Assembly (NCBI GenBank): GCA_902538705.1
Contig: CACBGD010000003.1
Span: 25,554 to 89,553 of the forward strand
Reading direction: 5' to 3'
DNA: 64,000 nt
DNA from: an uncultured SAR86 cluster bacterium
GTDB lineage: Bacteria; Pseudomonadota; Gammaproteobacteria; Magnimaribacterales; D2472
Shown here piece by piece: positions 1 to 64,000 of the stretch (position 1 is the stretch's first letter; every line of letters begins with the position of its first letter). The position numbers and the translations under genes are program-made. A model generated the notes under the pieces. The model made no database searches and had not been told where the DNA came from. It saw only the letters and a list, made by a program, of their open reading frames with translations.

Positions 1-166
1 CAATGTCTTCAATTCTGCAATCTTTGTCTAAAAAATTTATTGAAGAGCCGGCTGATTTTTTACCTAATAAAAAAATCTCATCGATTTTAAATTCTCTTTT
101 TTGTAGTTGTTCTAGTAAATTTCTTCCAACCAATCCAGATGCTCCAACTATAGCTAACTTAGACAT
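1..166 (-). CDS. asd: Aspartate-semialdehyde dehydrogenase, N-terminal part (truncated by window edge)
   Basis: Reverse-strand reading from ATG at 166: [26 protein letters not shown]..., a Rossmann GASGLVG N-terminus; follows leuB as in many gammaproteobacteria. The + strand ORF 3..188 is its shadow. Confidence 0.75.
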
Positions 167-1256
167 TAGATTTTTCCTTGATTATTGAAATAAGCTCGGA
201 AGCAACTTCATCAGTCTCTAAAAAGGATGAATCATCGGTTAAATCTTTTGTTCTAAAACCTCTTGAGATAAATTCTTTTACAGATTTTTCGATTATGCTT
301 GCTGCTTCAGAATTTTCAAGAGAGTACCTAAAAGCCATTGCTAGGGAGAGAATCATTGCTAAAGGGTTTGCTAAATTTTTACCAGCTATATCAGGTGCGC
401 TGCCATGACATGGTTCATACATTCCCTGAGAAGAGCTGTTGAGTGATGCGGAAGGAAGCATACCAATAGAGCCAGTTAGCGTTGCAGCAATATCAGATAA
501 AATATCACCAAATAGATTACTAGAAACAATTACATCGAACTGATTGGGATCAAGAACTAATTGCATTGCAGTATTGTCAGCAAGCTGATGTGTCAATTCA
601 ACATCAGGATACTCCTTTGATAGGTTTGTAATTATTTCTCTCCAAAACTTTGAAACCTCAAGAACATTTGCTTTTTCTACTGAACAAAGTTTTTTATTCC
701 TTTTTTGAGCTGATTCAAAAGCTACTCGACCAATTCTTTCAATCTCTTTTTCGTCATAAATCATTGTATTAAAAGCATGTGGAGGGTTTGAAGAAGTATC
801 AACTCCTCTTGGCTCACCAAAATAAATACCGCCTGTTAACTCTCTTACTATCAAGATATCTAAGTCATTGATAATTTCCTCTTTTATTGGTGAAGCTGAA
901 GCAAGCTCATTAAAAAGGAAGGCAGGTCTTAGGTTAGCAAATAATCCTAGCTCTTTTCTTAATCCTAACAATGCTTGCTCTGGTCTTTTATCCCAATCTA
1001 AATCCTCCCATTCTGGACCACCTACAGCTCCGAAGAGAATAGCATCAGATTTTCTAGCTATCTCTAAAGTCTTATCAGGAAGAGGATAACCAGTCTTATC
1101 ATAGGCTGCTCCGCCAACATCATGAGTTTCAATATCAAGATCAAGAGAGTATAGATCTTTAACAAATCTTAATATCTCCATTGCGGAACTTGTTACTTCA
1201 GGGCCGATGCCGTCACCTGGCAAAATAAGAATCTTTTTATTCATTCGAAAATCCAT
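159..1256 (-). CDS. leuB: 3-isopropylmalate dehydrogenase
   Basis: [39 protein letters not shown] motifs; adjacent to leuD/leuC. Confidence 0.97.
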
Positions 1257-1870
1257 GGGTTATTTTCTTTTCTATGTTCTTCAAATTTCTTAATTAATTC
1301 TGAATCTTTAAGAGTAATATCGATCTCATCAAGGCCATAGATGATTCTTTCAGCTAAATTATTATCAAGATCAAAATCAATAGAGAGCTTATCTTTAAAA
1401 AGTATAACTTTATCTTTTATATTTACTGAAATAGATACTGGACTATCTGTAGACAATGAAAATAGTTTTTCAATTTCAGTTTTTTTGAGCTTTAACGGTA
1501 AAACACCATTTTTGAAACAATTATTATAAAAAATATCGCCAAATGAGCTTGCTAAAACAACTTCAATACCAAAGTCTCTGAGAGCCCAAACTGCATGCTC
1601 TCTGCTTGAGCCGCATCCAAAATTATCTCTTGTAAGCAAAACTTTAGATTCATCATAAGGCGAATTGTTAAGAATAAATTCATGATTGATTTTTCTTTCA
1701 CCTTTTTTCATTCCAAGACGACCCTGATCTTTATATCTCCAGCCATCAAAAAGATAATCCTCATATCCAAATTTTTTAATAGATTTTAAATATTCTGTTG
1801 GGATAATTTGATCGGTATCTATATTATCTCTATCAATTGGAGCTACAATGCCTTCAATAAAATCTTTCAT
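1241..1870 (-). CDS. leuD: 3-isopropylmalate dehydratase small subunit
   Basis: [28 protein letters not shown] motifs. Confidence 0.97.
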
Positions 1871-1871
1871 C

Positions 1872-3272
1872 TTAAATCTCTTTTACAATCCTTCCATTTA
1901 TTGCGGTTAGAGCAGCCATCTTTGGACTCATTAAATGCGTTCTTCCTAAATTACCCTGCCGACCCTCAAAATTTCTATTTGAAGTTGAAGCACATCTTTC
2001 ATAAGGACTCAATTGGTCTGGATTCATACCTAAGCACATAGAACAACCTGGTGCCCTCCACTGAAATCCAGCATCGATGAATATTTTATGAATTCCCTCC
2101 TTCTCTGCTTGTTCTTTAACCATTCCAGACCCAGGAACAACAATAGCTTCTTGGATATTTTCAGAAACCTTTTGACCTTTCAAAACTTCTGCGGCTTCTC
2201 TTAGATCTTCAATTCGAGAATTAGTGCATGATCCAATGAATACTTTATCGAAATCTAAATCGCTCAATTCCTGATTATCTGACAATCCCATATAATTTTT
2301 AGCTAGATCTAAGCTTTTTCTTTTTTCAGCAGAAAAAATTGAGCTCGATGGAATCTTTTCGTTGAAATCAATTACCATTTCTGGTGATGTACCCCAAGAA
2401 ACTTGAGGATTAATTTTTGAAACATCAATATCAATTTCTTTATCGAACATTGCTTCTTTATCAGTTGTTAAATTTTTCCATTTTTTAATAGCATCATTTA
2501 TTAAATTAGATTCAAGACTTGAATGTTTTTTAACGTATTCAATAGTTTTGTCGTCAACAGACACTAATCCTACTTTAGCTCCTGCTTCAATAGACATATT
2601 GCATATTGTCATTCTGGCTTCCATAGAGATATTTCGTATATATGATCCCGCAAATTCAACTGCATACCCTGTTCCACCTGCAGTTCCTATTGTCCTAATT
2701 AAATATAAAATAATATCTTTCGAGGATACTCCTTCTTGTATCGACCCCTCAAAATTTATTCTCATATTTTTAAGCTTCCTGACTTTTAAACTTTGAGTGG
2801 CAAGAACATGCTCCACTTCAGATGTTCCAATTCCCATTGCAAGACAACCAAAAGCACCATGAGTTGAAGTATGAGAGTCGCCGCAAACAATACTCATTCC
2901 AGGAAGCGTTAAGCCTAATTCTGGTCCAATTACATGAACTATGCCTTGATTATTTGAGTTGATATTAAATTGTTTTATGCCGAAATCATTACAATTTTTA
3001 TCTAACTCAACAACCTGCAACTTTGAGATATTGTCCTCAATGCTCTCAATGCTAAATTTGTTATCCCTTGTAGTTGGAACATTGTGATCTGGAGTAGCAA
3101 TGTTTGCATTAATTCTCCATGGTTTGAGTGATTTTTTTTTGAGGCCCTCAAAAGCTTGAGGAGATGTTACTTCATGAAGAAAATGCCTATCAATATAAAT
3201 TAGTGAGTCTCCATCATCATAGGATCTTATTAAGTGCTCATTCCAGAGCTTGTCATATATGGTGTATCCCAT
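1872..3272 (-). CDS. leuC: 3-isopropylmalate dehydratase large subunit
   Basis: [31 protein letters not shown] aconitase-family Fe-S motifs. Confidence 0.97.
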
Positions 3273-4360
3273 TATTCCGTTACAAATGGGAGTTTTTGAT
3301 CAACATCACCGCACTGTGCCTTGTTTCTTAGAAGATGGTCAATTAAAACAAGGTTCACCATTGCCTCAGCAATTGGTACTGCTCTAATTCCAACACAAGG
3401 ATCATGTCTTCCTTTAATTTCAAGCTCAACCTCATTTCCATCTTTATCTATGGATGTTGTGGCTTTACTTATGCTAGATGTGGGTTTAATTAAAAAACTT
3501 ATATCAATATCATCACCATTTGAAATCCCACCAAGGATTCCACCAGAATTATTTGAATCGAATCCAGTCTTGGTAATTTCATCTCTTAGCTCAGATCCTT
3601 TAGAAAATGGAATCATGTCAGAGTTGCCAATAGAAACCGATTTTACGGCATTGATACTCATTATGGCTTTTGCCAAATCAGCATTTAATTTATCGAAAAC
3701 AGGTTCTCCAAGGCCAACTGGACAGTTTTGGACTTTAATATTTAGCTTGGCACCTATTGAGTCTCCTTCTTTGATGAGTTCTTCAAAAAACTCTTCAAGT
3801 GAGCTAATTTTTGATCTATCAGGAAAGAAGAATTTATTTTCATTTACAAATTCAAGATCAACTGTATCAGCAGAAATACTTCCAATTTGTGATACAAAGC
3901 CCTTAGTTATAATTCCACGTGTATTTAAATACTTCTTAGCAACTGCTCCCGCAGCAACTCGCATTGCAGTCTCTCTAGCGCTTGATCTGCCACCACCTCT
4001 GTAATCTCTAATACCATACTTTGCTTGATATGTGAGGTCAGCATGATTTGGCCTAAATGTATCTTTAATATTTGAATAATCTTTTGAAATCTGGTCTTCA
4101 TTTCTGATTAACAATGCTATAGGAGTTCCAAGGGTTTTTCCTTCAAAAACTCCTGACATGATTTCAACTTTGTCATCCTCTTTCCTCTGGGTAGTAACAT
4201 CTGATTGGCCAGGTTTTCTTCTGTCAAGCTCCATCTGAATATCTTCATTTTTTATTTCAAAATTAGGTGGACATCCGTCAATTATGCAGCCCATAGCTTC
4301 ACCATGACTTTCACCAAAAGTCGTTACAGAAAAGATTTTTCCAAATGTGTTACCAGACAT
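3272..4360 (-). CDS. aroC: Chorismate synthase
   Basis: [40 protein letters not shown]-like motif, GRHDPC. Confidence 0.97.
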
Positions 4361-4368
4361 AGCGGAGT

Positions 4369-4374
4369 ATTATA
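4369..4374 (-). promoter_or_regulatory. Candidate -10 element (TATAAT) 8 nt upstream of the aroC ATG
   Basis: Reverse complement reads ...gcaTATAATactccgctATG; no Shine-Dalgarno in the gap. Confidence 0.4.
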
Positions 4375-4410
4375 TGCTATTTTTTAAAAAACGCTGAGAT
4401 TATAAGTGTT

Positions 4411-5856
4411 TCAGAGAGATAGAAGCTTTTGAAAATCAACTACACTCATAGATGTAAGCTTATCAAAATCTAAGAACTCTTTATAAATCTGCTCTGATTT
4501 ATCATCGTCAAAAACAGTCTTTAGATTACTTAAAAACTTTTTCTCAAGCACTGGAATGCCTTCATTTCTTCTTCTTCTATGGCCAATAGGATACTCAACC
4601 TCAATTTCTTGAGTGGAAGAACCATCTTTGAAAAGTACTCTCAATTTGTTAGCTATTGATCTCTTTTCAGGATCAAGATAATCCTCAGAATATTTTTTAT
4701 TCTCAGTAACAACCATTTTTGATCTTAATTCATCAATTCTTGGATCCTGTGCGACTTCATCTTCATAGTCCTTAGCTACTAAATCACCTTTAAGAAGGCC
4801 AATAGCGACCATATATTGAAGACAGTGATCCCTATCTGCAGGATTGTTGAGTTCGCCAACTTTGGAAATGATTCTTATTGCTGACTCATGTGTTGTTATC
4901 TCAATTTTATCAATTTCATCAAGCCTATCGATAATTTCAGGATGCATGCTCACTGCTGCCTCAACTGCTGTTTGTGCGTGAAATTCAGCAGGAAAACTAA
5001 TTTTAAATAAAACATTTTCCATAACATATGAACCAAAGCTTTGTGGAATTCTTAAAGACCTACCTTTAAAAAGGACATCCTCAAACCCCCATGTTTTTGC
5101 AGTTAAAACACTTGGATACCCCATCTCTCCTGATAAGGTAATCATTGCTAGTCTTACTGCGCGACTTGTCGCATCACCGGCAGCCCAGCTTTTTCGTGAC
5201 CCTGCATTTGGAGCATGTCTGTATGTTCTCAAGCTTTGTCCATCCAACCAAGCATGAGTTAAAGCATTAATAACATCTTCCTTATTTCCACCTAAAATTT
5301 TTGTTGCTACTGCAGTTGATGCTACTTTGACAAGAACTACATGATCTAAACCAACTCTGTTGAAGCTATTTTCGAGAGCTAAAATACCTTGGATTTCATG
5401 AGCTTTAATCATCATTTCCAGAATATCCAATACTTTCAGTGGTTCTTTGCCGGCTTCAATGTTCTTTTGAGAGACATAATCTGCGCAAGCAAGTATTGCA
5501 CCAAGATTATCTGATGGATGTCCCCACTCAGCTGCAAGCCAAGTATCGTTAAAATCAAGCCATCTTATAATACATCCGATATCAAATGCTCCCTTTACGG
5601 GGTCTAATAAATTAGAGGTTCCTGGAACTCTTACGCCATATGGTACTTCTGTTCCCTCAATAACTGGTCCAAGTAATTTTGTGCAAGCTGGAAAACTTAA
5701 CGCTAGCAAGCCACACCCTAGAGTGTCTATTAAACAGCTTTTTGCAGTTTCATATGCTTCATCTGATTGGATCTCATAATCCATAACATAATCAGCAATT
5801 TGGATTATTAATTCATCAGGATCTGGTCTTGAGTTAATATCAAAAAATTGTGACAT
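4411..5856 (-). CDS. prpD: 2-methylcitrate dehydratase (MmgE/PrpD family)
   Basis: PrpD family sequence (DWNDT-like [34 protein letters not shown]); clustered with prpC and prpB. Confidence 0.92.
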
Positions 5857-6287
5857 TACCTTACCTCAATAATCAATTCATCTGAGATTATTGGGTCTTC
5901 ATGAGGAATATGTGCGAAGTTTCCAAGAACTAACCTTAATCTGTGGACTCCTTTTGGTAACTCGATAGTGTCTGAGGTTTGTCCTTTGCCATAATGTATG
6001 TGATTTTCGTCTGAAGGAATTGGCCTTGTTAAATCGGGAAGCGGAACATTGATAAGAAGATGATGATGTCCGGAATCACAAGCCATTTGACCAGCTGGTG
6101 CAATATTAAAATTTTTAATGCCAAACTCTAAATTTATTACTCCTGAAGAGGTTACTAAATTTTGATTTGGGGTGATAAAAAATACTTCTGGATTGCCCTC
6201 TCTGCATTCTAATGAATCAAAATCATTAGAAGTTGTTTCTAAAGAAAAAAATAGAAATGGGATAATTAAGCTAAAGATTTTTATCAT
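5856..6287 (-). CDS. DUF4399-like small exported protein
   Basis: N-terminal signal-like segment; [15 protein letters not shown] and [30 protein letters not shown] motifs typical of DUF4399. Confidence 0.65.
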
Positions 6288-7415
6288 TTAATCTCTATCT
6301 TGAAGATCAACCCAAGTTGCAGATTCGGGTCCAATATATTCTTCACTAGGTCTTATAATTCTATTATCTGCTCTTTGTTCCATCACATTGGCAGCCCATC
6401 CAGAGGTTCTACCAATTACAAAAAGTGGCGTAAAGATTGGTGTTGGTATGCCTAAAAAATTATATGCAGATGCCATATAAAAATCTGTATTTGCAAAGAG
6501 ATTTTTTTCTTCGCTCATTACCTTTTCAATTTCTTCCGAAACCTCATAAATGAGAGGGTTGGATGCATTTGAGCTAAGTTTCTTTGCCCATGCTTTTACA
6601 ATCTTGTTTCTAGGATCCTCATCTGAATAAACCGCATGACCGAAACCCATAATCTTTTCTTTGTTTGCTAGCATATTCTTCACACCAACATTAGCATCTT
6701 CCCTTGAAGAAAATCTTTCTATCATTTCCATAGCTGCTTCATTAGCACCACCATGAAGTGGTCCTCTTAATGTTCCTATTGCCGCAGTAATACATGAATG
6801 CATATCAGATAGTGTTGATGCACACGTCCTAGCTGTAAATGTCGATGCATTAAAGCCATGTTCTGCATAGCAAATAAGAGAAGTATCAAGTGCTCTAATG
6901 TGTTCATCACTTGGCTCGCTTCCTGTAAGTAAACTTAAAAACTGACCGCCCATAGTTTTATGATCTGTAAGAGTATCTATATCTTCGCCAAAATGAGATG
7001 CTCTGTACCAATATGTCATTATTGATGGCATGGCAGCAAGAATTCTATCAGCTGTATCATTTTGATTAGTAAAATCTCCTTCTGGCTCAAGATTTCCTAA
7101 CATAGAAGCACCAGTTCGAAGCACATCCATGGGATGAGTTTCTTTTGGTATTGCTGTTAAAACATTTTTTAACTCTCTTGGTAAATCTCTATATTTCCTG
7201 AGCTTAGAGGTATAAGAGTCATATTCATCTTGATTAGGTAATTTTCCATAAAGAAGCATATAGGCAACTTCTTCAAAAGTTGCTTTCTCCGCTAAATCTT
7301 CAATCGCATAACCTCTGTAAGTCAGGCCTTTACCCTCCTTACCTACGGTTGAAAGTGCAGTTTCTCCTGCGACTTGACCTCTTAATCCTGCTCCTTCAAG
7401 CTTCTTTCCCATCAA
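6288..7415 (-). CDS. prpC: 2-methylcitrate synthase / citrate synthase family
   Basis: Citrate synthase fold motifs (GPLHGGANEAAMEM, MGFGHAVYSDEDPR, EQRADNRIIRPSEEYIGP); next to prpB. Confidence 0.93.
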   Translation of the reverse strand: MMGKKLEGAGLRGQVAGETALSTVGKEGKGLTYRGYAIEDLAEKATFEEVAYMLLYGKLPNQDEYDSYTSKLRKYRDLPRELKNVLTAIPKETHPMDVLRTGASMLGNLEPEGDFTNQNDTADRILAAMPSIMTYWYRASHFGEDIDTLTDHKTMGGQFLSLLTGSEPSDEHIRALDTSLICYAEHGFNASTFTARTCASTLSDMHSCITAAIGTLRGPLHGGANEAAMEMIERFSSREDANVGVKNMLANKEKIMGFGHAVYSDEDPRNKIVKAWAKKLSSNASNPLIYEVSEEIEKVMSEEKNLFANTDFYMASAYNFLGIPTPIFTPLFVIGRTSGWAANVMEQRADNRIIRPSEEYIGPESATWVDLQDRD

Positions 7416-8290
7416 TGATCCTCCATATTCTTTATGTACTCGTCGAGATTCTTTTCAAAGTTCAAGTAATCTAGTCTGTCATAAAGTTCATCACGCGTTT
7501 GCATTATATCTAAAACATTTTCCTGCGTCCCATTTTTTAGTATTGATTCATATACTTTTTCAGTGGCTTTAGAGGAAGCTCTAAAAGCAGACAAAGGAAA
7601 TAGCATCATATCTACCCCAACATCCATTAATTCATGATCTTTGAAAAGAGGAGTTTTACCAAACTCGGTGATATTTGCAAGAATTGGTTTTTGAATAGCT
7701 TCTTTTAGCTCTTTATAGTCTTGAAGAGAAGTGATAGCTTCAAGAAATATTCCATCAGCTCCTGCATTAATATATTCTTTTGATCTTTGGATACAGCCTT
7801 CAATACCTTCTGAGGCGAAAGCATCCGTTCTTGCAATAATAAAGAAATTTGGATCAGTTCTTCCCTCAATTGCGCTTTCAATTCTTTCACACATCTCTTT
7901 TGATGAAATCAACTTTTTATTTGGTCTGTGTCCACATCTTTTAGCTTCAATTTGATCCTCTAAGTGAACAGCAGCAGCTCCAGCCTCAATCATTTTTTCT
8001 ATACTGTTTGAAATGTTAGTTCCATCACCCCATCCTGTATCTATATCTACTAATAATGGTAATGAAGTTGATTTAGAAATCCTTTTAACATCTACCAGTA
8101 CATCTTCAAGAGATGTTAAGCCTAGATCAGGAATACCGTATGATGCAGAAGCTACTCCACTTCCAGATAAATAAATACATTTGTGACCCGATCTTTCTGC
8201 AAGAATTGCAGAATACGCATTTATAGTACCAACAATCTTTAAGGGATTATTTTCTTTTAGTGCTTCTCTAAATCTTTTTCCTGCCGACAT
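7412..8290 (-). CDS. prpB: Methylisocitrate lyase
   Basis: ICL/PEP mutase superfamily: YLSGSGVASASYGIPDLGL, DIDTGWGDG, HLEDQIEAKRCGHRPNK. Confidence 0.94.
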   Translation of the reverse strand: MSAGKRFREALKENNPLKIVGTINAYSAILAERSGHKCIYLSGSGVASASYGIPDLGLTSLEDVLVDVKRISKSTSLPLLVDIDTGWGDGTNISNSIEKMIEAGAAAVHLEDQIEAKRCGHRPNKKLISSKEMCERIESAIEGRTDPNFFIIARTDAFASEGIEGCIQRSKEYINAGADGIFLEAITSLQDYKELKEAIQKPILANITEFGKTPLFKDHELMDVGVDMMLFPLSAFRASSKATEKVYESILKNGTQENVLDIMQTRDELYDRLDYLNFEKNLDEYIKNMEDH

Positions 8291-8292
8291 TT

Positions 8293-8952
8293 TTATGAGT
8301 AAAACTTTACTCCTCTTATAATTCTGTCTCTATTATTTTCCCTTCTCCATCTATTTGTATCTCTGAGACTATAAACACATCCGCAATACTCTTGCTGATA
8401 AAACTTTTCACGTTTTGAAATCTCTATCATTCTTGAGGAGCCGCCATCTTTTCTCCAATTGAAATCCCAATAACTTACATCTTTATAACGCTCTGCAGCT
8501 CGTTTTCCAGAGTCATTTATTTGATTCATATCTTTCCATCTTGAGATACCCAGTGTTGTAGCGAAATAGTTGAAATTATTTTCATGAGCATAAAGTGCTG
8601 ATCTTTCAAATCTCATATCAAAGCAAACTGTACATCTTTTTCCTCTTTCCGGTTCATTTTCTAAGCCTTTTACTCTTTGAAACCAGTTATCCTTATCATA
8701 GTCAGCATCAATAAAATCAAATCCAAGTTTTTCGCAGAATCTTTTATTTTCTTCTTTTCTTATTTCATATTCTTCCAACGGATGAATGTTTGGATTATAA
8801 AAGTAAACCGTAGTTTTAATGTTCGCTGCTGCAATAGCCTCCATAATTTCACCTGCACATGGTGCACAACAGCTGTGCAGAAGAAGATTATTTTCTCCTT
8901 CACTTAATTCAAGATCAGGTCTTATGTATTCTTTCAAGGACAATTTATTCAT
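8293..8952 (-). CDS. queH: Epoxyqueuosine reductase QueH
   Basis: [63 protein letters not shown] motifs. Confidence 0.93.
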
Positions 8953-9556
8953 ACTGATAGATAGAATTTTCTAAAAGTTTAGCTTCTAGGTCAATATAGT
9001 CTTTTACTACCTCTATTTCAGGATGCTTAGATGTAACCTTCTCAGGAGCATTTATAAAAAAACCTTTTTCACAAACTTCAAACATCTGAATATCATTAAA
9101 AGAATCACCAGCAGCAAAACATCTGTATCCTAAACCTTGAAATGACTTAATGGCTTCTTGTTTAGCTTTTTCTTGCCTTAGCTTGTAAGAAGATATCATG
9201 CCATCTTTAACTTTAAGGGTATGGCAGAGTAATAGAGGAAAGCCTAACTTCTCCATAAGCGGAGAAGCAATTTCATGAAATGTATCAGATAGGATTACTA
9301 CCTGGAAATTTTGTCTTAGGTTATCTAAAAAATCTCGCGCGCCATCAAGAAGGTTTACTTTTGAAGATGATTTTTGAATATCTTTTAAAGTAATCCCTTC
9401 TTGCTCCATAACAAGAAGGCGAGCATCCATTAAATCTGAGTAGCTGGGAACATCTCTGGTAGTTTTTGCAAAATCTTCTATTCCTGTATCTTCAGCAACC
9501 TTTTGCCAAATTTCTTCGGTCAAAGTGCCTTCCATATCCAAACATACAATTTCCAA
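8945..9556 (-). CDS. thrH: HAD phosphatase, ThrH-type phosphoserine/homoserine phosphotransferase
   Basis: [22 protein letters not shown] start, [43 protein letters not shown] motif IV. Confidence 0.85.
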
Positions 9557-10456
9557 TTACTTTACCTCGTTTTTTACACCATAAGGAACATGAGCTGAAG
9601 TAATTTTACCCGATGCATCTTGAATATTCTTCAATTGATCATCAAAAAAGATATCAGCTTGAAATGATTTTAAAAAATCTTCTTTTGACATACCTCCTAG
9701 AAAAAGAGATTCATCAATTCTTACTCCCCATTCACGAAGAGTTTTAATTACTCTTTTATGAGTTGGGGCTGATCTAGCAGTTACCAGTGCAGTCCTTATT
9801 GGACACTCATCAAGAGTAAACTCTCTTTGAAGTCTGTTTAATTCCATCAAAAAGGGTTTCATTGGTCCGGGCTCTAAGCTGATCCTCTCGCCTTTGGTTT
9901 CATTCTTTATAAATGCTGAAATTCCTTTTTCATGATAGATTTTCTCAGATTCATCGGAAAAGATTACTGCATCTCCATCAAAAGCAATTTTCAATAGATG
10001 ACTGTCCTCCTTGAAGTTACTTTTACCAGAAATTATCGTTGCAGAAGCAACATTGCTTTCGATAGCCATCCTTACATCTTCATTGCTACTTGAAAGAAAT
10101 AGATCAATGTTAAAATCCTTTACATACTTATGAGGGCTTTCTCCACCACAAAAAACCGCTCTTGAAATATCAAGATTATGAGCTTCAATAGAATTGAAAA
10201 CCCTCAAGCCAGTATCTGCAGAGTTTCTAGATAACAAAATGACTTCTACTCTATCTTTGGATTTATATAAATTATTTATTTCGAGTATTTTCTTGACTAA
10301 CCCAAAAGCGTTGCCAGGGTTTAGGATCTTCTCTTCATTTAGGATTTGATATTCTCTATATGCATCGACACCATCTCTTTCAAATATTTTATGGCTTTCA
10401 TCAAGATCAAACAATGCTCTAGAAGAGATACCAATAACTAGTTTTGATTTTTTCAT
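9557..10456 (-). CDS. 5'-nucleotidase (cytosolic NT5C type)
   Basis: IGISSRALFDLDESHKIFERDGVDAYREYQ, AFDGDAVIFSDESE, FLGGMSKEDFLKSFQADIFFDDQ. Confidence 0.85.
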   Translation of the reverse strand: MKKSKLVIGISSRALFDLDESHKIFERDGVDAYREYQILNEEKILNPGNAFGLVKKILEINNLYKSKDRVEVILLSRNSADTGLRVFNSIEAHNLDISRAVFCGGESPHKYVKDFNIDLFLSSSNEDVRMAIESNVASATIISGKSNFKEDSHLLKIAFDGDAVIFSDESEKIYHEKGISAFIKNETKGERISLEPGPMKPFLMELNRLQREFTLDECPIRTALVTARSAPTHKRVIKTLREWGVRIDESLFLGGMSKEDFLKSFQADIFFDDQLKNIQDASGKITSAHVPYGVKNEVK

Positions 10457-10465
10457 TTCATGTTG

Positions 10466-10471
10466 ATTATA
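10466..10471 (-). promoter_or_regulatory. Candidate -10 (TATAAT) 9 nt upstream of the 5'-nucleotidase ATG
   Basis: Reverse complement: ctttaTAAT / TATAATcaacatgaaATG. Confidence 0.35.
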
Positions 10472-10487
10472 AAGTAAATATTATTTA

Positions 10488-10507
10488 TACTGTATATATA
10501 TTCAGTA
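10488..10507 (+). promoter_or_regulatory. LexA (SOS) box
   Basis: TACTGTATATATATTCAGTA, one mismatch from the E. coli consensus TACTGTATATATATACAGTA, 5 bp before the lexA ATG. Confidence 0.92.
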
Positions 10508-10512
10508 AAATT

Positions 10513-11121
10513 ATGAAAGAACTTACAATTCAGCAAAAGAAAGTACTTCAATGTATTAAATTTTATATTAAAAAGACTGGTTTCCCGCCAACAAGAGCAG
10601 ATATTTGTAGAGAGCTAGGCTTTAAATCCCCTAATGCAGCAGAGAGCCACTTAAGGGCTCTCGAAAAAAAAGGCTATATAACAATTGAGAATGGAGCATC
10701 TAGGGGTATAAATCTGACTGAAAATACTGCTGAACAATCTCAAACTATTCCTGTTATTGGTTTAGTCGCTGCAGGATCGCCAACTCTTGCAGATGAAAAT
10801 ATTGAAAAGCACATACCATATCAAGAGTCACTCTTCTTATCTGACTTCGATTACTTTTTAAGAGTGAAAGGTCTAAGTATGAAAGATGCTGGAATTATGG
10901 AAGATGATCTTGTTGCAATTAAGAAGACATCAGAGGTTAGGAATGGAGACATAGTTGTAGCAAGAATTGATGATGAAGTAACGCTTAAATACTTCCAATC
11001 ATCAGGTAATCAAATAAAACTTATCCCTGCAAACGATGATTTTGAAGAAATATATATTAATAAAGAAACAGAAGGATTCTTCATAGAGGGAAAAAGCGTA
11101 GGATTAATTCGAGAAAATTAG
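10513..11121 (+). CDS. lexA: LexA repressor
   Basis: HTH PPTRADICRELGFKSPNAAESHLRALEKKGYI; cleavage site VAAGSP; catalytic GLSMKDAGI and EVTLKYF. Start revised from 10444 to the ATG at 10513. Confidence 0.97.
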   Translation: MKELTIQQKKVLQCIKFYIKKTGFPPTRADICRELGFKSPNAAESHLRALEKKGYITIENGASRGINLTENTAEQSQTIPVIGLVAAGSPTLADENIEKHIPYQESLFLSDFDYFLRVKGLSMKDAGIMEDDLVAIKKTSEVRNGDIVVARIDDEVTLKYFQSSGNQIKLIPANDDFEEIYINKETEGFFIEGKSVGLIREN

Positions 11122-11375
11122 TGAAGAGTAACTTCTTTTTTCTTTATATTATCTAACTGCGAGTCGAAAAATTCATCAAAATCGGAAACATTACCACTTA
11201 TTGATTCGATGCCAGCCCTTATCATCTCTTTAGCAATGTGAAGTTCTTGTCCTTGTAGCAGTTGCTTTGATTCACCGGAGAACTTAATTTTAACCAAGGG
11301 ATTATCCTTATCATCAGACCTTCTAAGGACAATTGTGCCGTCTGATAACTGGGCTAGTTCAAGATAATTATTCAT
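11118..11375 (-). CDS. Conserved small hypothetical protein (between lexA and topA)
   Basis: 85-aa ORF in an otherwise uncovered interval between lexA and topA; coherent low-complexity-free sequence. Confidence 0.65.
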   Translation of the reverse strand: MNNYLELAQLSDGTIVLRRSDDKDNPLVKIKFSGESKQLLQGQELHIAKEMIRAGIESISGNVSDFDEFFDSQLDNIKKKEVTLH

Positions 11376-11462
11376 TTTTTTGGTTTAGTTCAGCGTAACA
11401 CCAACTTCATAAAAAGCAAGCTACTATTCTTATTTAATGAGTTTTAATTATATTTCAAGTGG

Positions 11463-14063
11463 TTATTTTTCTTTTCTCTGCCAACTACCCTCTTCAAAAA
11501 AGTAGTTGTTTCCGGTCCTCTTGCCATCTTTTTCTGCTGACAAATAATGAATATCTAAATTTTTGTTATATCTAATGACCAAGGGTGACCCATCCAGGTC
11601 ATTATCAGGACCATTTATAAGATAATGATGCTTTTCAGGAAGTAGTTCCTTTACTTCATCAATCACTTTTAATTCAGCTGACTTTATTGCTCTTGTTTCC
11701 CTATTCTTTGGAAATTGACTAGCTGCCAAGAAAAGCCCTTTTAGACTATCTCTCAGGAGGAATATATCTTCGACCTTCTCACATGCAATGTTGGTATTTA
11801 TTGGATCCATAACAATTGGTTTGGGCTCACCGTTTCTCATTAACTGTCTAGTTGCTCTGCAGTTATCATTTTGACATAGAAAATACTTTCCAAATCTTCC
11901 AGTCTGCAATTGCATATCGGAGCCACATTTATGACATTCAAGAGTTGGTCCATCGTATCCCCTAATTTTAAATTGGCCTTCTTCAAGAAGAAATCCAGAG
12001 CACTCAGGATTATTAGCACACACATGAATTTTCCTATTTTCATCTATTAAGTAATTATCCATACTAGTTCCACATATATGACATCGTTTTTTAATGAAGA
12101 GATTTGATGCTTCTTCTTGATCATCGACGCTTACGGCCTCATCACCACTTATAAGATTCATAGTATGCTTACATTGGTCATCACCAGACTTGAAATAGCC
12201 TGCGCAACCTAAGAAAACACCATTAGCTGAATTTCTGATTAACATATTACTCTTATTGCAAGAGGGACAAATAATGTTTGTTTCAGTTGGTTCATTTGGC
12301 TTCATTCCATCTTCAGTTGATCCTGCGCTTTTAAGATCATCTTGAAATGTTTGATAAAACTTATTTAAGACTGATTTCCACTCAAGATTACCAGAAGCTA
12401 CTTCATCAAGTTCATTTTCTAAATTGGCTGTAAAATCATAATCCATGATTTCATTGAAGCTTTCTATCAGTCTGTCAGAAACAATCAGACCAATTTTGTT
12501 GACGAAAAATCTTTTATTTTCAAGTTTCACATAACCTCTGGCTTGAATTGTAGAAATAATTGCAGCGTATGTTGATGGTCTTCCTATTCCTTTACTTTCA
12601 AGCTCCTTTACAAGTGCTGCCTCGGAGAATCGAGCAGGTGGCTTTGTAAATTTTTTCTCATTCTTTACTTCAGCCAATTTTAAAGCCTGACCTTCTTCTA
12701 AACTTGGAAGGTTTTCTTCATCTGCTTTTTTAGCATTTTGTTTTGATATTTTTGTATAACCGTCAAAAATTACCTCTCTTCCTCTTGCACTGAAAACATA
12801 ATCATCGAGAACAACTTTTGCATTAATTGATAAATATTTTGCATCTGGCATTTGGCATGAAATAAACTGTCTCCAAATTAAGTCATATAATTTAACTTCT
12901 TCTTCTGAGTGACCGGTAAGCTTTTCGGAAGTTAAGCTTGCGCTAGTTGGTCTTATTGCCTCATGAGCCTCTTGAGCATTTTCTTTACCTGAATAGATTC
13001 GTGGTTTTTCCGTTAGATATTCGTTAGCAAGAGTATCTTTAATAAATAATCTTGCATCTTCAATTGAATCATTACTCAAGCTAGGAGCATCAGTTCTCAT
13101 ATAGGTGATTCTTCCAGCTTCATAAAGCTTTTGGGCAACTCGCATGGTTCTTGAAACACCAAAGCCTAACTTTGAACTAGCGGCCTGCTGAAGAGTTGAC
13201 GTTATAAAGGGTGCTCTTGGTTTAACTGTTGTAGGTTTTTTAGTAATTTCAGATATTTGTAGACTTGAACTACTTACAAGTTTCTCAATTTTCTTGGCTT
13301 CATCTTCTTTTAAAAGAGGATCACTTTTTTTTCTGTTTAACTTAAATAAGATTTCTTCATGATTAAAATCCTTTAGAGTTGCCGATATTTCCCAAAATTC
13401 CTCAGGTTGAAATTGAGAAATTAATTTTTCTCTTTCACAAAGCAGTCTTAATGCAACAGACTGAACTCTTCCTGCAGATAAACCTCTCGCAATCTTTTTC
13501 CATAATAGTGGGGAAAGTTCAAAACCTACCACCCTATCAAGAAATCTTCTTGCTTGCTGGGCATTTACTAGATCTTGATCTATCTCCTTAGGATCTGAGA
13601 AAGATTCTAATATTGAGCTTTTTGTTATTTCATTAAATCTTACTCTGTGATATTCAAATTTATTTTTCCCTAAAGCTTCTTTTAAGTGCCAAGCTATGGC
13701 TTCTCCCTCTCTATCAAGATCAGTAGCAAGATAAACTTTTTCTACTTCCTTTGAAGCTTTTCTTAAATCTTTTATTACCTTTTCTTTGTCAGGAATAATT
13801 TCATAATTGGCAGTCCATCCATCGTCAGGATTTACACCCATTCTCCTAATTATCCTTCTTCTTTCTTGCTCTTTTTTTAATCTAGCCTTTTCTTCAGGAC
13901 TAGCATCTTTTGGGATTGAGTTTTGTCTTTTAGCTTTTGATTTTCCCTTAGGTAAATCTCTAATATGACCTACACTTGATTTAACAATATATTCCTTACC
14001 AAGATATTTTGATATCGTCTTTGCCTTTGCAGGGGACTCTACAATTACAAGTGATTTTGACAT
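11463..14063 (-). CDS. topA: DNA topoisomerase I
   Basis: SLVIVESPAKAKTISKYLG, TDLDREGEAIAWHL, ITYMRTDAPSLS, several CxxC zinc ribbons at the C-terminus; SD-like AAGGGAGAG upstream. Confidence 0.98.
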   Translation of the reverse strand: MSKSLVIVESPAKAKTISKYLGKEYIVKSSVGHIRDLPKGKSKAKRQNSIPKDASPEEKARLKKEQERRRIIRRMGVNPDDGWTANYEIIPDKEKVIKDLRKASKEVEKVYLATDLDREGEAIAWHLKEALGKNKFEYHRVRFNEITKSSILESFSDPKEIDQDLVNAQQARRFLDRVVGFELSPLLWKKIARGLSAGRVQSVALRLLCEREKLISQFQPEEFWEISATLKDFNHEEILFKLNRKKSDPLLKEDEAKKIEKLVSSSSLQISEITKKPTTVKPRAPFITSTLQQAASSKLGFGVSRTMRVAQKLYEAGRITYMRTDAPSLSNDSIEDARLFIKDTLANEYLTEKPRIYSGKENAQEAHEAIRPTSASLTSEKLTGHSEEEVKLYDLIWRQFISCQMPDAKYLSINAKVVLDDYVFSARGREVIFDGYTKISKQNAKKADEENLPSLEEGQALKLAEVKNEKKFTKPPARFSEAALVKELESKGIGRPSTYAAIISTIQARGYVKLENKRFFVNKIGLIVSDRLIESFNEIMDYDFTANLENELDEVASGNLEWKSVLNKFYQTFQDDLKSAGSTEDGMKPNEPTETNIICPSCNKSNMLIRNSANGVFLGCAGYFKSGDDQCKHTMNLISGDEAVSVDDQEEASNLFIKKRCHICGTSMDNYLIDENRKIHVCANNPECSGFLLEEGQFKIRGYDGPTLECHKCGSDMQLQTGRFGKYFLCQNDNCRATRQLMRNGEPKPIVMDPINTNIACEKVEDIFLLRDSLKGLFLAASQFPKNRETRAIKSAELKVIDEVKELLPEKHHYLINGPDNDLDGSPLVIRYNKNLDIHYLSAEKDGKRTGNNYFFEEGSWQRKEK

Positions 14064-14118
14064 AAATTTTGCTCTCCCTTTTTAGAAATAACATGTTTCT
14101 AATAATTTTGGCAAGAGA

Positions 14119-14559
14119 TTATATAAAAAAATTCTTTAAATGTTTTTCAATTTTTTCCAATTCGTCAATGCCAAGATTCTCATTCCATAGAAAAGATATG
14201 TATGAATCATTAAAAATAATTTCAAGTATTGAACGTGGCAGATTCGATATTTTATTTTCTATTTCTTCAAAATTATCATCGAATTTTAGTTTTATTGGTT
14301 CGTATAAACTAAGAGAGGATTCTTCAAGGACATAGTGTGCATTTTTTAGATTACTCATATTCTTGATGGAGTAACAAACAAATTTTAAATTCTTCGAAAC
14401 AAACTTTTGTTTAGACGTTAACGAAGATATTTGAAATCCTTTTTTTCTCGCTATAAGTCTCAAATCTGAAAGCATACGTGTTTTTTTGGTTGGAATTACT
14501 AGATTTATTGAACCTACTAAAAAAAGAATTACTAAAAGAATAATGATGTAAACGTTCAT
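14119..14559 (-). CDS. Hypothetical protein with one N-terminal TM segment
   Basis: 146-aa ORF overlapping pyrD by 4 nt; MNVYIIILLVILFLVGSINLVIP membrane anchor. Confidence 0.6.
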   Translation of the reverse strand: MNVYIIILLVILFLVGSINLVIPTKKTRMLSDLRLIARKKGFQISSLTSKQKFVSKNLKFVCYSIKNMSNLKNAHYVLEESSLSLYEPIKLKFDDNFEEIENKISNLPRSILEIIFNDSYISFLWNENLGIDELEKIEKHLKNFFI

Positions 14560-15539
14560 GAGGACAATATCTTCTTAACAATTGATGGCCCTTCATAAAT
14601 AAATCCTGTGTAAACTTGAATTAAACTTGCCCCGTCTGAGATTTTATTTTGATAGTCATCTTTAGAAAAAACACCACCAACACCAATTAAGAAGACTTCA
14701 TCATCAATTTGTTTTATCTTTCTTAATAGCTCAGAAGATTTATTAAAAAGAGGTTTGCCAGAAATACCTCCTTCATGTTGACAATTTTCAAGAATATTTT
14801 TGTCAATAGAAGTATTAGAAACTATTAGTCCACAAATTTGTAAATCTTTGTATATTTTCAAAATCTTTTCTATTATTCCATCATCCTCATCTGGTGAAAT
14901 TTTTAAAAAAACTGGAATTTTTGATGCATTTTTTATTTTTATACTATTAATGCTTTTGAAAATCTTCTCGAGCTCATTTGGATCATGTAAGTTTCTTAAT
15001 TCTGGAGTATTTGGGGACGAAATATTAACTGTGACATAGTCGGCATATTGATAAATTTTTTCAAAACAGATTTTATAATCTTCAATTCTTTTTTCTCTTG
15101 TACTTGTTTTATTTGCACCAATATTTACTCCAATAATTGCATTAAATTTTTTATTCTTAATTTTAGAAGCTAAATAATCCACTCCCTTATTATTAAAACC
15201 GAGTCTATTTATAACTGCTTTACTTGAGGTATATCTAAAAACTCTTGGTTTTGGATTACCCTTTTGAGGTTTAGGTGTAGTTGTTCCAATTTCGATAAAA
15301 CCAAAACCTAAAGAATCTAAGACATCAACGAAATCTCCATTCTTATCAAGGCCAGCAGCAACTCCTAGTGTATTCCTGAACTCTAAACCAAAAAATTTTC
15401 TAGGGGTAAAATTTGTTTTTCTTATGGGGAAAAAAATTTTCAAAAGACCAACTGAATTTAAGATTTTTAATAAAAAAAGCCCAATAAAGTGGGCACTCTC
15501 TGGAGGCAAAAATCTGAAAATTTTTATAAGAGCTTTCAA
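14556..15539 (-). CDS. pyrD: Dihydroorotate dehydrogenase (quinone)
   Basis: GVAAGLDKNGDFVDVLDSLGFGFIEIGTTTPKPQKGNPKPRVFR, NISSPNTPELRNL, GGISGKPLF, GVGGVFSKDD. Confidence 0.97.
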   Translation of the reverse strand: MKALIKIFRFLPPESAHFIGLFLLKILNSVGLLKIFFPIRKTNFTPRKFFGLEFRNTLGVAAGLDKNGDFVDVLDSLGFGFIEIGTTTPKPQKGNPKPRVFRYTSSKAVINRLGFNNKGVDYLASKIKNKKFNAIIGVNIGANKTSTREKRIEDYKICFEKIYQYADYVTVNISSPNTPELRNLHDPNELEKIFKSINSIKIKNASKIPVFLKISPDEDDGIIEKILKIYKDLQICGLIVSNTSIDKNILENCQHEGGISGKPLFNKSSELLRKIKQIDDEVFLIGVGGVFSKDDYQNKISDGASLIQVYTGFIYEGPSIVKKILSS

Positions 15540-16393
15540 TCTATTTTTTTTAATGCGTCTTTATACTTCTCAATGCTATGTGATCTGTTGATAATTGCCG
15601 AAATATATCCTTCTTTGGAACCACAATCAAATCTTTTACCCATAATTTCGATCGCCCGGACAGTATCCTTCTCAATCAAAGATTTAATTGCATCTGTAAG
15701 TTGTATTTCTCCGTTGACTCCGGCATTTGTATTCTCTAAATGATTAAAGATTTCTTTTGATAAGATATATCTCCCAAAAACTGCTAAATTTGACGGAGCT
15801 TCTTCAGCTTTTGGTTTCTCAATGATATTGTTTAGTTTATAACTATTCCCATCAAGCACTCCATCAATAACACCATAATTGGATATTTTTTCAGGATCTG
15901 CTGCGAATACACCTATAACGGATGAATTGTTTTCATGATGGATATTTGATAACTGACTTAAGCATCCGATTTCATACATCAGAAGATCATCTGCTAGAAT
16001 GACGCCAAAAAATTCATCATCAACATGCTCTTTTGCTTGAAGAATTGCATGCCCAAGTCCGTTTGGTTCCTCCTGAAAAACATAGGAAAATTCAACTTTA
16101 TCTAAGTATTTTGGGTGAATCTTTTCTACTAAATTTTCTTTATTTGATTGAATTAATCTTTTCTCAAGCTCTGAATTAATACTGAAGTAATTTTCAATTG
16201 CTTTTTTAGTGTGACTTGTTACAAATACTATTTTTTCGATTCCTGCTTCAATAGCTTCTTCAATTGCAAACTGAATAAGTGGTTTATCAATTATAGGAAG
16301 CATTTCTTTCGGTATAGACTTTGTTATTGGGAGAAACCTAGATCCCAATCCTGCTACTGGTAAAACAGCTGTTTTTAATTTTTGATTACTCAT
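15536..16393 (-). CDS. galU: UTP-glucose-1-phosphate uridylyltransferase
   Basis: KTAVLPVAGLGSRFLPITKSIPKEMLPIIDKPLIQFAIEEAIEAGIEKIVFVT. Confidence 0.96.
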   Translation of the reverse strand: MSNQKLKTAVLPVAGLGSRFLPITKSIPKEMLPIIDKPLIQFAIEEAIEAGIEKIVFVTSHTKKAIENYFSINSELEKRLIQSNKENLVEKIHPKYLDKVEFSYVFQEEPNGLGHAILQAKEHVDDEFFGVILADDLLMYEIGCLSQLSNIHHENNSSVIGVFAADPEKISNYGVIDGVLDGNSYKLNNIIEKPKAEEAPSNLAVFGRYILSKEIFNHLENTNAGVNGEIQLTDAIKSLIEKDTVRAIEIMGKRFDCGSKEGYISAIINRSHSIEKYKDALKKID

Positions 16394-16395
16394 AA

Positions 16396-17064
16396 TTAAG
16401 TTTTTTTATTATACATACTAAAAATGTATCCAGATAAAATGCCAGATAACAATCCACCGAGATGAGCAAAGTTTGCTATTTTACCAAATCCAAGTAAATC
16501 TAAAAAACCTGTAAAGCCAATTAGCAACCAAACAAACATAAAAATATAGATTGCGGGTGGGAATGAAAACTTATTAATTCTCAAAAAAGTCTCTGAAACG
16601 AAACAATATCCAAGAAGTCCGTATACGACTCCTGATAATCCTCCAAATAAAGATGGTCCTGAGAAAGAATACTGTAAATAATTACTAGATATAGATGTGA
16701 ATAAAATCAAAAAAATAAAAATTATTTTTCCATCTAATTGTTCTATTTCCCTTCCCAAAATATAAATCCATAAGCAATTAAATATTAAGTGTGTGGATGA
16801 AAAGTGAATAAGCATAGGTGTTATTAGTCTCCACCACTCATTGTTTATAAGGTAAGTTGTTTTAAAGTCATAAAACTGTATTTGATTAAAGCTTATTAGG
16901 AATTTATTAAAAAAAATTGGCTCTACAAGATTTAAGTTAGAACCAAAGCTTGAAAAAAAAGATACTAAACAAGCTAAAGCTATTAACCAGATGTATATTT
17001 TATTTGAGATTTGCAAGACTATCTTTTGGTAACATTCAATGCCCAGCCTAGCTTGTCTCGACAT
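16396..17064 (-). CDS. Rhomboid-family intramembrane serine protease
   Basis: Multiple TM segments; catalytic GGLSGVVYGLLG (GxSG) and NFAHLGGLLSGILSG; HLIFNCLWIYILGREIE. True start may be a few codons downstream of 17064 (overlaps nadK). Confidence 0.88.
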   Translation of the reverse strand: MSRQARLGIECYQKIVLQISNKIYIWLIALACLVSFFSSFGSNLNLVEPIFFNKFLISFNQIQFYDFKTTYLINNEWWRLITPMLIHFSSTHLIFNCLWIYILGREIEQLDGKIIFIFLILFTSISSNYLQYSFSGPSLFGGLSGVVYGLLGYCFVSETFLRINKFSFPPAIYIFMFVWLLIGFTGFLDLLGFGKIANFAHLGGLLSGILSGYIFSMYNKKT

Positions 17065-17873
17065 GCTTCAAAAAAATTATAGTTTGATGGATGAACTAGT
17101 TTAAGGACATCACTTTTTTCAGAAATATTTACTTTAGTGCCATAATTTATTGGTAGCTTACTTTGACCATCTGCAGATATATATGCATTTTTATCCGGAC
17201 CGCTAGTTACCTGTATCTCAACTTTTCTATCTGAGGAAATGATGAAAGGTCTTGAGGAAAGATTATGCGGCAACATCGGTATAATGCTCCAAACTTTAAG
17301 ATTAGGATAAATTATTGACCCTCCAGCAGATAATGAATATGCAGTAGATCCTGTCGGAGTAGAAATAATTAATCCATCTGCCCTCTCTTCGAAAATGAGT
17401 TGATCATCAACGCTAACACTGAATTTCATCATTTGTGCATAAGATCCTGAATGAAGAACTATTTCATTTAGACCAAAAATTTCTTTATCCCCAAATTCTG
17501 CTTTAACAAAAGATCTCTCTTCTAATTTAAAATTATTATTGAAAACATCACCAATTGATTGCTGAAAGTTATTTTCAGAGCTATCTGTTAGAAACCCAAC
17601 TTGCCCAAAGTTAACTCCCATTATTGGTATGTCATAACTAATAAAGTCTCTTGCAGTTGAAAGCATTGTTCCATCTCCACCAAATACAATTATTAAATCA
17701 GATTGATCACCTAGCTCATCTCTAGACAATTTTGGAAACTTATTGGGTGTATCAGAAGCTGATTTGTGGAAATATAATTCTTTAGAGTGAGAAAGAATAG
17801 TTTCTATATGCGGAGATATATCTTCATCAAAAGATAAAGATTCCTTATAAATTACTCCAATTTTTTTAAACAT
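17019..17873 (-). CDS. nadK: NAD kinase
   Basis: LIIVFGGDGTMLSTAR, GVNFGQVGFLTD, ADGLIISTPTGSTAYSLSAGGSII; start placed at MFKKIGVIYKES. Confidence 0.95.
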   Translation of the reverse strand: MFKKIGVIYKESLSFDEDISPHIETILSHSKELYFHKSASDTPNKFPKLSRDELGDQSDLIIVFGGDGTMLSTARDFISYDIPIMGVNFGQVGFLTDSSENNFQQSIGDVFNNNFKLEERSFVKAEFGDKEIFGLNEIVLHSGSYAQMMKFSVSVDDQLIFEERADGLIISTPTGSTAYSLSAGGSIIYPNLKVWSIIPMLPHNLSSRPFIISSDRKVEIQVTSGPDKNAYISADGQSKLPINYGTKVNISEKSDVLKLVHPSNYNFFEACRDKLGWALNVTKR

Positions 17874-17879
17874 AATTGA

Positions 17880-17885
17880 ATTATA
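17880..17885 (-). promoter_or_regulatory. Candidate -10 (TATAAT) 6 nt upstream of the nadK ATG
   Basis: Reverse complement: gggatgTATAATtcaattATGTTT. Confidence 0.45.
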
Positions 17886-17958
17886 CATCCCTAAAAAAGA
17901 ATTTATTAACCGTTTTTTGGAGATCATTTCTTGATATTCAATGCAAAATATTTAAAAA

Positions 17959-17986
17959 TTGATTTTTCAACAAACTTACATATATA
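17959..17986 (+). promoter_or_regulatory. Candidate promoter TTGATT-N16-TATATA ending 6 nt before an ATG
   Basis: Direct read upstream of the 17993 ATG; no SD sequence. Confidence 0.4.
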
Positions 17987-17992
17987 AATAAT

Positions 17993-19186
17993 ATGAGCGA
18001 CTTAGAAAATTTTAGAGTTGAAGTCAAAGATTGGCTTGATAAGAATTGCCCCTCAACTATGAGAACTGGAGCACCTACTGACACACCTATTGATGAAGTG
18101 TGGGGAGGTAGAAAAGCGGTTTATAAGAATCCTGATTCAAAATTATGGCTCGATAGAATGGGAGAAAAAGGATGGACCATGCCAACGGTGCCAAGAGAAT
18201 ATGGAGGTGGAGGCCTTAATAAAGAAGAAGTAAAAATACTTAACGAAGAAATGTTTGCTATTGGAGCTCGAGCTCCTCTTCTTAGTTTTGGTATATGGAT
18301 GCTTGCCCCTGTTTTACTTGAGTATGGCAATGAAGCACAAAAAAAGGAACATCTTCCAAAAATAATTAGAGGTGAAATTAGATGGTGTCAGGGATACTCC
18401 GAACCTGGTTCAGGATCAGATTTAGCAAGTCTTGCTACTAAGGCAGAAGATATGGGAGACCATTTCTTAGTAAACGGACAGAAAGTTTGGACATCATATG
18501 CAGATAAAGCTGATTGGATCTTTGCTCTAGTCAGAACTGGACCAAAAGAACCAAAACACAGCGGGATAAGCTTTTTGCTTATTGATATGGAAAATCCAGG
18601 AGTTTCTACTAAACCTATTACATTAATAAGTGGCAAGTCGCCATTTTGTGAAACATTTTTTGATAACGTTGAAGTTCCAAAAGAGAATCTTGTGGGTGAA
18701 CTTAATGCAGGTTGGACAATTGCAAAAAAATTGCTACAGCATGAAAGAAAATTTATATCTAACTTTGGACTTGCTGCAGGAATGGGTAGTAAAAAAGATG
18801 TTGTTTCATTGGCAAAAAAACATTTTGGTGAAGACGAAGGAAAAATATCAAATCCAATATTTAGGTCAAAAGTTATAGATCATAAAATGAAAGAACATGC
18901 TTTTGGGTTAACCCTTCAAAGAGCTGCAGACGAAGGTGGTAAAGCTTCTGCAGTAGCTTCAATGTTTAAATACTATGGAACTGAACATAACAAAAGAAGG
19001 CATGAGCTAATGGTTGCAGCCTCTGGAGTTAATGGACTTGCATGGGATGGAAATGAGTTTGATGACAGTGAAAAAAATCTTACCAGAGCATGGTTAAGAA
19101 CAAAGGGTAATTCTATAGAAGGAGGTACCTCAGAGGTTCAACTAAATGTAATTTCTAAAAGAGTACTTGAGCTTCCATCTGGGTAA
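17993..19186 (+). CDS. Acyl-CoA dehydrogenase family (alpha-like member of a tandem pair)
   Basis: WCQGYSEPGSGSDLASL, VNGQKVWTSYADKADWIFALVRT, C-terminal IEGGTSEVQLNVISKRVLELP. Confidence 0.92.
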   Translation: MSDLENFRVEVKDWLDKNCPSTMRTGAPTDTPIDEVWGGRKAVYKNPDSKLWLDRMGEKGWTMPTVPREYGGGGLNKEEVKILNEEMFAIGARAPLLSFGIWMLAPVLLEYGNEAQKKEHLPKIIRGEIRWCQGYSEPGSGSDLASLATKAEDMGDHFLVNGQKVWTSYADKADWIFALVRTGPKEPKHSGISFLLIDMENPGVSTKPITLISGKSPFCETFFDNVEVPKENLVGELNAGWTIAKKLLQHERKFISNFGLAAGMGSKKDVVSLAKKHFGEDEGKISNPIFRSKVIDHKMKEHAFGLTLQRAADEGGKASAVASMFKYYGTEHNKRRHELMVAASGVNGLAWDGNEFDDSEKNLTRAWLRTKGNSIEGGTSEVQLNVISKRVLELPSG

Positions 19187-20325
19187 TGAAGTTAATCTTA
19201 AACGAAGAACAAAACTATCTTAAAGAGACTGCGCTTGGTTTTGTGTCTGAAAAAACTCCTGTCTCTCATTTAAGGCATCTAAGAGATTCAGATGATCAGC
19301 TCTGTTGGGATAAGGACATATGGAGTGAGATGGTTAAGCTTGGGTGGTCAGGAATTTTGATTCCAGAAGAGTATGGAGGTTCAAATTTCGGATTGACTGG
19401 TATGAGTGTAATTCTTCAAGAATGTGGAAAAACTCTCACACCCTCCCCATTGTTTGCCTCAGGAGTTTTAGGCGCAACAGCATTAACAAAATTTGGATCA
19501 GAGGAACAAAAACAAAAATACTTGTCAAAAATAGCATCTGGTGAGTTAACTACTGCTCTAGCAATAGATGAAAATAGTCACCACAATCCAAATATTTGCG
19601 AATTAAAAGCAATTAAAGATGGTTCGCAATATGTTCTTTCCGGTAAAAAAATATTTGTTGTAGATGGTGCTAGTGCAGATATTATCATTGTTGTAGCAAG
19701 AACTTCTGGTGAAGATGATGATGTTAGTGGATTGAGTTTGTTTCTGGTTGGATCTGACAATCCCAACTTAAAGAAAGTGAAACTTGATATGGCTGATTCA
19801 AGAAACTATGCAAATATCACTTTTGATAACGTATCTGTTGATGAAAACATGATTTTGGGTGATATCGATATGGGTCTTGAGCCGATAAATGAGATTTTAG
19901 ATGTTGCAAGAATTGCTCTTTCTGCTGAAATGTTAGGTTCTTGCGAAAAAGCATTTGAAATAACAATTGAATACCTTAAAGAGAGAAAGCAATTTGGTGT
20001 TCCAATAGGATCATTTCAAGCACTCCAACATAGAGCAGCTGAAATGTTCTGTGAAATTGAATTAACAAAGTCAGCTGTTATGGCTGCAATGCAAGGAGCA
20101 GAAGAAAATTCAAATGACCTTCAAAGGCTTTCAAGTTTGGCAAAATCAATTGTTGGTGAAACATCTCATCTTGTAAGTAATGAAGCAGTTCAAATGCATG
20201 GCGGTATAGGTGTTACTGATGAATACGACATAGGCTTTTATCTGAAGAGAGTAAGGGTTGCCGAGACAATTTTGGGTAATTCGACTTTCCATCAGGAAAG
20301 ATATGCTAACCTAACAGGGTTTTAA
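19186..20325 (+). CDS. Acyl-CoA dehydrogenase family (beta-like member of a tandem pair)
   Basis: ACAD fold: YLKERKQFGVPIGSFQALQHRAAEM, AVQMHGGIGVTDEYDIGFYLKRV; lacks the GGTSE C-terminal motif. Confidence 0.92.
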   Translation: MKLILNEEQNYLKETALGFVSEKTPVSHLRHLRDSDDQLCWDKDIWSEMVKLGWSGILIPEEYGGSNFGLTGMSVILQECGKTLTPSPLFASGVLGATALTKFGSEEQKQKYLSKIASGELTTALAIDENSHHNPNICELKAIKDGSQYVLSGKKIFVVDGASADIIIVVARTSGEDDDVSGLSLFLVGSDNPNLKKVKLDMADSRNYANITFDNVSVDENMILGDIDMGLEPINEILDVARIALSAEMLGSCEKAFEITIEYLKERKQFGVPIGSFQALQHRAAEMFCEIELTKSAVMAAMQGAEENSNDLQRLSSLAKSIVGETSHLVSNEAVQMHGGIGVTDEYDIGFYLKRVRVAETILGNSTFHQERYANLTGF

Positions 20326-20343
20326 AAGAAAACGGAGGTATCC

Positions 20344-21228
20344 GTGAGAACAATAAAATCTTTTTTAATTGGAATAATTACATTTATCAATATAGCTATA
20401 ATCCTATTTATTGGCTTTGGAACATTAACAATATTTAACTCTCCAAGAATAATAATAAAATACCGTCCTTTCAAAAGATCTCTTCACAAGTTTTCAAATC
20501 TAGTTGGGGATCTTACTGTTAAATCTTTAGCAATTTCTATTCAATTCCTTCATCAAAAAAAATGGGAGTTCATAATTGAAGATGAACTATCAATGAATGA
20601 CTGGTATTTAGCAACTTCAAATCATGCATCTTGGGGCGATGTTTTTTGCGTTTTAGCAGCTACTAATTTTAAAGCTCCATTGTTTAAAATATTTATGAAG
20701 AAAGATCTTTGGTGGTTGCCGCCCGTATTTCTTGCAAACGTTACCCTTAATATGCCCTTTGTGAATAGGCACTCAAAAAAAGAACTAGAAAAAAATCCAA
20801 ATTTAAGAAAGCTTGATTACCAAAATACTATTGCATCATGCAAAAGATTTGAAAGACAGCCAACAACTATATTTAGCTTTGCTGAAGGTACCAGAAACAA
20901 TCCGAAAAAACATTCTGAGCAAAATTCTCCATATAAAAACTTACTTGCGCCAAAGATAGGCGGTATTGCATTAGGTCTATCTGCTGTTCCAAAAATCAAT
21001 TATCTATTGGATTTCACAATTATATACAAATCAAAGAAAAGATCCTTTTGGGATTTTTGCATTGGTGATCTATCCGACGTAAAGGTTTTTGTGAAAAAAT
21101 TTAGGATTCCAGAAAGTCTAAAAAGAAGAGACTATCTTAATGATCACTCTTATCGAACCGAGTTTAGGGAATGGTTAGATAATGTTTGGGTTGAAAAAGA
21201 TAAGCTTATAGATTCAGTTAACTTCTAG
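20344..21228 (+). CDS. 1-acyl-sn-glycerol-3-phosphate acyltransferase-like (YihG/PlsC family)
   Basis: NHASWGDVF (HX4D-like), FAEGTRNNPKKH motif; SD GGAGGT before GTG start. Confidence 0.85.
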   Translation: MRTIKSFLIGIITFINIAIILFIGFGTLTIFNSPRIIIKYRPFKRSLHKFSNLVGDLTVKSLAISIQFLHQKKWEFIIEDELSMNDWYLATSNHASWGDVFCVLAATNFKAPLFKIFMKKDLWWLPPVFLANVTLNMPFVNRHSKKELEKNPNLRKLDYQNTIASCKRFERQPTTIFSFAEGTRNNPKKHSEQNSPYKNLLAPKIGGIALGLSAVPKINYLLDFTIIYKSKKRSFWDFCIGDLSDVKVFVKKFRIPESLKRRDYLNDHSYRTEFREWLDNVWVEKDKLIDSVNF

Positions 21229-21696
21229 GGATTCCTTCGAAACCAGCCATCCATTTTTATCTGCATAGAGCCAAGAGTTTTCACTTAAAATAACACCACC
21301 AAAAATAACATCTTCTCCAAGAAAACCTTTGTCATTTTTTTTAGTCTTAGCTATTGTTGATCCAAGGGCTAGGATTCCTATGTCCATTTCCTTAAGAAGC
21401 TCAACGTCTCTTACATACCCGGCAACAAATATCCCATTCCATTCATTATCAATAGCTTTTTGAGCAATTTCATCTCCAATCATTGCCGCATGAGTAATTA
21501 AATTTGGGTTTATCACTAGCACCTTTCCCTTACCATTAGTGCCAAGTATTTCTTTCACTTTAGAATTATCATCATGACAGGTAACAGTTTTAATTTGTCC
21601 AAAAAAGGAGTCTCTATTTCCAAAAGATTTCATTGATTCAAATCCTTGAAAAACTTTTTTTTGATACTTATCTTTGAGATCTGGAGTTGAAAACAT
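21214..21696 (-). CDS. rraA: RraA-family protein (regulator of RNase E activity / HMG aldolase fold)
   Basis: TPDLKDKYQKK, GKVLVINPNLITHAAMIGDEIAQKAIDNEWNGIFVAGYVRDVELLKEMDIGILALGSTIAKT. Confidence 0.85.
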   Translation of the reverse strand: MFSTPDLKDKYQKKVFQGFESMKSFGNRDSFFGQIKTVTCHDDNSKVKEILGTNGKGKVLVINPNLITHAAMIGDEIAQKAIDNEWNGIFVAGYVRDVELLKEMDIGILALGSTIAKTKKNDKGFLGEDVIFGGVILSENSWLYADKNGWLVSKESLEVN

Positions 21697-21774
21697 TTTT
21701 AAATTATTACTGTTTTATATTTTCCATGCAAATAAAAAACTGGGTTAAAATAAATTTTAAAAACAGGAAAAAAA

Positions 21775-22929
21775 ATGAAATCACAAATTTGCGAATTATT
21801 AAATATAGAGTTTCCAATGGTTGCTTTTAGTCATTGTAGAGATGTTGTCGCCGCTGTTTCAAAAGCTGGAGGTATGGGAGTTTTGGGAGCTGTAGGACTC
21901 TCTCCAGAAAAGCTTGAGATTGAACTTAATTGGATAGATGAGCATGTTGATGGCAAACCATACGGAGTAGATGTCCTTGTACCTAATTCTTACGTTGGAA
22001 AGGGTGAAAATCTTACTACTGATGATCTAAGAGCCATGATTCCACAAGAACATAGGGAATTTAGAGCTGATGTCTTAGAAAAACATGATATAGAGGCAAA
22101 TGATTTGAGGTCTGATGCAAGCTCTCAAAGAACCGAGCAAAATTCTAACCAAGTCCTTGGAGCTGGTCTAGATGGAGCCAAAGAAGTGCTTGAAGTTGCT
22201 TTTTCACACCCTATAGGCCTTGTTGCAAATGCTCTTGGAGTTCCACCAAAATGGATGCTTGATATGGGCAAAGAACATAATGTTCCTGTTGCTGCGCTAA
22301 TTGGTGCAAAACAGCATGCAGTTAAGCAAGTTGAGGCTGGAGTAGACATTATTGTGGTATCAGGCACAGAGGGAGGCGGTCATTGCGGAAGCGTTTCAAC
22401 AATGGTTCTTGTTCCTGAAGTAAGAAGAGCACTAAAACCTTATGGAGATGTTCCCATTCTTGCCGCTGGAGGAATCTGCACTGGAGAACAAATGGCAGGA
22501 GTTATGGCGATGGGAGCTGATGGAGTGTGGTGTGCATCCGTATTTCTTCCAACAACAGAAGCTGAAACATCTGATAATGTTAAAGAAAAAATGATTGCTG
22601 CTTCATCAAGTCATACGGTTAGATCAAAAAGCAGAACTGGGAAGCATTCTAGACAGTTAAAATCCCCATGGGTTGATGCATGGGAATCAAAAGACGCACC
22701 AGAGCCCCTGCCTATGCCTCTTCAAACTATGGTGAGTGAGCCCGCTCTTAAAAAAGTAGCTGATCAAGCAGCAATTGGTCATGAAGGTGCAAAACAACTT
22801 GAAACCTACTGGGTTGGTCAAGGAATTGGGCTGGTAAATGAAACCTTAAGCGCTGGGCAAACTGTTCAAAAGTTTAAAGAGGAATTCGTTGAGTCTTATG
22901 AAAGAGTTAATAGTTTCTTTTCAGATTAA
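21775..22929 (+). CDS. Nitronate monooxygenase / 2-nitropropane dioxygenase family flavoprotein
   Basis: SKAGGMGVLGAVGLSPEKLE, VVSGTEGGGHCGSVSTMVLVPEVRRAL, PILAAGGICTGEQMAGVMAMGADGVWCAS. Confidence 0.88.
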   Translation: MKSQICELLNIEFPMVAFSHCRDVVAAVSKAGGMGVLGAVGLSPEKLEIELNWIDEHVDGKPYGVDVLVPNSYVGKGENLTTDDLRAMIPQEHREFRADVLEKHDIEANDLRSDASSQRTEQNSNQVLGAGLDGAKEVLEVAFSHPIGLVANALGVPPKWMLDMGKEHNVPVAALIGAKQHAVKQVEAGVDIIVVSGTEGGGHCGSVSTMVLVPEVRRALKPYGDVPILAAGGICTGEQMAGVMAMGADGVWCASVFLPTTEAETSDNVKEKMIAASSSHTVRSKSRTGKHSRQLKSPWVDAWESKDAPEPLPMPLQTMVSEPALKKVADQAAIGHEGAKQLETYWVGQGIGLVNETLSAGQTVQKFKEEFVESYERVNSFFSD

Positions 22930-22950
22930 AAAAATAATTGGTTCAGTTAA

Positions 22951-24891
22951 TTGATAAGCATTAAGAGTATATTTAAATATATATTTTATTTGCTGCTTTT
23001 ATTGTTAATAACTCTTTTGGTTCTTCTTTCTTTCAAACTTTTAAAACCTGTTGAGAAAATAAAAATAAATAGGGCCTTATCAGGTGAAGTTAATACCTTA
23101 AATATAGACGGGCAAGAATTTAGAGACCTGAATAAGAATGGGCAATTAGATAAGTATGAAGATCATAGAAATTTACCAGTTGATCGTACCAATGATCTTT
23201 TAAGAAAAATGACTCTTGAGGAGAAAGTTGGTCAAATGTTTCACCCTCCTTTTATTCTCAAGCCAGATCTATTGATGTTCCTTTATGAAATTGCAATAAG
23301 AGGGAATTCGTCAACGGAATCACAAATAATTTTTGATCATATCACTCATTTCAATCTTTATGGAAATCCTAGTCCAGTTGAGTTAGCAAAGAAGATAAAT
23401 TTTCTTCAAAAAACTGCATCTAAATCAAGATTAGGTATCCCAATAACAATCAGCTCAGATCCTATTCATGAAGTTCCAAAAGGTGGAGGTGTGGCATCTT
23501 TTTCTGTTGATGGTTTCTCAAAGTGGCCATCTCAATTAGGATTTGCTGCAACATCAAATCCAAAAATAATCAGAGAATTCGCAGAAATTGTTAGGGAGGA
23601 GTACTTAGCTGTAGGTATAAGAACAGCTTTACATCCAATGTCAGATCTAGCTACCGAACCAAGATGGGCTAGAAACTTTGGTACCTTTGGATCAAATGCT
23701 GAGATGTCTTCAAAAATGACCATCGAATACATGAATGGCTTTCAACAGAACTACATAAGCAATAAAAGCGTTTTGACAATGGTGAAACATTTTCCTGGGG
23801 GCGGACCACAAGAAAATGGACTTGATCCGCATCTTTTTAGTGGAAGAAACCAAATTTATCCTGGTAATAATTTTGAATATCACTTATCGCCCTTCCGTGA
23901 GGCAATAAAGAATAATCTTAAAGTTATTATGCCTTATTATGGTATTCCTGTTGGTCAAACAGATGAAGATGTTGCTATGGCTTTCAATAGTTATATTCTC
24001 AAAGATCTTCTTAGGGAAGAGCTAAACTTTGATGGAGTGATTTGTTCTGATTGGGGCATTATTACTGGAAGACATTGGGGAGTTGATGAGCTTTCAATTG
24101 AACAAAGGTATGAAAAGTCCATTAAAGCTGGAATCGATCAATACGGAGGTGAAAAGGATACAGACTATTTAATAGATCTCGTAAAAAATGGTCAAATTAC
24201 AGAAGTCAGAATTGATGAATCTGTAAGAAGAATTCTTTTAAATAAATTTGAATTAGGTCTTTTTGATAACCCTTATGTAAATGAGGAGCTTGTTCAGTAT
24301 AAAGTCAATACACAAGATAATATCGAAGCGGGCTTAGAGGCCCAGAGAAAATCGATAGTTCTACTAAAAAATAATGGAATATTGCCCCTAAAAAAAGGAT
24401 CGAAAATATTTGTCGATGGCCTAAGCAAAGAAGAAGCCAGAGAATTTGGTGAATTAGTAAAGGATCCAGATGATGCCGATGCAGTCATTATGTATATTCA
24501 TACTGTATTCAATGGGAATCAAGAATCTGGATTAAATAGAGCTTTTGATAACTTTCTTAGTAAATTGTTCCCGAATGGAGACTTAAATTTTAATAAAGAA
24601 ATAAATAAAAAAATTGAAGCCTACTCAAATGAAAAACAGCTAATTGTAGTTGTAGATCTCAATAGACCGGCTATTCTTAAAAGTATCAAGAAAAGCTCAT
24701 CAGGTCTAATTGGGACTTTTGGTGTTCAAGATCAGATAATTTTTGAGGGACTGTTTGGAAAATTTAATCCATCAGGTAAATTACCTTTTGAAATTCCGTC
24801 CTCAATGGAATCAGTACTTAATCAAAAGGAAGACTTACCAGATGACTCTGCAAACCCAACTTATGAATTTGGGTATGGGATTTCTTATTAA
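22951..24891 (+). CDS. Glycoside hydrolase family 3 (beta-glucosidase-like), membrane-anchored or exported
   Basis: TTG start; TM/signal segment; FRDLNKNGQLDKYEDHRNLPVDRTNDLLRKMTLEEKVGQMFHPP, VKHFPGGGPQENG, DGVICSDWGI catalytic Asp region. Confidence 0.88.
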   Translation: MISIKSIFKYIFYLLLLLLITLLVLLSFKLLKPVEKIKINRALSGEVNTLNIDGQEFRDLNKNGQLDKYEDHRNLPVDRTNDLLRKMTLEEKVGQMFHPPFILKPDLLMFLYEIAIRGNSSTESQIIFDHITHFNLYGNPSPVELAKKINFLQKTASKSRLGIPITISSDPIHEVPKGGGVASFSVDGFSKWPSQLGFAATSNPKIIREFAEIVREEYLAVGIRTALHPMSDLATEPRWARNFGTFGSNAEMSSKMTIEYMNGFQQNYISNKSVLTMVKHFPGGGPQENGLDPHLFSGRNQIYPGNNFEYHLSPFREAIKNNLKVIMPYYGIPVGQTDEDVAMAFNSYILKDLLREELNFDGVICSDWGIITGRHWGVDELSIEQRYEKSIKAGIDQYGGEKDTDYLIDLVKNGQITEVRIDESVRRILLNKFELGLFDNPYVNEELVQYKVNTQDNIEAGLEAQRKSIVLLKNNGILPLKKGSKIFVDGLSKEEAREFGELVKDPDDADAVIMYIHTVFNGNQESGLNRAFDNFLSKLFPNGDLNFNKEINKKIEAYSNEKQLIVVVDLNRPAILKSIKKSSSGLIGTFGVQDQIIFEGLFGKFNPSGKLPFEIPSSMESVLNQKEDLPDDSANPTYEFGYGISY

Positions 24892-26147
24892 ATAGAACCT
24901 TTTCTAGGAATAAACTCTAATACGGTTGCATTTATACAATATCTTGGCAATCCATTTGGGCCATCATCAAAAACATGACCTAGATGAATATCGGAAGATA
25001 CAGATCGAATTTCAGTTCTTTGCATGCCATAACTATTATCAGGTTTTTCATAAACTGAGCCCTCTACTGGTCTTGTAAATGAGAGCCATCCTGATCTTGA
25101 TACAAATCGATCTCTAGTATCAAATAGAGGCTCTCCACTTAGCTTATCTATAAATATGCCATCAGGAGTATTTTTAAAGATTTCATATTCCTTACAAAAT
25201 CTTGCATCAGTCCCATTATTAAATGCAACATCATATGCTTCTGTGTCTCCTAATTTAAATTTTCCAAGCATCAAATAGAAATTTTTTTGATCAATATAGC
25301 CTTGATGTGAAAAAACCTCTTTACCGTCTTCTAAGAAAATTACAGATGGAGTTGCCCAAGTAGGAGCATTAATTTCTAGGTCATGCAATTGATCGGATGT
25401 TCTATAAGACATCTGAATGCTTCCTTTGTATTCATTAGTTACATCAAGCTTTAGTTTCTCGCAATAGGGACAATAATTTTGCGAATCCAGGATCAATATT
25501 TGCTTCCCGATAAGCAAATCTTGATTGTCTAAAATATCTTTTTCTTTTTCATTGAATACAATGCCAGTTGATAAGTCTGGGCAATAACCATTAGGATTTT
25601 TCTTTAAATAATCCTGATGATAGTTTTCAGCTAAATAAAAGTTGTCTAATGGCTCTATAAGGGTGACTACTTTCCCATAACCCGCTTCAAAAAGAAGAGA
25701 TTGATACTCATTCAAAATATCTTCAGCAAGTTTTCTTTGAGTTTCATTCGAGAATAGGATCACTGATCTATACTGAGTTCCAATATCATTTCCTTGTCTA
25801 TTAAGTTGTGTTGGATCATGAGTTTCAAAGAAATGTTTTAGAATTTCATCAAGTGAAATTGCATTACTGTTAAAGGTTACTTTTACCACCTCTGCAAAAT
25901 TATTTTCATTATATTTGTTCTTAAGCTGGATGATAGATCTATAATTTGGACTTACTCCATACCCGTTCGCATAACCTGAAACTGCTTCAATAACTCCATC
26001 AAGGTATTCATATCCCTTTTCAGCGCCCCAAAAACAACCTGACCCGAGATGAATGGTTTGAATATGATTAGTTTTATTTGCATATACAAAAGAATTTGCA
26101 AATAGGATAAGTGAAAAAAATGTAATTAATCTAAGTTTCAGTTTCAT
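24888..26147 (-). CDS. Fusion peptide-methionine sulfoxide reductase: MsrA + Trx/Grx-like domain + MsrB
   Basis: Signal peptide; MsrA GSGCFWGAEKGYEYLDGV and YHQDYLKKNPNGYCPD; internal QNYCPYCEKLK thioredoxin-like segment; MsrB SGEPLFDTRDRF, SGWLSFTRPVEGSV, DIHLGHVFDDGPNGLPRYCIN. Confidence 0.92.
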   Translation of the reverse strand: MKLKLRLITFFSLILFANSFVYANKTNHIQTIHLGSGCFWGAEKGYEYLDGVIEAVSGYANGYGVSPNYRSIIQLKNKYNENNFAEVVKVTFNSNAISLDEILKHFFETHDPTQLNRQGNDIGTQYRSVILFSNETQRKLAEDILNEYQSLLFEAGYGKVVTLIEPLDNFYLAENYHQDYLKKNPNGYCPDLSTGIVFNEKEKDILDNQDLLIGKQILILDSQNYCPYCEKLKLDVTNEYKGSIQMSYRTSDQLHDLEINAPTWATPSVIFLEDGKEVFSHQGYIDQKNFYLMLGKFKLGDTEAYDVAFNNGTDARFCKEYEIFKNTPDGIFIDKLSGEPLFDTRDRFVSRSGWLSFTRPVEGSVYEKPDNSYGMQRTEIRSVSSDIHLGHVFDDGPNGLPRYCINATVLEFIPRKGSI

Positions 26148-26754
26148 ATTTAAAGCCTTTGCTTCTTATAAAAGCAGGTCTAGAGAACAGATTATCTGTC
26201 CATCGCTTAATATTTGGCTTAAATGCTTGCTCTATTCCTAAAGCTTCAGCAAGGTTGATTGCATAACTGACACATATATCAGCCAAGGTAAAACGGTTTG
26301 AACACAGATACTCCTTGTTATCTAGGGTTTTTTCTAAAAGTTTCAACCTTGAAACAAACCATCTGCTATATCCCTCTACTGCAGCATCAGCAACGCCTGG
26401 CTCTTGGAGTTTATATCTTAGAACAACAGTTTGTGGAAATGTCAGAGTCGCATCAGAATGAAATAGCCAATTTAAGTAATTTGGGTAATCATCTTCGTCG
26501 GGCATAACTTGAAGATCGCTTGGACCATATTTTTCTACTAAGTACTGAGAAATTGCAACAGATTCAGTCATTTTTACAGATCCATCAACCATGAATGGAA
26601 CAGTACCTAGCATGTTGGTTTCTAGATATTCTTTCATAAAAACTCTTGGTGGAAATGGCATCATTATCAACTCATAATCTAACCCCATTTCTTCTGCTGT
26701 CCAAATTGGTCTAACTCCTCTTGAATTCTCACAGCTATAAATCTTTATTGCCAT
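26131..26754 (-). CDS. Glutathione S-transferase family protein
   Basis: N-terminal Trx fold IKIYSCENSRGVRPIWTAEEMGLDYELI, TVPFMVDGSVKMTESVAISQYLVEKYG; GST_C region LADICVSYAI. Confidence 0.9.
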   Translation of the reverse strand: MAIKIYSCENSRGVRPIWTAEEMGLDYELIMMPFPPRVFMKEYLETNMLGTVPFMVDGSVKMTESVAISQYLVEKYGPSDLQVMPDEDDYPNYLNWLFHSDATLTFPQTVVLRYKLQEPGVADAAVEGYSRWFVSRLKLLEKTLDNKEYLCSNRFTLADICVSYAINLAEALGIEQAFKPNIKRWTDNLFSRPAFIRSKGFKYETET

Positions 26755-26808
26755 CTTAATTTCCTTATTTTTACTATTGTTAATATAATATCATCTCAAA
26801 ATTGCATT

Positions 26809-28467
26809 ATGAAAAATAAGAATTTAGCCCCCATTTTGAAATCAAACATTGATCAAAACTCCTCACAATTTCAAGAAAATAAAGAGGTAATGCTTAATAA
26901 ATTGGAATTTCTTGATGGTCTTCTAGATCAAGCAGAGCTTGGTGGAGGTAAACATCATCACGAAAGATTAGCAAAAAGAGGAAAAATGCCTGTCAGGCAA
27001 AGAGTAATGAAAGTCCTTGATCCTGATACGCCATTTCTTGAGATTAGTCCTTTTGCAGCATATGGAACTGACTATACAGTTGGTGGTGGTTGCGTTAGCG
27101 GAGTTGGAGTTATTGCAGGGGTTGAGTGTGTAGTATTTGCTAATGATCCGTCTGTCAAAGCTGGAGCAATGACAGTTTATGTTGGTGAAAAATGGGCAAG
27201 AGCGATTGAGATAGCAAGAGTTAATCAAATCCCATTCATAAGTTTTGTTGAGTCTGCTGGTGGGGACCTTAGCATGGGAACGGGAAGTAAAAGTGGGCAG
27301 GCTCCCATAGCACCTACCCTTCACACAACCCATTTTGCTGCCACGGGAAGATTTTTTTATGAAATGACTGAGCTGTCAAAATTGCGCATTCCCGTCATTT
27401 CTGTTGTTTTTGGGTCATCTACTGCTGGTGGCGCATATCAGCCAGGAATGTCAGATTACAATATCTTTATAAAAGACCAATCAAAAGTATTCCTTGCTGG
27501 ACCTCCTCTAGTAAAAATGGCTACTGGAGAGGAGTCTGATGATGAAACTCTTGGAGGTGCAAAAATGCATTCAGAGACCTCCGGCTTGTCAGACTATCTT
27601 GCTGAGGATGAGATGGATGCACTTAGGATTTGTAGAGAAGTTGTTTCACACCTAAATTGGGAAAAGAAAGGTCTTGGTCCCATAAAAGCATCTAAAAGTC
27701 CTAAATATGAACAAGATGATCTTCTTGGATTGATAAGCGAGGATTTGAAGTCTCCCGTTGATATAAGAGAGATTATTTCTAGAGTGACTGATGGTTCACA
27801 ATTTGAAGAATTCAAGCCTCTTTATGGTCAAACTATGATTTGTGGATGGGCTTGTATTCACGGCTATCAAGTTGGTGTGCTAGGAAATAATGGTCCAATT
27901 TATCCAGAATGTGCTGAAAAAGCAGCTAGCTTCATTCAGTTATGCAATAAAAGAGATATTCCATTGATCTTTTTACAAAATGTAACAGGGTTCTTGGTAG
28001 GTAAGGATTTTGAAAGGCAGGCAATCATTAAAAAAGGTTCGCAAATGATTAATGCTGTATCAAATTCAACAGTTCCTCATATAACCATAATTGTTGGTGC
28101 TTCATATGGTGCAGGAACTTACGCAATGTCTGGAAGAGCATATAACAATCGTTTTACCTTTTTGTGGCCGACTGCAAAAATTGCTGTGATGGGTCCAGAG
28201 CAAATCGCAGGAGTAATGTCTATAGTCAGGAAAGCGAAAGCAATGAGAACTGGCGAGAAATTTGATGAAAAAGCAGATGCAGAAATTGTAAAGATGGTTG
28301 AAGATGCTGCAGAGAGAATGTCACATGCATTAGTAGCAAGCAGTATGTTAACAGATGACGGAATAATTGATCCTAGAGATACAAGAAAGATAATTGCTTT
28401 TTGTTTGTCAATTTGTAACAACACTCCAATAGAGGGTGCCAAAGAGTATGGAGTGTTTAGATTGTAA
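26809..28467 (+). CDS. Acyl-CoA carboxylase carboxyltransferase (beta) subunit, AtuC/MccB-like
   Basis: HHERLAKRGKMPVRQRV, ESAGGDL, GSSTAGGAYQPGMSDYNIFIKDQSKVFLAGPPLVKMATGEE, NVTGFLVGKDFE, GASYGAGTYAMSGRAYNNRF. Confidence 0.92.
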   Translation: MKNKNLAPILKSNIDQNSSQFQENKEVMLNKLEFLDGLLDQAELGGGKHHHERLAKRGKMPVRQRVMKVLDPDTPFLEISPFAAYGTDYTVGGGCVSGVGVIAGVECVVFANDPSVKAGAMTVYVGEKWARAIEIARVNQIPFISFVESAGGDLSMGTGSKSGQAPIAPTLHTTHFAATGRFFYEMTELSKLRIPVISVVFGSSTAGGAYQPGMSDYNIFIKDQSKVFLAGPPLVKMATGEESDDETLGGAKMHSETSGLSDYLAEDEMDALRICREVVSHLNWEKKGLGPIKASKSPKYEQDDLLGLISEDLKSPVDIREIISRVTDGSQFEEFKPLYGQTMICGWACIHGYQVGVLGNNGPIYPECAEKAASFIQLCNKRDIPLIFLQNVTGFLVGKDFERQAIIKKGSQMINAVSNSTVPHITIIVGASYGAGTYAMSGRAYNNRFTFLWPTAKIAVMGPEQIAGVMSIVRKAKAMRTGEKFDEKADAEIVKMVEDAAERMSHALVASSMLTDDGIIDPRDTRKIIAFCLSICNNTPIEGAKEYGVFRL

Positions 28468-30389
28468 TGTTTGATTCAATTTTAGTTGCAAATAGAGGAG
28501 AAATTGCATTAAGGATAATGAGAACTGCTCAAGCAATGGGCATCCAAACTATTGCAATTTATGTTGACGCAGATAAGGATGCGCCTCATGTTAGATTTGC
28601 TGATAAAGCAGTACTTCTTCCAGATGGAGGATATCTTGATATAGATGCAGTTTTAGATGCAGCGCAAAAAAGTAATGCTGGCGCTATTCATCCAGGCTAT
28701 GGTTTCTTATCAGAAAATTCTGAATTCGCCAAAAGAGTCATTAAAGAAAAGATTATTTGGGTTGGTCCATCCCATAAAGTCATTTCTGTAATGGGTGATA
28801 AATTAAAAGCTAAAGAACTTGCTATAAAAGCTAGCGTTCCCACTCTTCCAATGACCTCAAATGAAAAAGAAGTCAAAAAAATTGGATATCCGCTTTTAAT
28901 AAAAGCAGCCGCAGGTGGAGGCGGAAAAGGAATGAGAGTAGTTACTGATAAAAAAGATCTTCAAGAGTCGCTTGAAGGTGCGAAAAGAGAAGCTTTATTA
29001 GGTTTTGGAGATGAGAGAGTTTTCATTGAAAGATATGTAGAAAAATCTCGACATATAGAAATCCAAATTCTTGGGGACTCACATGGAAATGTTATTCATC
29101 TTGGTGAAAGAGAATGCTCAATCCAAAGAAGACATCAAAAAATAATTGAGGAGTCTCCATCTCCGAGAATAACTGAAGAGATAAGATTCGCAATGGGTAA
29201 TGCAGCAGTTGATCTTGCAAAAAAAATAAAATACGAGTCTGCTGGAACTGTTGAATTTCTTTTTGATGATAAAAGTGGTGAATTTTGGTTCCTAGAGGTC
29301 AATACAAGACTGCAAGTTGAGCACCCAGTTACGGAAGAAGTTACCGGAATAGATTTAGTAGCTGAACAAATAAAAATTGCTAGAGGTGAAGAGCTACAGT
29401 ACTTGCAAGAGGACATTGAGTGGACAGGGTCCTCAATAGAGGCTCGTCTGTATGCTGAAAATCCAAATAATGATTTTTTACCTGAAACAGGAAAAATGTT
29501 TGCTTACGAACAAGCTGAAAATGATTTTATGACTAGGTGGGATTCTGGTGTTCATAAAGATTCAGTTATTGGTACTAACTTTGATCCGATGCTTGCAAAA
29601 GTTATTTCCTACGGTGAAACAAGGGAGGATGCTGCAAGAGTTTTAGCTAAATCTCTTGAAGACTCTCATATTGGCGGTGTTATTACTAATAAAGATTTTT
29701 TAATTGCAACACTAAGGTCTGATGAGTTTTTAAAAGGAAATACAACAACAGACTTCATAGAGAGAGTAAAACCATCAAGAGTAAAAAACCTTACTAATGA
29801 CGAGCTTAATCTTGCACTAACAGCTGCAGCCATGTGGAAACAAATGAGAAATAGAATCTCTTCAGATATTGCACCTTACATTCCATCTGGTTGGACAAAT
29901 GGAAGACTTCCAAACCCTAACATTACATTTCTCCTTGATGGTGAAGAAATATTCGTTGAATATAAGTTGATAAATAAAAATAAATTCCTTGTTTTCAATT
30001 CGGAAGTTGAAGTAGTTAATATTGATGATAAATATATAGATCTTGTTTTCGATGGTGTAAGAGTCAAATCTAGAATTTCTGAGGATGCTGAATTTATATT
30101 GGTTCATATCCCAAGTGGTGATGTATCTTTGGAAGTTAAACCTAGATTTTCAATGCCAGGTCTTGAGGTGCAAGCTGGTGGATTGGTAGCTCCAATGCCA
30201 GGCAAAGTAGTAGATTTAAAAGTAAAAAAAGGATCAAAGGTAAAATCTGGAGAGACTCTAGTAATTCTAGAGGCTATGAAAATGGAACATTCTATAAAGG
30301 CAAGTGAAGATGGAGTTATTTCTGATATTTTTATCAAGGAAAATGATCAGGTCGAGAATGGTGCCGTTTTGATGGTGGTTGATTCTTAA
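28467..30389 (+). CDS. Biotin carboxylase/BCCP (alpha) subunit of acyl-CoA carboxylase, AtuF/MccA-like
   Basis: LVANRGEIALRIMRTAQAMGI, KAAAGGGGKGMR, EVNTRLQVEHPVTE, C-terminal biotinylation LEAMKMEHSIKA. Confidence 0.95.
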   Translation: MFDSILVANRGEIALRIMRTAQAMGIQTIAIYVDADKDAPHVRFADKAVLLPDGGYLDIDAVLDAAQKSNAGAIHPGYGFLSENSEFAKRVIKEKIIWVGPSHKVISVMGDKLKAKELAIKASVPTLPMTSNEKEVKKIGYPLLIKAAAGGGGKGMRVVTDKKDLQESLEGAKREALLGFGDERVFIERYVEKSRHIEIQILGDSHGNVIHLGERECSIQRRHQKIIEESPSPRITEEIRFAMGNAAVDLAKKIKYESAGTVEFLFDDKSGEFWFLEVNTRLQVEHPVTEEVTGIDLVAEQIKIARGEELQYLQEDIEWTGSSIEARLYAENPNNDFLPETGKMFAYEQAENDFMTRWDSGVHKDSVIGTNFDPMLAKVISYGETREDAARVLAKSLEDSHIGGVITNKDFLIATLRSDEFLKGNTTTDFIERVKPSRVKNLTNDELNLALTAAAMWKQMRNRISSDIAPYIPSGWTNGRLPNPNITFLLDGEEIFVEYKLINKNKFLVFNSEVEVVNIDDKYIDLVFDGVRVKSRISEDAEFILVHIPSGDVSLEVKPRFSMPGLEVQAGGLVAPMPGKVVDLKVKKGSKVKSGETLVILEAMKMEHSIKASEDGVISDIFIKENDQVENGAVLMVVDS

Positions 30390-30391
30390 AA

Positions 30392-32173
30392 GTGGGTTCT
30401 GAAGTAATAAAAATAGCAAATTGCAGTGGTTACTATGGTGACAGATTATCTGCGGCAAAAGAAATGGTTGAAGGAGGTCCGATTGACGTCCTAACTGGTG
30501 ATTACTTAGCAGAACTTACTATGACTATTCTTTTCAACCAAAAGCTGAAAAGAGGAGATGATAAAGGATATGTTGGTACATTCCTTAAACAGCTTAAAGA
30601 TGTTGCAAAAACTTGTAAGGAAAAAGAAATAAAGATTGTTACTAATGCTGGAGGCTTAAATCCAAAGTCTATGGCAAATGAAATTGAAATTATCTTAAGT
30701 GAATTAGGTTTAGAGATGCAGGTTGCCTATATCGATGGCGATGATTTAATGCCAAGAATGAGCGATCTTCAAAACATTGGTGAAGAGTTTATAAATATCG
30801 ATAAAGAAATCTCTCTTAAAGATTCTGGCTACACTACATTGACAGCTAATGCTTATCTTGGTGGGTGGGGGATAAAAGAGGCTTTAGATAGAGGGGCTGA
30901 AATTGTAGTTTGCCCTCGTGTCACTGATGCAGCAGTTGTAATTGGTCCAGCTGCGTGGAAATTTAATTGGAAAAGGGATGATTATGATCAACTTGCAGGT
31001 GCTCTTGCTGCTGGCCACATTATTGAATGTGGCTGTCAGGCAACAGGAGGCAATTATGCTTTCTTTGAAGAAGTTCCAAGTTTCGAAAATGTTGGTTTCC
31101 CAATTGCTGAAATTCAATCTGATGGTAATTTCTTTATAACAAAACATCCAGGTACTGGTGGCTTGGTCTCTACGGGAACTGTGACTGCTCAGCTTTTATA
31201 TGAGATTAGTTCACCTGCTTATATTAATCCTGATGTGGTAGCTCATTTTGATACGTTAAAAATAGAGGATGTTGATAAAGATAGGGTATTTGTTTCGGGC
31301 TGCAGAGGTAGCTCCCCTCCTAATAAGCATAAAGCATGTATTAATCTTGCTGGAGGTTATAGAAATGGTATGGATCTAATCTTAACTGGCCTTGATATTG
31401 AAAAAAAAGCTCAGGCATTTACAGATACTCTCTTTAATCTTGTCGGTGGTAGAGAGCAGTTTGATGAAGTACGAACAGATCTTCACAGAACGGATAAAGA
31501 AAATCCAAACTCAAATGAAGAGGCAATGGCAACACTTTCTCTTTCAGTGAAATCAAAGGATCCTGATTTGGTAGGCAGACTTTTTAGCGCAAAGATTGTT
31601 GAACTTTCTCTTGCTAACTATCCAGGCTTTTTTGCTCAAGGCAGTGTAAAGGCTAGCGGTCCTGTAATTGTTTATTGGCCTGCATTAGTAGAAAGCAAGC
31701 ATATTAAAGAAGTGGTTCACTTAAATGATGAGGTGTTCGAGATTACTCCAACAAGTGAGTTAGGGCTCGATGATATTTACTATCAAAAAGAACCTGCAGA
31801 TATTCTCCCCTGCCCTGAGGATGAATTTGAAAAAATAGCTTTTGGAAGAATTTTTGGGACTAGGTCTGGAGACAAAGGCGGATGTGCCAATTTAGGAGTG
31901 TGGGCAAAGACTGATATGGCTTTTTCTTTTCTTAGTTCTTATTTATCCGTTAAAAAGTTAAAAGAGCTTCTTCCAGACTTATCTGAATTCAAAATTGAGA
32001 GATATGATCTTCCAAATATAAAGTCATTAAATTTTTATATTCATGGCATTCTGGAAGATGGAATTTCTTCTAATAATAGAAAAGATGGACAAGCAAAATC
32101 ACTTGGTGAATACTTAAGAGCTAAACATATTGAAGTTCCTAAGATACTAAAAAAAGAAAATAAAAATGAATAA
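30392..32173 (+). CDS. AtuA family protein (acyclic terpene utilisation / DUF1446)
   Basis: GTG start; IKIANCSGYYGDRLSAAKEMVEGGPIDVLTGDYLAELTM, NAGGLNPKSMA, RVTDAAVVIGPAAWKFNW, C-terminal FGTRSGDKGGCANLGVWAK. Confidence 0.9.
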   Translation: MGSEVIKIANCSGYYGDRLSAAKEMVEGGPIDVLTGDYLAELTMTILFNQKLKRGDDKGYVGTFLKQLKDVAKTCKEKEIKIVTNAGGLNPKSMANEIEIILSELGLEMQVAYIDGDDLMPRMSDLQNIGEEFINIDKEISLKDSGYTTLTANAYLGGWGIKEALDRGAEIVVCPRVTDAAVVIGPAAWKFNWKRDDYDQLAGALAAGHIIECGCQATGGNYAFFEEVPSFENVGFPIAEIQSDGNFFITKHPGTGGLVSTGTVTAQLLYEISSPAYINPDVVAHFDTLKIEDVDKDRVFVSGCRGSSPPNKHKACINLAGGYRNGMDLILTGLDIEKKAQAFTDTLFNLVGGREQFDEVRTDLHRTDKENPNSNEEAMATLSLSVKSKDPDLVGRLFSAKIVELSLANYPGFFAQGSVKASGPVIVYWPALVESKHIKEVVHLNDEVFEITPTSELGLDDIYYQKEPADILPCPEDEFEKIAFGRIFGTRSGDKGGCANLGVWAKTDMAFSFLSSYLSVKKLKELLPDLSEFKIERYDLPNIKSLNFYIHGILEDGISSNNRKDGQAKSLGEYLRAKHIEVPKILKKENKNE

Positions 32174-32975
32174 TAAGAATTTATCTTTAGAAGGACTAAT
32201 CTTTGAGGCAATTGAGTTGTCGGTTGAAAATAATATCATGAGTATTACTCTGAATAGGCCTGAAAAAAAGAATGCCATTAACCCAGTAATGGCTAATGAA
32301 ATTATTTACTCGTTGGCATTTGCTGCCCAGGAAAGAGACATAAGAGTTGTAGTAATAAAAGCAAATGGTGATGTTTTTTGTGCAGGTGGTGATCTTGGAA
32401 CTATGTCGGGTAAATCACCTGAGAGCACTTCGAATGTGCCATCACTCGGAGGTGGAACTGAAGAAATAAGCCTAAAAATAAGAAGCTTGAATAAGCCAGT
32501 GATTTGTGAAATACAGGGCCCTGTTCTTGCTGGCGCTCTTCTTATGGTTACAAATTCAACTCATGCAATTGCTGTTGAAGAAGCTACTTTTTCTGCGCCT
32601 GAGATTAAAAGAGGAATTTGGCCTTTCATGGTTATGGCTGGTCTATTTAGAGTTATGCCTAAAAGACAAGGTCTAGATTTCATTATGAGAGGAAATAAAA
32701 TTAGTTCTCATGATGCAGAAAGATTTGGTCTTGTAAATAAGGTTGTTCATAAAGAGAAGCTAAGTGAAGAAGTAAATAAGATTGCAGCCGAGCTTACAAA
32801 ACTAGCTCCAGGAACAATGAAATTGGGACTTGAAGCATATAACCATCAAGATAAAATGGATTTTGATGAAGCTGTTCCTTTCCTTAAAGAGCAGCTAGAA
32901 AAATGTCTAAAGAGTGATGATGCAAAAGAAGGTATTACAGCGTTTTTAGAAAAAAGAGATCCGGACTGGAAATAA
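32166..32975 (+). CDS. Enoyl-CoA hydratase/isomerase family (AtuE-like by context)
   Basis: LNRPEKKNAINPVMANE, ANGDVFCAGGDLGTM, crotonase fold. Confidence 0.9.
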   Translation: MNNKNLSLEGLIFEAIELSVENNIMSITLNRPEKKNAINPVMANEIIYSLAFAAQERDIRVVVIKANGDVFCAGGDLGTMSGKSPESTSNVPSLGGGTEEISLKIRSLNKPVICEIQGPVLAGALLMVTNSTHAIAVEEATFSAPEIKRGIWPFMVMAGLFRVMPKRQGLDFIMRGNKISSHDAERFGLVNKVVHKEKLSEEVNKIAAELTKLAPGTMKLGLEAYNHQDKMDFDEAVPFLKEQLEKCLKSDDAKEGITAFLEKRDPDWK

Positions 32976-32978
32976 AAA

Positions 32979-33386
32979 ATGAAAGTATTTAATAAATTAT
33001 CTCCAAATGATGAACAACTTAATGGTTTTGTGGAAGGAGACATAGAGACTCCAATTGCTATGGTAAATCTCCTTAAATTTAAAGAAAAGGCAGAGTATGA
33101 GGATGGAAGAGATACTAATCTATCTGGTGCTGAGGCATATGCTATTTATGCAGAAAAAGTTAAAGAATGTCTTAAGAAGGTTGGTGCTGAAATTGTTTTC
33201 TCTAGTTTGGTTAGCAGACTGATGCTGGGAGAAGTTGAGGATCTATGGGACTCTATTGCAATAGCAAGATATCCAAGTAGAAAAGCAATGCTCGAAATGA
33301 TTATGGATCCTTATTACCAAGAGATTGAAAAACACCGATCAGCAGGTCTTGAGGGTCAACTAAATATTGAAACAAAGGACTTCTAA
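32979..33386 (+). CDS. DUF1330 domain protein
   Basis: TPIAMVNLLKFKEKAEY...GAEAYAIYAEKV...ARYPSRKAMLEMIMDPYYQEIEKHRSAGL, DUF1330/dimeric alpha-beta barrel pattern. Confidence 0.75.
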   Translation: MKVFNKLSPNDEQLNGFVEGDIETPIAMVNLLKFKEKAEYEDGRDTNLSGAEAYAIYAEKVKECLKKVGAEIVFSSLVSRLMLGEVEDLWDSIAIARYPSRKAMLEMIMDPYYQEIEKHRSAGLEGQLNIETKDF

Positions 33387-34612
33387 TGGATTTAAATTAT
33401 GGTCCAAAATATGATGATTTTAAAAAAGAGGTTAAATCTTTTTGCAATGAATATAAGGATCTAAGATTTGTCGATAGCTCCCAATCACCTCTTGCATCAA
33501 ATGGAAAAGGGAAACATGGTCCAGAGCTTACAAGAGCTAACTGGCAAAAGTTACTGATTGAAAGAGGATATTTTGCAAGGTCAGTACCAAAAGAATATGG
33601 TGGATATGGTGGCGATCCGGACATTATAAAATCAAGAATAATAGCAACAGAGTTCTCTAAAGCTAAAGTTCCCTCAGGAATGGGTGGACAAGGAATTGAT
33701 ATGCTTGTCCCTACTCTCTTGGAGCTAGGAACAGAAGAGCAAAAACAAAAATATATCATGCCAACCCTTCATGGAGAGATGATTTGGTGCCAAGGCTACT
33801 CTGAGCCCAACGCAGGAAGTGATCTTGCAAGTCTTCAAACAAAAGGAGAGCTCATTGATGACGAGTGGGTCATAAATGGTCAGAAAATCTGGACTAGTAC
33901 TGCTCAATATGCCCAAATGATGTTTTGTCTTGTGAGAACTGAACCTGATGCTCCAAAACATGGTGGTATTAGTTATTTGCTTATTCCAATGGATGCACCA
34001 GGAATAGAAATAAGACCTTTAGTTGATATGACTTTAAAAGCTGGATTCAATGAGGTCTTTTTTACAGATGTAAAAGTTCCAGCAACAAATATTGTTGGAA
34101 ATAGAGGTGAAGGTTGGGCTGTTGCAAATGCAACCTTAAGCCATGAGAGAGGTTCTCTTGCTGATCCAAATGCCACAATGAATAGAATCAATATGCTTAT
34201 TGATCTAATGAAAGAAGAGTCAATCGATGGGAAGAAACTTATTGATATTCCAGTCTACAGAGATAAACTAATGGCACTTCAAGGAAAAGTAGTTGCTTTT
34301 CAGTCTCACAGTCTTAGAACTCTATCTTCAAAAATTAATCCTGGGCAAGATGTGAAACTAGGAAAAATGATCCAAAAATTGGTTGGGACAGAATTAAGAC
34401 ATGAATTAGAAGGATTTGCTATCGACATCATGGGAGAAATAGGAACATTATATGAACAGAGTCCCCTTTTGAGAGATGGTGGAAGTTGGCAATTCATATA
34501 CATGTATTTCTTAGGTCTAATAATTGGCGGCGGAACAAGTCAAATTCAAAAAAATATTATCTCTGAAAGAGGTCTTGGAATGCCCCGTGAACCGAAAGTT
34601 AAGGATAATTAA
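33386..34612 (+). CDS. Acyl-CoA dehydrogenase family (alpha-like member of a tandem pair)
   Basis: WCQGYSEPNAGSDLASLQT, NGQKIWTSTAQYAQMMFCLVRT, C-terminal IIGGGTSQIQKNIISERGLGMPRE. Confidence 0.92.
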   Translation: MDLNYGPKYDDFKKEVKSFCNEYKDLRFVDSSQSPLASNGKGKHGPELTRANWQKLLIERGYFARSVPKEYGGYGGDPDIIKSRIIATEFSKAKVPSGMGGQGIDMLVPTLLELGTEEQKQKYIMPTLHGEMIWCQGYSEPNAGSDLASLQTKGELIDDEWVINGQKIWTSTAQYAQMMFCLVRTEPDAPKHGGISYLLIPMDAPGIEIRPLVDMTLKAGFNEVFFTDVKVPATNIVGNRGEGWAVANATLSHERGSLADPNATMNRINMLIDLMKEESIDGKKLIDIPVYRDKLMALQGKVVAFQSHSLRTLSSKINPGQDVKLGKMIQKLVGTELRHELEGFAIDIMGEIGTLYEQSPLLRDGGSWQFIYMYFLGLIIGGGTSQIQKNIISERGLGMPREPKVKDN

Positions 34613-34613
34613 A

Positions 34614-35702
34614 ATGTATTTTGGACTCTCAGAAGATCAAGAATTTTTTCAAGAAAATATAAAGAAATTCTTAGATGATAACGCATCGGTAGATGTTATA
34701 AGGAAGATTGCAACGGATCATCCTGAGCATCAGAAAGATATCCAAGAAGGTCTTGTTTCTCTTGGTATCAATAGCTTATTAGTACCTGAAGAATACGGTG
34801 GATTAGGTCTTAATATTCTTTTTGCAACAGCTGTAAGTCAAGCATTAGGGTCAGGAATTGCACCTTCTGCATTTATAGGATCATATGTTATGGCTCCAAT
34901 CGCTATTTTGAATGGTGGCTCTGAGGACCAAAAAAAACTTTATCTTCCTGATGTAGCCTCTGGAAAAATTACTTTTGCTGTGGGTTTTTCTGAATTCATC
35001 GGTGCCAGAGAAAATTGTGAGATTATTTTTAAAGATGGCAAACTAAATGGAAGATCAATTTTTGTATTAGATTCTAGTGATGCTTCACATATTATGGTCG
35101 CTGACAAAGATGGAAAGATTTATATTGCATTAATGGACTCTGAGGGTTTAACTAAAAATCATCTCACTACTGTAGACAAAACTAGATCTTTTTCTGAGGT
35201 TGTATTTAAAGAAGTTGAGGTTGAATTACTAGAAAAATCTAAAGATACTCTTAATCCTATTCAAAAGTCTATAGATGCTGGAAGAGTAGCTTTAGCTGCA
35301 GATACTGTAGGTGCAGCTCAAGAAATGATAAATAAAGCTGTTGAGTACTCAAAGGAAAGAAAACAATTTGGTAGAGTTATAGGTTCTTTTCAAGCCGTTA
35401 AGCATATGTGTGCTGAAATGACTGCGGACCTTGAGCCTTGCTATGCGATGGTTTGGCATGCAGCTCATTGCATAGATGAAGATGAAGAGGATTCAAGATT
35501 TATGTCATGTCATTCTAAAGCTCATACTTCTGAAGTTGGAAAGGCAATCGCAAAAAAAGCTACGGAAGTCCATGGTGGAATGGGGTTTACTGATTTACTT
35601 GGGCTTCATTATTGGTTCAAGAGAATTGGTGTTAATAGACAACTTCTTGGTGCTCCAGAGATTATCAGAGAAGAAGCAGCTAAAATCCAGAAACTTATTT
35701 AA
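34614..35702 (+). CDS. Acyl-CoA dehydrogenase family (beta-like member of a tandem pair)
   Basis: MYFGLSEDQEFFQENIKKFLDD...YSKERKQFGRVIGSFQAVKHMCAEM...EVHGGMGFTDLLGLHYWFKR; start revised from 34524 to the ATG at 34614. Confidence 0.9.
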   Translation: MYFGLSEDQEFFQENIKKFLDDNASVDVIRKIATDHPEHQKDIQEGLVSLGINSLLVPEEYGGLGLNILFATAVSQALGSGIAPSAFIGSYVMAPIAILNGGSEDQKKLYLPDVASGKITFAVGFSEFIGARENCEIIFKDGKLNGRSIFVLDSSDASHIMVADKDGKIYIALMDSEGLTKNHLTTVDKTRSFSEVVFKEVEVELLEKSKDTLNPIQKSIDAGRVALAADTVGAAQEMINKAVEYSKERKQFGRVIGSFQAVKHMCAEMTADLEPCYAMVWHAAHCIDEDEEDSRFMSCHSKAHTSEVGKAIAKKATEVHGGMGFTDLLGLHYWFKRIGVNRQLLGAPEIIREEAAKIQKLI

Positions 35703-35704
35703 AA

Positions 35705-37774
35705 TTGAAGAAAATAACTAAAAATTTATTTTTATTATCCTTTTTTGGGATATCTTTATTTGCATCTTCTGAAAAAGTTGATTTTTCAGTCTCCGAAAAA
35801 TATAAAGATTTAAGCTCTGAGATTTTCAAGAACATCTCCTCACATCACTACACAAGAGAAATTGATAAAGAAAGTTTTAATGAATTGTATATTGGTGCCC
35901 TCCTAGAGGAATTGGATGGAAATAAAAATCTATTTTTAAGCTATGAAATAAAATCTTTCAAAAGAAAATCTTCTAATTATAAAAAAAATAATGAGAATTT
36001 TGATATTAATTTGGCTTATGAAATCCTCAATACCTATTTTAATAGGGTCATTGAAGTTTCTGAATATCAAATTAAGTTAGCTCAAAAAGATAGCTTTGAT
36101 TTATCTATATATGAGGGTATTGATATTTTTTATGATGATAATGAATACGCTTCTACTATGCTTGAGTTAAAAGAGAGATGGAGGAAAACAACAAAAAATG
36201 ATTTTATAGTTTCTGTTTTAGCAAAAGATGATGAAGATGAGATTATTTCTAATCTTACAAATAGGTATGAAAGAAGAATTAAAAGAGTCTTGCAGAGAAA
36301 AGATGAAGACATTTTTTTATTAGCTATAAATATAATGACAAGGCAGTTTGATCCTCATTCAACATATTTATCTCCCTATAATGCAGAAGATTTTGAGATT
36401 GATATGAGTTTAAAACTTGGTGGCATAGGTGCATTGCTTTCAAACTCTGCGACAGAGGACTACGCAATAATTGTAAGTCTTGTTCCAGGTGGTCCTGCAG
36501 AAAAAAATGGTGAACTGGAACCTAATGACAAAATCGTAAAGATCAAACAACAAAATGAAGATATTTTTGAAGACGTAACTGGATGGAGGATTGATGAGGT
36601 TGTCCAAAAAGTCAGAGGGGAGCCTCAGACTCTCGTAACATTGGAGATCATACCAGGAGGCGCTGAAGATAACAGTGTTCGAAAAATAATTGAAATTGAA
36701 AGAGAGATAGTCGAATTAGAAGAGAGAGCGGCAAAATCAAAAATTTATTCTCTTAATAAGAATGGTAGTGAATATAAAATTGGAATTATTGACCTGCCTT
36801 CTTTTTATTTAGATTTTGAAGCATGGCAAGCCAGGGATCCAAGTTATAAAAGTAGCAGTAAAGATGTTAAAAATATTTTGGACGAATTTAAAAAACAATC
36901 AGTTGATGCAGTTTTGGTTGATCTTAGAAATAATTCTGGTGGAGCACTTACGGAAGCAAATAAACTTACAGGGTTATTTACATCAGCTGGGGCTACGCTT
37001 CAAATCAAAGAATCTAATGGCAATATTATCCCCTGGGGTGATGCAAGAGTGAGGCAAGCTTGGTCAAAACCTATGGCGGTCTTAGTTAATAGGTATTCTG
37101 CTTCTGCTTCTGAAATATTTGCAGGTGCAATTCAAGATTATCAACGAGGACTAGTAATTGGACAGAGAACATTTGGAAAAGGAACAGTCCAAAGATTAGA
37201 TAATTTGTCTGAGGGACAACTAAAAATTACTGAATCAAAATTTTATAGAGTTAGTGGAGATAGCACCCAAAGCAGAGGTATAGATCCCGACATTATTCTT
37301 CCATCAACCTGGGACATAGAAACGGTTGGTGAAAGCTCCCTTCCCTCTCATTTGCCATGGGATAAAATAAAACCAACTAGATATAGAACCTTTACCGAAG
37401 ACTCAATTGCAATTGAAAAAACTATTGTTGCCTATGAAGAGCGTTTATCTACTGATCCAAATCTTATTTATTTAAAAGATGTTAGATCACGGTATGATCA
37501 AAATAAGAATAAAATGGAACTCTCTTTAAACATAGATGAAAGAAGATCTGAGCAAAAAGAAAGAAAGCAATGGCTCCTTGAGGTAGAAAATAAAAGAAGG
37601 TCATCTCTTGGCATGGAAATTTTTAAAGATTACGAAAGTATGGATGAATTCAATGATAATTTTGATCCTGAGGATATTGATACAATTAAAGACTATTCTT
37701 TACTTCAAGGTATAGAAATTATTGGTGACTATATTGATTCAGAATCTAATTTTCTTAGTTGGAGAAATACATAA
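35705..37774 (+). CDS. prc: Carboxy-terminal (tail-specific) processing protease
   Basis: TTG start; signal peptide; PDZ region GGIGALLS...VSLVPGGPAEKNGELEPNDKIVKI; S41 motifs VDLRNNSGGALTEA, NRYSASASEIFAGAIQDYQRGLVIGQRTFGKGTVQ; DUF3340-like C-terminus. Confidence 0.93.
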   Translation: MKKITKNLFLLSFFGISLFASSEKVDFSVSEKYKDLSSEIFKNISSHHYTREIDKESFNELYIGALLEELDGNKNLFLSYEIKSFKRKSSNYKKNNENFDINLAYEILNTYFNRVIEVSEYQIKLAQKDSFDLSIYEGIDIFYDDNEYASTMLELKERWRKTTKNDFIVSVLAKDDEDEIISNLTNRYERRIKRVLQRKDEDIFLLAINIMTRQFDPHSTYLSPYNAEDFEIDMSLKLGGIGALLSNSATEDYAIIVSLVPGGPAEKNGELEPNDKIVKIKQQNEDIFEDVTGWRIDEVVQKVRGEPQTLVTLEIIPGGAEDNSVRKIIEIEREIVELEERAAKSKIYSLNKNGSEYKIGIIDLPSFYLDFEAWQARDPSYKSSSKDVKNILDEFKKQSVDAVLVDLRNNSGGALTEANKLTGLFTSAGATLQIKESNGNIIPWGDARVRQAWSKPMAVLVNRYSASASEIFAGAIQDYQRGLVIGQRTFGKGTVQRLDNLSEGQLKITESKFYRVSGDSTQSRGIDPDIILPSTWDIETVGESSLPSHLPWDKIKPTRYRTFTEDSIAIEKTIVAYEERLSTDPNLIYLKDVRSRYDQNKNKMELSLNIDERRSEQKERKQWLLEVENKRRSSLGMEIFKDYESMDEFNDNFDPEDIDTIKDYSLLQGIEIIGDYIDSESNFLSWRNT

Positions 37775-38577
37775 TGAAATGTATATCATTTAATATTAAT
37801 AGCGTTCGTGCGCGACCACATCAGCTCATTCACCTCAGAGATAATCTTTACCCAGATGTGATAGGCCTTCAAGAAACCAAAGTTGATGATCCTGAATTTC
37901 CTATTGAAGAAATTAATGAAATTGGTTATCACGCAGAGCATTGGGGTGGCAAAGGTCACTATGGTGTTGCATTACTTAGCAAAGAAAAACCAATTTTTGT
38001 CCAAAAAGGTTTTCCGGATGATGATGAGGATGAACAAAAAAGGTTCATACACTGTACTTATAAAATAGGAAAAAAAGAATTTGATATCTTGAATGGTTAT
38101 TTCCCGCAAGGAGAAAATAGAGAGCATCCCACAAAGTTTCCTAAAAAAGTTAAGTATTACAAAGATTTAGAGCAGTACATACAAAATCTTGATAAAGAAA
38201 ATATTATTCTAATGGGTGACTTCAATGTAGCTCCTGAAGATGAGGATATAGGCATTGGTGATGTAAATGCAAAAAGATGGTTGAGGGAGGGAAAATGTGC
38301 CTTTCTTCCTGAAGAGAGAGAAATGTGGTTTAAGATCCTTAATATGGGATTTACTGATAGCTGGAGATTTCAAAATCCTGGAATAAATGATAAATATACT
38401 TGGTTTGATTATCGATCAAGGATGTTTGATCAAGATCCCAAAAGAGGTTTAAGGATTGATCAAATACTCGTATCAGAGCCTCTAAAAAGTTCTATTAAAA
38501 ACACTGGCATGGATTATGATGCACGTGCCATGGAAAAACCATCTGATCACTGCCCTATTTGGCTAGAGTTAGCTTAA
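37774..38577 (+). CDS. xthA: Exodeoxyribonuclease III
   Basis: KCISFNINSVRARPHQL, GLQETKVDDPEFP, GDFNVAPEDEDIG, RIDQILVS, PSDHCPIWLEL. Confidence 0.94.
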   Translation: MKCISFNINSVRARPHQLIHLRDNLYPDVIGLQETKVDDPEFPIEEINEIGYHAEHWGGKGHYGVALLSKEKPIFVQKGFPDDDEDEQKRFIHCTYKIGKKEFDILNGYFPQGENREHPTKFPKKVKYYKDLEQYIQNLDKENIILMGDFNVAPEDEDIGIGDVNAKRWLREGKCAFLPEEREMWFKILNMGFTDSWRFQNPGINDKYTWFDYRSRMFDQDPKRGLRIDQILVSEPLKSSIKNTGMDYDARAMEKPSDHCPIWLELA

Positions 38578-39021
38578 TTAACGCTTTGCTTTGAAAAATC
38601 TTTGAATGATCTCTTTGCATTCATTCTCTAAAATTCCAATCTCATAATGAGTCTTGTGATTGTGAAACGGCTTATCAAGAAAATTATCTTGCGAAACTAT
38701 TGATCCTTCTTTTGGTTCTTTAGCCCCTATATAAAGATTATCTATTCTTGAGGCAACAATTGCCTTTGCACACAAGTGGCAAGGCTCGATAGTTGAATAG
38801 ATATCACACCCAATTAATCTATAGTTTTGTTCTTTCTGTGATGCCATTTTAATAGCTTCAATTTCTGCATGAGCGAAGACCGAGTTTTTTTCAATTGTTC
38901 TATTTTGACCATGTCCAATAATTTCATTATTTTTTACCACAACTGCGCCTATTGGAACTTCATCATTTTCGAAAGCTATCTTAGCCCTTATTAGAGCTTC
39001 TTTCATAAATAGTTCTTTCAT
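38578..39021 (-). CDS. tadA: tRNA-specific adenosine deaminase
   Basis: EVPIGAVVVKNNEIIGHGQNRTIEKNSVFAHAEIEAI (HAE) and STIEPCHLCAKAIVASRI (PCxxC). Confidence 0.95.
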   Translation of the reverse strand: MKELFMKEALIRAKIAFENDEVPIGAVVVKNNEIIGHGQNRTIEKNSVFAHAEIEAIKMASQKEQNYRLIGCDIYSTIEPCHLCAKAIVASRIDNLYIGAKEPKEGSIVSQDNFLDKPFHNHKTHYEIGILENECKEIIQRFFKAKR

Positions 39022-40410
39022 TTAATTTTTTGAGCTAACAAAAAAGTTTTGAAGCTTTTCTAGTATCTTTTTTTGGGAATTCTCTGCAGTTTCCATCTTA
39101 GTAGTAAGTTCCTCATAAGCTTTTGCGGCGTCTGGCCATGGGCCCTCTTCGTTAAACCTCTTATGTATTAATTCCGAAACATTTTTTTCAATCTTTCTAT
39201 CAATCCTGTCAGGGAAATGAAGGTATAAGATTCTTTTAGCAAATTCTCTGTATCTATCATCTTTTATTCTGATAGCAATATTATGTTTCGTTTCAAAATC
39301 TTCAGATTTATGAAATTCTTGAAACAATCTTGAATCGTCAGGCGATGGAAATCCTTCATAAACCTGTTGTTCAATAAAGTCCTTTGCAGGATAAAACGGC
39401 TTATCTATATCTGAGCAAGCAGCAACTATTCTCTCTTTAAATTCAAAATTCTCTCTTATCTTTTTAGCCCTTGATACTAACTCATCCTGAGTTAAATCAA
39501 ATTTGAAATCAAATTTCTCTCCATCGGCGACTGCTTGAGACTTATTTATTGCTAATACTTTAAAAGGTGACTCAGCATTCGGTTTTTCAATATAAGAAAT
39601 GAGTTCATGGTATTCAAGCTCAATGATATCCTCGATTGGATAAGACAAGTCCAAGAAAATTGCTTTATTTGGAGACTCTGGATTCTGACAAATAAATGTT
39701 AGTGGATATATAAACCTATATCTCGGCCCCCTTTGCACATAACCAAAATAGTTTCTGGTTGAAAGCATGTCTATGAAACTTGCTTTTGTTGCTTGAAGAA
39801 AAAAATCTTCAACTAAATCAGAGTGCTCTGAATTTATGTACTTAATAAGATGTACCATGAATTCACAATCTGTAAGAGCATCATGCGCATCTGATACATC
39901 AATACCAATTTTTGGAAGAATCTGATCAAGTTTTAGTATTGGTAAATCATAATTATTCATATTGAACTTAATAAAGTCAGGATAGAGATAGGAAACTAAC
40001 AAAATTAAGAAATATAAGTCACTTCTACCATTGCCATTTGTGTTTGTAATATATGGCGGCAATAGATTCCAATAGAACTGTCTTCTATATAGCTCTTCGT
40101 CAAACTGATGACCGTTATAGGTTATAAAAATCGACTGTTTATCATCACTCCATTTCTCCCAAGTATCATATATGTCTTTCATCATTTGATAATGAGATAT
40201 ATTTGAATCAAGACTTGAAATCTTTTTGTGAACTAAATAAGCGCCTGGTTGAGGAACAACCCATGGTAGTGGCCTAGATTCAATATTCTGAGCATCAATT
40301 CTTTCAAAACTTTCATCTGTTAAGATTGAGGCAGATTGAATTATTTGTATAAAATCTTTTTCTCTTAGGCCTGTTGTTTCAGTATCACTGAAAATATAGT
40401 TTTTTTGCAT
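39022..40410 (-). CDS. sbcB: Exodeoxyribonuclease I
   Basis: FSDTETTGLREKDFIQIIQSA DEDD exonuclease motif; QRGPRYRFIYPLTFI; NGHQFDEELYRRQFYWNLLPPYITN. Confidence 0.93.
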   Translation of the reverse strand: MQKNYIFSDTETTGLREKDFIQIIQSASILTDESFERIDAQNIESRPLPWVVPQPGAYLVHKKISSLDSNISHYQMMKDIYDTWEKWSDDKQSIFITYNGHQFDEELYRRQFYWNLLPPYITNTNGNGRSDLYFLILLVSYLYPDFIKFNMNNYDLPILKLDQILPKIGIDVSDAHDALTDCEFMVHLIKYINSEHSDLVEDFFLQATKASFIDMLSTRNYFGYVQRGPRYRFIYPLTFICQNPESPNKAIFLDLSYPIEDIIELEYHELISYIEKPNAESPFKVLAINKSQAVADGEKFDFKFDLTQDELVSRAKKIRENFEFKERIVAACSDIDKPFYPAKDFIEQQVYEGFPSPDDSRLFQEFHKSEDFETKHNIAIRIKDDRYREFAKRILYLHFPDRIDRKIEKNVSELIHKRFNEEGPWPDAAKAYEELTTKMETAENSQKKILEKLQNFFVSSKN

Positions 40411-40935
40411 CTATGCGTCTATTTCTGAGTCAATTAAAACAGCTATAAATAGAGCAGGTTCATTTCCATTATTTCGCCATGCATGATTTGTTCCTCTTTG
40501 AACAACAGTATCAAAAGGTTTAAGGTCTATTTCATCCTCATCGAGTATAAGGGTAACATCGCCTTTTAATAGAATAATATAATCAATACTGTCTGTCTTA
40601 TGCATTGCTGGGTGCTTTGATACATCAACTCTACAGTGAGATGCTTTGATCTTATCAAATGCATCTGCAGCCATTTCATTTAAAATTTCAACTGGAACAC
40701 CTTCTGGAGTAGGATTAATTTGAAAGTATCTAAATTTCGTTCCCCCCTTTGAAGGTTCAAGCTCTATATCGATATCAGCCTTATCCTCAAAACCCTTTGT
40801 TGTGAATGGAGTTGCTTCAGTATTCCAAATCTCATATAGACCTCCAACATCTTCACCAATGGATCTGGCTGGTGGCCCTTCATGCATTACAACTGATTTT
40901 CCATCCGCATTATGTCCTGTAATAATTCTTCTCAT
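40411..40935 (-). CDS. Cupin domain protein
   Basis: MHKTDSIDYIILLKGDVTLILDEDEIDLKPFDTVVQRGTNHAWRNNGNEPALFIAVLID cupin pattern. Confidence 0.88.
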   Translation of the reverse strand: MRRIITGHNADGKSVVMHEGPPARSIGEDVGGLYEIWNTEATPFTTKGFEDKADIDIELEPSKGGTKFRYFQINPTPEGVPVEILNEMAADAFDKIKASHCRVDVSKHPAMHKTDSIDYIILLKGDVTLILDEDEIDLKPFDTVVQRGTNHAWRNNGNEPALFIAVLIDSEIDA

Positions 40936-40951
40936 TTATTTATCCTCCTAT

Positions 40952-41629
40952 CTATCTTCTATCTAAATAAATATATGGCGAGTAAACTAAATATATAAAA
41001 AATATAGCTACTGGATATAGTATAAACATATGAACCGGCGGTTCGGGCATTAATGAAAGAATATTATCGCCATATGGTCTTTCATTAAGATACCAATAAT
41101 TTGCTCCCAAAATATAATTAATGCCGTACATAATCACCAACAGGATTGACGAATAGAATATTAGCTTTGGTATATCTCTTAAATATGGTCGTTGATCTAA
41201 GTTAACAATTGAAAAAACTACTGCAAGCAAAATTAATGAGTGGCCATACATAGTTGCAAAATATTCATAGTGAGGGAAAGCAAACTCAGAGTCGGGAGTT
41301 AATATAGACATACCAGCGCCAGCAATTCCCCAAAAATAAGCAAAAATAAATAAAGGTCTAAATCCTGTTAAAAGAAAGACTGCAATCACAATTGCTGAGA
41401 AATCACACAGATGCAAAGGCAAATTTTCTAATAGGTTGCCACCTTTAATAAAAGTTTCGACGAATGTGGATCTAATTTGGTTCTCGACTAGCAGAAAAAC
41501 TAAAAGATATTTTGAAGAATTTTCTAATCCTGGCTTTGCTTGAATTGCTTTTGGAATAAAGATTATTGCCGCTAGGCAAATACAAAAGCCCAAAAAGTGA
41601 GATATGGATAGTAATTCAAATTCTTGCAT
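40952..41629 (-). CDS. TIGR02206/YwaF family membrane protein
   Basis: Multi-TM; LENLPLHLCDFSAIVIAVFLLTG, FAYFWGIAGAGMSILTPD, YGINYILGANYWYLNERP. Confidence 0.75.
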   Translation of the reverse strand: MQEFELLSISHFLGFCICLAAIIFIPKAIQAKPGLENSSKYLLVFLLVENQIRSTFVETFIKGGNLLENLPLHLCDFSAIVIAVFLLTGFRPLFIFAYFWGIAGAGMSILTPDSEFAFPHYEYFATMYGHSLILLAVVFSIVNLDQRPYLRDIPKLIFYSSILLVIMYGINYILGANYWYLNERPYGDNILSLMPEPPVHMFILYPVAIFFIYLVYSPYIYLDRR

Positions 41630-41654
41630 ATAGGTATGATTTAATTGTGAAAAT

Positions 41655-43115
41655 TTATGAAAATCTTAAACTGTTGTCCTCTATTTTCCCATAATTTATT
41701 TCGAAAATATCTTTGAGATAGTTTTGATTATTAATCCATGGTTTTTTATTTCCTTGCTTGACAGCAATGGAGGCTGCTCTTCTGACATAACCTGATGAGA
41801 AATCGTCTAAGAATCCTTTAGTTTCCTCTAAATCCTCAGGAGCCTCAGGTAGACATTTAGCATAATTATTATCATCCATAAAATTAATTAATCTACAGGC
41901 ATATTTGCTTGTAAGGTCTGCTTTTAGAGTCCAAGAAGCATTTATATAGCCAAAAGTATTTATAAAGTTTGGTATTTGCGTGTACATCATGCTTTTGTAT
42001 ATAAAACTCTTTGAAACATCAACTTCATTACCATCAACAAAAATTCTTATACCTCCAAAGTTTTGAAGTTTAATGCCAGTAGCAGTAACAATAATATCTG
42101 CCTCAATTAGTTTTCCTGAGTCAAGCTGAACTCCTTTTTCTGAAAATGAATCAATTGTTTCTGTCTCGACGGATACTTTATTTTTTTTGATGCTCTCAAA
42201 AAAATCTCCATCTGGTGCTAGGCATAGTCTTTGTTCCCATGGGTTGTATGAAGGAGTGAAATGTTTTTCAATATCAAAATCTGGTAGTTCTTTTCTCACA
42301 AGTCCTAATATGTAGTCTTTAACTAGTTTTGGGCTCCTTCTTGCCCTCTTGAAGATTCTTCTTTGTCTAAGAATATTTGTAAGCCTAATTATTTTATGAG
42401 CAAGCTTTGGAGAAATATAATTTAGGAGATGTAAGATTTTATATTCACTTGGATAGGACACAATGTATGTCGGTGATCTTTGAATCATAGTTACATGATT
42501 AGCTTTTTTTGCAATTTCTGGAACGATGGTAACTGCAGTAGCTCCACTTCCAATAACTGCAACTGTTTTATTCTCATAATCAATTGAGCTATCCCACTCT
42601 TGAGGATGAATAATTTGTCCTGTGAAATCTTCTGAGCCTTTAAAAAAAGGCTTGTGACCGCTTTCATAACTATAATATCCAGCACACATTTGAATGAACT
42701 TGGTTCTTATTACCTCTGATTTATTCAACTTTTTATTGTTAACATTTAGCTCCCACAAAGAATCTTCAGAATTCCAAGAAGCTGATTCAATATGCATGTT
42801 GAATTTGATAATATTTTTAAGACTATTTTCTTCAATGGTTTCATTCAAATAGCCCATAATTGAAGGCCCATCTGCAATAAACTTTTTACTATTCCATGGC
42901 TTGAATGAAAATCCCATAGTATGCATATCAGTGTCTGCTCGAATACCAGGATATTTAAACAAATCCCATGTTCCTCCAAAGTTTTCTCTACCTTCAAGAA
43001 CTAAAAAATCTACTTTGGGGCTATACTTTTTTAGATGATAGGCTGCACTGACACCCGAAATACCTGCCCCAACAACAATCGTATCGTAAATTTTATTTTC
43101 GAGCTGTGTAGTCAT
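41655..43115 (-). CDS. FAD-dependent monooxygenase (FMO / Baeyer-Villiger-like)
   Basis: VVGAGISGVSAAYHLKKY, GRENFGGTWDLFKYPGIRADTDMHTMGFSFKPW, VAVIGSGATAVTIVPEIAKKANHVTMIQRSPTY. Confidence 0.92.
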   Translation of the reverse strand: MTTQLENKIYDTIVVGAGISGVSAAYHLKKYSPKVDFLVLEGRENFGGTWDLFKYPGIRADTDMHTMGFSFKPWNSKKFIADGPSIMGYLNETIEENSLKNIIKFNMHIESASWNSEDSLWELNVNNKKLNKSEVIRTKFIQMCAGYYSYESGHKPFFKGSEDFTGQIIHPQEWDSSIDYENKTVAVIGSGATAVTIVPEIAKKANHVTMIQRSPTYIVSYPSEYKILHLLNYISPKLAHKIIRLTNILRQRRIFKRARRSPKLVKDYILGLVRKELPDFDIEKHFTPSYNPWEQRLCLAPDGDFFESIKKNKVSVETETIDSFSEKGVQLDSGKLIEADIIVTATGIKLQNFGGIRIFVDGNEVDVSKSFIYKSMMYTQIPNFINTFGYINASWTLKADLTSKYACRLINFMDDNNYAKCLPEAPEDLEETKGFLDDFSSGYVRRAASIAVKQGNKKPWINNQNYLKDIFEINYGKIEDNSLRFS

Positions 43116-44326
43116 TATGTTTTCTTTCTATCAAATATATTCTTAACTTTTTTATCTCTAATCTCTAGAAGTTCCTCATTTATTTTTACTATTTCATCTG
43201 AGTTTGGTTCAGTTTCTAAACGCGATACAGGAATTGAATTACGAATCTTTTCTGCACTATCGATAAGGCATATTTCTGACTCAGCAAGTGGGCCAGAGCT
43301 GTATGCAGATGTTTCCATTCCCTCTTGAACAAATTTTATAAGTTCCGTATCTTCTGCATTTACTTCTCGATTTATTCTCCAATTTAGATACCTAGCTGCT
43401 TTCATCTCTCTTCTTTCATCTGGCAATGCATAAGGTATTTCTCTAATTAGAGTTTTGCGAGAGTTAATTGGTATAAATTGCATAAAATCCATCTGATCTG
43501 GATAAATATCAAATGCTAGATTAGGCCACAATCTATAGTAAGACCAGTGCATTTGCTTATCTTTAGGTAAATGTTTAGATTCCGGTAAAAACTTTTTATA
43601 GAGATCATTAGACAAATTCTTCTTTCTTGTTTTATTTAAGTCACCCCACATTTTATGAATAAATCCATCGTCTTCAGATAATTCAATTCCATAACTATTG
43701 CCCACTAAACCAGATAGGCCAGGATGAGCAATAGGTATATGCAAAGCATCAACATAATTATCAGCAACCTGCTTCCAATTAACATCTCTCGGTCTCATTG
43801 TTACCCTTCCTAAGGGTTTTATATCTTCTAATTTATACAGAGATAATTCTTCTAAATAAGGTGCGAATTGATCAGCTACACTTGGCACTGAACTTGGATT
43901 TATCTTCGCAAAAATAAATCCTAAGAAGATTTCCATTTGAACTGACTTTAAGTTGTGATCCTCTTTGTCAAAGTTCTTAAATTGCTCCTCATGAGGAACA
44001 GATTTAAGGTTTCCAGATAGGTCATAACTCCATGCATGATAAGGACATCTAATTCTTTTACCGCAGTTCCCATCATCTTCTAAAAGTTTTGTTGCCCTGT
44101 GGGAGCAAACATTATGAAAAACATTTATCTCATGGCTCTCATTCCTCATAGCTACCAATCTTTCGTTAAAAAAGTTAAAAGTAAAATAATCTCCTGCATT
44201 AGGTATATTTGAAGAGTGGCATATTAGCTGCCAGTTATTCAAGAATAAGTGTCTTTTTTCAAGCTCTAGAAATGCATCACTTGTGTATGTCCAAGCTGGT
44301 AAAGTTTGATGGCTTTTAGAAATCAT
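43115..44326 (-). CDS. Rieske-type aromatic ring-hydroxylating oxygenase, alpha subunit
   Basis: Rieske CSHRATKLLEDDGNCGKRIRCPYHAWSYDLSG; mononuclear iron site DNYVDALHIPIAHPGL. Confidence 0.93.
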   Translation of the reverse strand: MISKSHQTLPAWTYTSDAFLELEKRHLFLNNWQLICHSSNIPNAGDYFTFNFFNERLVAMRNESHEINVFHNVCSHRATKLLEDDGNCGKRIRCPYHAWSYDLSGNLKSVPHEEQFKNFDKEDHNLKSVQMEIFLGFIFAKINPSSVPSVADQFAPYLEELSLYKLEDIKPLGRVTMRPRDVNWKQVADNYVDALHIPIAHPGLSGLVGNSYGIELSEDDGFIHKMWGDLNKTRKKNLSNDLYKKFLPESKHLPKDKQMHWSYYRLWPNLAFDIYPDQMDFMQFIPINSRKTLIREIPYALPDERREMKAARYLNWRINREVNAEDTELIKFVQEGMETSAYSSGPLAESEICLIDSAEKIRNSIPVSRLETEPNSDEIVKINEELLEIRDKKVKNIFDRKKT

Positions 44327-44332
44327 AATTAT

Positions 44333-44995
44333 TTATTTAGAGTTAAAGTCTACTCTAAAAAATAGCATTATTCCTGAGATAGAGCTTACTAAAGCTAAGA
44401 TAGAGAAGATTTTGAGGAAAATATTATTTATCTTATCTCTTGTTTGCCAATCCATAATATGAAATCCCCACATTAAGTCCCAGATTCTCCACTGAAGTGA
44501 TCTAACTGCAGTTATTTCCCCTGAGAAAACATTTAAATATAAATTAATCTTCTTATCTTTATCATTTAGAGAGGTTACTTTGTACAAAGGAAGATTTCTA
44601 CCTCTGAACTCTGAGCCTTTTGAAGATTCTGTAATTTCCTCTAAATCTATTGGCTTGAGTGTTGAAGATGAGCTAACAATTTCAAAAACTTCACTTTTAT
44701 TTAGCTTTTTTACAGGAGTGCCAAAAGAATCAAGATATTCGATGCCCTTACTTCGGCTAACAACAAAAATAATTTCCCCCAGTCTATTTATTGCCTTTAT
44801 CTGCTGAACATCAGACCTTGAGAACTTAACTTCATTGAAATTAATAGGAAAACTTTCTCTTAATCTGTATTGTTCTCCCCTTACGTGCTCAATCTTATTG
44901 AAGGCAAAATATATTCCGGAAACTGTCCATAATAATAATTGAACTGAAATAAAAAAACTAAGGTATTTATGAGTATTTCTTACAATATTTTTCAT
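44333..44995 (-). CDS. PepSY-type membrane protein
   Basis: N-terminal HKYLSFFISVQLLLWTVSGIYFAF, LYLNVFSGEITAVRSLQWRIWDLMWGFHIMDW, C-terminal TM. Confidence 0.75.
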   Translation of the reverse strand: MKNIVRNTHKYLSFFISVQLLLWTVSGIYFAFNKIEHVRGEQYRLRESFPINFNEVKFSRSDVQQIKAINRLGEIIFVVSRSKGIEYLDSFGTPVKKLNKSEVFEIVSSSSTLKPIDLEEITESSKGSEFRGRNLPLYKVTSLNDKDKKINLYLNVFSGEITAVRSLQWRIWDLMWGFHIMDWQTRDKINNIFLKIFSILALVSSISGIMLFFRVDFNSK

Positions 44996-45006
44996 CTTGA
45001 GATTAT

Positions 45007-45549
45007 TTAATACGATACTAGCGTTTCTATGTTGTAGCCTTGTTCTTTAATTAAATTACTGCCGCCAAGCTCTGGAAGATCAATGATGCATAAAATTAAT
45101 ATATCTGATTTTTCAATATTAAAATTCTCAGTAAGAAGTTCTGCACATGCTATCGCAGTTCCACCTGTAGCAACTAAGTCATCAATAATCACGATACGCT
45201 GTCCTTTCTTGATTTTGGTATTTTTCTGAATTTCTATTGAAGTACTTCCATACTCAAGATCAAAACTCTTAACAAATGTTTCATTCGGTAACTTGCCCGG
45301 TTTTCTTGCCAAAACAAATGGAAGTAGAAGATCTGTCGAAACAGAACCAGCAAAGATAAATCCCCTACTTTCAATACTCACAATTAAGTCTGCATTGAAG
45401 CTTTCTGTCATCTTTGTTAACTCTATGCAGGTTTTTTTAAATGGTTCAGGTGTTTCAATTAAGCTTGTTATGTCTCTGAACTTTATCCCTGGGATTGGGA
45501 AATCTTCTACGTCTCGAATATGTTTTTTTAAATCTAATTTGTCACTCAT
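45007..45549 (-). CDS. apt: Adenine phosphoribosyltransferase
   Basis: IPGIKFRDITSLI, IESRGFIFAG, RKPGKLPNET, RIVIIDDLVATGGTAIA PRPP motif. Confidence 0.96.
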   Translation of the reverse strand: MSDKLDLKKHIRDVEDFPIPGIKFRDITSLIETPEPFKKTCIELTKMTESFNADLIVSIESRGFIFAGSVSTDLLLPFVLARKPGKLPNETFVKSFDLEYGSTSIEIQKNTKIKKGQRIVIIDDLVATGGTAIACAELLTENFNIEKSDILILCIIDLPELGGSNLIKEQGYNIETLVSY

Positions 45550-45582
45550 TTTTTCCTCTCTTAAAATATTTTATCAAATATC

Positions 45583-46935
45583 TTAAAAATTAGCGCTTAT
45601 ATCAATTACGATCAAAACAGCAATTGAGAGCTGAAATAGCAAACTCAGCCAGAGTATTAATTTTATGAATAAGCTTGGCTGTAATTCTTCTTGAAGCTTA
45701 TTTGATAAGTAGATTGCGCCTATATTTACGATGGGAAGTCCCATGGCAGCCCAAATACCTGCAATTAACAAAAGGGTTATTGGGTTTGGTAATAAAAAAT
45801 AGAAAACTCCTGAAAAAAATGGCACTAAAAACGCAATGAGTTTTATTAATGTCTTTCGAGTGTTCTCTTTTTCATAAATAAATCCCATTGAAATTAGATA
45901 ATCAGAAATTGTCCTTGTAAATGCAGCTGTTCCTGACAGAAGGGTTGAGTAAAGGATAAAGAATGCAAGCACTATAAAAAGCCACTTTGCCCAGTCACCT
46001 AATACAAGAGAAAACATATTTTGAAGGGCGTTGATGATGTCAACATCCCAAAATGATTGAGTGGCTAATGATTCCTGAAGTTGCGGTAAAGTATTTAAAA
46101 CTCCGGCACCAAGAAAGAAAAAAGGAAGCGTACCTATTGTAATGAAAAAGATAGTTACCCAAACATCAGTTTGCATTGTTCTTATCCAGTTTTTGGTCTC
46201 TTGAATATCTTCAGTATTGCCTTGGGCATAGCCTTTCTCAAGACACCAATAGGTATAAGCCATTATTTCTCCATAACTTATTCCGGTAAAACCAAATACT
46301 GCAAGAGCCAATGGCAAATATTCAAATGGAAGAGAGAAATTTAGACCTGAAAACACTTGTGCAGTGCTTAGTTCATAACTAGTAGATTGCATAGAAAAAG
46401 CAATAACTAATGTTATTAAAGAAAATACTAAAACCATCCCAAGAAGAATGTTCTCGAGAGTTGCGTAAGAACCTCTTATTAATATCAACCAGGTCATTAG
46501 GCATGATAAAACAACCCATGCCTCAATATTTATAGAGGGGAATAAATTTGTTCCAGCCTCTGCAACTGCACCAACTAATCCTCCCATACCAATAATTGCA
46601 GGCAATACTCCCAGAAACATAAACCAGACTAGCCAGGAAGTTGTTTTCCCATTTATATTTGTCTTTGGACCAGGGATTTCTGCGAAAGCTTCAAGAAAGG
46701 TTTTTTTAGTAACTACAACATATCTGCTAATCTCAGCTTGAATAATTGGCTTAGTCCATATGCTTAAGAGGAGCCACCATAAAAGAGTAAATCCAGCTGC
46801 TGCTCCTAAGAGAGGTGTCATTACTATCGAGCCACTCCCAACAACGCTTCCAGTAACTATGGCACTTGGTCCGATAAATTTTAATCTATCAAGAGTTGTT
46901 CGTGGTGCTACTTGCTGAGAATGGTTTTTTTTCAA
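45583..46935 (-). CDS. Nramp-family divalent metal ion transporter
   Basis: IGPSAIVTGSVVGSGSIVMTPLLGAAAGFTLLWWLLLS; multi-TM Nramp-like architecture. Confidence 0.82.
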   Translation of the reverse strand: MKKNHSQQVAPRTTLDRLKFIGPSAIVTGSVVGSGSIVMTPLLGAAAGFTLLWWLLLSIWTKPIIQAEISRYVVVTKKTFLEAFAEIPGPKTNINGKTTSWLVWFMFLGVLPAIIGMGGLVGAVAEAGTNLFPSINIEAWVVLSCLMTWLILIRGSYATLENILLGMVLVFSLITLVIAFSMQSTSYELSTAQVFSGLNFSLPFEYLPLALAVFGFTGISYGEIMAYTYWCLEKGYAQGNTEDIQETKNWIRTMQTDVWVTIFFITIGTLPFFFLGAGVLNTLPQLQESLATQSFWDVDIINALQNMFSLVLGDWAKWLFIVLAFFILYSTLLSGTAAFTRTISDYLISMGFIYEKENTRKTLIKLIAFLVPFFSGVFYFLLPNPITLLLIAGIWAAMGLPIVNIGAIYLSNKLQEELQPSLFIKLILWLSLLFQLSIAVLIVIDISANF

Positions 46936-46963
46936 ATTTATTAAATGAAAGTTTTATTGATTT

Positions 46964-47956
46964 TTACTCGTTTCCAAAAACAGTGTTATGAGTATTATTA
47001 ACTCTCACAAATGTAGTACATTTTGAAAGATCTTTTAATTTATTTGCTCCAACATAGGTACATGCGGATCGAATGCCACTTAGAATATCCTTAATTGTGT
47101 CATCCGCTTTACCTCGGTACTCAACTTCAACTGTTTTACCTTCAGTTCCTCTATAATCATTGTGATTACTATGTCTGGTCATTGCTGATTCTGATGCCAT
47201 TCCGTAAAACTTCATTACTCCATCCTCTAATACACCGTCACACTCATCATGACCTGCTAACATGCCGCCAATCATTACAAAATCTGCTCCTCCAGCAAAA
47301 GCTTTAACAATATCACCAGAATTTGTGCATCCACCATCAGCAATAATATGTGCATTGAGGCCATGTGCAGCATCTGCACATTCAATAACAGCACTTAATT
47401 GTGGATAACCAATACCAGTTTTAATTCTTGTAGTGCAAACTGATCCTGGACCAATACCGACTTTTACAATATCGGCTCCTGCCAAAATCAGCTCTTGAGT
47501 CATATCTGCTGTAACTACATTTCCAGCGGCAATAGTTGCATCTGGACATCTATCTCTGAGCTTCTTTACAGAATCAACGAATTTAATGGTATAACCATTT
47601 GCTACATCAAGACCGATAAAACCTGAGTTAGCTTTTGATAATTTTGATATATCATCTATGCCACCAAACCAACAGATATTCGAGTGCCCTGTCTTAAATT
47701 CATTTGAATTTTTTTTAAGGTGATGTTTTGCTGGACAAGTTATGAGTTTATATTTTGATAAAACTTTGTGCATTGCTGGCGTGCCAATCGTATCCATATT
47801 TGCAGACATGATTGGAATTCCAGTCCATTTTTTTTTACTCCAAAGAAAGCGATGTGATCTTTTAAGTCTTACTTCACCTCTAGAACTCATTGTGGATCTT
47901 TTAGGCCTAATTAAAACATCTGAGTAATCAAGTTTTATATCTTCATTAATTAACAA
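46964..47956 (-). CDS. guaC: GMP reductase
   Basis: LDYSDVLIRPKRSTMSSRGEVRLKR, VKVGIGPGSVCTTRIKTGIGYPQLSAV, MIGGMLAGHDE; TTG start with SD GAGGAGG. Confidence 0.95.
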   Translation of the reverse strand: MLINEDIKLDYSDVLIRPKRSTMSSRGEVRLKRSHRFLWSKKKWTGIPIMSANMDTIGTPAMHKVLSKYKLITCPAKHHLKKNSNEFKTGHSNICWFGGIDDISKLSKANSGFIGLDVANGYTIKFVDSVKKLRDRCPDATIAAGNVVTADMTQELILAGADIVKVGIGPGSVCTTRIKTGIGYPQLSAVIECADAAHGLNAHIIADGGCTNSGDIVKAFAGGADFVMIGGMLAGHDECDGVLEDGVMKFYGMASESAMTRHSNHNDYRGTEGKTVEVEYRGKADDTIKDILSGIRSACTYVGANKLKDLSKCTTFVRVNNTHNTVFGNE

Positions 47957-48062
47957 AAGTAAGTCCTCCTCGCCTAACCTACTTTATATCAATAAACGGG
48001 TGTTTAAAATAATAATAATAGTTTTTTTATGAGCTCCCAGCAGTAACCCAGTTTAAAACTCA

Positions 48063-48536
48063 TTAGGCATTGTATTTCAGAGGCCTAAAATTGAGATTTA
48101 CTAGTTTCCGCCATCGCATTTGTCTATAGGAGTAAAAAATGAATGCGTAGATATAGATTGGTAATGTGAAAAGACCAGCATCGATAGAAACTTCATCTGT
48201 ATAACGAGTTCCGCCTCCCTCCGATTCCAAAAAAATTAGATGATCCCAAGTTTTTATTAGAGAACCATTTCCATTATCTCTGAGAACCCAATGATCGGAT
48301 TTTTGTGGAAACTCTATACCTATAATTTGTTTTCCGATGGGTAAAAAATGAAATGCGAACATTTTTATGGAGAACTTCCTCTCAACCCATTTTGACGGAA
48401 AGGAATTTGGTTCGATAGGATGGAATTTCATTAAGCCACCCGCCACATAATTGAGCAGCGCTGGCGTCATTAAATAACTCTTAACTGTCTCTAAATCTGC
48501 TGCTAAATAGGTACTGATTTTTAGCGTACGCATCAT
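48063..48536 (-). CDS. SRPBCC-like (START/polyketide-cyclase fold) hypothetical protein
   Basis: ~158-aa ORF starting at the guaA stop; KISTYLAADLETVKSYLMTPALLNYVAGGLMKFHPIEP resembles SRPBCC proteins; start could be either of two ATGs. Confidence 0.6.
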   Translation of the reverse strand: MMRTLKISTYLAADLETVKSYLMTPALLNYVAGGLMKFHPIEPNSFPSKWVERKFSIKMFAFHFLPIGKQIIGIEFPQKSDHWVLRDNGNGSLIKTWDHLIFLESEGGGTRYTDEVSIDAGLFTLPIYIYAFIFYSYRQMRWRKLVNLNFRPLKYNA

Positions 48537-50113
48537 TACTCCCACTCGATGGTTGCTGGTGGTTTTCCAGAAATATCATAAACGACTCTACTTACATCCT
48601 CTATTTCGTTTACGATCCGTCTTGAAACTTTATCTAAAAATTCATGAGGAAGATAAGCCCAGTTTGCCGTCATGAAATCAACTGTCTCCACAGCTCTTAA
48701 AGCAATCACTTCGGAGTATCTTCTCTCATCACCAACCACTCCAACTGATTTAATTGGTAAAAAGACTGCAAATGCTTGGCTGACTGAGTCATACAGGTTA
48801 GCTTTTCTAAGCTCTTCTATGAAAATAAAATCTGCTTCTTGAAGAATCTTTATCTTCTTTTCATTTACTGCTCCGAGTATTCTCACACCTAAACCAGGAC
48901 CTGGAAAAGGATGTCTATTTAAGATTATCTCAGGCAAATCTAATTGGGAGCCTAATCTTCTGACTTCATCTTTAAATAGATCTCTTAAAGGTTCAACAAG
49001 TTTGAGCTTCATCTCCTCAGGTAAGCCCCCAACATTATGATGAGACTTAATAACTCTGGCTTCCTTTGATTCAGATTCTGAGGACTCAATTACATCTGGA
49101 TAAATTGTTCCTTGTGCTAAAAAGTCTATTTTCTCAAGCTTTGCAGCCTCAGCATCAAAAACATCGATGAAAGTTCTACCGATAATTTTTCTTTTCTGTT
49201 CTGGGTCCTCTATGCCATTTAAATGTCTTAAAAATATTTTTTGTGCATCAATTTTAATAAGCTTTAGATCCATTTCATTTTTGAATGTTTGAACTACCTC
49301 CTCTGCTTCATTTTTTCTTAATAGTCCGTTATCAACAAAAACGCACACAAGATTTTCTCCTATTGCTTTAGATAAAAGTGCGGCTGTTACTGAAGAATCA
49401 ACACCTCCAGATAGCCCAAGAAGTACTTTTTCTCCATTTGTTATATCTTTAATTTCTTGAATCCTGCTAGAAATTAGATCATCAAGCTTCCAATCTGGTT
49501 TGCATGAGCAAATTTCAAAGATAAAATTATCTAAAATTAGCTTGCCACCTTTTGTATGAGTAACTTCTGGATGGAACTGAAGTGCGTAAATAGGTTTTGA
49601 AGAATGTTCCATTGCAGCTATAGGGGCCGATTCTGTGGAAGCAATTAATTTAAAATTGTTTGGTAATGTTTCTACTTTATCTCCATGACTCATCCATACA
49701 TCAATTGCTTCAGATGAAGATCCAGTAAATAATTTTGAGTTATCTTCGATATCTAGGATAGAAAATCCAAATTCTTTTTTTTCAGAAGTTGTAACTTGGC
49801 CTCCCATTTGCTCAGCTAGAGTTTGCATTCCGTAACAGATCCCAAGAATAGGAACCTGCAAGTCAAAAACTATCTTTGGCGCTCTTGGTGTATGAATGTC
49901 AGTAACAGATTCTGGTCCACCTGATAAGATGATTCCCTTTGGATTAATATCCTCTATTTTCTTAATATCTACGTCCCAAGGAAGAATTTCAGAATAAACA
50001 TCTGATTCTCTTATTCTTCTTGCAATTAATTGAGTATATTGAGAGCCAAAATCTAAAACGAGAATAGTATCAATATTTTTACTTTTTATGTCGAGCTTTG
50101 ATTGTACTGACAT
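48536..50113 (-). CDS. guaA: GMP synthase (glutamine-hydrolysing)
   Basis: [72 protein letters not shown]-terminus. Confidence 0.98.
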
Positions 50114-50121
50114 TTTAAAAC

Positions 50122-51582
50122 TTAACTTCTTTGATAGTTTGGTGCTTCTTTAGTGATTTGAACATCATGCACATGACTTTCAGTCATTCCAGCATTTGTA
50201 ATTTCAACGAACCTACTATTTTCTTTCATTTCTTGAATATTTTTACAACCCACGTAGCCCATACTCTGTCTAAGACCACCAATAAGTTGGTTAATAACAT
50301 TGATAGCCCATCCTTTATAGGGAACCCTGCCCTCAACGCCTTCAGGTACAAGTTTTTCAGCATCTATATCCTCTTGAAAGTATCTGTTGCTATCATCCCT
50401 CTTAGACATTGCTCCCAAAGATCCCATTCCTCTATAAGTCTTGAAGCTTCTTCCTTGATAAAGCTCAAATTCTCCAGGTGCTTCTTCAGTTCCTGCAAAA
50501 ATACTTCCAAGCATTACGCTATCAGCTCCTGCTGCAATAGCTTTGGCAATATCTCCTGAATAACGCATACCACCATCAGCTATTAGCGGCACCTTTCCTT
50601 TTACTTTTTCATAAATTGTTAATATTGCAGAAATTTGTGGAACTCCAATACCAGCAATAATTCTTGTTGTACAAATTGATCCTGGTCCCATTCCAATCTT
50701 AATGCCATCTGCACCGGCTTCTATTAGCGCCTCTGCTCCTTCAGGTGTAGCAACATTTCCAGCAATGATATCTTTGCTTGGAAACTCTTTTTTAATCTTT
50801 TTTACTGTCTCTATTACACTTTTAGTATGACCATGCGCACTATCGACAACAAATAAATCGACTCCTGAATCATATAGAGACTTGGCTCTATCTAAAGTTT
50901 CAGCTCCAGTTCCTATTGCAGCTCCAACCCTAAGCTGACCTGCATCATCCTTTGTAGCGTTTGGATGCTTTTCAGACTTTTCTATGTCTTTCATTGTTAC
51001 TAGACCGGTTAACTTCTTTGAGTTATCTAAGACAAGGACTTTTTCAATCCTGTTTTCATACATCATTTTTTTAACTACTTCTTGAGAAGTGCCTTCGAGG
51101 ACGGTTATTAATTTTTCGCTAGGCGTCATAATCGATTCAACTAGGCCATCCATATTATCTGCATATCTAAAATCTCGACTGGTAACAATTCCTTTTACCA
51201 CCCCATCATCAACCACAGGCATACCAGATATATTTAACTCTCCTGTAAGTTGTTTTAATTGGCCAATTGTTTGATTAGAGCTTATTGTGATTGGATCGCG
51301 TACAACACCACTTTCATATTTTTTTACATTCCTAACAGCATTTGATTGCTCCTTAATCGAGCAATTTTTGTGAAGAATTCCTATACCTCCTGCTTCTGCA
51401 AGAGCAATTGCCATTCTATATTCTGTAACCGTATCCATTGCAGCAGATAATAACGGTAAATTAATATCAATATTTCTTGTAAGAGATGTCTTTACAGATG
51501 CCTGACTTGGAAGAAAGTCGCAATAGGAAGGAACAAGAAGTACATCATCGAAAGTGAGTGCTTTAGCTTTTACTTTGTCCAT
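50122..51582 (-). CDS. guaB: IMP dehydrogenase
   Basis: [21 protein letters not shown] domains, [37 protein letters not shown]; start placed at [11 protein letters not shown]. Confidence 0.97.
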
Positions 51583-51638
51583 GCAGAAGTATAACAAAAG
51601 ATTTTTAAGAAAAAAATAATCTAGGCTCTAAAGAAGAT

Positions 51639-51977
51639 CTAATTTAATAACAAGTCAGTCTTTGCAGCACAAATAAAATCATTTTTATGGAGGCCATTGA
51701 TTTTATGAGACCACCATTTGATTGTGACCTTTCCCCACTCTAAAATAATTAACGGATGATGATCTTCAACATCAGCAAGGGCAGCAACTTGATTGGAGAA
51801 AGCAACTGCTTTTTCATAACTATCAAATGTAAAAATCTTTTCTAAATAATCAAACCCATCATTCATAATTACCCAATTATCTAACGTTTTTATTAGTTCG
51901 TTAGATTCCTCCTTGGTGACTTTTGGTGCATCGATAGTGCAAGCTTCACATTTTTGACTTGTGAGATCTGATGACAT
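51639..51977 (-). CDS. phhB: 4a-hydroxytetrahydrobiopterin dehydratase
   Basis: PCD family: NDGFDYLEKIFTFDSYEKAVAFSNQVAALADVEDHHPLIILEWGKVTIKWWSHKINGLHKNDFICAAKTD. Confidence 0.93.
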   Translation of the reverse strand: MSSDLTSQKCEACTIDAPKVTKEESNELIKTLDNWVIMNDGFDYLEKIFTFDSYEKAVAFSNQVAALADVEDHHPLIILEWGKVTIKWWSHKINGLHKNDFICAAKTDLLLN

Positions 51978-53368
51978 TATGACTTAATACCACCCTTTGT
52001 TAATTTTGAAGGATCTAAGAGTTTTTTAAGTCGAGTGACTGAAATACCAGTTTCTTCATGAGCTACATCAATAACAGGTCTAGATTCTTTATAGGCTCTT
52101 TTGGCTATTTCTGCTGCTTTTTGATAGCCAACAAGCGGATTCAAAGCAGTTACCAAGATCGGATTTCTTGAGAGTGATTCTTCAATCTTTTTATGATTTA
52201 CCTTAAAGGTCTTTATAGCTTTTTTTGCAAGAACATTCATGCTGCCAGCGAGTATATTTACACTTTTCAGATTGCAATAAGCAATTACTGGTAACATCAC
52301 ATTAAGTTGGAAGCTTCCTGACTGAGCTGCAACTGTTATAGAAACATCATTACCAATAACATCTGCTGCGGCCATTGCTACGGCCTCAGGAATTACAGGA
52401 TTTACTTTTCCAGGCATTATGCTACTGCCAGGTTGAAGAGCCTGAAGCTCAATTTCAGAGATTCCAGATAAGGGTCCACTATTCATCCATCTTAGATCAT
52501 TAGATATTTTTAAAAGGATTGTAGCTAGATTTTTAAGTTCTCCGGATAGCTGCACAGATAAATCTTGTGCACTTAAGCTTCTGAAGAAATCTTTGCTCGG
52601 CTGAGTCTTAAAGCCAGTTAGCTTTGCAAGCTCCTTTGAGAATTCTTTTGAAAACCTTTTATGTGCATTAATTCCTGATCCAACTGCTGTTCCCCCTTGT
52701 GGAAGAAATAAAAGCTTCTCTAGAACAGCTTCTATAGATTCTCTTGAGCATTGAAGTTGTGTATTCCAAGCATTTAATTCATCAGACATATCCACTGGCA
52801 TGGCATCCATAAGATGTGTTCTGCCTGTCTTTGTAATTCCCTTTACTGATTCAGCCTTTTTCTCTAAAGTTTCAATTAGTAAATCTAATGCTGGCATTAA
52901 TTTCTTTGTTGAGTCGAAGTAATAGGCCAGATTCATGACAGTTGGGATTACATCATTAGAGCTCTGACTCATATTCACATCATCATTTGGATGAATCTTA
53001 ACTTTTGAAGTTTTATAGCAAAGATTAGCGATTACCTCGTTTGCATTCATATTGGTACTAGTTCCTGATCCTGTTTGAAAGACATCAATAGGAAATTCCT
53101 TACCATGTTTATTTTTCCAAACCTCCTTCGCGGCTCTTGAAATTACTTTTTGTTTTTTTGCTTCTAAAAGTTTAAGGTTTTTATTAGCTCTTGCAGCAGC
53201 ATCTTTCACAAAACCAAGCATTGAAATAAAAGTGCTCGTGAAAGGAAAATTCATAGATATTCCACTTATTGGAAAATTATCTATTGCTCTTTGGGTTTGT
53301 GCTCCCCATAGAGCATTTCTTGGTACCCTAACTTTTCCAAGGCTATCTTCTTCAATTCTATATTTCAT
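51977..53368 (-). CDS. fumC: Fumarate hydratase class II
   Basis: GAQTQRAIDNFPISG, GSGTSTNMNANEVIAN, TGRTHLMDAMPV, GSSIMPGKVNPVIPEA signature. Confidence 0.97.
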   Translation of the reverse strand: MKYRIEEDSLGKVRVPRNALWGAQTQRAIDNFPISGISMNFPFTSTFISMLGFVKDAAARANKNLKLLEAKKQKVISRAAKEVWKNKHGKEFPIDVFQTGSGTSTNMNANEVIANLCYKTSKVKIHPNDDVNMSQSSNDVIPTVMNLAYYFDSTKKLMPALDLLIETLEKKAESVKGITKTGRTHLMDAMPVDMSDELNAWNTQLQCSRESIEAVLEKLLFLPQGGTAVGSGINAHKRFSKEFSKELAKLTGFKTQPSKDFFRSLSAQDLSVQLSGELKNLATILLKISNDLRWMNSGPLSGISEIELQALQPGSSIMPGKVNPVIPEAVAMAAADVIGNDVSITVAAQSGSFQLNVMLPVIAYCNLKSVNILAGSMNVLAKKAIKTFKVNHKKIEESLSRNPILVTALNPLVGYQKAAEIAKRAYKESRPVIDVAHEETGISVTRLKKLLDPSKLTKGGIKS

Positions 53369-53427
53369 TATTACCTCGTTTTTATGTAAACTATTTTACA
53401 CTTATAAAGTTAAAGGAGATAGAACAT

Positions 53428-54237
53428 ATGGGAAAAGTGACTCCACTAAAGATTGATGTAAATAATGGCAGATTGCCCTTAAAAGATAAGGGCCTAGATA
53501 TGAAAGATTTTTCATCTGTGGCTGAACTAAGAAGAGATCAGCTGGAAAAACTAGCAGCTGGTTTCAGAATGTTTGCTCATTTTGGATTTAATGAAGGCGT
53601 TGCTGGACATATTACCTATAGAGATCCAGAGTTCCCTGATCATTTTTGGGTTAATCCACTTGGTGTTCATTTCTCTCAAATATCTGTTTCCGACCTAATT
53701 CTTGTGGACCATGATGGAGAAGTCGTTCAAGGAGATAAGGCAGTAAATGTTGCTGCTTTTGCTATTCACTCGAGGCTGCATAAAGCAAGACCCGATGTAA
53801 ATGCAGCTGCTCATTCTCATTCTATATATGGAAGAACTTTCTCAACCCTTGGAAAATTACTGGATCCAATTTCTCAAGATGCATGCGCCTTTTATGAGAC
53901 ACAAGGAATTTATAAGGATTTTTCTGGTGTCGTCGAGGAAGTTGATGAGGGAGACCTAATTGCAGAAGCTCTTGGCGATAAAAAAGTTATTATCCTTCAA
54001 AATCATGGAATACTCACAACAGGTCCATCTGTCGACATAGCATTGTGGTTCTATATGTCAATGGAAAGGTGTTGCCAAGCCCAATTAATGGCTGATGCTG
54101 CAGGAAAAACTCAATTAATACCTCATGACACAGCAGTTAAGACAAGATCGTTTATTGCTAATGATGTAGCTGCATGGGCTAGTTTTCAACCAGCCTTTGA
54201 TATGATTTGTAAAAAAGAGCCAGATTTATTCGACTAG
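53428..54237 (+). CDS. Class II aldolase/adducin family protein
   Basis: AGHITYRDPEFPDHFWVNPLGVHFSQIS, AAHSHSIYGRTFS, ILQNHGILTTG; SD AAAGGAGA upstream. Confidence 0.92.
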   Translation: MGKVTPLKIDVNNGRLPLKDKGLDMKDFSSVAELRRDQLEKLAAGFRMFAHFGFNEGVAGHITYRDPEFPDHFWVNPLGVHFSQISVSDLILVDHDGEVVQGDKAVNVAAFAIHSRLHKARPDVNAAAHSHSIYGRTFSTLGKLLDPISQDACAFYETQGIYKDFSGVVEEVDEGDLIAEALGDKKVIILQNHGILTTGPSVDIALWFYMSMERCCQAQLMADAAGKTQLIPHDTAVKTRSFIANDVAAWASFQPAFDMICKKEPDLFD

Positions 54238-55653
54238 AGCCCCAATAACTGCTTTAGTTTCTAAACATTCTTCAAGGCCGTGAGAACCATGCTCTCTTCC
54301 ATTACCGGAGGATCCATAACCACCAAATGGGGCTGATCTTACTCTAGCTCCTTTATTAATAGTGACTTGACCAGCTCTGATTTTTGAAGCAACTTCTAAA
54401 GCATGAGACTGTTCTCCTTGAACATAACCAGCAAGTCCATATGGAGTATCATTTGCTATCTCAATTGCTTCTTCTTCAGTTTCATATTTTATTAGGCATA
54501 ATACTGGACCAAAAATTTCCTCTCTTGCTATAGTCATATCATTAGTTACATCAGAAAATATTGTAGGTTTAACAAAGTAACCTTTTTCACAGCCCTCTGG
54601 TAGACCTACACCTCCAGCAGATAATGTTGCTCCTTCATCAATACCAATTTGAATCATCCTTTGAACTTTCTCATATTGCGTTTTATTAGATATTGGTCCC
54701 ATTTTTGTATCAGTATCAAAAGGATCGCCTACTTTCATTGCATTTGCCGTATTAGCAGCCACTTCAACTGCTTTGTCATAATTTTTAGATGAAATAAGCA
54801 TTCTTGTTGGTGCATTACATGATTGACCAGTATTTAAAAAACAAGAAGAAACTCCAGCAGAAACAGCTTTTTCTATATCAGCATCATCAAGAACTATGTT
54901 CGCAGATTTTCCACCAAGCTCTTGAGCAACCCTCTTTACAGTTGGTGCAGATGCTTGTGCAACAGCAACTCCAGCTCTTGTTGAACCAGTAAAATGCATC
55001 ATATCTATATCTTTGTGTTCTGACATTGCAGCTCCAACAACTGGACCCATACCATTTACTAAATTAAAAACTCCTGCTGGTATCCCAGCAGCATGAATAA
55101 TTTCAGCAAGGATTATTCCACAAAATGGAGTAATTTCACTTGGTTTAAGTATCATAGTGCATCCTGCAGCTATGCCTGACGCAACTTTTGTACACATTTG
55201 ATTCATCGGCCAGTTCCAAGGAGTAATCATCCCAACAACTCCAACAGGCTCTTTTCGGACAAGGTAACCATCTTTTTCAAATTCGAAATTATAATTTTTT
55301 AGGACATTAAGTGTATCTTTAAAATGAGTAAGGCCAGAAGCAACTTGAGCAACTTGAGAGAGCCATATTGGTGCGCCCATTTCCTTAGAAATAGTTTCAG
55401 CTAACTCTTCAGATCTCTTTTCGTACTCTGCAATGATATCTTCTAGAATCTGAACTCTTTCTTCCTTCGATGAAAAACTAAAGTCAACAAACGCCGATTT
55501 AGCTGCAGCAACAGCTTTATCAACATCATCAGAATTTCCTGCTGTAATAACTCCTAAGATAGAGTCATCAGATGGATTCATAACTTCTATCGTTTCAGAT
55601 GAATGAGATTCAACCCATTCTCCATTAATATACATTTCCAATTTTTCTATCAT
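54226..55653 (-). CDS. Aldehyde dehydrogenase family protein
   Basis: TPWNWPMNQMCTKVASGIAAGCTMILKPSE, QELGGKSANIVLDDAD, NTGQSCNAPTRMLI catalytic Cys. Confidence 0.95.
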   Translation of the reverse strand: MIEKLEMYINGEWVESHSSETIEVMNPSDDSILGVITAGNSDDVDKAVAAAKSAFVDFSFSSKEERVQILEDIIAEYEKRSEELAETISKEMGAPIWLSQVAQVASGLTHFKDTLNVLKNYNFEFEKDGYLVRKEPVGVVGMITPWNWPMNQMCTKVASGIAAGCTMILKPSEITPFCGIILAEIIHAAGIPAGVFNLVNGMGPVVGAAMSEHKDIDMMHFTGSTRAGVAVAQASAPTVKRVAQELGGKSANIVLDDADIEKAVSAGVSSCFLNTGQSCNAPTRMLISSKNYDKAVEVAANTANAMKVGDPFDTDTKMGPISNKTQYEKVQRMIQIGIDEGATLSAGGVGLPEGCEKGYFVKPTIFSDVTNDMTIAREEIFGPVLCLIKYETEEEAIEIANDTPYGLAGYVQGEQSHALEVASKIRAGQVTINKGARVRSAPFGGYGSSGNGREHGSHGLEECLETKAVIGALVE

Positions 55654-55699
55654 AACTCCCTCATTAAATTGTCAAAAGATTATAACCTATAACTATTTC

Positions 55700-56461
55700 T
55701 TATTTTAAAAATTTATTTTTGTAATCCAGGAAATACTTATCTGATTCTAAATATGTCTCAACGAGCTTTATATGTTGTTTTTCATCCACACCCAATATTG
55801 GTTGATCAACCTCAAAAGCTTCAATTTTGATGTCATTGTCAAGAAATCTCATCATATCAATTGATTCAATTACCTCATGAATCGATGGATCTAGGTCAAT
55901 AAATTTCTGAAGAAACTCTGTTTTAAATCCTATTAGTCCTAATTGTCTAAAGGCTTTATCAGGATTTCCTGGAATAAGTGTCCTACTAAAATTTAAGATT
56001 TCATTTTTATTATTTATTACAGCTTTTACAACATTGAGATCATTGAAATCTTTTTCTGTAATGCAATGAATAAGGTTAACAATTCCATTTTTTGAAATCT
56101 CAGTTCTTTCTATTAGTTGATCAACAACTTTAGGGTCTAATTGGGGTTCATCTCCTTGAAGTAATATTACGTTTTCATAATATTTGTTTTGTTTCTCATA
56201 AATTTCGACGACCTCTCCTGCTCTCTCGGTTGCTCTTTCATGCTTGTCAGACGTCATACAAACCTCAAAATCTAGTTTTTTACATAATTCAAAAATTTCT
56301 TCATCAGGCGTAGCAACAACAAGGTCATCAATTCCAATACAATATTTCGCTCGGTAAAAACAATGAACAATCATTGGAATTCCCAGAATTTCTTCTAATG
56401 GCTTATTCGGGAAACGTGAAGAGGCTAATCGAGCAGGAATGACTGCAAGGGTCTTACTCAT
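55700..56461 (-). CDS. Divergent KdsB-like 3-deoxy-octulosonate cytidylyltransferase
   Basis: MSKTLAVIPARLASSRFPNKPLEEILGIPMI, VVATPDEEI, LLQGDEPQLDP; divergent C-terminal motif ESIDMMRF in place of typical EKLEQLR. Start revised from 56518. Confidence 0.85.
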   Translation of the reverse strand: MSKTLAVIPARLASSRFPNKPLEEILGIPMIVHCFYRAKYCIGIDDLVVATPDEEIFELCKKLDFEVCMTSDKHERATERAGEVVEIYEKQNKYYENVILLQGDEPQLDPKVVDQLIERTEISKNGIVNLIHCITEKDFNDLNVVKAVINNKNEILNFSRTLIPGNPDKAFRQLGLIGFKTEFLQKFIDLDPSIHEVIESIDMMRFLDNDIKIEAFEVDQPILGVDEKQHIKLVETYLESDKYFLDYKNKFLK

Positions 56462-57182
56462 CTCTAAAAGGTATTCTTGCAACATAATCGAGCATTCTAA
56501 TGTCAACTGAAAATGCAATCATGTCATATCCAAGTGATTGTTTCTCGATTAGATCTTTTTTAGATGGCTCAACAACGTGAATACCTCTTTTAATATTATA
56601 TTTTTCAGCAGCCCTCATGATCTTTTTTTCAAGATCTATAAATTCAAGGGTGTCAAACTTACCGGGACTTCCTATTGATGCAGATAGATCATAAGGGCCT
56701 AGAAAATAACCAGTAATATCACTGTCAAAAATGCTTTCAATATTTTCTACGGCTTCTCTTGATTCAATATTAAGATAAAGTTCAATCTGTTCTGCATCAT
56801 CCTTGATGTATTTTTCTTTTTTATCTTTATCCCCATATCCTTGTGCTCTATACAAACCCATGCCGCGAGATCCTGATGGTGGATAAAAACACGCGCTTAT
56901 GGCTTTCTTGACATCTTCAACATTATTAATCATAGGAATAATTATTCCTTTTGCACCAAAATCCAGGATCTTTTTAATTTCAGCAGAATTATTTGATGAA
57001 ACTCTAACAATGGGCTTTACTCCGCATAAATCAATCACTCTTATTAATTTTTCTGCTTGCGTGAGAGAAATAGCAGTATGTTCTAAATCAATAGTTATCC
57101 AATCATAACCAGCACGAGAAAGAATCTCAGCAATAGCCTCGCTGTATATTGTCAACCATGTTCCGTAAGATGTTTTACTCAT
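56454..57182 (-). CDS. HpcH/HpaI aldolase/citrate lyase family protein
   Basis: YDWITIDLEHTAISLTQAEKLIRVI, VRVSSNNSAEIKKILDFGAKGIIIPMINNVEDVKKAI, FLGPYDLSASIG; start at MSKTSYGTW. Confidence 0.9.
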   Translation of the reverse strand: MSKTSYGTWLTIYSEAIAEILSRAGYDWITIDLEHTAISLTQAEKLIRVIDLCGVKPIVRVSSNNSAEIKKILDFGAKGIIIPMINNVEDVKKAISACFYPPSGSRGMGLYRAQGYGDKDKKEKYIKDDAEQIELYLNIESREAVENIESIFDSDITGYFLGPYDLSASIGSPGKFDTLEFIDLEKKIMRAAEKYNIKRGIHVVEPSKKDLIEKQSLGYDMIAFSVDIRMLDYVARIPFRDE

Positions 57183-57186
57183 TTCA

Positions 57187-58101
57187 TTAACTATTTTGGT
57201 CCAGACCCCTAATTGCTGCAAGTCCCATTGATATTACTCCCTCTTCAGTCATGCTTCCTAAGTGAGAAGTCGCGAAGAAGTTTGGAAGATTTAAAAGAGG
57301 CGAATTAAATGCAGGTTCCTCCTCAAAAACATCGAGTGTAGCAAAAGCATTTTCATTGTCTGATAGGAATTTTTCTAGATGCTCCTCATTAATTATGCCA
57401 CCTCTAGAGGTATTTATAATTTTTACATCCTTTTTACATAAACCAAAGAACTTATCATTAATCAAAGAATTTGTTTCCCTTGTCAAAGGCAGATGAATAG
57501 AAATGATGTCTGCTTTTTTTGCAATTTCACTCAAGTCAGTTTGATTAATATCTGTCTGGCCTATTTCATTGATTTCATATACTAAAATATTACAATCAAA
57601 AGGTTTTATTAAATCGTTGAGAAGAGAGCCTATATTTCCAAAGCCTAATATACCAACTGTCTTTTTATATAATTCATTACCTCTTTCTTGACTCCAAGTT
57701 CCATTCTTTATTTTTTGAAGACTGCTATGAGTTCTTCGTAACGAAGTCAAAATATGGGATAAAGCCAATTCGGCGACAGGCCTTCTGTTAACTCCAGGTG
57801 TAAAACCCAATTTAATTCTTCGTTTTTTCAATTCTTGCAAGTCTATATTATTTAATCCTACTCCATACTTACTTAATACTTTTAAGTTAGGTAAATTATC
57901 AAGAATTTCTGAATCAAATCTTTCAAGTCCAACTATAACTTTATCTGCATCATTACAAAAAGAAACTAGGCTCTCTCCAGATAATGACAAACCCTCATTA
58001 TTTAATTTTATTTTTTTATATTTTGACTGTAATTCTTCTATAAGTTTCTCGTTTTTTGAGAATGATCTGGATGTAACCGCAACTAAATCTGATACATTCA
58101 T
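57187..58101 (-). CDS. D-isomer-specific 2-hydroxyacid dehydrogenase (phosphoglycerate dehydrogenase-like)
   Basis: VGILGFGNIGSLLNDLI, IISIHLPLTRETNSLIN, INTSRGGIINEEHLEKFL, LDVFEEEP; ATGA overlap with the upstream gene. Confidence 0.9.
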   Translation of the reverse strand: MNVSDLVAVTSRSFSKNEKLIEELQSKYKKIKLNNEGLSLSGESLVSFCNDADKVIVGLERFDSEILDNLPNLKVLSKYGVGLNNIDLQELKKRRIKLGFTPGVNRRPVAELALSHILTSLRRTHSSLQKIKNGTWSQERGNELYKKTVGILGFGNIGSLLNDLIKPFDCNILVYEINEIGQTDINQTDLSEIAKKADIISIHLPLTRETNSLINDKFFGLCKKDVKIINTSRGGIINEEHLEKFLSDNENAFATLDVFEEEPAFNSPLLNLPNFFATSHLGSMTEEGVISMGLAAIRGLDQNS

Positions 58102-58838
58102 ATGCAATTATTATTTGCAATAACGTCAACCTTAAATTTATTATCATCATATGTCTTGTAATGATAATTTCCACCAGCAGCTTTAATAATTGCAAGACCT
58201 GCGGCAATATCCCATAAAAAAATACCATTTTCTTGATATTGATCAAATTGTCCAGATGCTACATAAGCACAAGACATTGCAGCAGATCCAATCATTCTTA
58301 TTTTTTTCCATTTAGTAAATTCTTTAGCTAAAGCAAGCATAGGTTCATCTTTATAGCTGCCTTTTGCAGGCAATCCAGTTGCAAGAGTTGCTTTAGTTTT
58401 ATCTGAAATATCTGAGACAGATATTGGTTTTGAGTTCATCATAGCAGGAGTTTCAGTACTGCCCTCAAAGATAATATTTCTATTAAAATCATTAATAACA
58501 CCTAAAATAATTTTATTTTCATGGATCAAGGCAATTGATATACAACAAATTGGGAAGTCTCTAGAATAATTTGAAGTACCATCTAGGGGATCTACCACCC
58601 AGAAGCTTGAACCAAGGTTCTCATTTGCTCCAGATTCCTCGGCAAGAATGGGTAGATCTGAGTTCTCTTTTATATATTTTTTAATAATATTTTCAGATTC
58701 AATATCAGCCTGAAGTTTAATATCTCTGCCTTCACTAGAAATTACATCATTTACTAATTTTTTTTTATTTATTAGAAGTTTGGCAGATTGTAATGAAGCT
58801 TTCTTTGCGGTTGAAAGCTCTTTATCAATTTGAATCAT
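58098..58838 (-). CDS. Inositol monophosphatase family phosphatase
   Basis: ILAEESGANENLGSSFWVVDPLDGTSNYSRDFPICCISIAL, FLWDIAAGLAIIKAAGG. Confidence 0.92.
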   Translation of the reverse strand: MIQIDKELSTAKKASLQSAKLLINKKKLVNDVISSEGRDIKLQADIESENIIKKYIKENSDLPILAEESGANENLGSSFWVVDPLDGTSNYSRDFPICCISIALIHENKIILGVINDFNRNIIFEGSTETPAMMNSKPISVSDISDKTKATLATGLPAKGSYKDEPMLALAKEFTKWKKIRMIGSAAMSCAYVASGQFDQYQENGIFLWDIAAGLAIIKAAGGNYHYKTYDDNKFKVDVIANNNCI

Positions 58839-59422
58839 TTTTTAAAATGAGCTCTAAAAAATGAACCAACCAATCCACAAATTACCATATGCAAATCTTC
58901 AGCAGGACCGTACTCACCTATTTTGGTAGGAACATGAATATTCAAATCTGATAGTTCGGAAAGCACTCCGCCATCAAAAGCAGAGAGACCAACAGTACTA
59001 AGATCATTATCTTTTGCCCAGTTAATGGCTTTAATTATATTAGGTGAATTTCCAGATGCCGAAATGGCGACGAGGACATCGCCAGCTTTAGCTTGAGTTT
59101 GGAGCTGTTGAAGAAAAATATTTTCATAGCCATCGTCATTTCCAATTGCTGTTATGACAGCTTGATTATCACATAAACTTATCGCTCTAAAAGGCTTTTC
59201 AAATTGTCGACTTCCAAGAGAAATATCATTGACAAAGTGACTGGCAGTTGATGCACTTCCCCCATTTCCAATAAAGAATATAGTTTTGTTATTTTCTCTT
59301 GTCTCTAAAATAAGCTCTATAAACTTGCTTACATTTTCAATACTTAACTTATCTATAAGAACTTTTAGATAATCAAAATAGTTCTTTGAAAAGTTATTGG
59401 GAGAAGATGCGTCTGTGATCAT
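58835..59422 (-). CDS. SIS-domain phosphosugar isomerase (GmhA-like)
   Basis: IFFIGNGGSASTASHFVNDIS, VLVAISASGNSPNIIKAINWAKDNDLSTVGLSAFDGG, EDLHMVICGLVGSFF. Confidence 0.9.
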   Translation of the reverse strand: MITDASSPNNFSKNYFDYLKVLIDKLSIENVSKFIELILETRENNKTIFFIGNGGSASTASHFVNDISLGSRQFEKPFRAISLCDNQAVITAIGNDDGYENIFLQQLQTQAKAGDVLVAISASGNSPNIIKAINWAKDNDLSTVGLSAFDGGVLSELSDLNIHVPTKIGEYGPAEDLHMVICGLVGSFFRAHFKK

Positions 59423-59423
59423 A

Positions 59424-60440
59424 TTAATAATATTTTCTTTTCCATTCAGGATCAGCTTTATAAATTTTTTCTATAAGATCCATTATTTCAATTGCCTGAT
59501 CAATTGATCCATTTTTTATTTTATCAGAATTACGTACAGCATCTGTAAATCTCTTTATTTCCATATCCCAAGAGATATCTTCATCAAAATTAATGATTTC
59601 TTCTTTGGGTTTACCTTTATCATTATCTGGATCTGCATAAATTATTTTTAAAGTTTCTTCTCCATAACTCTTTGAGCTAGTAAGAAGACCACCTAATATT
59701 AAAGATCCTTTTTTAAGAGTTATATCTAAATTAAAAGTATGTCTCCACTGCGTTGCAGATGAGTGAAGTTGGCCTATGATTCCATCATCATTTTGCATTA
59801 AAACAAAAGCATTATCCTCTACATCAAAATTCCAAAATGTATTTTGGATAATTGAGAATATATTATTAAAACTACCAACAAAATAATTCATTAGATCAAG
59901 CATATGTATGCCTTGATCAAGTAAAATACCACCACCAGATTTTTCCCTATCGGTTCTCCAATCAGTTTGATTAAAACTTATAATGTTTGATTTTCCATAA
60001 ATTCCTTTTAAATTTAAAATCTTTCCCAACTTACCACTGTCAATTATCTTTTTTGCATGAATAACTGAAGAATGGAATCTATGATTAAATCCATACATTA
60101 ACTTCAAATTAGTTTTCTCTAAATACTCTTTAATTGGCATTAATTCAATTAAGGTTTTTGCTGGTGGTTTCTCACAAAAAACATGAAGATTTTTCTTTAG
60201 TCCTAGCAAAGTAGCACTGGCAGCATGATTATTGGGAAGGCTTATAAATAATATATCTAAGTCTTCATTCTTAATAAGGTCTTTATAATCAGAGTAACAA
60301 TTTAAATTTAGAACACTATCCTCATCTTTGAATGAAATATCTGAAAGAGAGGTTACCTCGAAATCATGTATTTTTTTGAGTGCTGCATGCCTCCTTTTGC
60401 CTACTACTCCATAACCGGCAATGCCAACTTTATAAGTCAT
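59424..60440 (-). CDS. Gfo/Idh/MocA family oxidoreductase
   Basis: VGIAGYGVVGKRRHAAL, LHVFCEKPPAKTLIE, GGGILLDQGIHMLDLMNYFVG. Confidence 0.93.
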   Translation of the reverse strand: MTYKVGIAGYGVVGKRRHAALKKIHDFEVTSLSDISFKDEDSVLNLNCYSDYKDLIKNEDLDILFISLPNNHAASATLLGLKKNLHVFCEKPPAKTLIELMPIKEYLEKTNLKLMYGFNHRFHSSVIHAKKIIDSGKLGKILNLKGIYGKSNIISFNQTDWRTDREKSGGGILLDQGIHMLDLMNYFVGSFNNIFSIIQNTFWNFDVEDNAFVLMQNDDGIIGQLHSSATQWRHTFNLDITLKKGSLILGGLLTSSKSYGEETLKIIYADPDNDKGKPKEEIINFDEDISWDMEIKRFTDAVRNSDKIKNGSIDQAIEIMDLIEKIYKADPEWKRKYY

Positions 60441-61582
60441 TAAGAATTTTTGTAAGTTACTCTGTAGATTACATTCGCTCCATCATCTGAGATAAGAATT
60501 GAGCCATCACTCTTTTGAAAAACTGAAGCTGGTCTTCCTAAAACTTTTTCTTGTCCATTGTTTCTTTGCAGCCACCCAGTGACGAAATCTTTCTGATATA
60601 AAAGTTTTCCATCTTCATCAAAGTGAACAGCTATTACTTTATAGCCCACTTTACGAGATCTATTCCATGATCCATGGAGGGTCATGAATAAAGTATTTTT
60701 GTATTTAGGAGGAAATAAATCACCGTCATAAAAAGATAGACCAGTTGGAGCAACATGAGCTCCTAGCTCTAAAATAGGATCAACAAATTCTTCCATATCA
60801 TTTGGTATTTTCTTTGAATACTCTGGATCAGGCACATTCATTGCATGTTTATAAGGATATCCATAAAAAGAATTATTTTTATTTACAACATTTAGCTCAC
60901 AAGCTGGCATATCATCACCCATCCAATCTCTTCCATTATCTCCAAAATAGAGATTATTTGTTTTTGGATGCCAATCAAATCCTACTGTATTCCTTACACC
61001 CCTAGCTACATGCTCCCACTCTCCTCCATTCAATCTCATGATAGAAGCATATCTTTTATCAAAGTTATACTTTTCTTCCATAGATGGATTACAAATATTA
61101 CATGGCGCACCAACTGGAACATACAACTTGTCGTCAGGACCAAAATCAATCCATTTCCATCCATGCCAAGTATCTGATGGCAAATTATCTGTAACTAAGA
61201 CTTTTTTGGGCATTGCTGATGAATTTTTTAAAACATTATCAATGTTTGATATTTTCCAAATTGAGTTTACTTCCGAAAAATAAAGGTCTCCTTTGTGATA
61301 AGTAACGCCAGTGGCATTACTAAGACCTTTGGCTATAACTCTTCTATTTTTATTTGTATCAATTACAGTAATCTTTCCACTACTTCTTGAGCCAACAAAA
61401 ATGTTTCCACCGCTACTTTCAGCAATTTGTCTCGGTGTATCTATTTCATCAATGAATATTTCTACCTTGAAGCCATCTTCAACTTTGAGACTTTTTAAAA
61501 TTGATGCATTATCTGCAAAAAAGTCTAGAGAAAAAGTTATAATAAATAGGTATAAAAAGTACTTATAATTTAGAATCTTCAT
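60440..61582 (-). CDS. Exported PQQ-type sugar (sorbosone/glucose) dehydrogenase-like beta-propeller
   Basis: Signal peptide MKILNYKYFLYLFIITFSLDFFADN; VEIFIDEIDTPRQIAES, NTVGFDWHPKTNNLYFGDNGRDWMGDD, FMTLHGSWNRSRKVGYKV; start revised from 61684. Confidence 0.87.
   Translation of the reverse strand: MKILNYKYFLYLFIITFSLDFFADNASILKSLKVEDGFKVEIFIDEIDTPRQIAESSGGNIFVGSRSSGKITVIDTNKNRRVIAKGLSNATGVTYHKGDLYFSEVNSIWKISNIDNVLKNSSAMPKKVLVTDNLPSDTWHGWKWIDFGPDDKLYVPVGAPCNICNPSMEEKYNFDKRYASIMRLNGGEWEHVARGVRNTVGFDWHPKTNNLYFGDNGRDWMGDDMPACELNVVNKNNSFYGYPYKHAMNVPDPEYSKKIPNDMEEFVDPILELGAHVAPTGLSFYDGDLFPPKYKNTLFMTLHGSWNRSRKVGYKVIAVHFDEDGKLLYQKDFVTGWLQRNNGQEKVLGRPASVFQKSDGSILISDDGANVIYRVTYKNS
61564..61569 (+). 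promoter_or_regulatory. Candidate -10 (TATAAT) for the WecA-like gene
   Basis: TATAAT ending 11 nt before the ATG at 61581. Confidence 0.35.
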
Positions 61583-62885
61583 GCTTAAAATTATACCAGC
61601 CGCCCTATTCTTTTTGAGCTTTTTCGCTTCATTGGTTTCAAATGCTCTTTTGCGACAAATATCAAAAAAATATAACATCCTCATCGATGCACCTGATAAG
61701 AAAAGAAAATTTCATAAAAATCCAACTCCTCTTACTGGAGGTCTTGGGATTAGCTTTGGAATAATTTTTAGTGGCATATTTCTGATCTTTTTAACACAAG
61801 ACAATATGGATATAAGTTTCAGTTCCGAAAATTATAGTGCCGTTAATCAAGAGGTTTTAAATGAGGGGGGTGGAATTACACATGAGATTAATATGCCAGA
61901 TGATAATAGTATTAAAATTAAAGTATTAAATGACGAAGAACTTTTGGTGACGTTACCTGATGGCACAAAGCAAATTTATAAAATTTCAGATAACGGCGAT
62001 ACATCCAGTGTGATTCGAAAAGAAATTAATGAAAATAGTTTTTCAATCTCTAAATTTGCTATAGGTTTATTTTCATTTACGATCTTAATTCAATTAATTA
62101 TGCTAATTGATGATCTTTGGGGAATTAAAGAAAAAAATAAACTAATTATCCAAGCTATTTTTGCTTTATGCCTGATCCTGCTTACTGATGTTTACATTAA
62201 AGATTTAGGAAATCTGTTTGGTTTTGGTGAAATTAATATTGGGTTATTTGGTATTCCATTCACAATATTTTGTGTAGTAGGAATGATGAATGCTTTTAAT
62301 TATATTGATGGGCTTAATGGTCTATGTGCAAGCTTTTGTTTAGTTTGTTTAATGTCTGTTGTTTACTTTTTTAATGCCTTCAATAATCCAAGTTTCTTAC
62401 CTTTGGTTTTACCAGTTGGTGCAATAGTTGGATTTCTTATGTATAACCTAGGTATATTTGGCGACAAAAGAAATGTCTTTCTTGGAGATAATGGCTCTCA
62501 AGCCTTAGGGTTTCTTTGTTTGTGGGTTTTGGTATATTTCAGCCAATATGATGAGTATAAGTTTGCTCCTGTAACTGCTATGTGGCTTGTCTCAATCCTG
62601 TTTATGGATGCTCTTAGGGTATTAACAACAAGAGCATTAAATGGTTTGAGAGGAGAAGATCTTTTTAGAGCAAGAAGAGATCACATACATCATAAGCTCC
62701 AGGATTATGGTTTGTCTAATGAGGTTATTTATTCAATCTTAATTTTGTCAACTGGGCTTTTATCTACAATAGGATTAGTGCTAAATAATATTTTTTCTGA
62801 AAATCACTACTATTCTTTCTATATTTTTGTTGTAGTATGGATATGTTTTCATATTGTAGTTAATAAAATCCCTAAAAATGTTTAA
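61581..62885 (+). CDS. WecA/MraY-family undecaprenyl-phosphate sugar-1-phosphate transferase
   Basis: PDKKRKFHKNPTPLTGGLGI, LIDDLWGI, NAFNYIDGLNGLCA, FLGDNGSQALGF, RARRDHIHHKL. Confidence 0.93.
   Translation: MLKIIPAALFFLSFFASLVSNALLRQISKKYNILIDAPDKKRKFHKNPTPLTGGLGISFGIIFSGIFLIFLTQDNMDISFSSENYSAVNQEVLNEGGGITHEINMPDDNSIKIKVLNDEELLVTLPDGTKQIYKISDNGDTSSVIRKEINENSFSISKFAIGLFSFTILIQLIMLIDDLWGIKEKNKLIIQAIFALCLILLTDVYIKDLGNLFGFGEINIGLFGIPFTIFCVVGMMNAFNYIDGLNGLCASFCLVCLMSVVYFFNAFNNPSFLPLVLPVGAIVGFLMYNLGIFGDKRNVFLGDNGSQALGFLCLWVLVYFSQYDEYKFAPVTAMWLVSILFMDALRVLTTRALNGLRGEDLFRARRDHIHHKLQDYGLSNEVIYSILILSTGLLSTIGLVLNNIFSENHYYSFYIFVVVWICFHIVVNKIPKNV
61590..61598 (-). promoter_or_regulatory. Candidate extended -10 (TGGTATAAT) 7 nt upstream of the sugar dehydrogenase ATG
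   Basis: Reverse complement: ctggtataattttaagcATG, i.e. TGGTATAAT-N7-ATG. Confidence 0.5.
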
Positions 62886-63303
62886 TATCTTTAAAAAAAA
62901 GAAAGCGGAAACCCAAAAACCAAAGAACTTAAAATTAATTTCGTTATGTTTAGCTTTTGAGGTTGCAAATGCAGATGATGCAATCGATTCAAGAGAAAAG
63001 GAAATTATATTAGATAGAATAAGAAATAGTTTAGATTTAAGTATTTTGACGGAAAAAGAAATCTTTGAAGTCATTAAAGAAGAGAGTGACAAAAAGGTTT
63101 CTTTCTATGATCTTATCTATGAAATGAATATGAATCTTTCAAAAGACGAAAAAATAGATGTTTTGAAGATGTTATGGGAAGTTGCCTATGCTGACCAGAT
63201 TCTTGATGTAGGTGAAGAGAAAATAATTAGAAGATCAGCTGAGATGCTAGGGATTAAGCCATCAATAGTTCTAAAAACTAAAGACCAATTTAAAGCTGAA
63301 TAG
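62878..63303 (+). CDS. TerB-family protein
   Basis: LISLCLAFEVANADDAIDSREKEIILDRIRNSL...LLKMLWEVAYADQILDVGEEKIIRRSAEMLGI, TerB acidic helical repeat pattern. Confidence 0.85.
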   Translation: MFNIFKKKKAETQKPKNLKLISLCLAFEVANADDAIDSREKEIILDRIRNSLDLSILTEKEIFEVIKEESDKKVSFYDLIYEMNMNLSKDEKIDVLKMLWEVAYADQILDVGEEKIIRRSAEMLGIKPSIVLKTKDQFKAE

Positions 63304-64000
63304 AGCCTTCATTCTGTTTAGAGATACGCAAGGCCTCTTCTCTGGAGCATAGAAAAGAAATATCTTGGTTATATTCATCAAATAAATTATCTCCTATATA
63401 GTTTGTTGTTTCATATAGGATGATGCATTTTTCTTCATTACTTAATAAATCTGATTTTAGAATATCACTCACGAGGGAGTTCAAATTCAGATCTAGTTTA
63501 GAAATTCCTAGATTTTTTGCCTCATCAAGTATCAATATAGATTTGTCTAAATTTGGATTATATTTTGACCATCTCACATTATTAGTTGAATCACCAGGTT
63601 CAGCATTCTTTGCAAAATTGGCCCAGAAATTCATCATATTTTTTGAAACAAATCTTCTTGAAGGTGATCTTGGATAAACAATCCATTTGAACTCCTCAGC
63701 AAGATTGTAATCACCGCTTATCATGGGAATTTCTATGGCATGAGCTGCACCTATAATTTCACCAAAATCACCAATGAAGAAATCTCGAAGATTGTCCCAG
63801 TCAAATCTATAAGCATAAATCTCTTCATTTCCTGCTTTATAAATATTTTCTAAGGGTTCTTGTACGCCCCTGAGCTGCCAGCCCTTCGCTCTTATAGAGC
63901 TATAAAAATTATACTTTTCTTTATCTCTTATAATTATTTTTGGTATTCCAAGAGGCTTTGATAAAAAAGTTTCTTCAGCTTTAATAAAATAATCTGAAAA
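63290..64000 (-). CDS. Carboxylesterase type B, C-terminal portion (truncated by window edge)
   Basis: Frame stays open from 63724 to the window end (FSDYFIKAEETFLSKPLGIPKIII...GNEEIYAYRFDWDN...GAAHAIEIPMISGDY); YAYRFDWD, AAHAIEIP and FWANFAKNAEPGD resemble carboxylesterase B C-termini. Confidence 0.8.
   Translation of the reverse strand, partial: FSDYFIKAEETFLSKPLGIPKIIIRDKEKYNFYSSIRAKGWQLRGVQEPLENIYKAGNEEIYAYRFDWDNLRDFFIGDFGEIIGAAHAIEIPMISGDYNLAEEFKWIVYPRSPSRRFVSKNMMNFWANFAKNAEPGDSTNNVRWSKYNPNLDKSILILDEAKNLGISKLDLNLNSLVSDILKSDLLSNEEKCIILYETTNYIGDNLFDEYNQDISFLCSREEALRISKQNEGSIQL

Follow-up and report, generated by a model that had tools for sequence, protein, structure and literature searches.

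The window, a 64,000-nucleotide stretch of contig CACBGD010000003.1, comes from a SAR86 genome (here G000) that is about 80% complete. On its minus strand lies a cassette of six genes whose families and tight coupling, as proposed in the initial annotation, were borne out by open reading frames and profile matches (Table 1), with gaps of 1–4 nt and overlaps of 4–8 nt. The kdsB gene overlaps hpcH by 8 nt, 4 nt separate hpcH from the 2-hydroxyacid dehydrogenase (2HADH) gene, the latter overlaps the IMPase gene by 4 nt, the IMPase gene overlaps the SIS gene by another 4 nt, and a single nucleotide separates SIS from Gfo/Idh. For kdsB, hpcH and 2HADH the listed ORFs begin too far upstream, and the coordinates given here use the likely ATG starts. 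The upstream GSDH-family gene shares 1 nt with the Gfo/Idh gene and is thus also coupled; it is probably not a member of the pathway, since the locus retains it in two genomes that have no cassette (L050 and L095). An aldehyde dehydrogenase gene and a class II aldolase gene adjoin the cassette as well and were considered as pathway members, but both were dropped because they too persist where the cassette is absent.

Table 1. Genes of the cassette and the coupled upstream gene, in window coordinates.
Feature	Position	Strand	Basis
KdsB2, divergent KdsB-family cytidylyltransferase, predicted CMP-ulosonate synthetase	55700..56461	-	PF02348, NF003952; separate clade; altered substrate motif
HpcH/HpaI-family metal-dependent 2-keto acid aldolase, predicted ulosonate C-C bond former	56454..57182	-	PF03328; conserved residues
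D-isomer 2-hydroxyacid dehydrogenase (2HADH), phosphoglycerate/hydroxypyruvate dehydrogenase-like, role inferred	57187..58101	-	PF02826/PF00389
IMPase-family sugar phosphatase	58098..58838	-	PF00459; inositol-1-monophosphatases are the closest solved relatives
SIS-domain sugar-phosphate isomerase, GmhA-like, own subfamily	58835..59422	-	GEYGPxED signature; Asp/Asn at presumed GmhA Glu site
Gfo/Idh/MocA oxidoreductase	59424..60440	-	PF01408/PF22725; solved relatives
GSDH-family (glucose/sorbosone dehydrogenase-like) gene, upstream of cassette	60440..61684	-	Translationally coupled

The cytidylyltransferase, which we call KdsB2, scores above two NCBIfam cut-offs (NF003952, 224 bits against 193; TIGR00466, 161.4 against 155.2) and bears the NCBIfam name 3-deoxy-manno-octulosonate cytidylyltransferase. 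In alignment it keeps the invariant Arg10, Lys19, Asp103 and Asp225, and the catalytic and nucleotide-binding core of KdsB (IPAR, KPL, QGDEP and the C-terminal VD) is conserved. The canonical RHIGxYxYR and EKLEQLR are replaced in the window protein by RQLGLIGF and ESIDMMRF; the first of these, named as a substrate-binding motif of KdsB (PMC7717453), reads (R/K)Qx(G/C)xI in almost every member of the KdsB2 clade. The motifs initially flagged as unusual (HERATER and ESIDMMRF) are real and clade-conserved. That clade is separate (28 rows, support 98/95) in a tree that included the KdsBs of E. coli, H. influenzae and A. baumannii, KpsU, and also the main SAR86 housekeeping KdsB; it lies outside all of these, and a grouping with the reference Kdo-specific enzymes, which had been raised as an argument against a new pathway, was therefore not what the tree returned. 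Family, conserved catalytic residues and an altered sugar pocket support the prediction that KdsB2 makes a CMP-ulosonate.

The product of hpcH matches the Pfam HpcH_HpaI model with 109.5 bits (cut-off 25) and conserves E34, H35, R60, E140 and D165, which correspond to catalytic residues of HpaI (PMC8560999); the metal, base and keto-acid-binding residues of HpaI are all retained. Its closest solved enzymes are the HpaI, KDR and KDG aldolases, and SwHKA is also a sequence relative. Although it shares fold family, metal ligands and the catalytic His/Arg with HpaI, YfaU, GarL and SwHKA, it falls far under curated equivalog cut-offs (145 bits against 368.8 for the HpaI model TIGR02311) and its context is glycan synthesis rather than the breakdown of aromatics or sugar acids. 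Both the low score and the glycan-gene neighbours argue against a dedicated aromatic-catabolism aldolase, a reading that the initial annotation had held out as damaging to its proposal. The assignment of a C–C joining step to this putative aldolase is supported by its family and conserved active site, and no KdsA- or NeuB-family synthase was found among the cassette ORFs.

The closest solved relatives of 2HADH are phosphoglycerate dehydrogenase (PGDH) and glyoxylate reductase. That it might be the only SerA of the genome was rejected, as the genome has a separate SerA-like gene at G000:C14:5471-6595, which matches the PGDH model at its C-terminal end. The SIS protein scores 111.5 bits against the GmhA equivalog TIGR00441, below its cut-off of 209.45. 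We take the catalytic residues of GmhA, a sedoheptulose-7-phosphate isomerase, to be Glu65 and His180 (E. coli numbering); the His is kept in the window protein and HFAEEL is changed to HFVNDI. An aldose phosphate, as initially proposed, is a plausible product of this enzyme, although the enzyme's subfamily departs from GmhA at the presumed catalytic Glu.

KdsB2 was found in 21 of 107 SAR86-family genomes. In all 20 relatives of the window genome that carry it, kdsB2 lies beside HpcH, 2HADH and IMPase genes, while Gfo/Idh is in the operon of 18 and SIS in that of 13; the two cassettes without either of the latter have another Gfo/Idh (51–52% identical) paired with a SIS gene elsewhere in the genome. 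All six genes also occur in two unrelated Pseudomonadota (L160 and L162) and five of the six in a third (L161), so the joint conservation on which the initial annotation depended extends beyond SAR86. The set of genes is retained even where KdsB2 identity drops to 42–60%, and it also turns up in unrelated bacteria; the cassette is therefore not a chance grouping.

Smaller sets point the same way as to partnership: three loci (L124, L126 and L159) combine HpcH and KdsB2 with 2HADH, an epimerase and a HAD phosphatase, L163 has HpcH with KdsB2, and an Acuticoccus plasmid carries HpcH with an acylneuraminate-type cytidylyltransferase, PGDH and a HAD hydrolase. Cassette genes lie at most 1.5 kb from seven of eight KdsB2-type genes and from none of 21 canonical ones. 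KdsB2 may sometimes act without a preceding aldolase step, however, since NeuB-like synthases occur in L071 and L072, and three loci with KdsB2 relatives (L072, L074 and L075) have 2HADH with no HpcH in view. We found no description of such a module in the open-access literature, and a paper on the Pelagibacter O-chain does not mention it; such absence is weak evidence.

Most relatives encode canonical KdsA, KdsB and WaaA apart from the cassette, which is therefore not their Kdo pathway. Of the 20 other genomes with the cassette, at least 14 have a full canonical KdsB, in line with the suggestion of a second, housekeeping kdsB, whereas the G000 assembly shows a single KdsB. In that assembly WaaA was not found, KdsA is broken at a contig edge, and no close copy was found of the MsbA-like gene that adjoins kdsB in genus mates; the missing canonical KdsB is hence most simply an assembly gap, and the idea that it is truly absent from G000 was dropped.

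A candidate transferase emerges from the ELM1 family (PF06258), which matches in all 33 genomes tested. A second ELM1 paralogue is present in 14 of 15 cassette-positive SAR86 genomes and in two of 18 cassette-negative ones (Fisher p = 2e-6, with relatedness ignored), and in most relatives it adjoins the cassette. G000 has no ELM1 gene beside the cassette and one elsewhere, at G000:C1:46020. A member of this family, KdoT of Acinetobacter baumannii, is a proven CMP-Kdo transferase in which the SRRT motif is functional (PMC12856342), and most SAR86 ELM1 proteins keep it as SRRT or SRRS. KdoT pairs with GnaT and the G000 ELM1 likewise adjoins a GT4 gene; unlike KdoT, the second SAR86 paralogue tracks the KdsB2 cassette and its predicted donor is not Kdo. 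The association is partly accounted for by shared ancestry, since one genome (G052) has the locus with ELM1 and IMPase but without the cassette; these two genes may be older there than the pathway.

Taken together, we consider it likely that the cassette is a biosynthetic module for a 2-ulosonic acid other than Kdo, which it also activates with CMP for a surface glycan. The initial proposal of an aldolase-based route to an activated ulosonate, independent of KdsA/KdsC, finds support in the second KdsB copy, the conserved gene set and the aldolase residues. The SIS isomerase and Gfo/Idh oxidoreductase would shape a sugar phosphate, and IMPase would dephosphorylate either the sugar or the keto-acid donor. 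The aldolase would then join a 2-keto acid (pyruvate or hydroxypyruvate), supplied or adjusted by 2HADH, to an aldose, replacing the PEP-dependent KdsA/NeuB step; KdsB2 would form the CMP-ulosonate, and the second ELM1/KdoT-family glycosyltransferase would, from KdoT biochemistry and co-occurrence, transfer it, probably to lipooligosaccharide. Both the nature of the product and the tasks given here to 2HADH and Gfo/Idh are predictions. A more specific version, which we hold only tentatively and regard as rather doubtful, is that the constant core of 2HADH, phosphatase, HpcH and CMP-transferase makes its own hydroxypyruvate donor: 2HADH would oxidise 3-phosphoglycerate to phosphohydroxypyruvate, the phosphatase would release hydroxypyruvate, a substrate used by the HpcH-family SwHKA (PMC10099721), and HpcH would add it to an aldose, giving de novo a CMP-activated, Ko-like 3-hydroxy (not 3-deoxy) 2-ulosonate.

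The NCBIfam name of KdsB2 and the Kdo-transferring family of the linked transferase would both fit an extra route to ordinary Kdo. The aldolase would condense arabinose with pyruvate to Kdo, and KdsB2, simply a diverged CMP-Kdo synthetase, would add to the Kdo available for the surface. We think this unlikely, given that relatives already encode canonical KdsA and KdsB, that the substrate-pocket motifs are changed in nearly the whole clade, that Kdo requires neither 2HADH nor Gfo/Idh, and that by family match the SIS protein belongs neither to the GmhA subfamily nor to the arabinose-phosphate isomerases. Quite unlikely, too, is a modified Kdo (Kdo8N or Kdn-like), whereby the oxidoreductases would oxidise preformed Kdo, KdsB2 would activate the product and the aldolase would have a side role. 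The iron alcohol dehydrogenase and aminotransferase near the KdsB2 relative in L072, which resemble the Kdo8N genes, speak for it, but the SAR86 cassette contains neither enzyme, neither was seen in the L160–L162 modules, and the aldolase and phosphatase that recur with KdsB2 would be superfluous for modifying Kdo.

A sugar-acid catabolic operon, whose aldolase cleaves 2-keto-3-deoxy acids, whose dehydrogenases feed central metabolism and whose KdsB would be a nucleotidyltransferase out of place or put to a new use, appears very improbable. It would suit the HpaI, KDR and KDG aldolases as the nearest solved enzymes, and the neighbouring aldehyde dehydrogenase and class II aldolase; these neighbours, however, are unrelated to the cassette, as their persistence without it indicates, the operon showed no transporter or regulator gene, and in unrelated bacteria KdsB2 is the recurrent aldolase partner inside glycan clusters.

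The proposed ulosonate module shares with the canonical Kdo pathway (KdsD, KdsA, KdsC, KdsB and WaaA) isomerase and phosphatase steps, a KdsB-fold CMP-transferase at its end and a dedicated ulosonate transferase. It differs in using a class II pyruvate-type aldolase rather than PEP-dependent KdsA, a GmhA-like SIS protein for KdsD and IMPase or HAD for KdsC, in adding 2HADH and Gfo/Idh, and in the changed sugar motif of KdsB2; the two coexist in relatives. Sialic, legionaminic and pseudaminic acid pathways (NeuB plus NeuA type) likewise make and CMP-activate an ulosonic acid, and the CMP-transferase paired with the HpcH module on the Acuticoccus plasmid is of the acylneuraminate type, whereas the cassette lacks NeuB and its HpcH aldolase would form the C–C bond. 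To our knowledge, all CMP-ulosonate pathways use a PEP-dependent synthase. A Pseudomonadota module with a reversible keto-acid aldolase would, if true, widen bacterial surface sugar chemistry and account for a group of “KdsB” genes that at present carry Kdo-enzyme annotations, and the ELM1 family, in which a Kdo transferase has been demonstrated only recently, would gain a candidate second donor. The compact gene set lends itself to reconstitution in vitro. In the surface ocean, where SAR86 is abundant, interactions with phages and grazers are shaped by surface glycans.

Separately, a phage search with the KdsB2 relative from L124 returned two unannotated records.

The six genes that the initial annotation took to be one coupled unit form a cassette that would belong among the CMP-ulosonate pathways, as a variant of them. 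Gene families and tight minus-strand spacing (1–4 nt gaps or 4–8 nt overlaps) confirm the coupling of the divergent KdsB-like protein (KdsB2), the HpcH/HpaI aldolase (HpcH), a 2-hydroxyacid dehydrogenase (2HADH), IMPase, SIS and Gfo/Idh, and loci from named SAR86 assemblies share it, which places the genome in SAR86. No earlier description of the cassette was found in the open-access literature. The GT4 transferase encoded divergently from this operon matches GT4/WecA profiles only from near residue 155 onward, its long N-terminal part being unmatched.

Genes of the cassette, its recurrences and associated features (window positions unless a genome, G, or locus, L, is named)
Feature	Position	Strand	Basis or remark
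KdsB-family cytidylyltransferase	within 55700-60440	minus	family match
HpcH/HpaI aldolase	within 55700-60440	minus	family match
D-isomer 2-hydroxyacid dehydrogenase	within 55700-60440	minus	family match
IMPase-family phosphatase	within 55700-60440	minus	family match
GmhA-like SIS isomerase	within 55700-60440	minus	family match
Gfo/Idh oxidoreductase	within 55700-60440	minus	family match
GSDH gene	60440-61684	minus	upstream of cassette, coupled via 1-nt overlap
WecA-like GT4 transferase	61581-62885	plus	
KdsB2-HpcH-2HADH-epimerase-HAD-6PGL	G428 (L124)		HpcH search
2HADH-epimerase-HAD-HpcH, plus KdsB2	G443 (L126)		HpcH search
2HADH-epimerase-HAD-HpcH-6PGL	G122 (L125)		HpcH search; no KdsB2 in view
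No comparable context	G371 (L127)		HpcH search
All six cassette genes	G590 (L160)		KdsB2 phylum search
All six cassette genes	G531 (L162)		KdsB2 phylum search
Five cassette genes	G487 (L161)		KdsB2 phylum search
HpcH, KdsB2, 2HADH, epimerase, HAD	G582 (L159)		KdsB2 phylum search
HpcH, KdsB2	G625 (L163)		KdsB2 phylum search
KdsB2, Gfo/Idh, SIS, 2HADH cluster	L164:9228-14426		
CPxC methyltransferase-like protein	L075:8099-9130; L126:8021-8998; L160:1702-2724; L161:13584-14588; L162:7101-8123		L161 copy matches Methyltransf_23
Second-type ELM1	G000:C1:46020		next to GT4 gene
ELM1-GT4 pair	G000:C1 ~45900-47950 (= L087:9898-11944)		directly adjacent

Synteny in SAR86 relatives bears the unit out: kdsB2, hpcH, 2HADH and the IMPase gene are kept in 20 of 20, with Gfo/Idh in place at 18 and SIS at 13 of these loci. 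The two genomes whose loci lack both (G017, G050) carry another Gfo/Idh (51–52% identical) next to another SIS elsewhere, inside glycan clusters. A spot check found another GmhA-like SIS in all seven SIS-less cassette genomes and none in four SIS-containing ones. G052 and G009 have the flanking locus, including IMPase and an ELM1-family gene (PF06258), and lack the KdsB2/HpcH/2HADH cassette.

To find the module beyond SAR86, the HpcH alignment was searched across the class (369 genomes, E <= 1e-50), matching only four other genomes, and KdsB2 was used as query in a second search at phylum level. Cassette genes lie within 1.5 kb of seven of eight KdsB2-type KdsBs (L128 included; the exception, L129, is at a contig end) versus 0 of 21 canonical KdsBs. 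In L164 a dehydroquinate-synthase-like cyclase and an SDR replace the aldolase, and an Acuticoccus plasmid carries in a row HpcH, acylneuraminate cytidylyltransferase, phosphoglycerate dehydrogenase, HAD hydrolase and oxidoreductase. From this comparison across bacteria, therefore, HpcH, 2HADH, phosphatase and CMP-transferase are the stable core, and the sugar-shaping genes are exchangeable. Outside SAR86 the module repeatedly has as neighbour a methyltransferase-like protein that begins with a CPxC zinc-ribbon, and the final sugar there may therefore be methylated.

The noted departure of KdsB2 from canonical motifs extends to most of its clade. In a tree of 62 rows it groups with relatives from other bacteria (support 98/95), apart from the KdsBs of E. 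coli, Haemophilus, Acinetobacter and other Pseudomonadota, KpsU and most SAR86 canonical KdsBs; a few divergent SAR86 KdsBs (L024, L028, L030) adjoin the clade. Most members have H-x-R-(A/C)-(S/T)-(D/E)-R where the canonical enzyme has HxSGTDR, ES(I/V)DMMR for EKLEQLR, and an altered RHIGxYxYR (RH to (R/K)Q and Tyr to Ile); two sequences on long branches, that of L164 and the third SAR86 copy (L089), fit this only in part. Because the last of these corresponds to RHIGVYAYR, a substrate-binding motif of P. aeruginosa KdsB (PMC7717453), KdsB2 likely acts on a different sugar than canonical KdsB.

KdsB matches in 107 genomes of the family split into a KdsB2 set (42–60% identity; 21 genomes including G000, the assembly of the window) and a canonical set (mostly ~25–37%). 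As for the suggested second, housekeeping kdsB, a full canonical KdsB is encoded in 14 or more of the 20 remaining cassette genomes; in the G000 assembly (998 kb, ~80% complete) KdsB2 is the only KdsB found. KdsA (above cut-off) and WaaA were each found in 31 of 33 genomes tested; in G000, KdsA is truncated by a contig edge, and neither WaaA nor a close copy of the MsbA-like gene that neighbours canonical kdsB was found in the assembly, which points to an assembly gap rather than loss.

HpcH retains Glu34/His35, Arg60, Glu140 and Asp165, the metal ligands, His and Arg of HpaI enzymes; A. baumannii HpaI favours condensation ~40-fold over cleavage (PMC8560999), and the related enzyme SwHKA both binds hydroxypyruvate and uses it (PMC10099721). 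The SIS protein has Asp/Asn at the positions of GmhA's Glu pair and a GEYGPxED signature. 2HADH is nearest to phosphoglycerate dehydrogenase and glyoxylate reductase; it is not the genome's SerA-like gene, which is separate.

An ELM1-family gene adjoins kdsB2 in most relatives. A member of this family, A. baumannii KdoT, transfers Kdo from CMP-Kdo in vitro, its SRRT motif being important for function (PMC12856342). One group in the SAR86 ELM1 tree draws on both cassette-positive and cassette-negative genomes and is probably a general protein; it is present in nearly every sampled SAR86 genome and is a candidate for the KdoT of the lineage. The second group comprises 14 cassette-positive and two cassette-negative genomes, and occurs in 14 of 15 sampled cassette-positive genomes (Fisher p = 2e-6, not corrected for relatedness). 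In G000 the ELM1-GT4 arrangement is like Acinetobacter kdoT-gnaT. The G000-type ELM1 also occurs in three cassette-positive relatives lacking a cassette-linked ELM1 (L092, L093, L096).

Gene set, recurrence, separateness of KdsB2, conserved aldolase residues and ELM1 co-occurrence together support, at the pathway level, the hypothesis of an undescribed ulosonate-type pathway. By inference, the cassette makes a 2-ulosonate other than Kdo, with either pyruvate or hydroxypyruvate as the aldolase donor and the ELM1 protein as the transferase for the sugar.

Two other loci carry related genes. At L072:3279-6633 the surroundings of a KdsB2 relative include genes for an aminotransferase, a NeuB-like synthase and an iron alcohol dehydrogenase, a set that recalls the Kdo8N genes. 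A glycan cluster of another SAR86 genome, G030 (L089:9913-12919), combines an HMGL-type aldolase and a HAD phosphatase with a KdsB that is a third, divergent copy, and may represent a further ulosonate pathway built on an aldolase.
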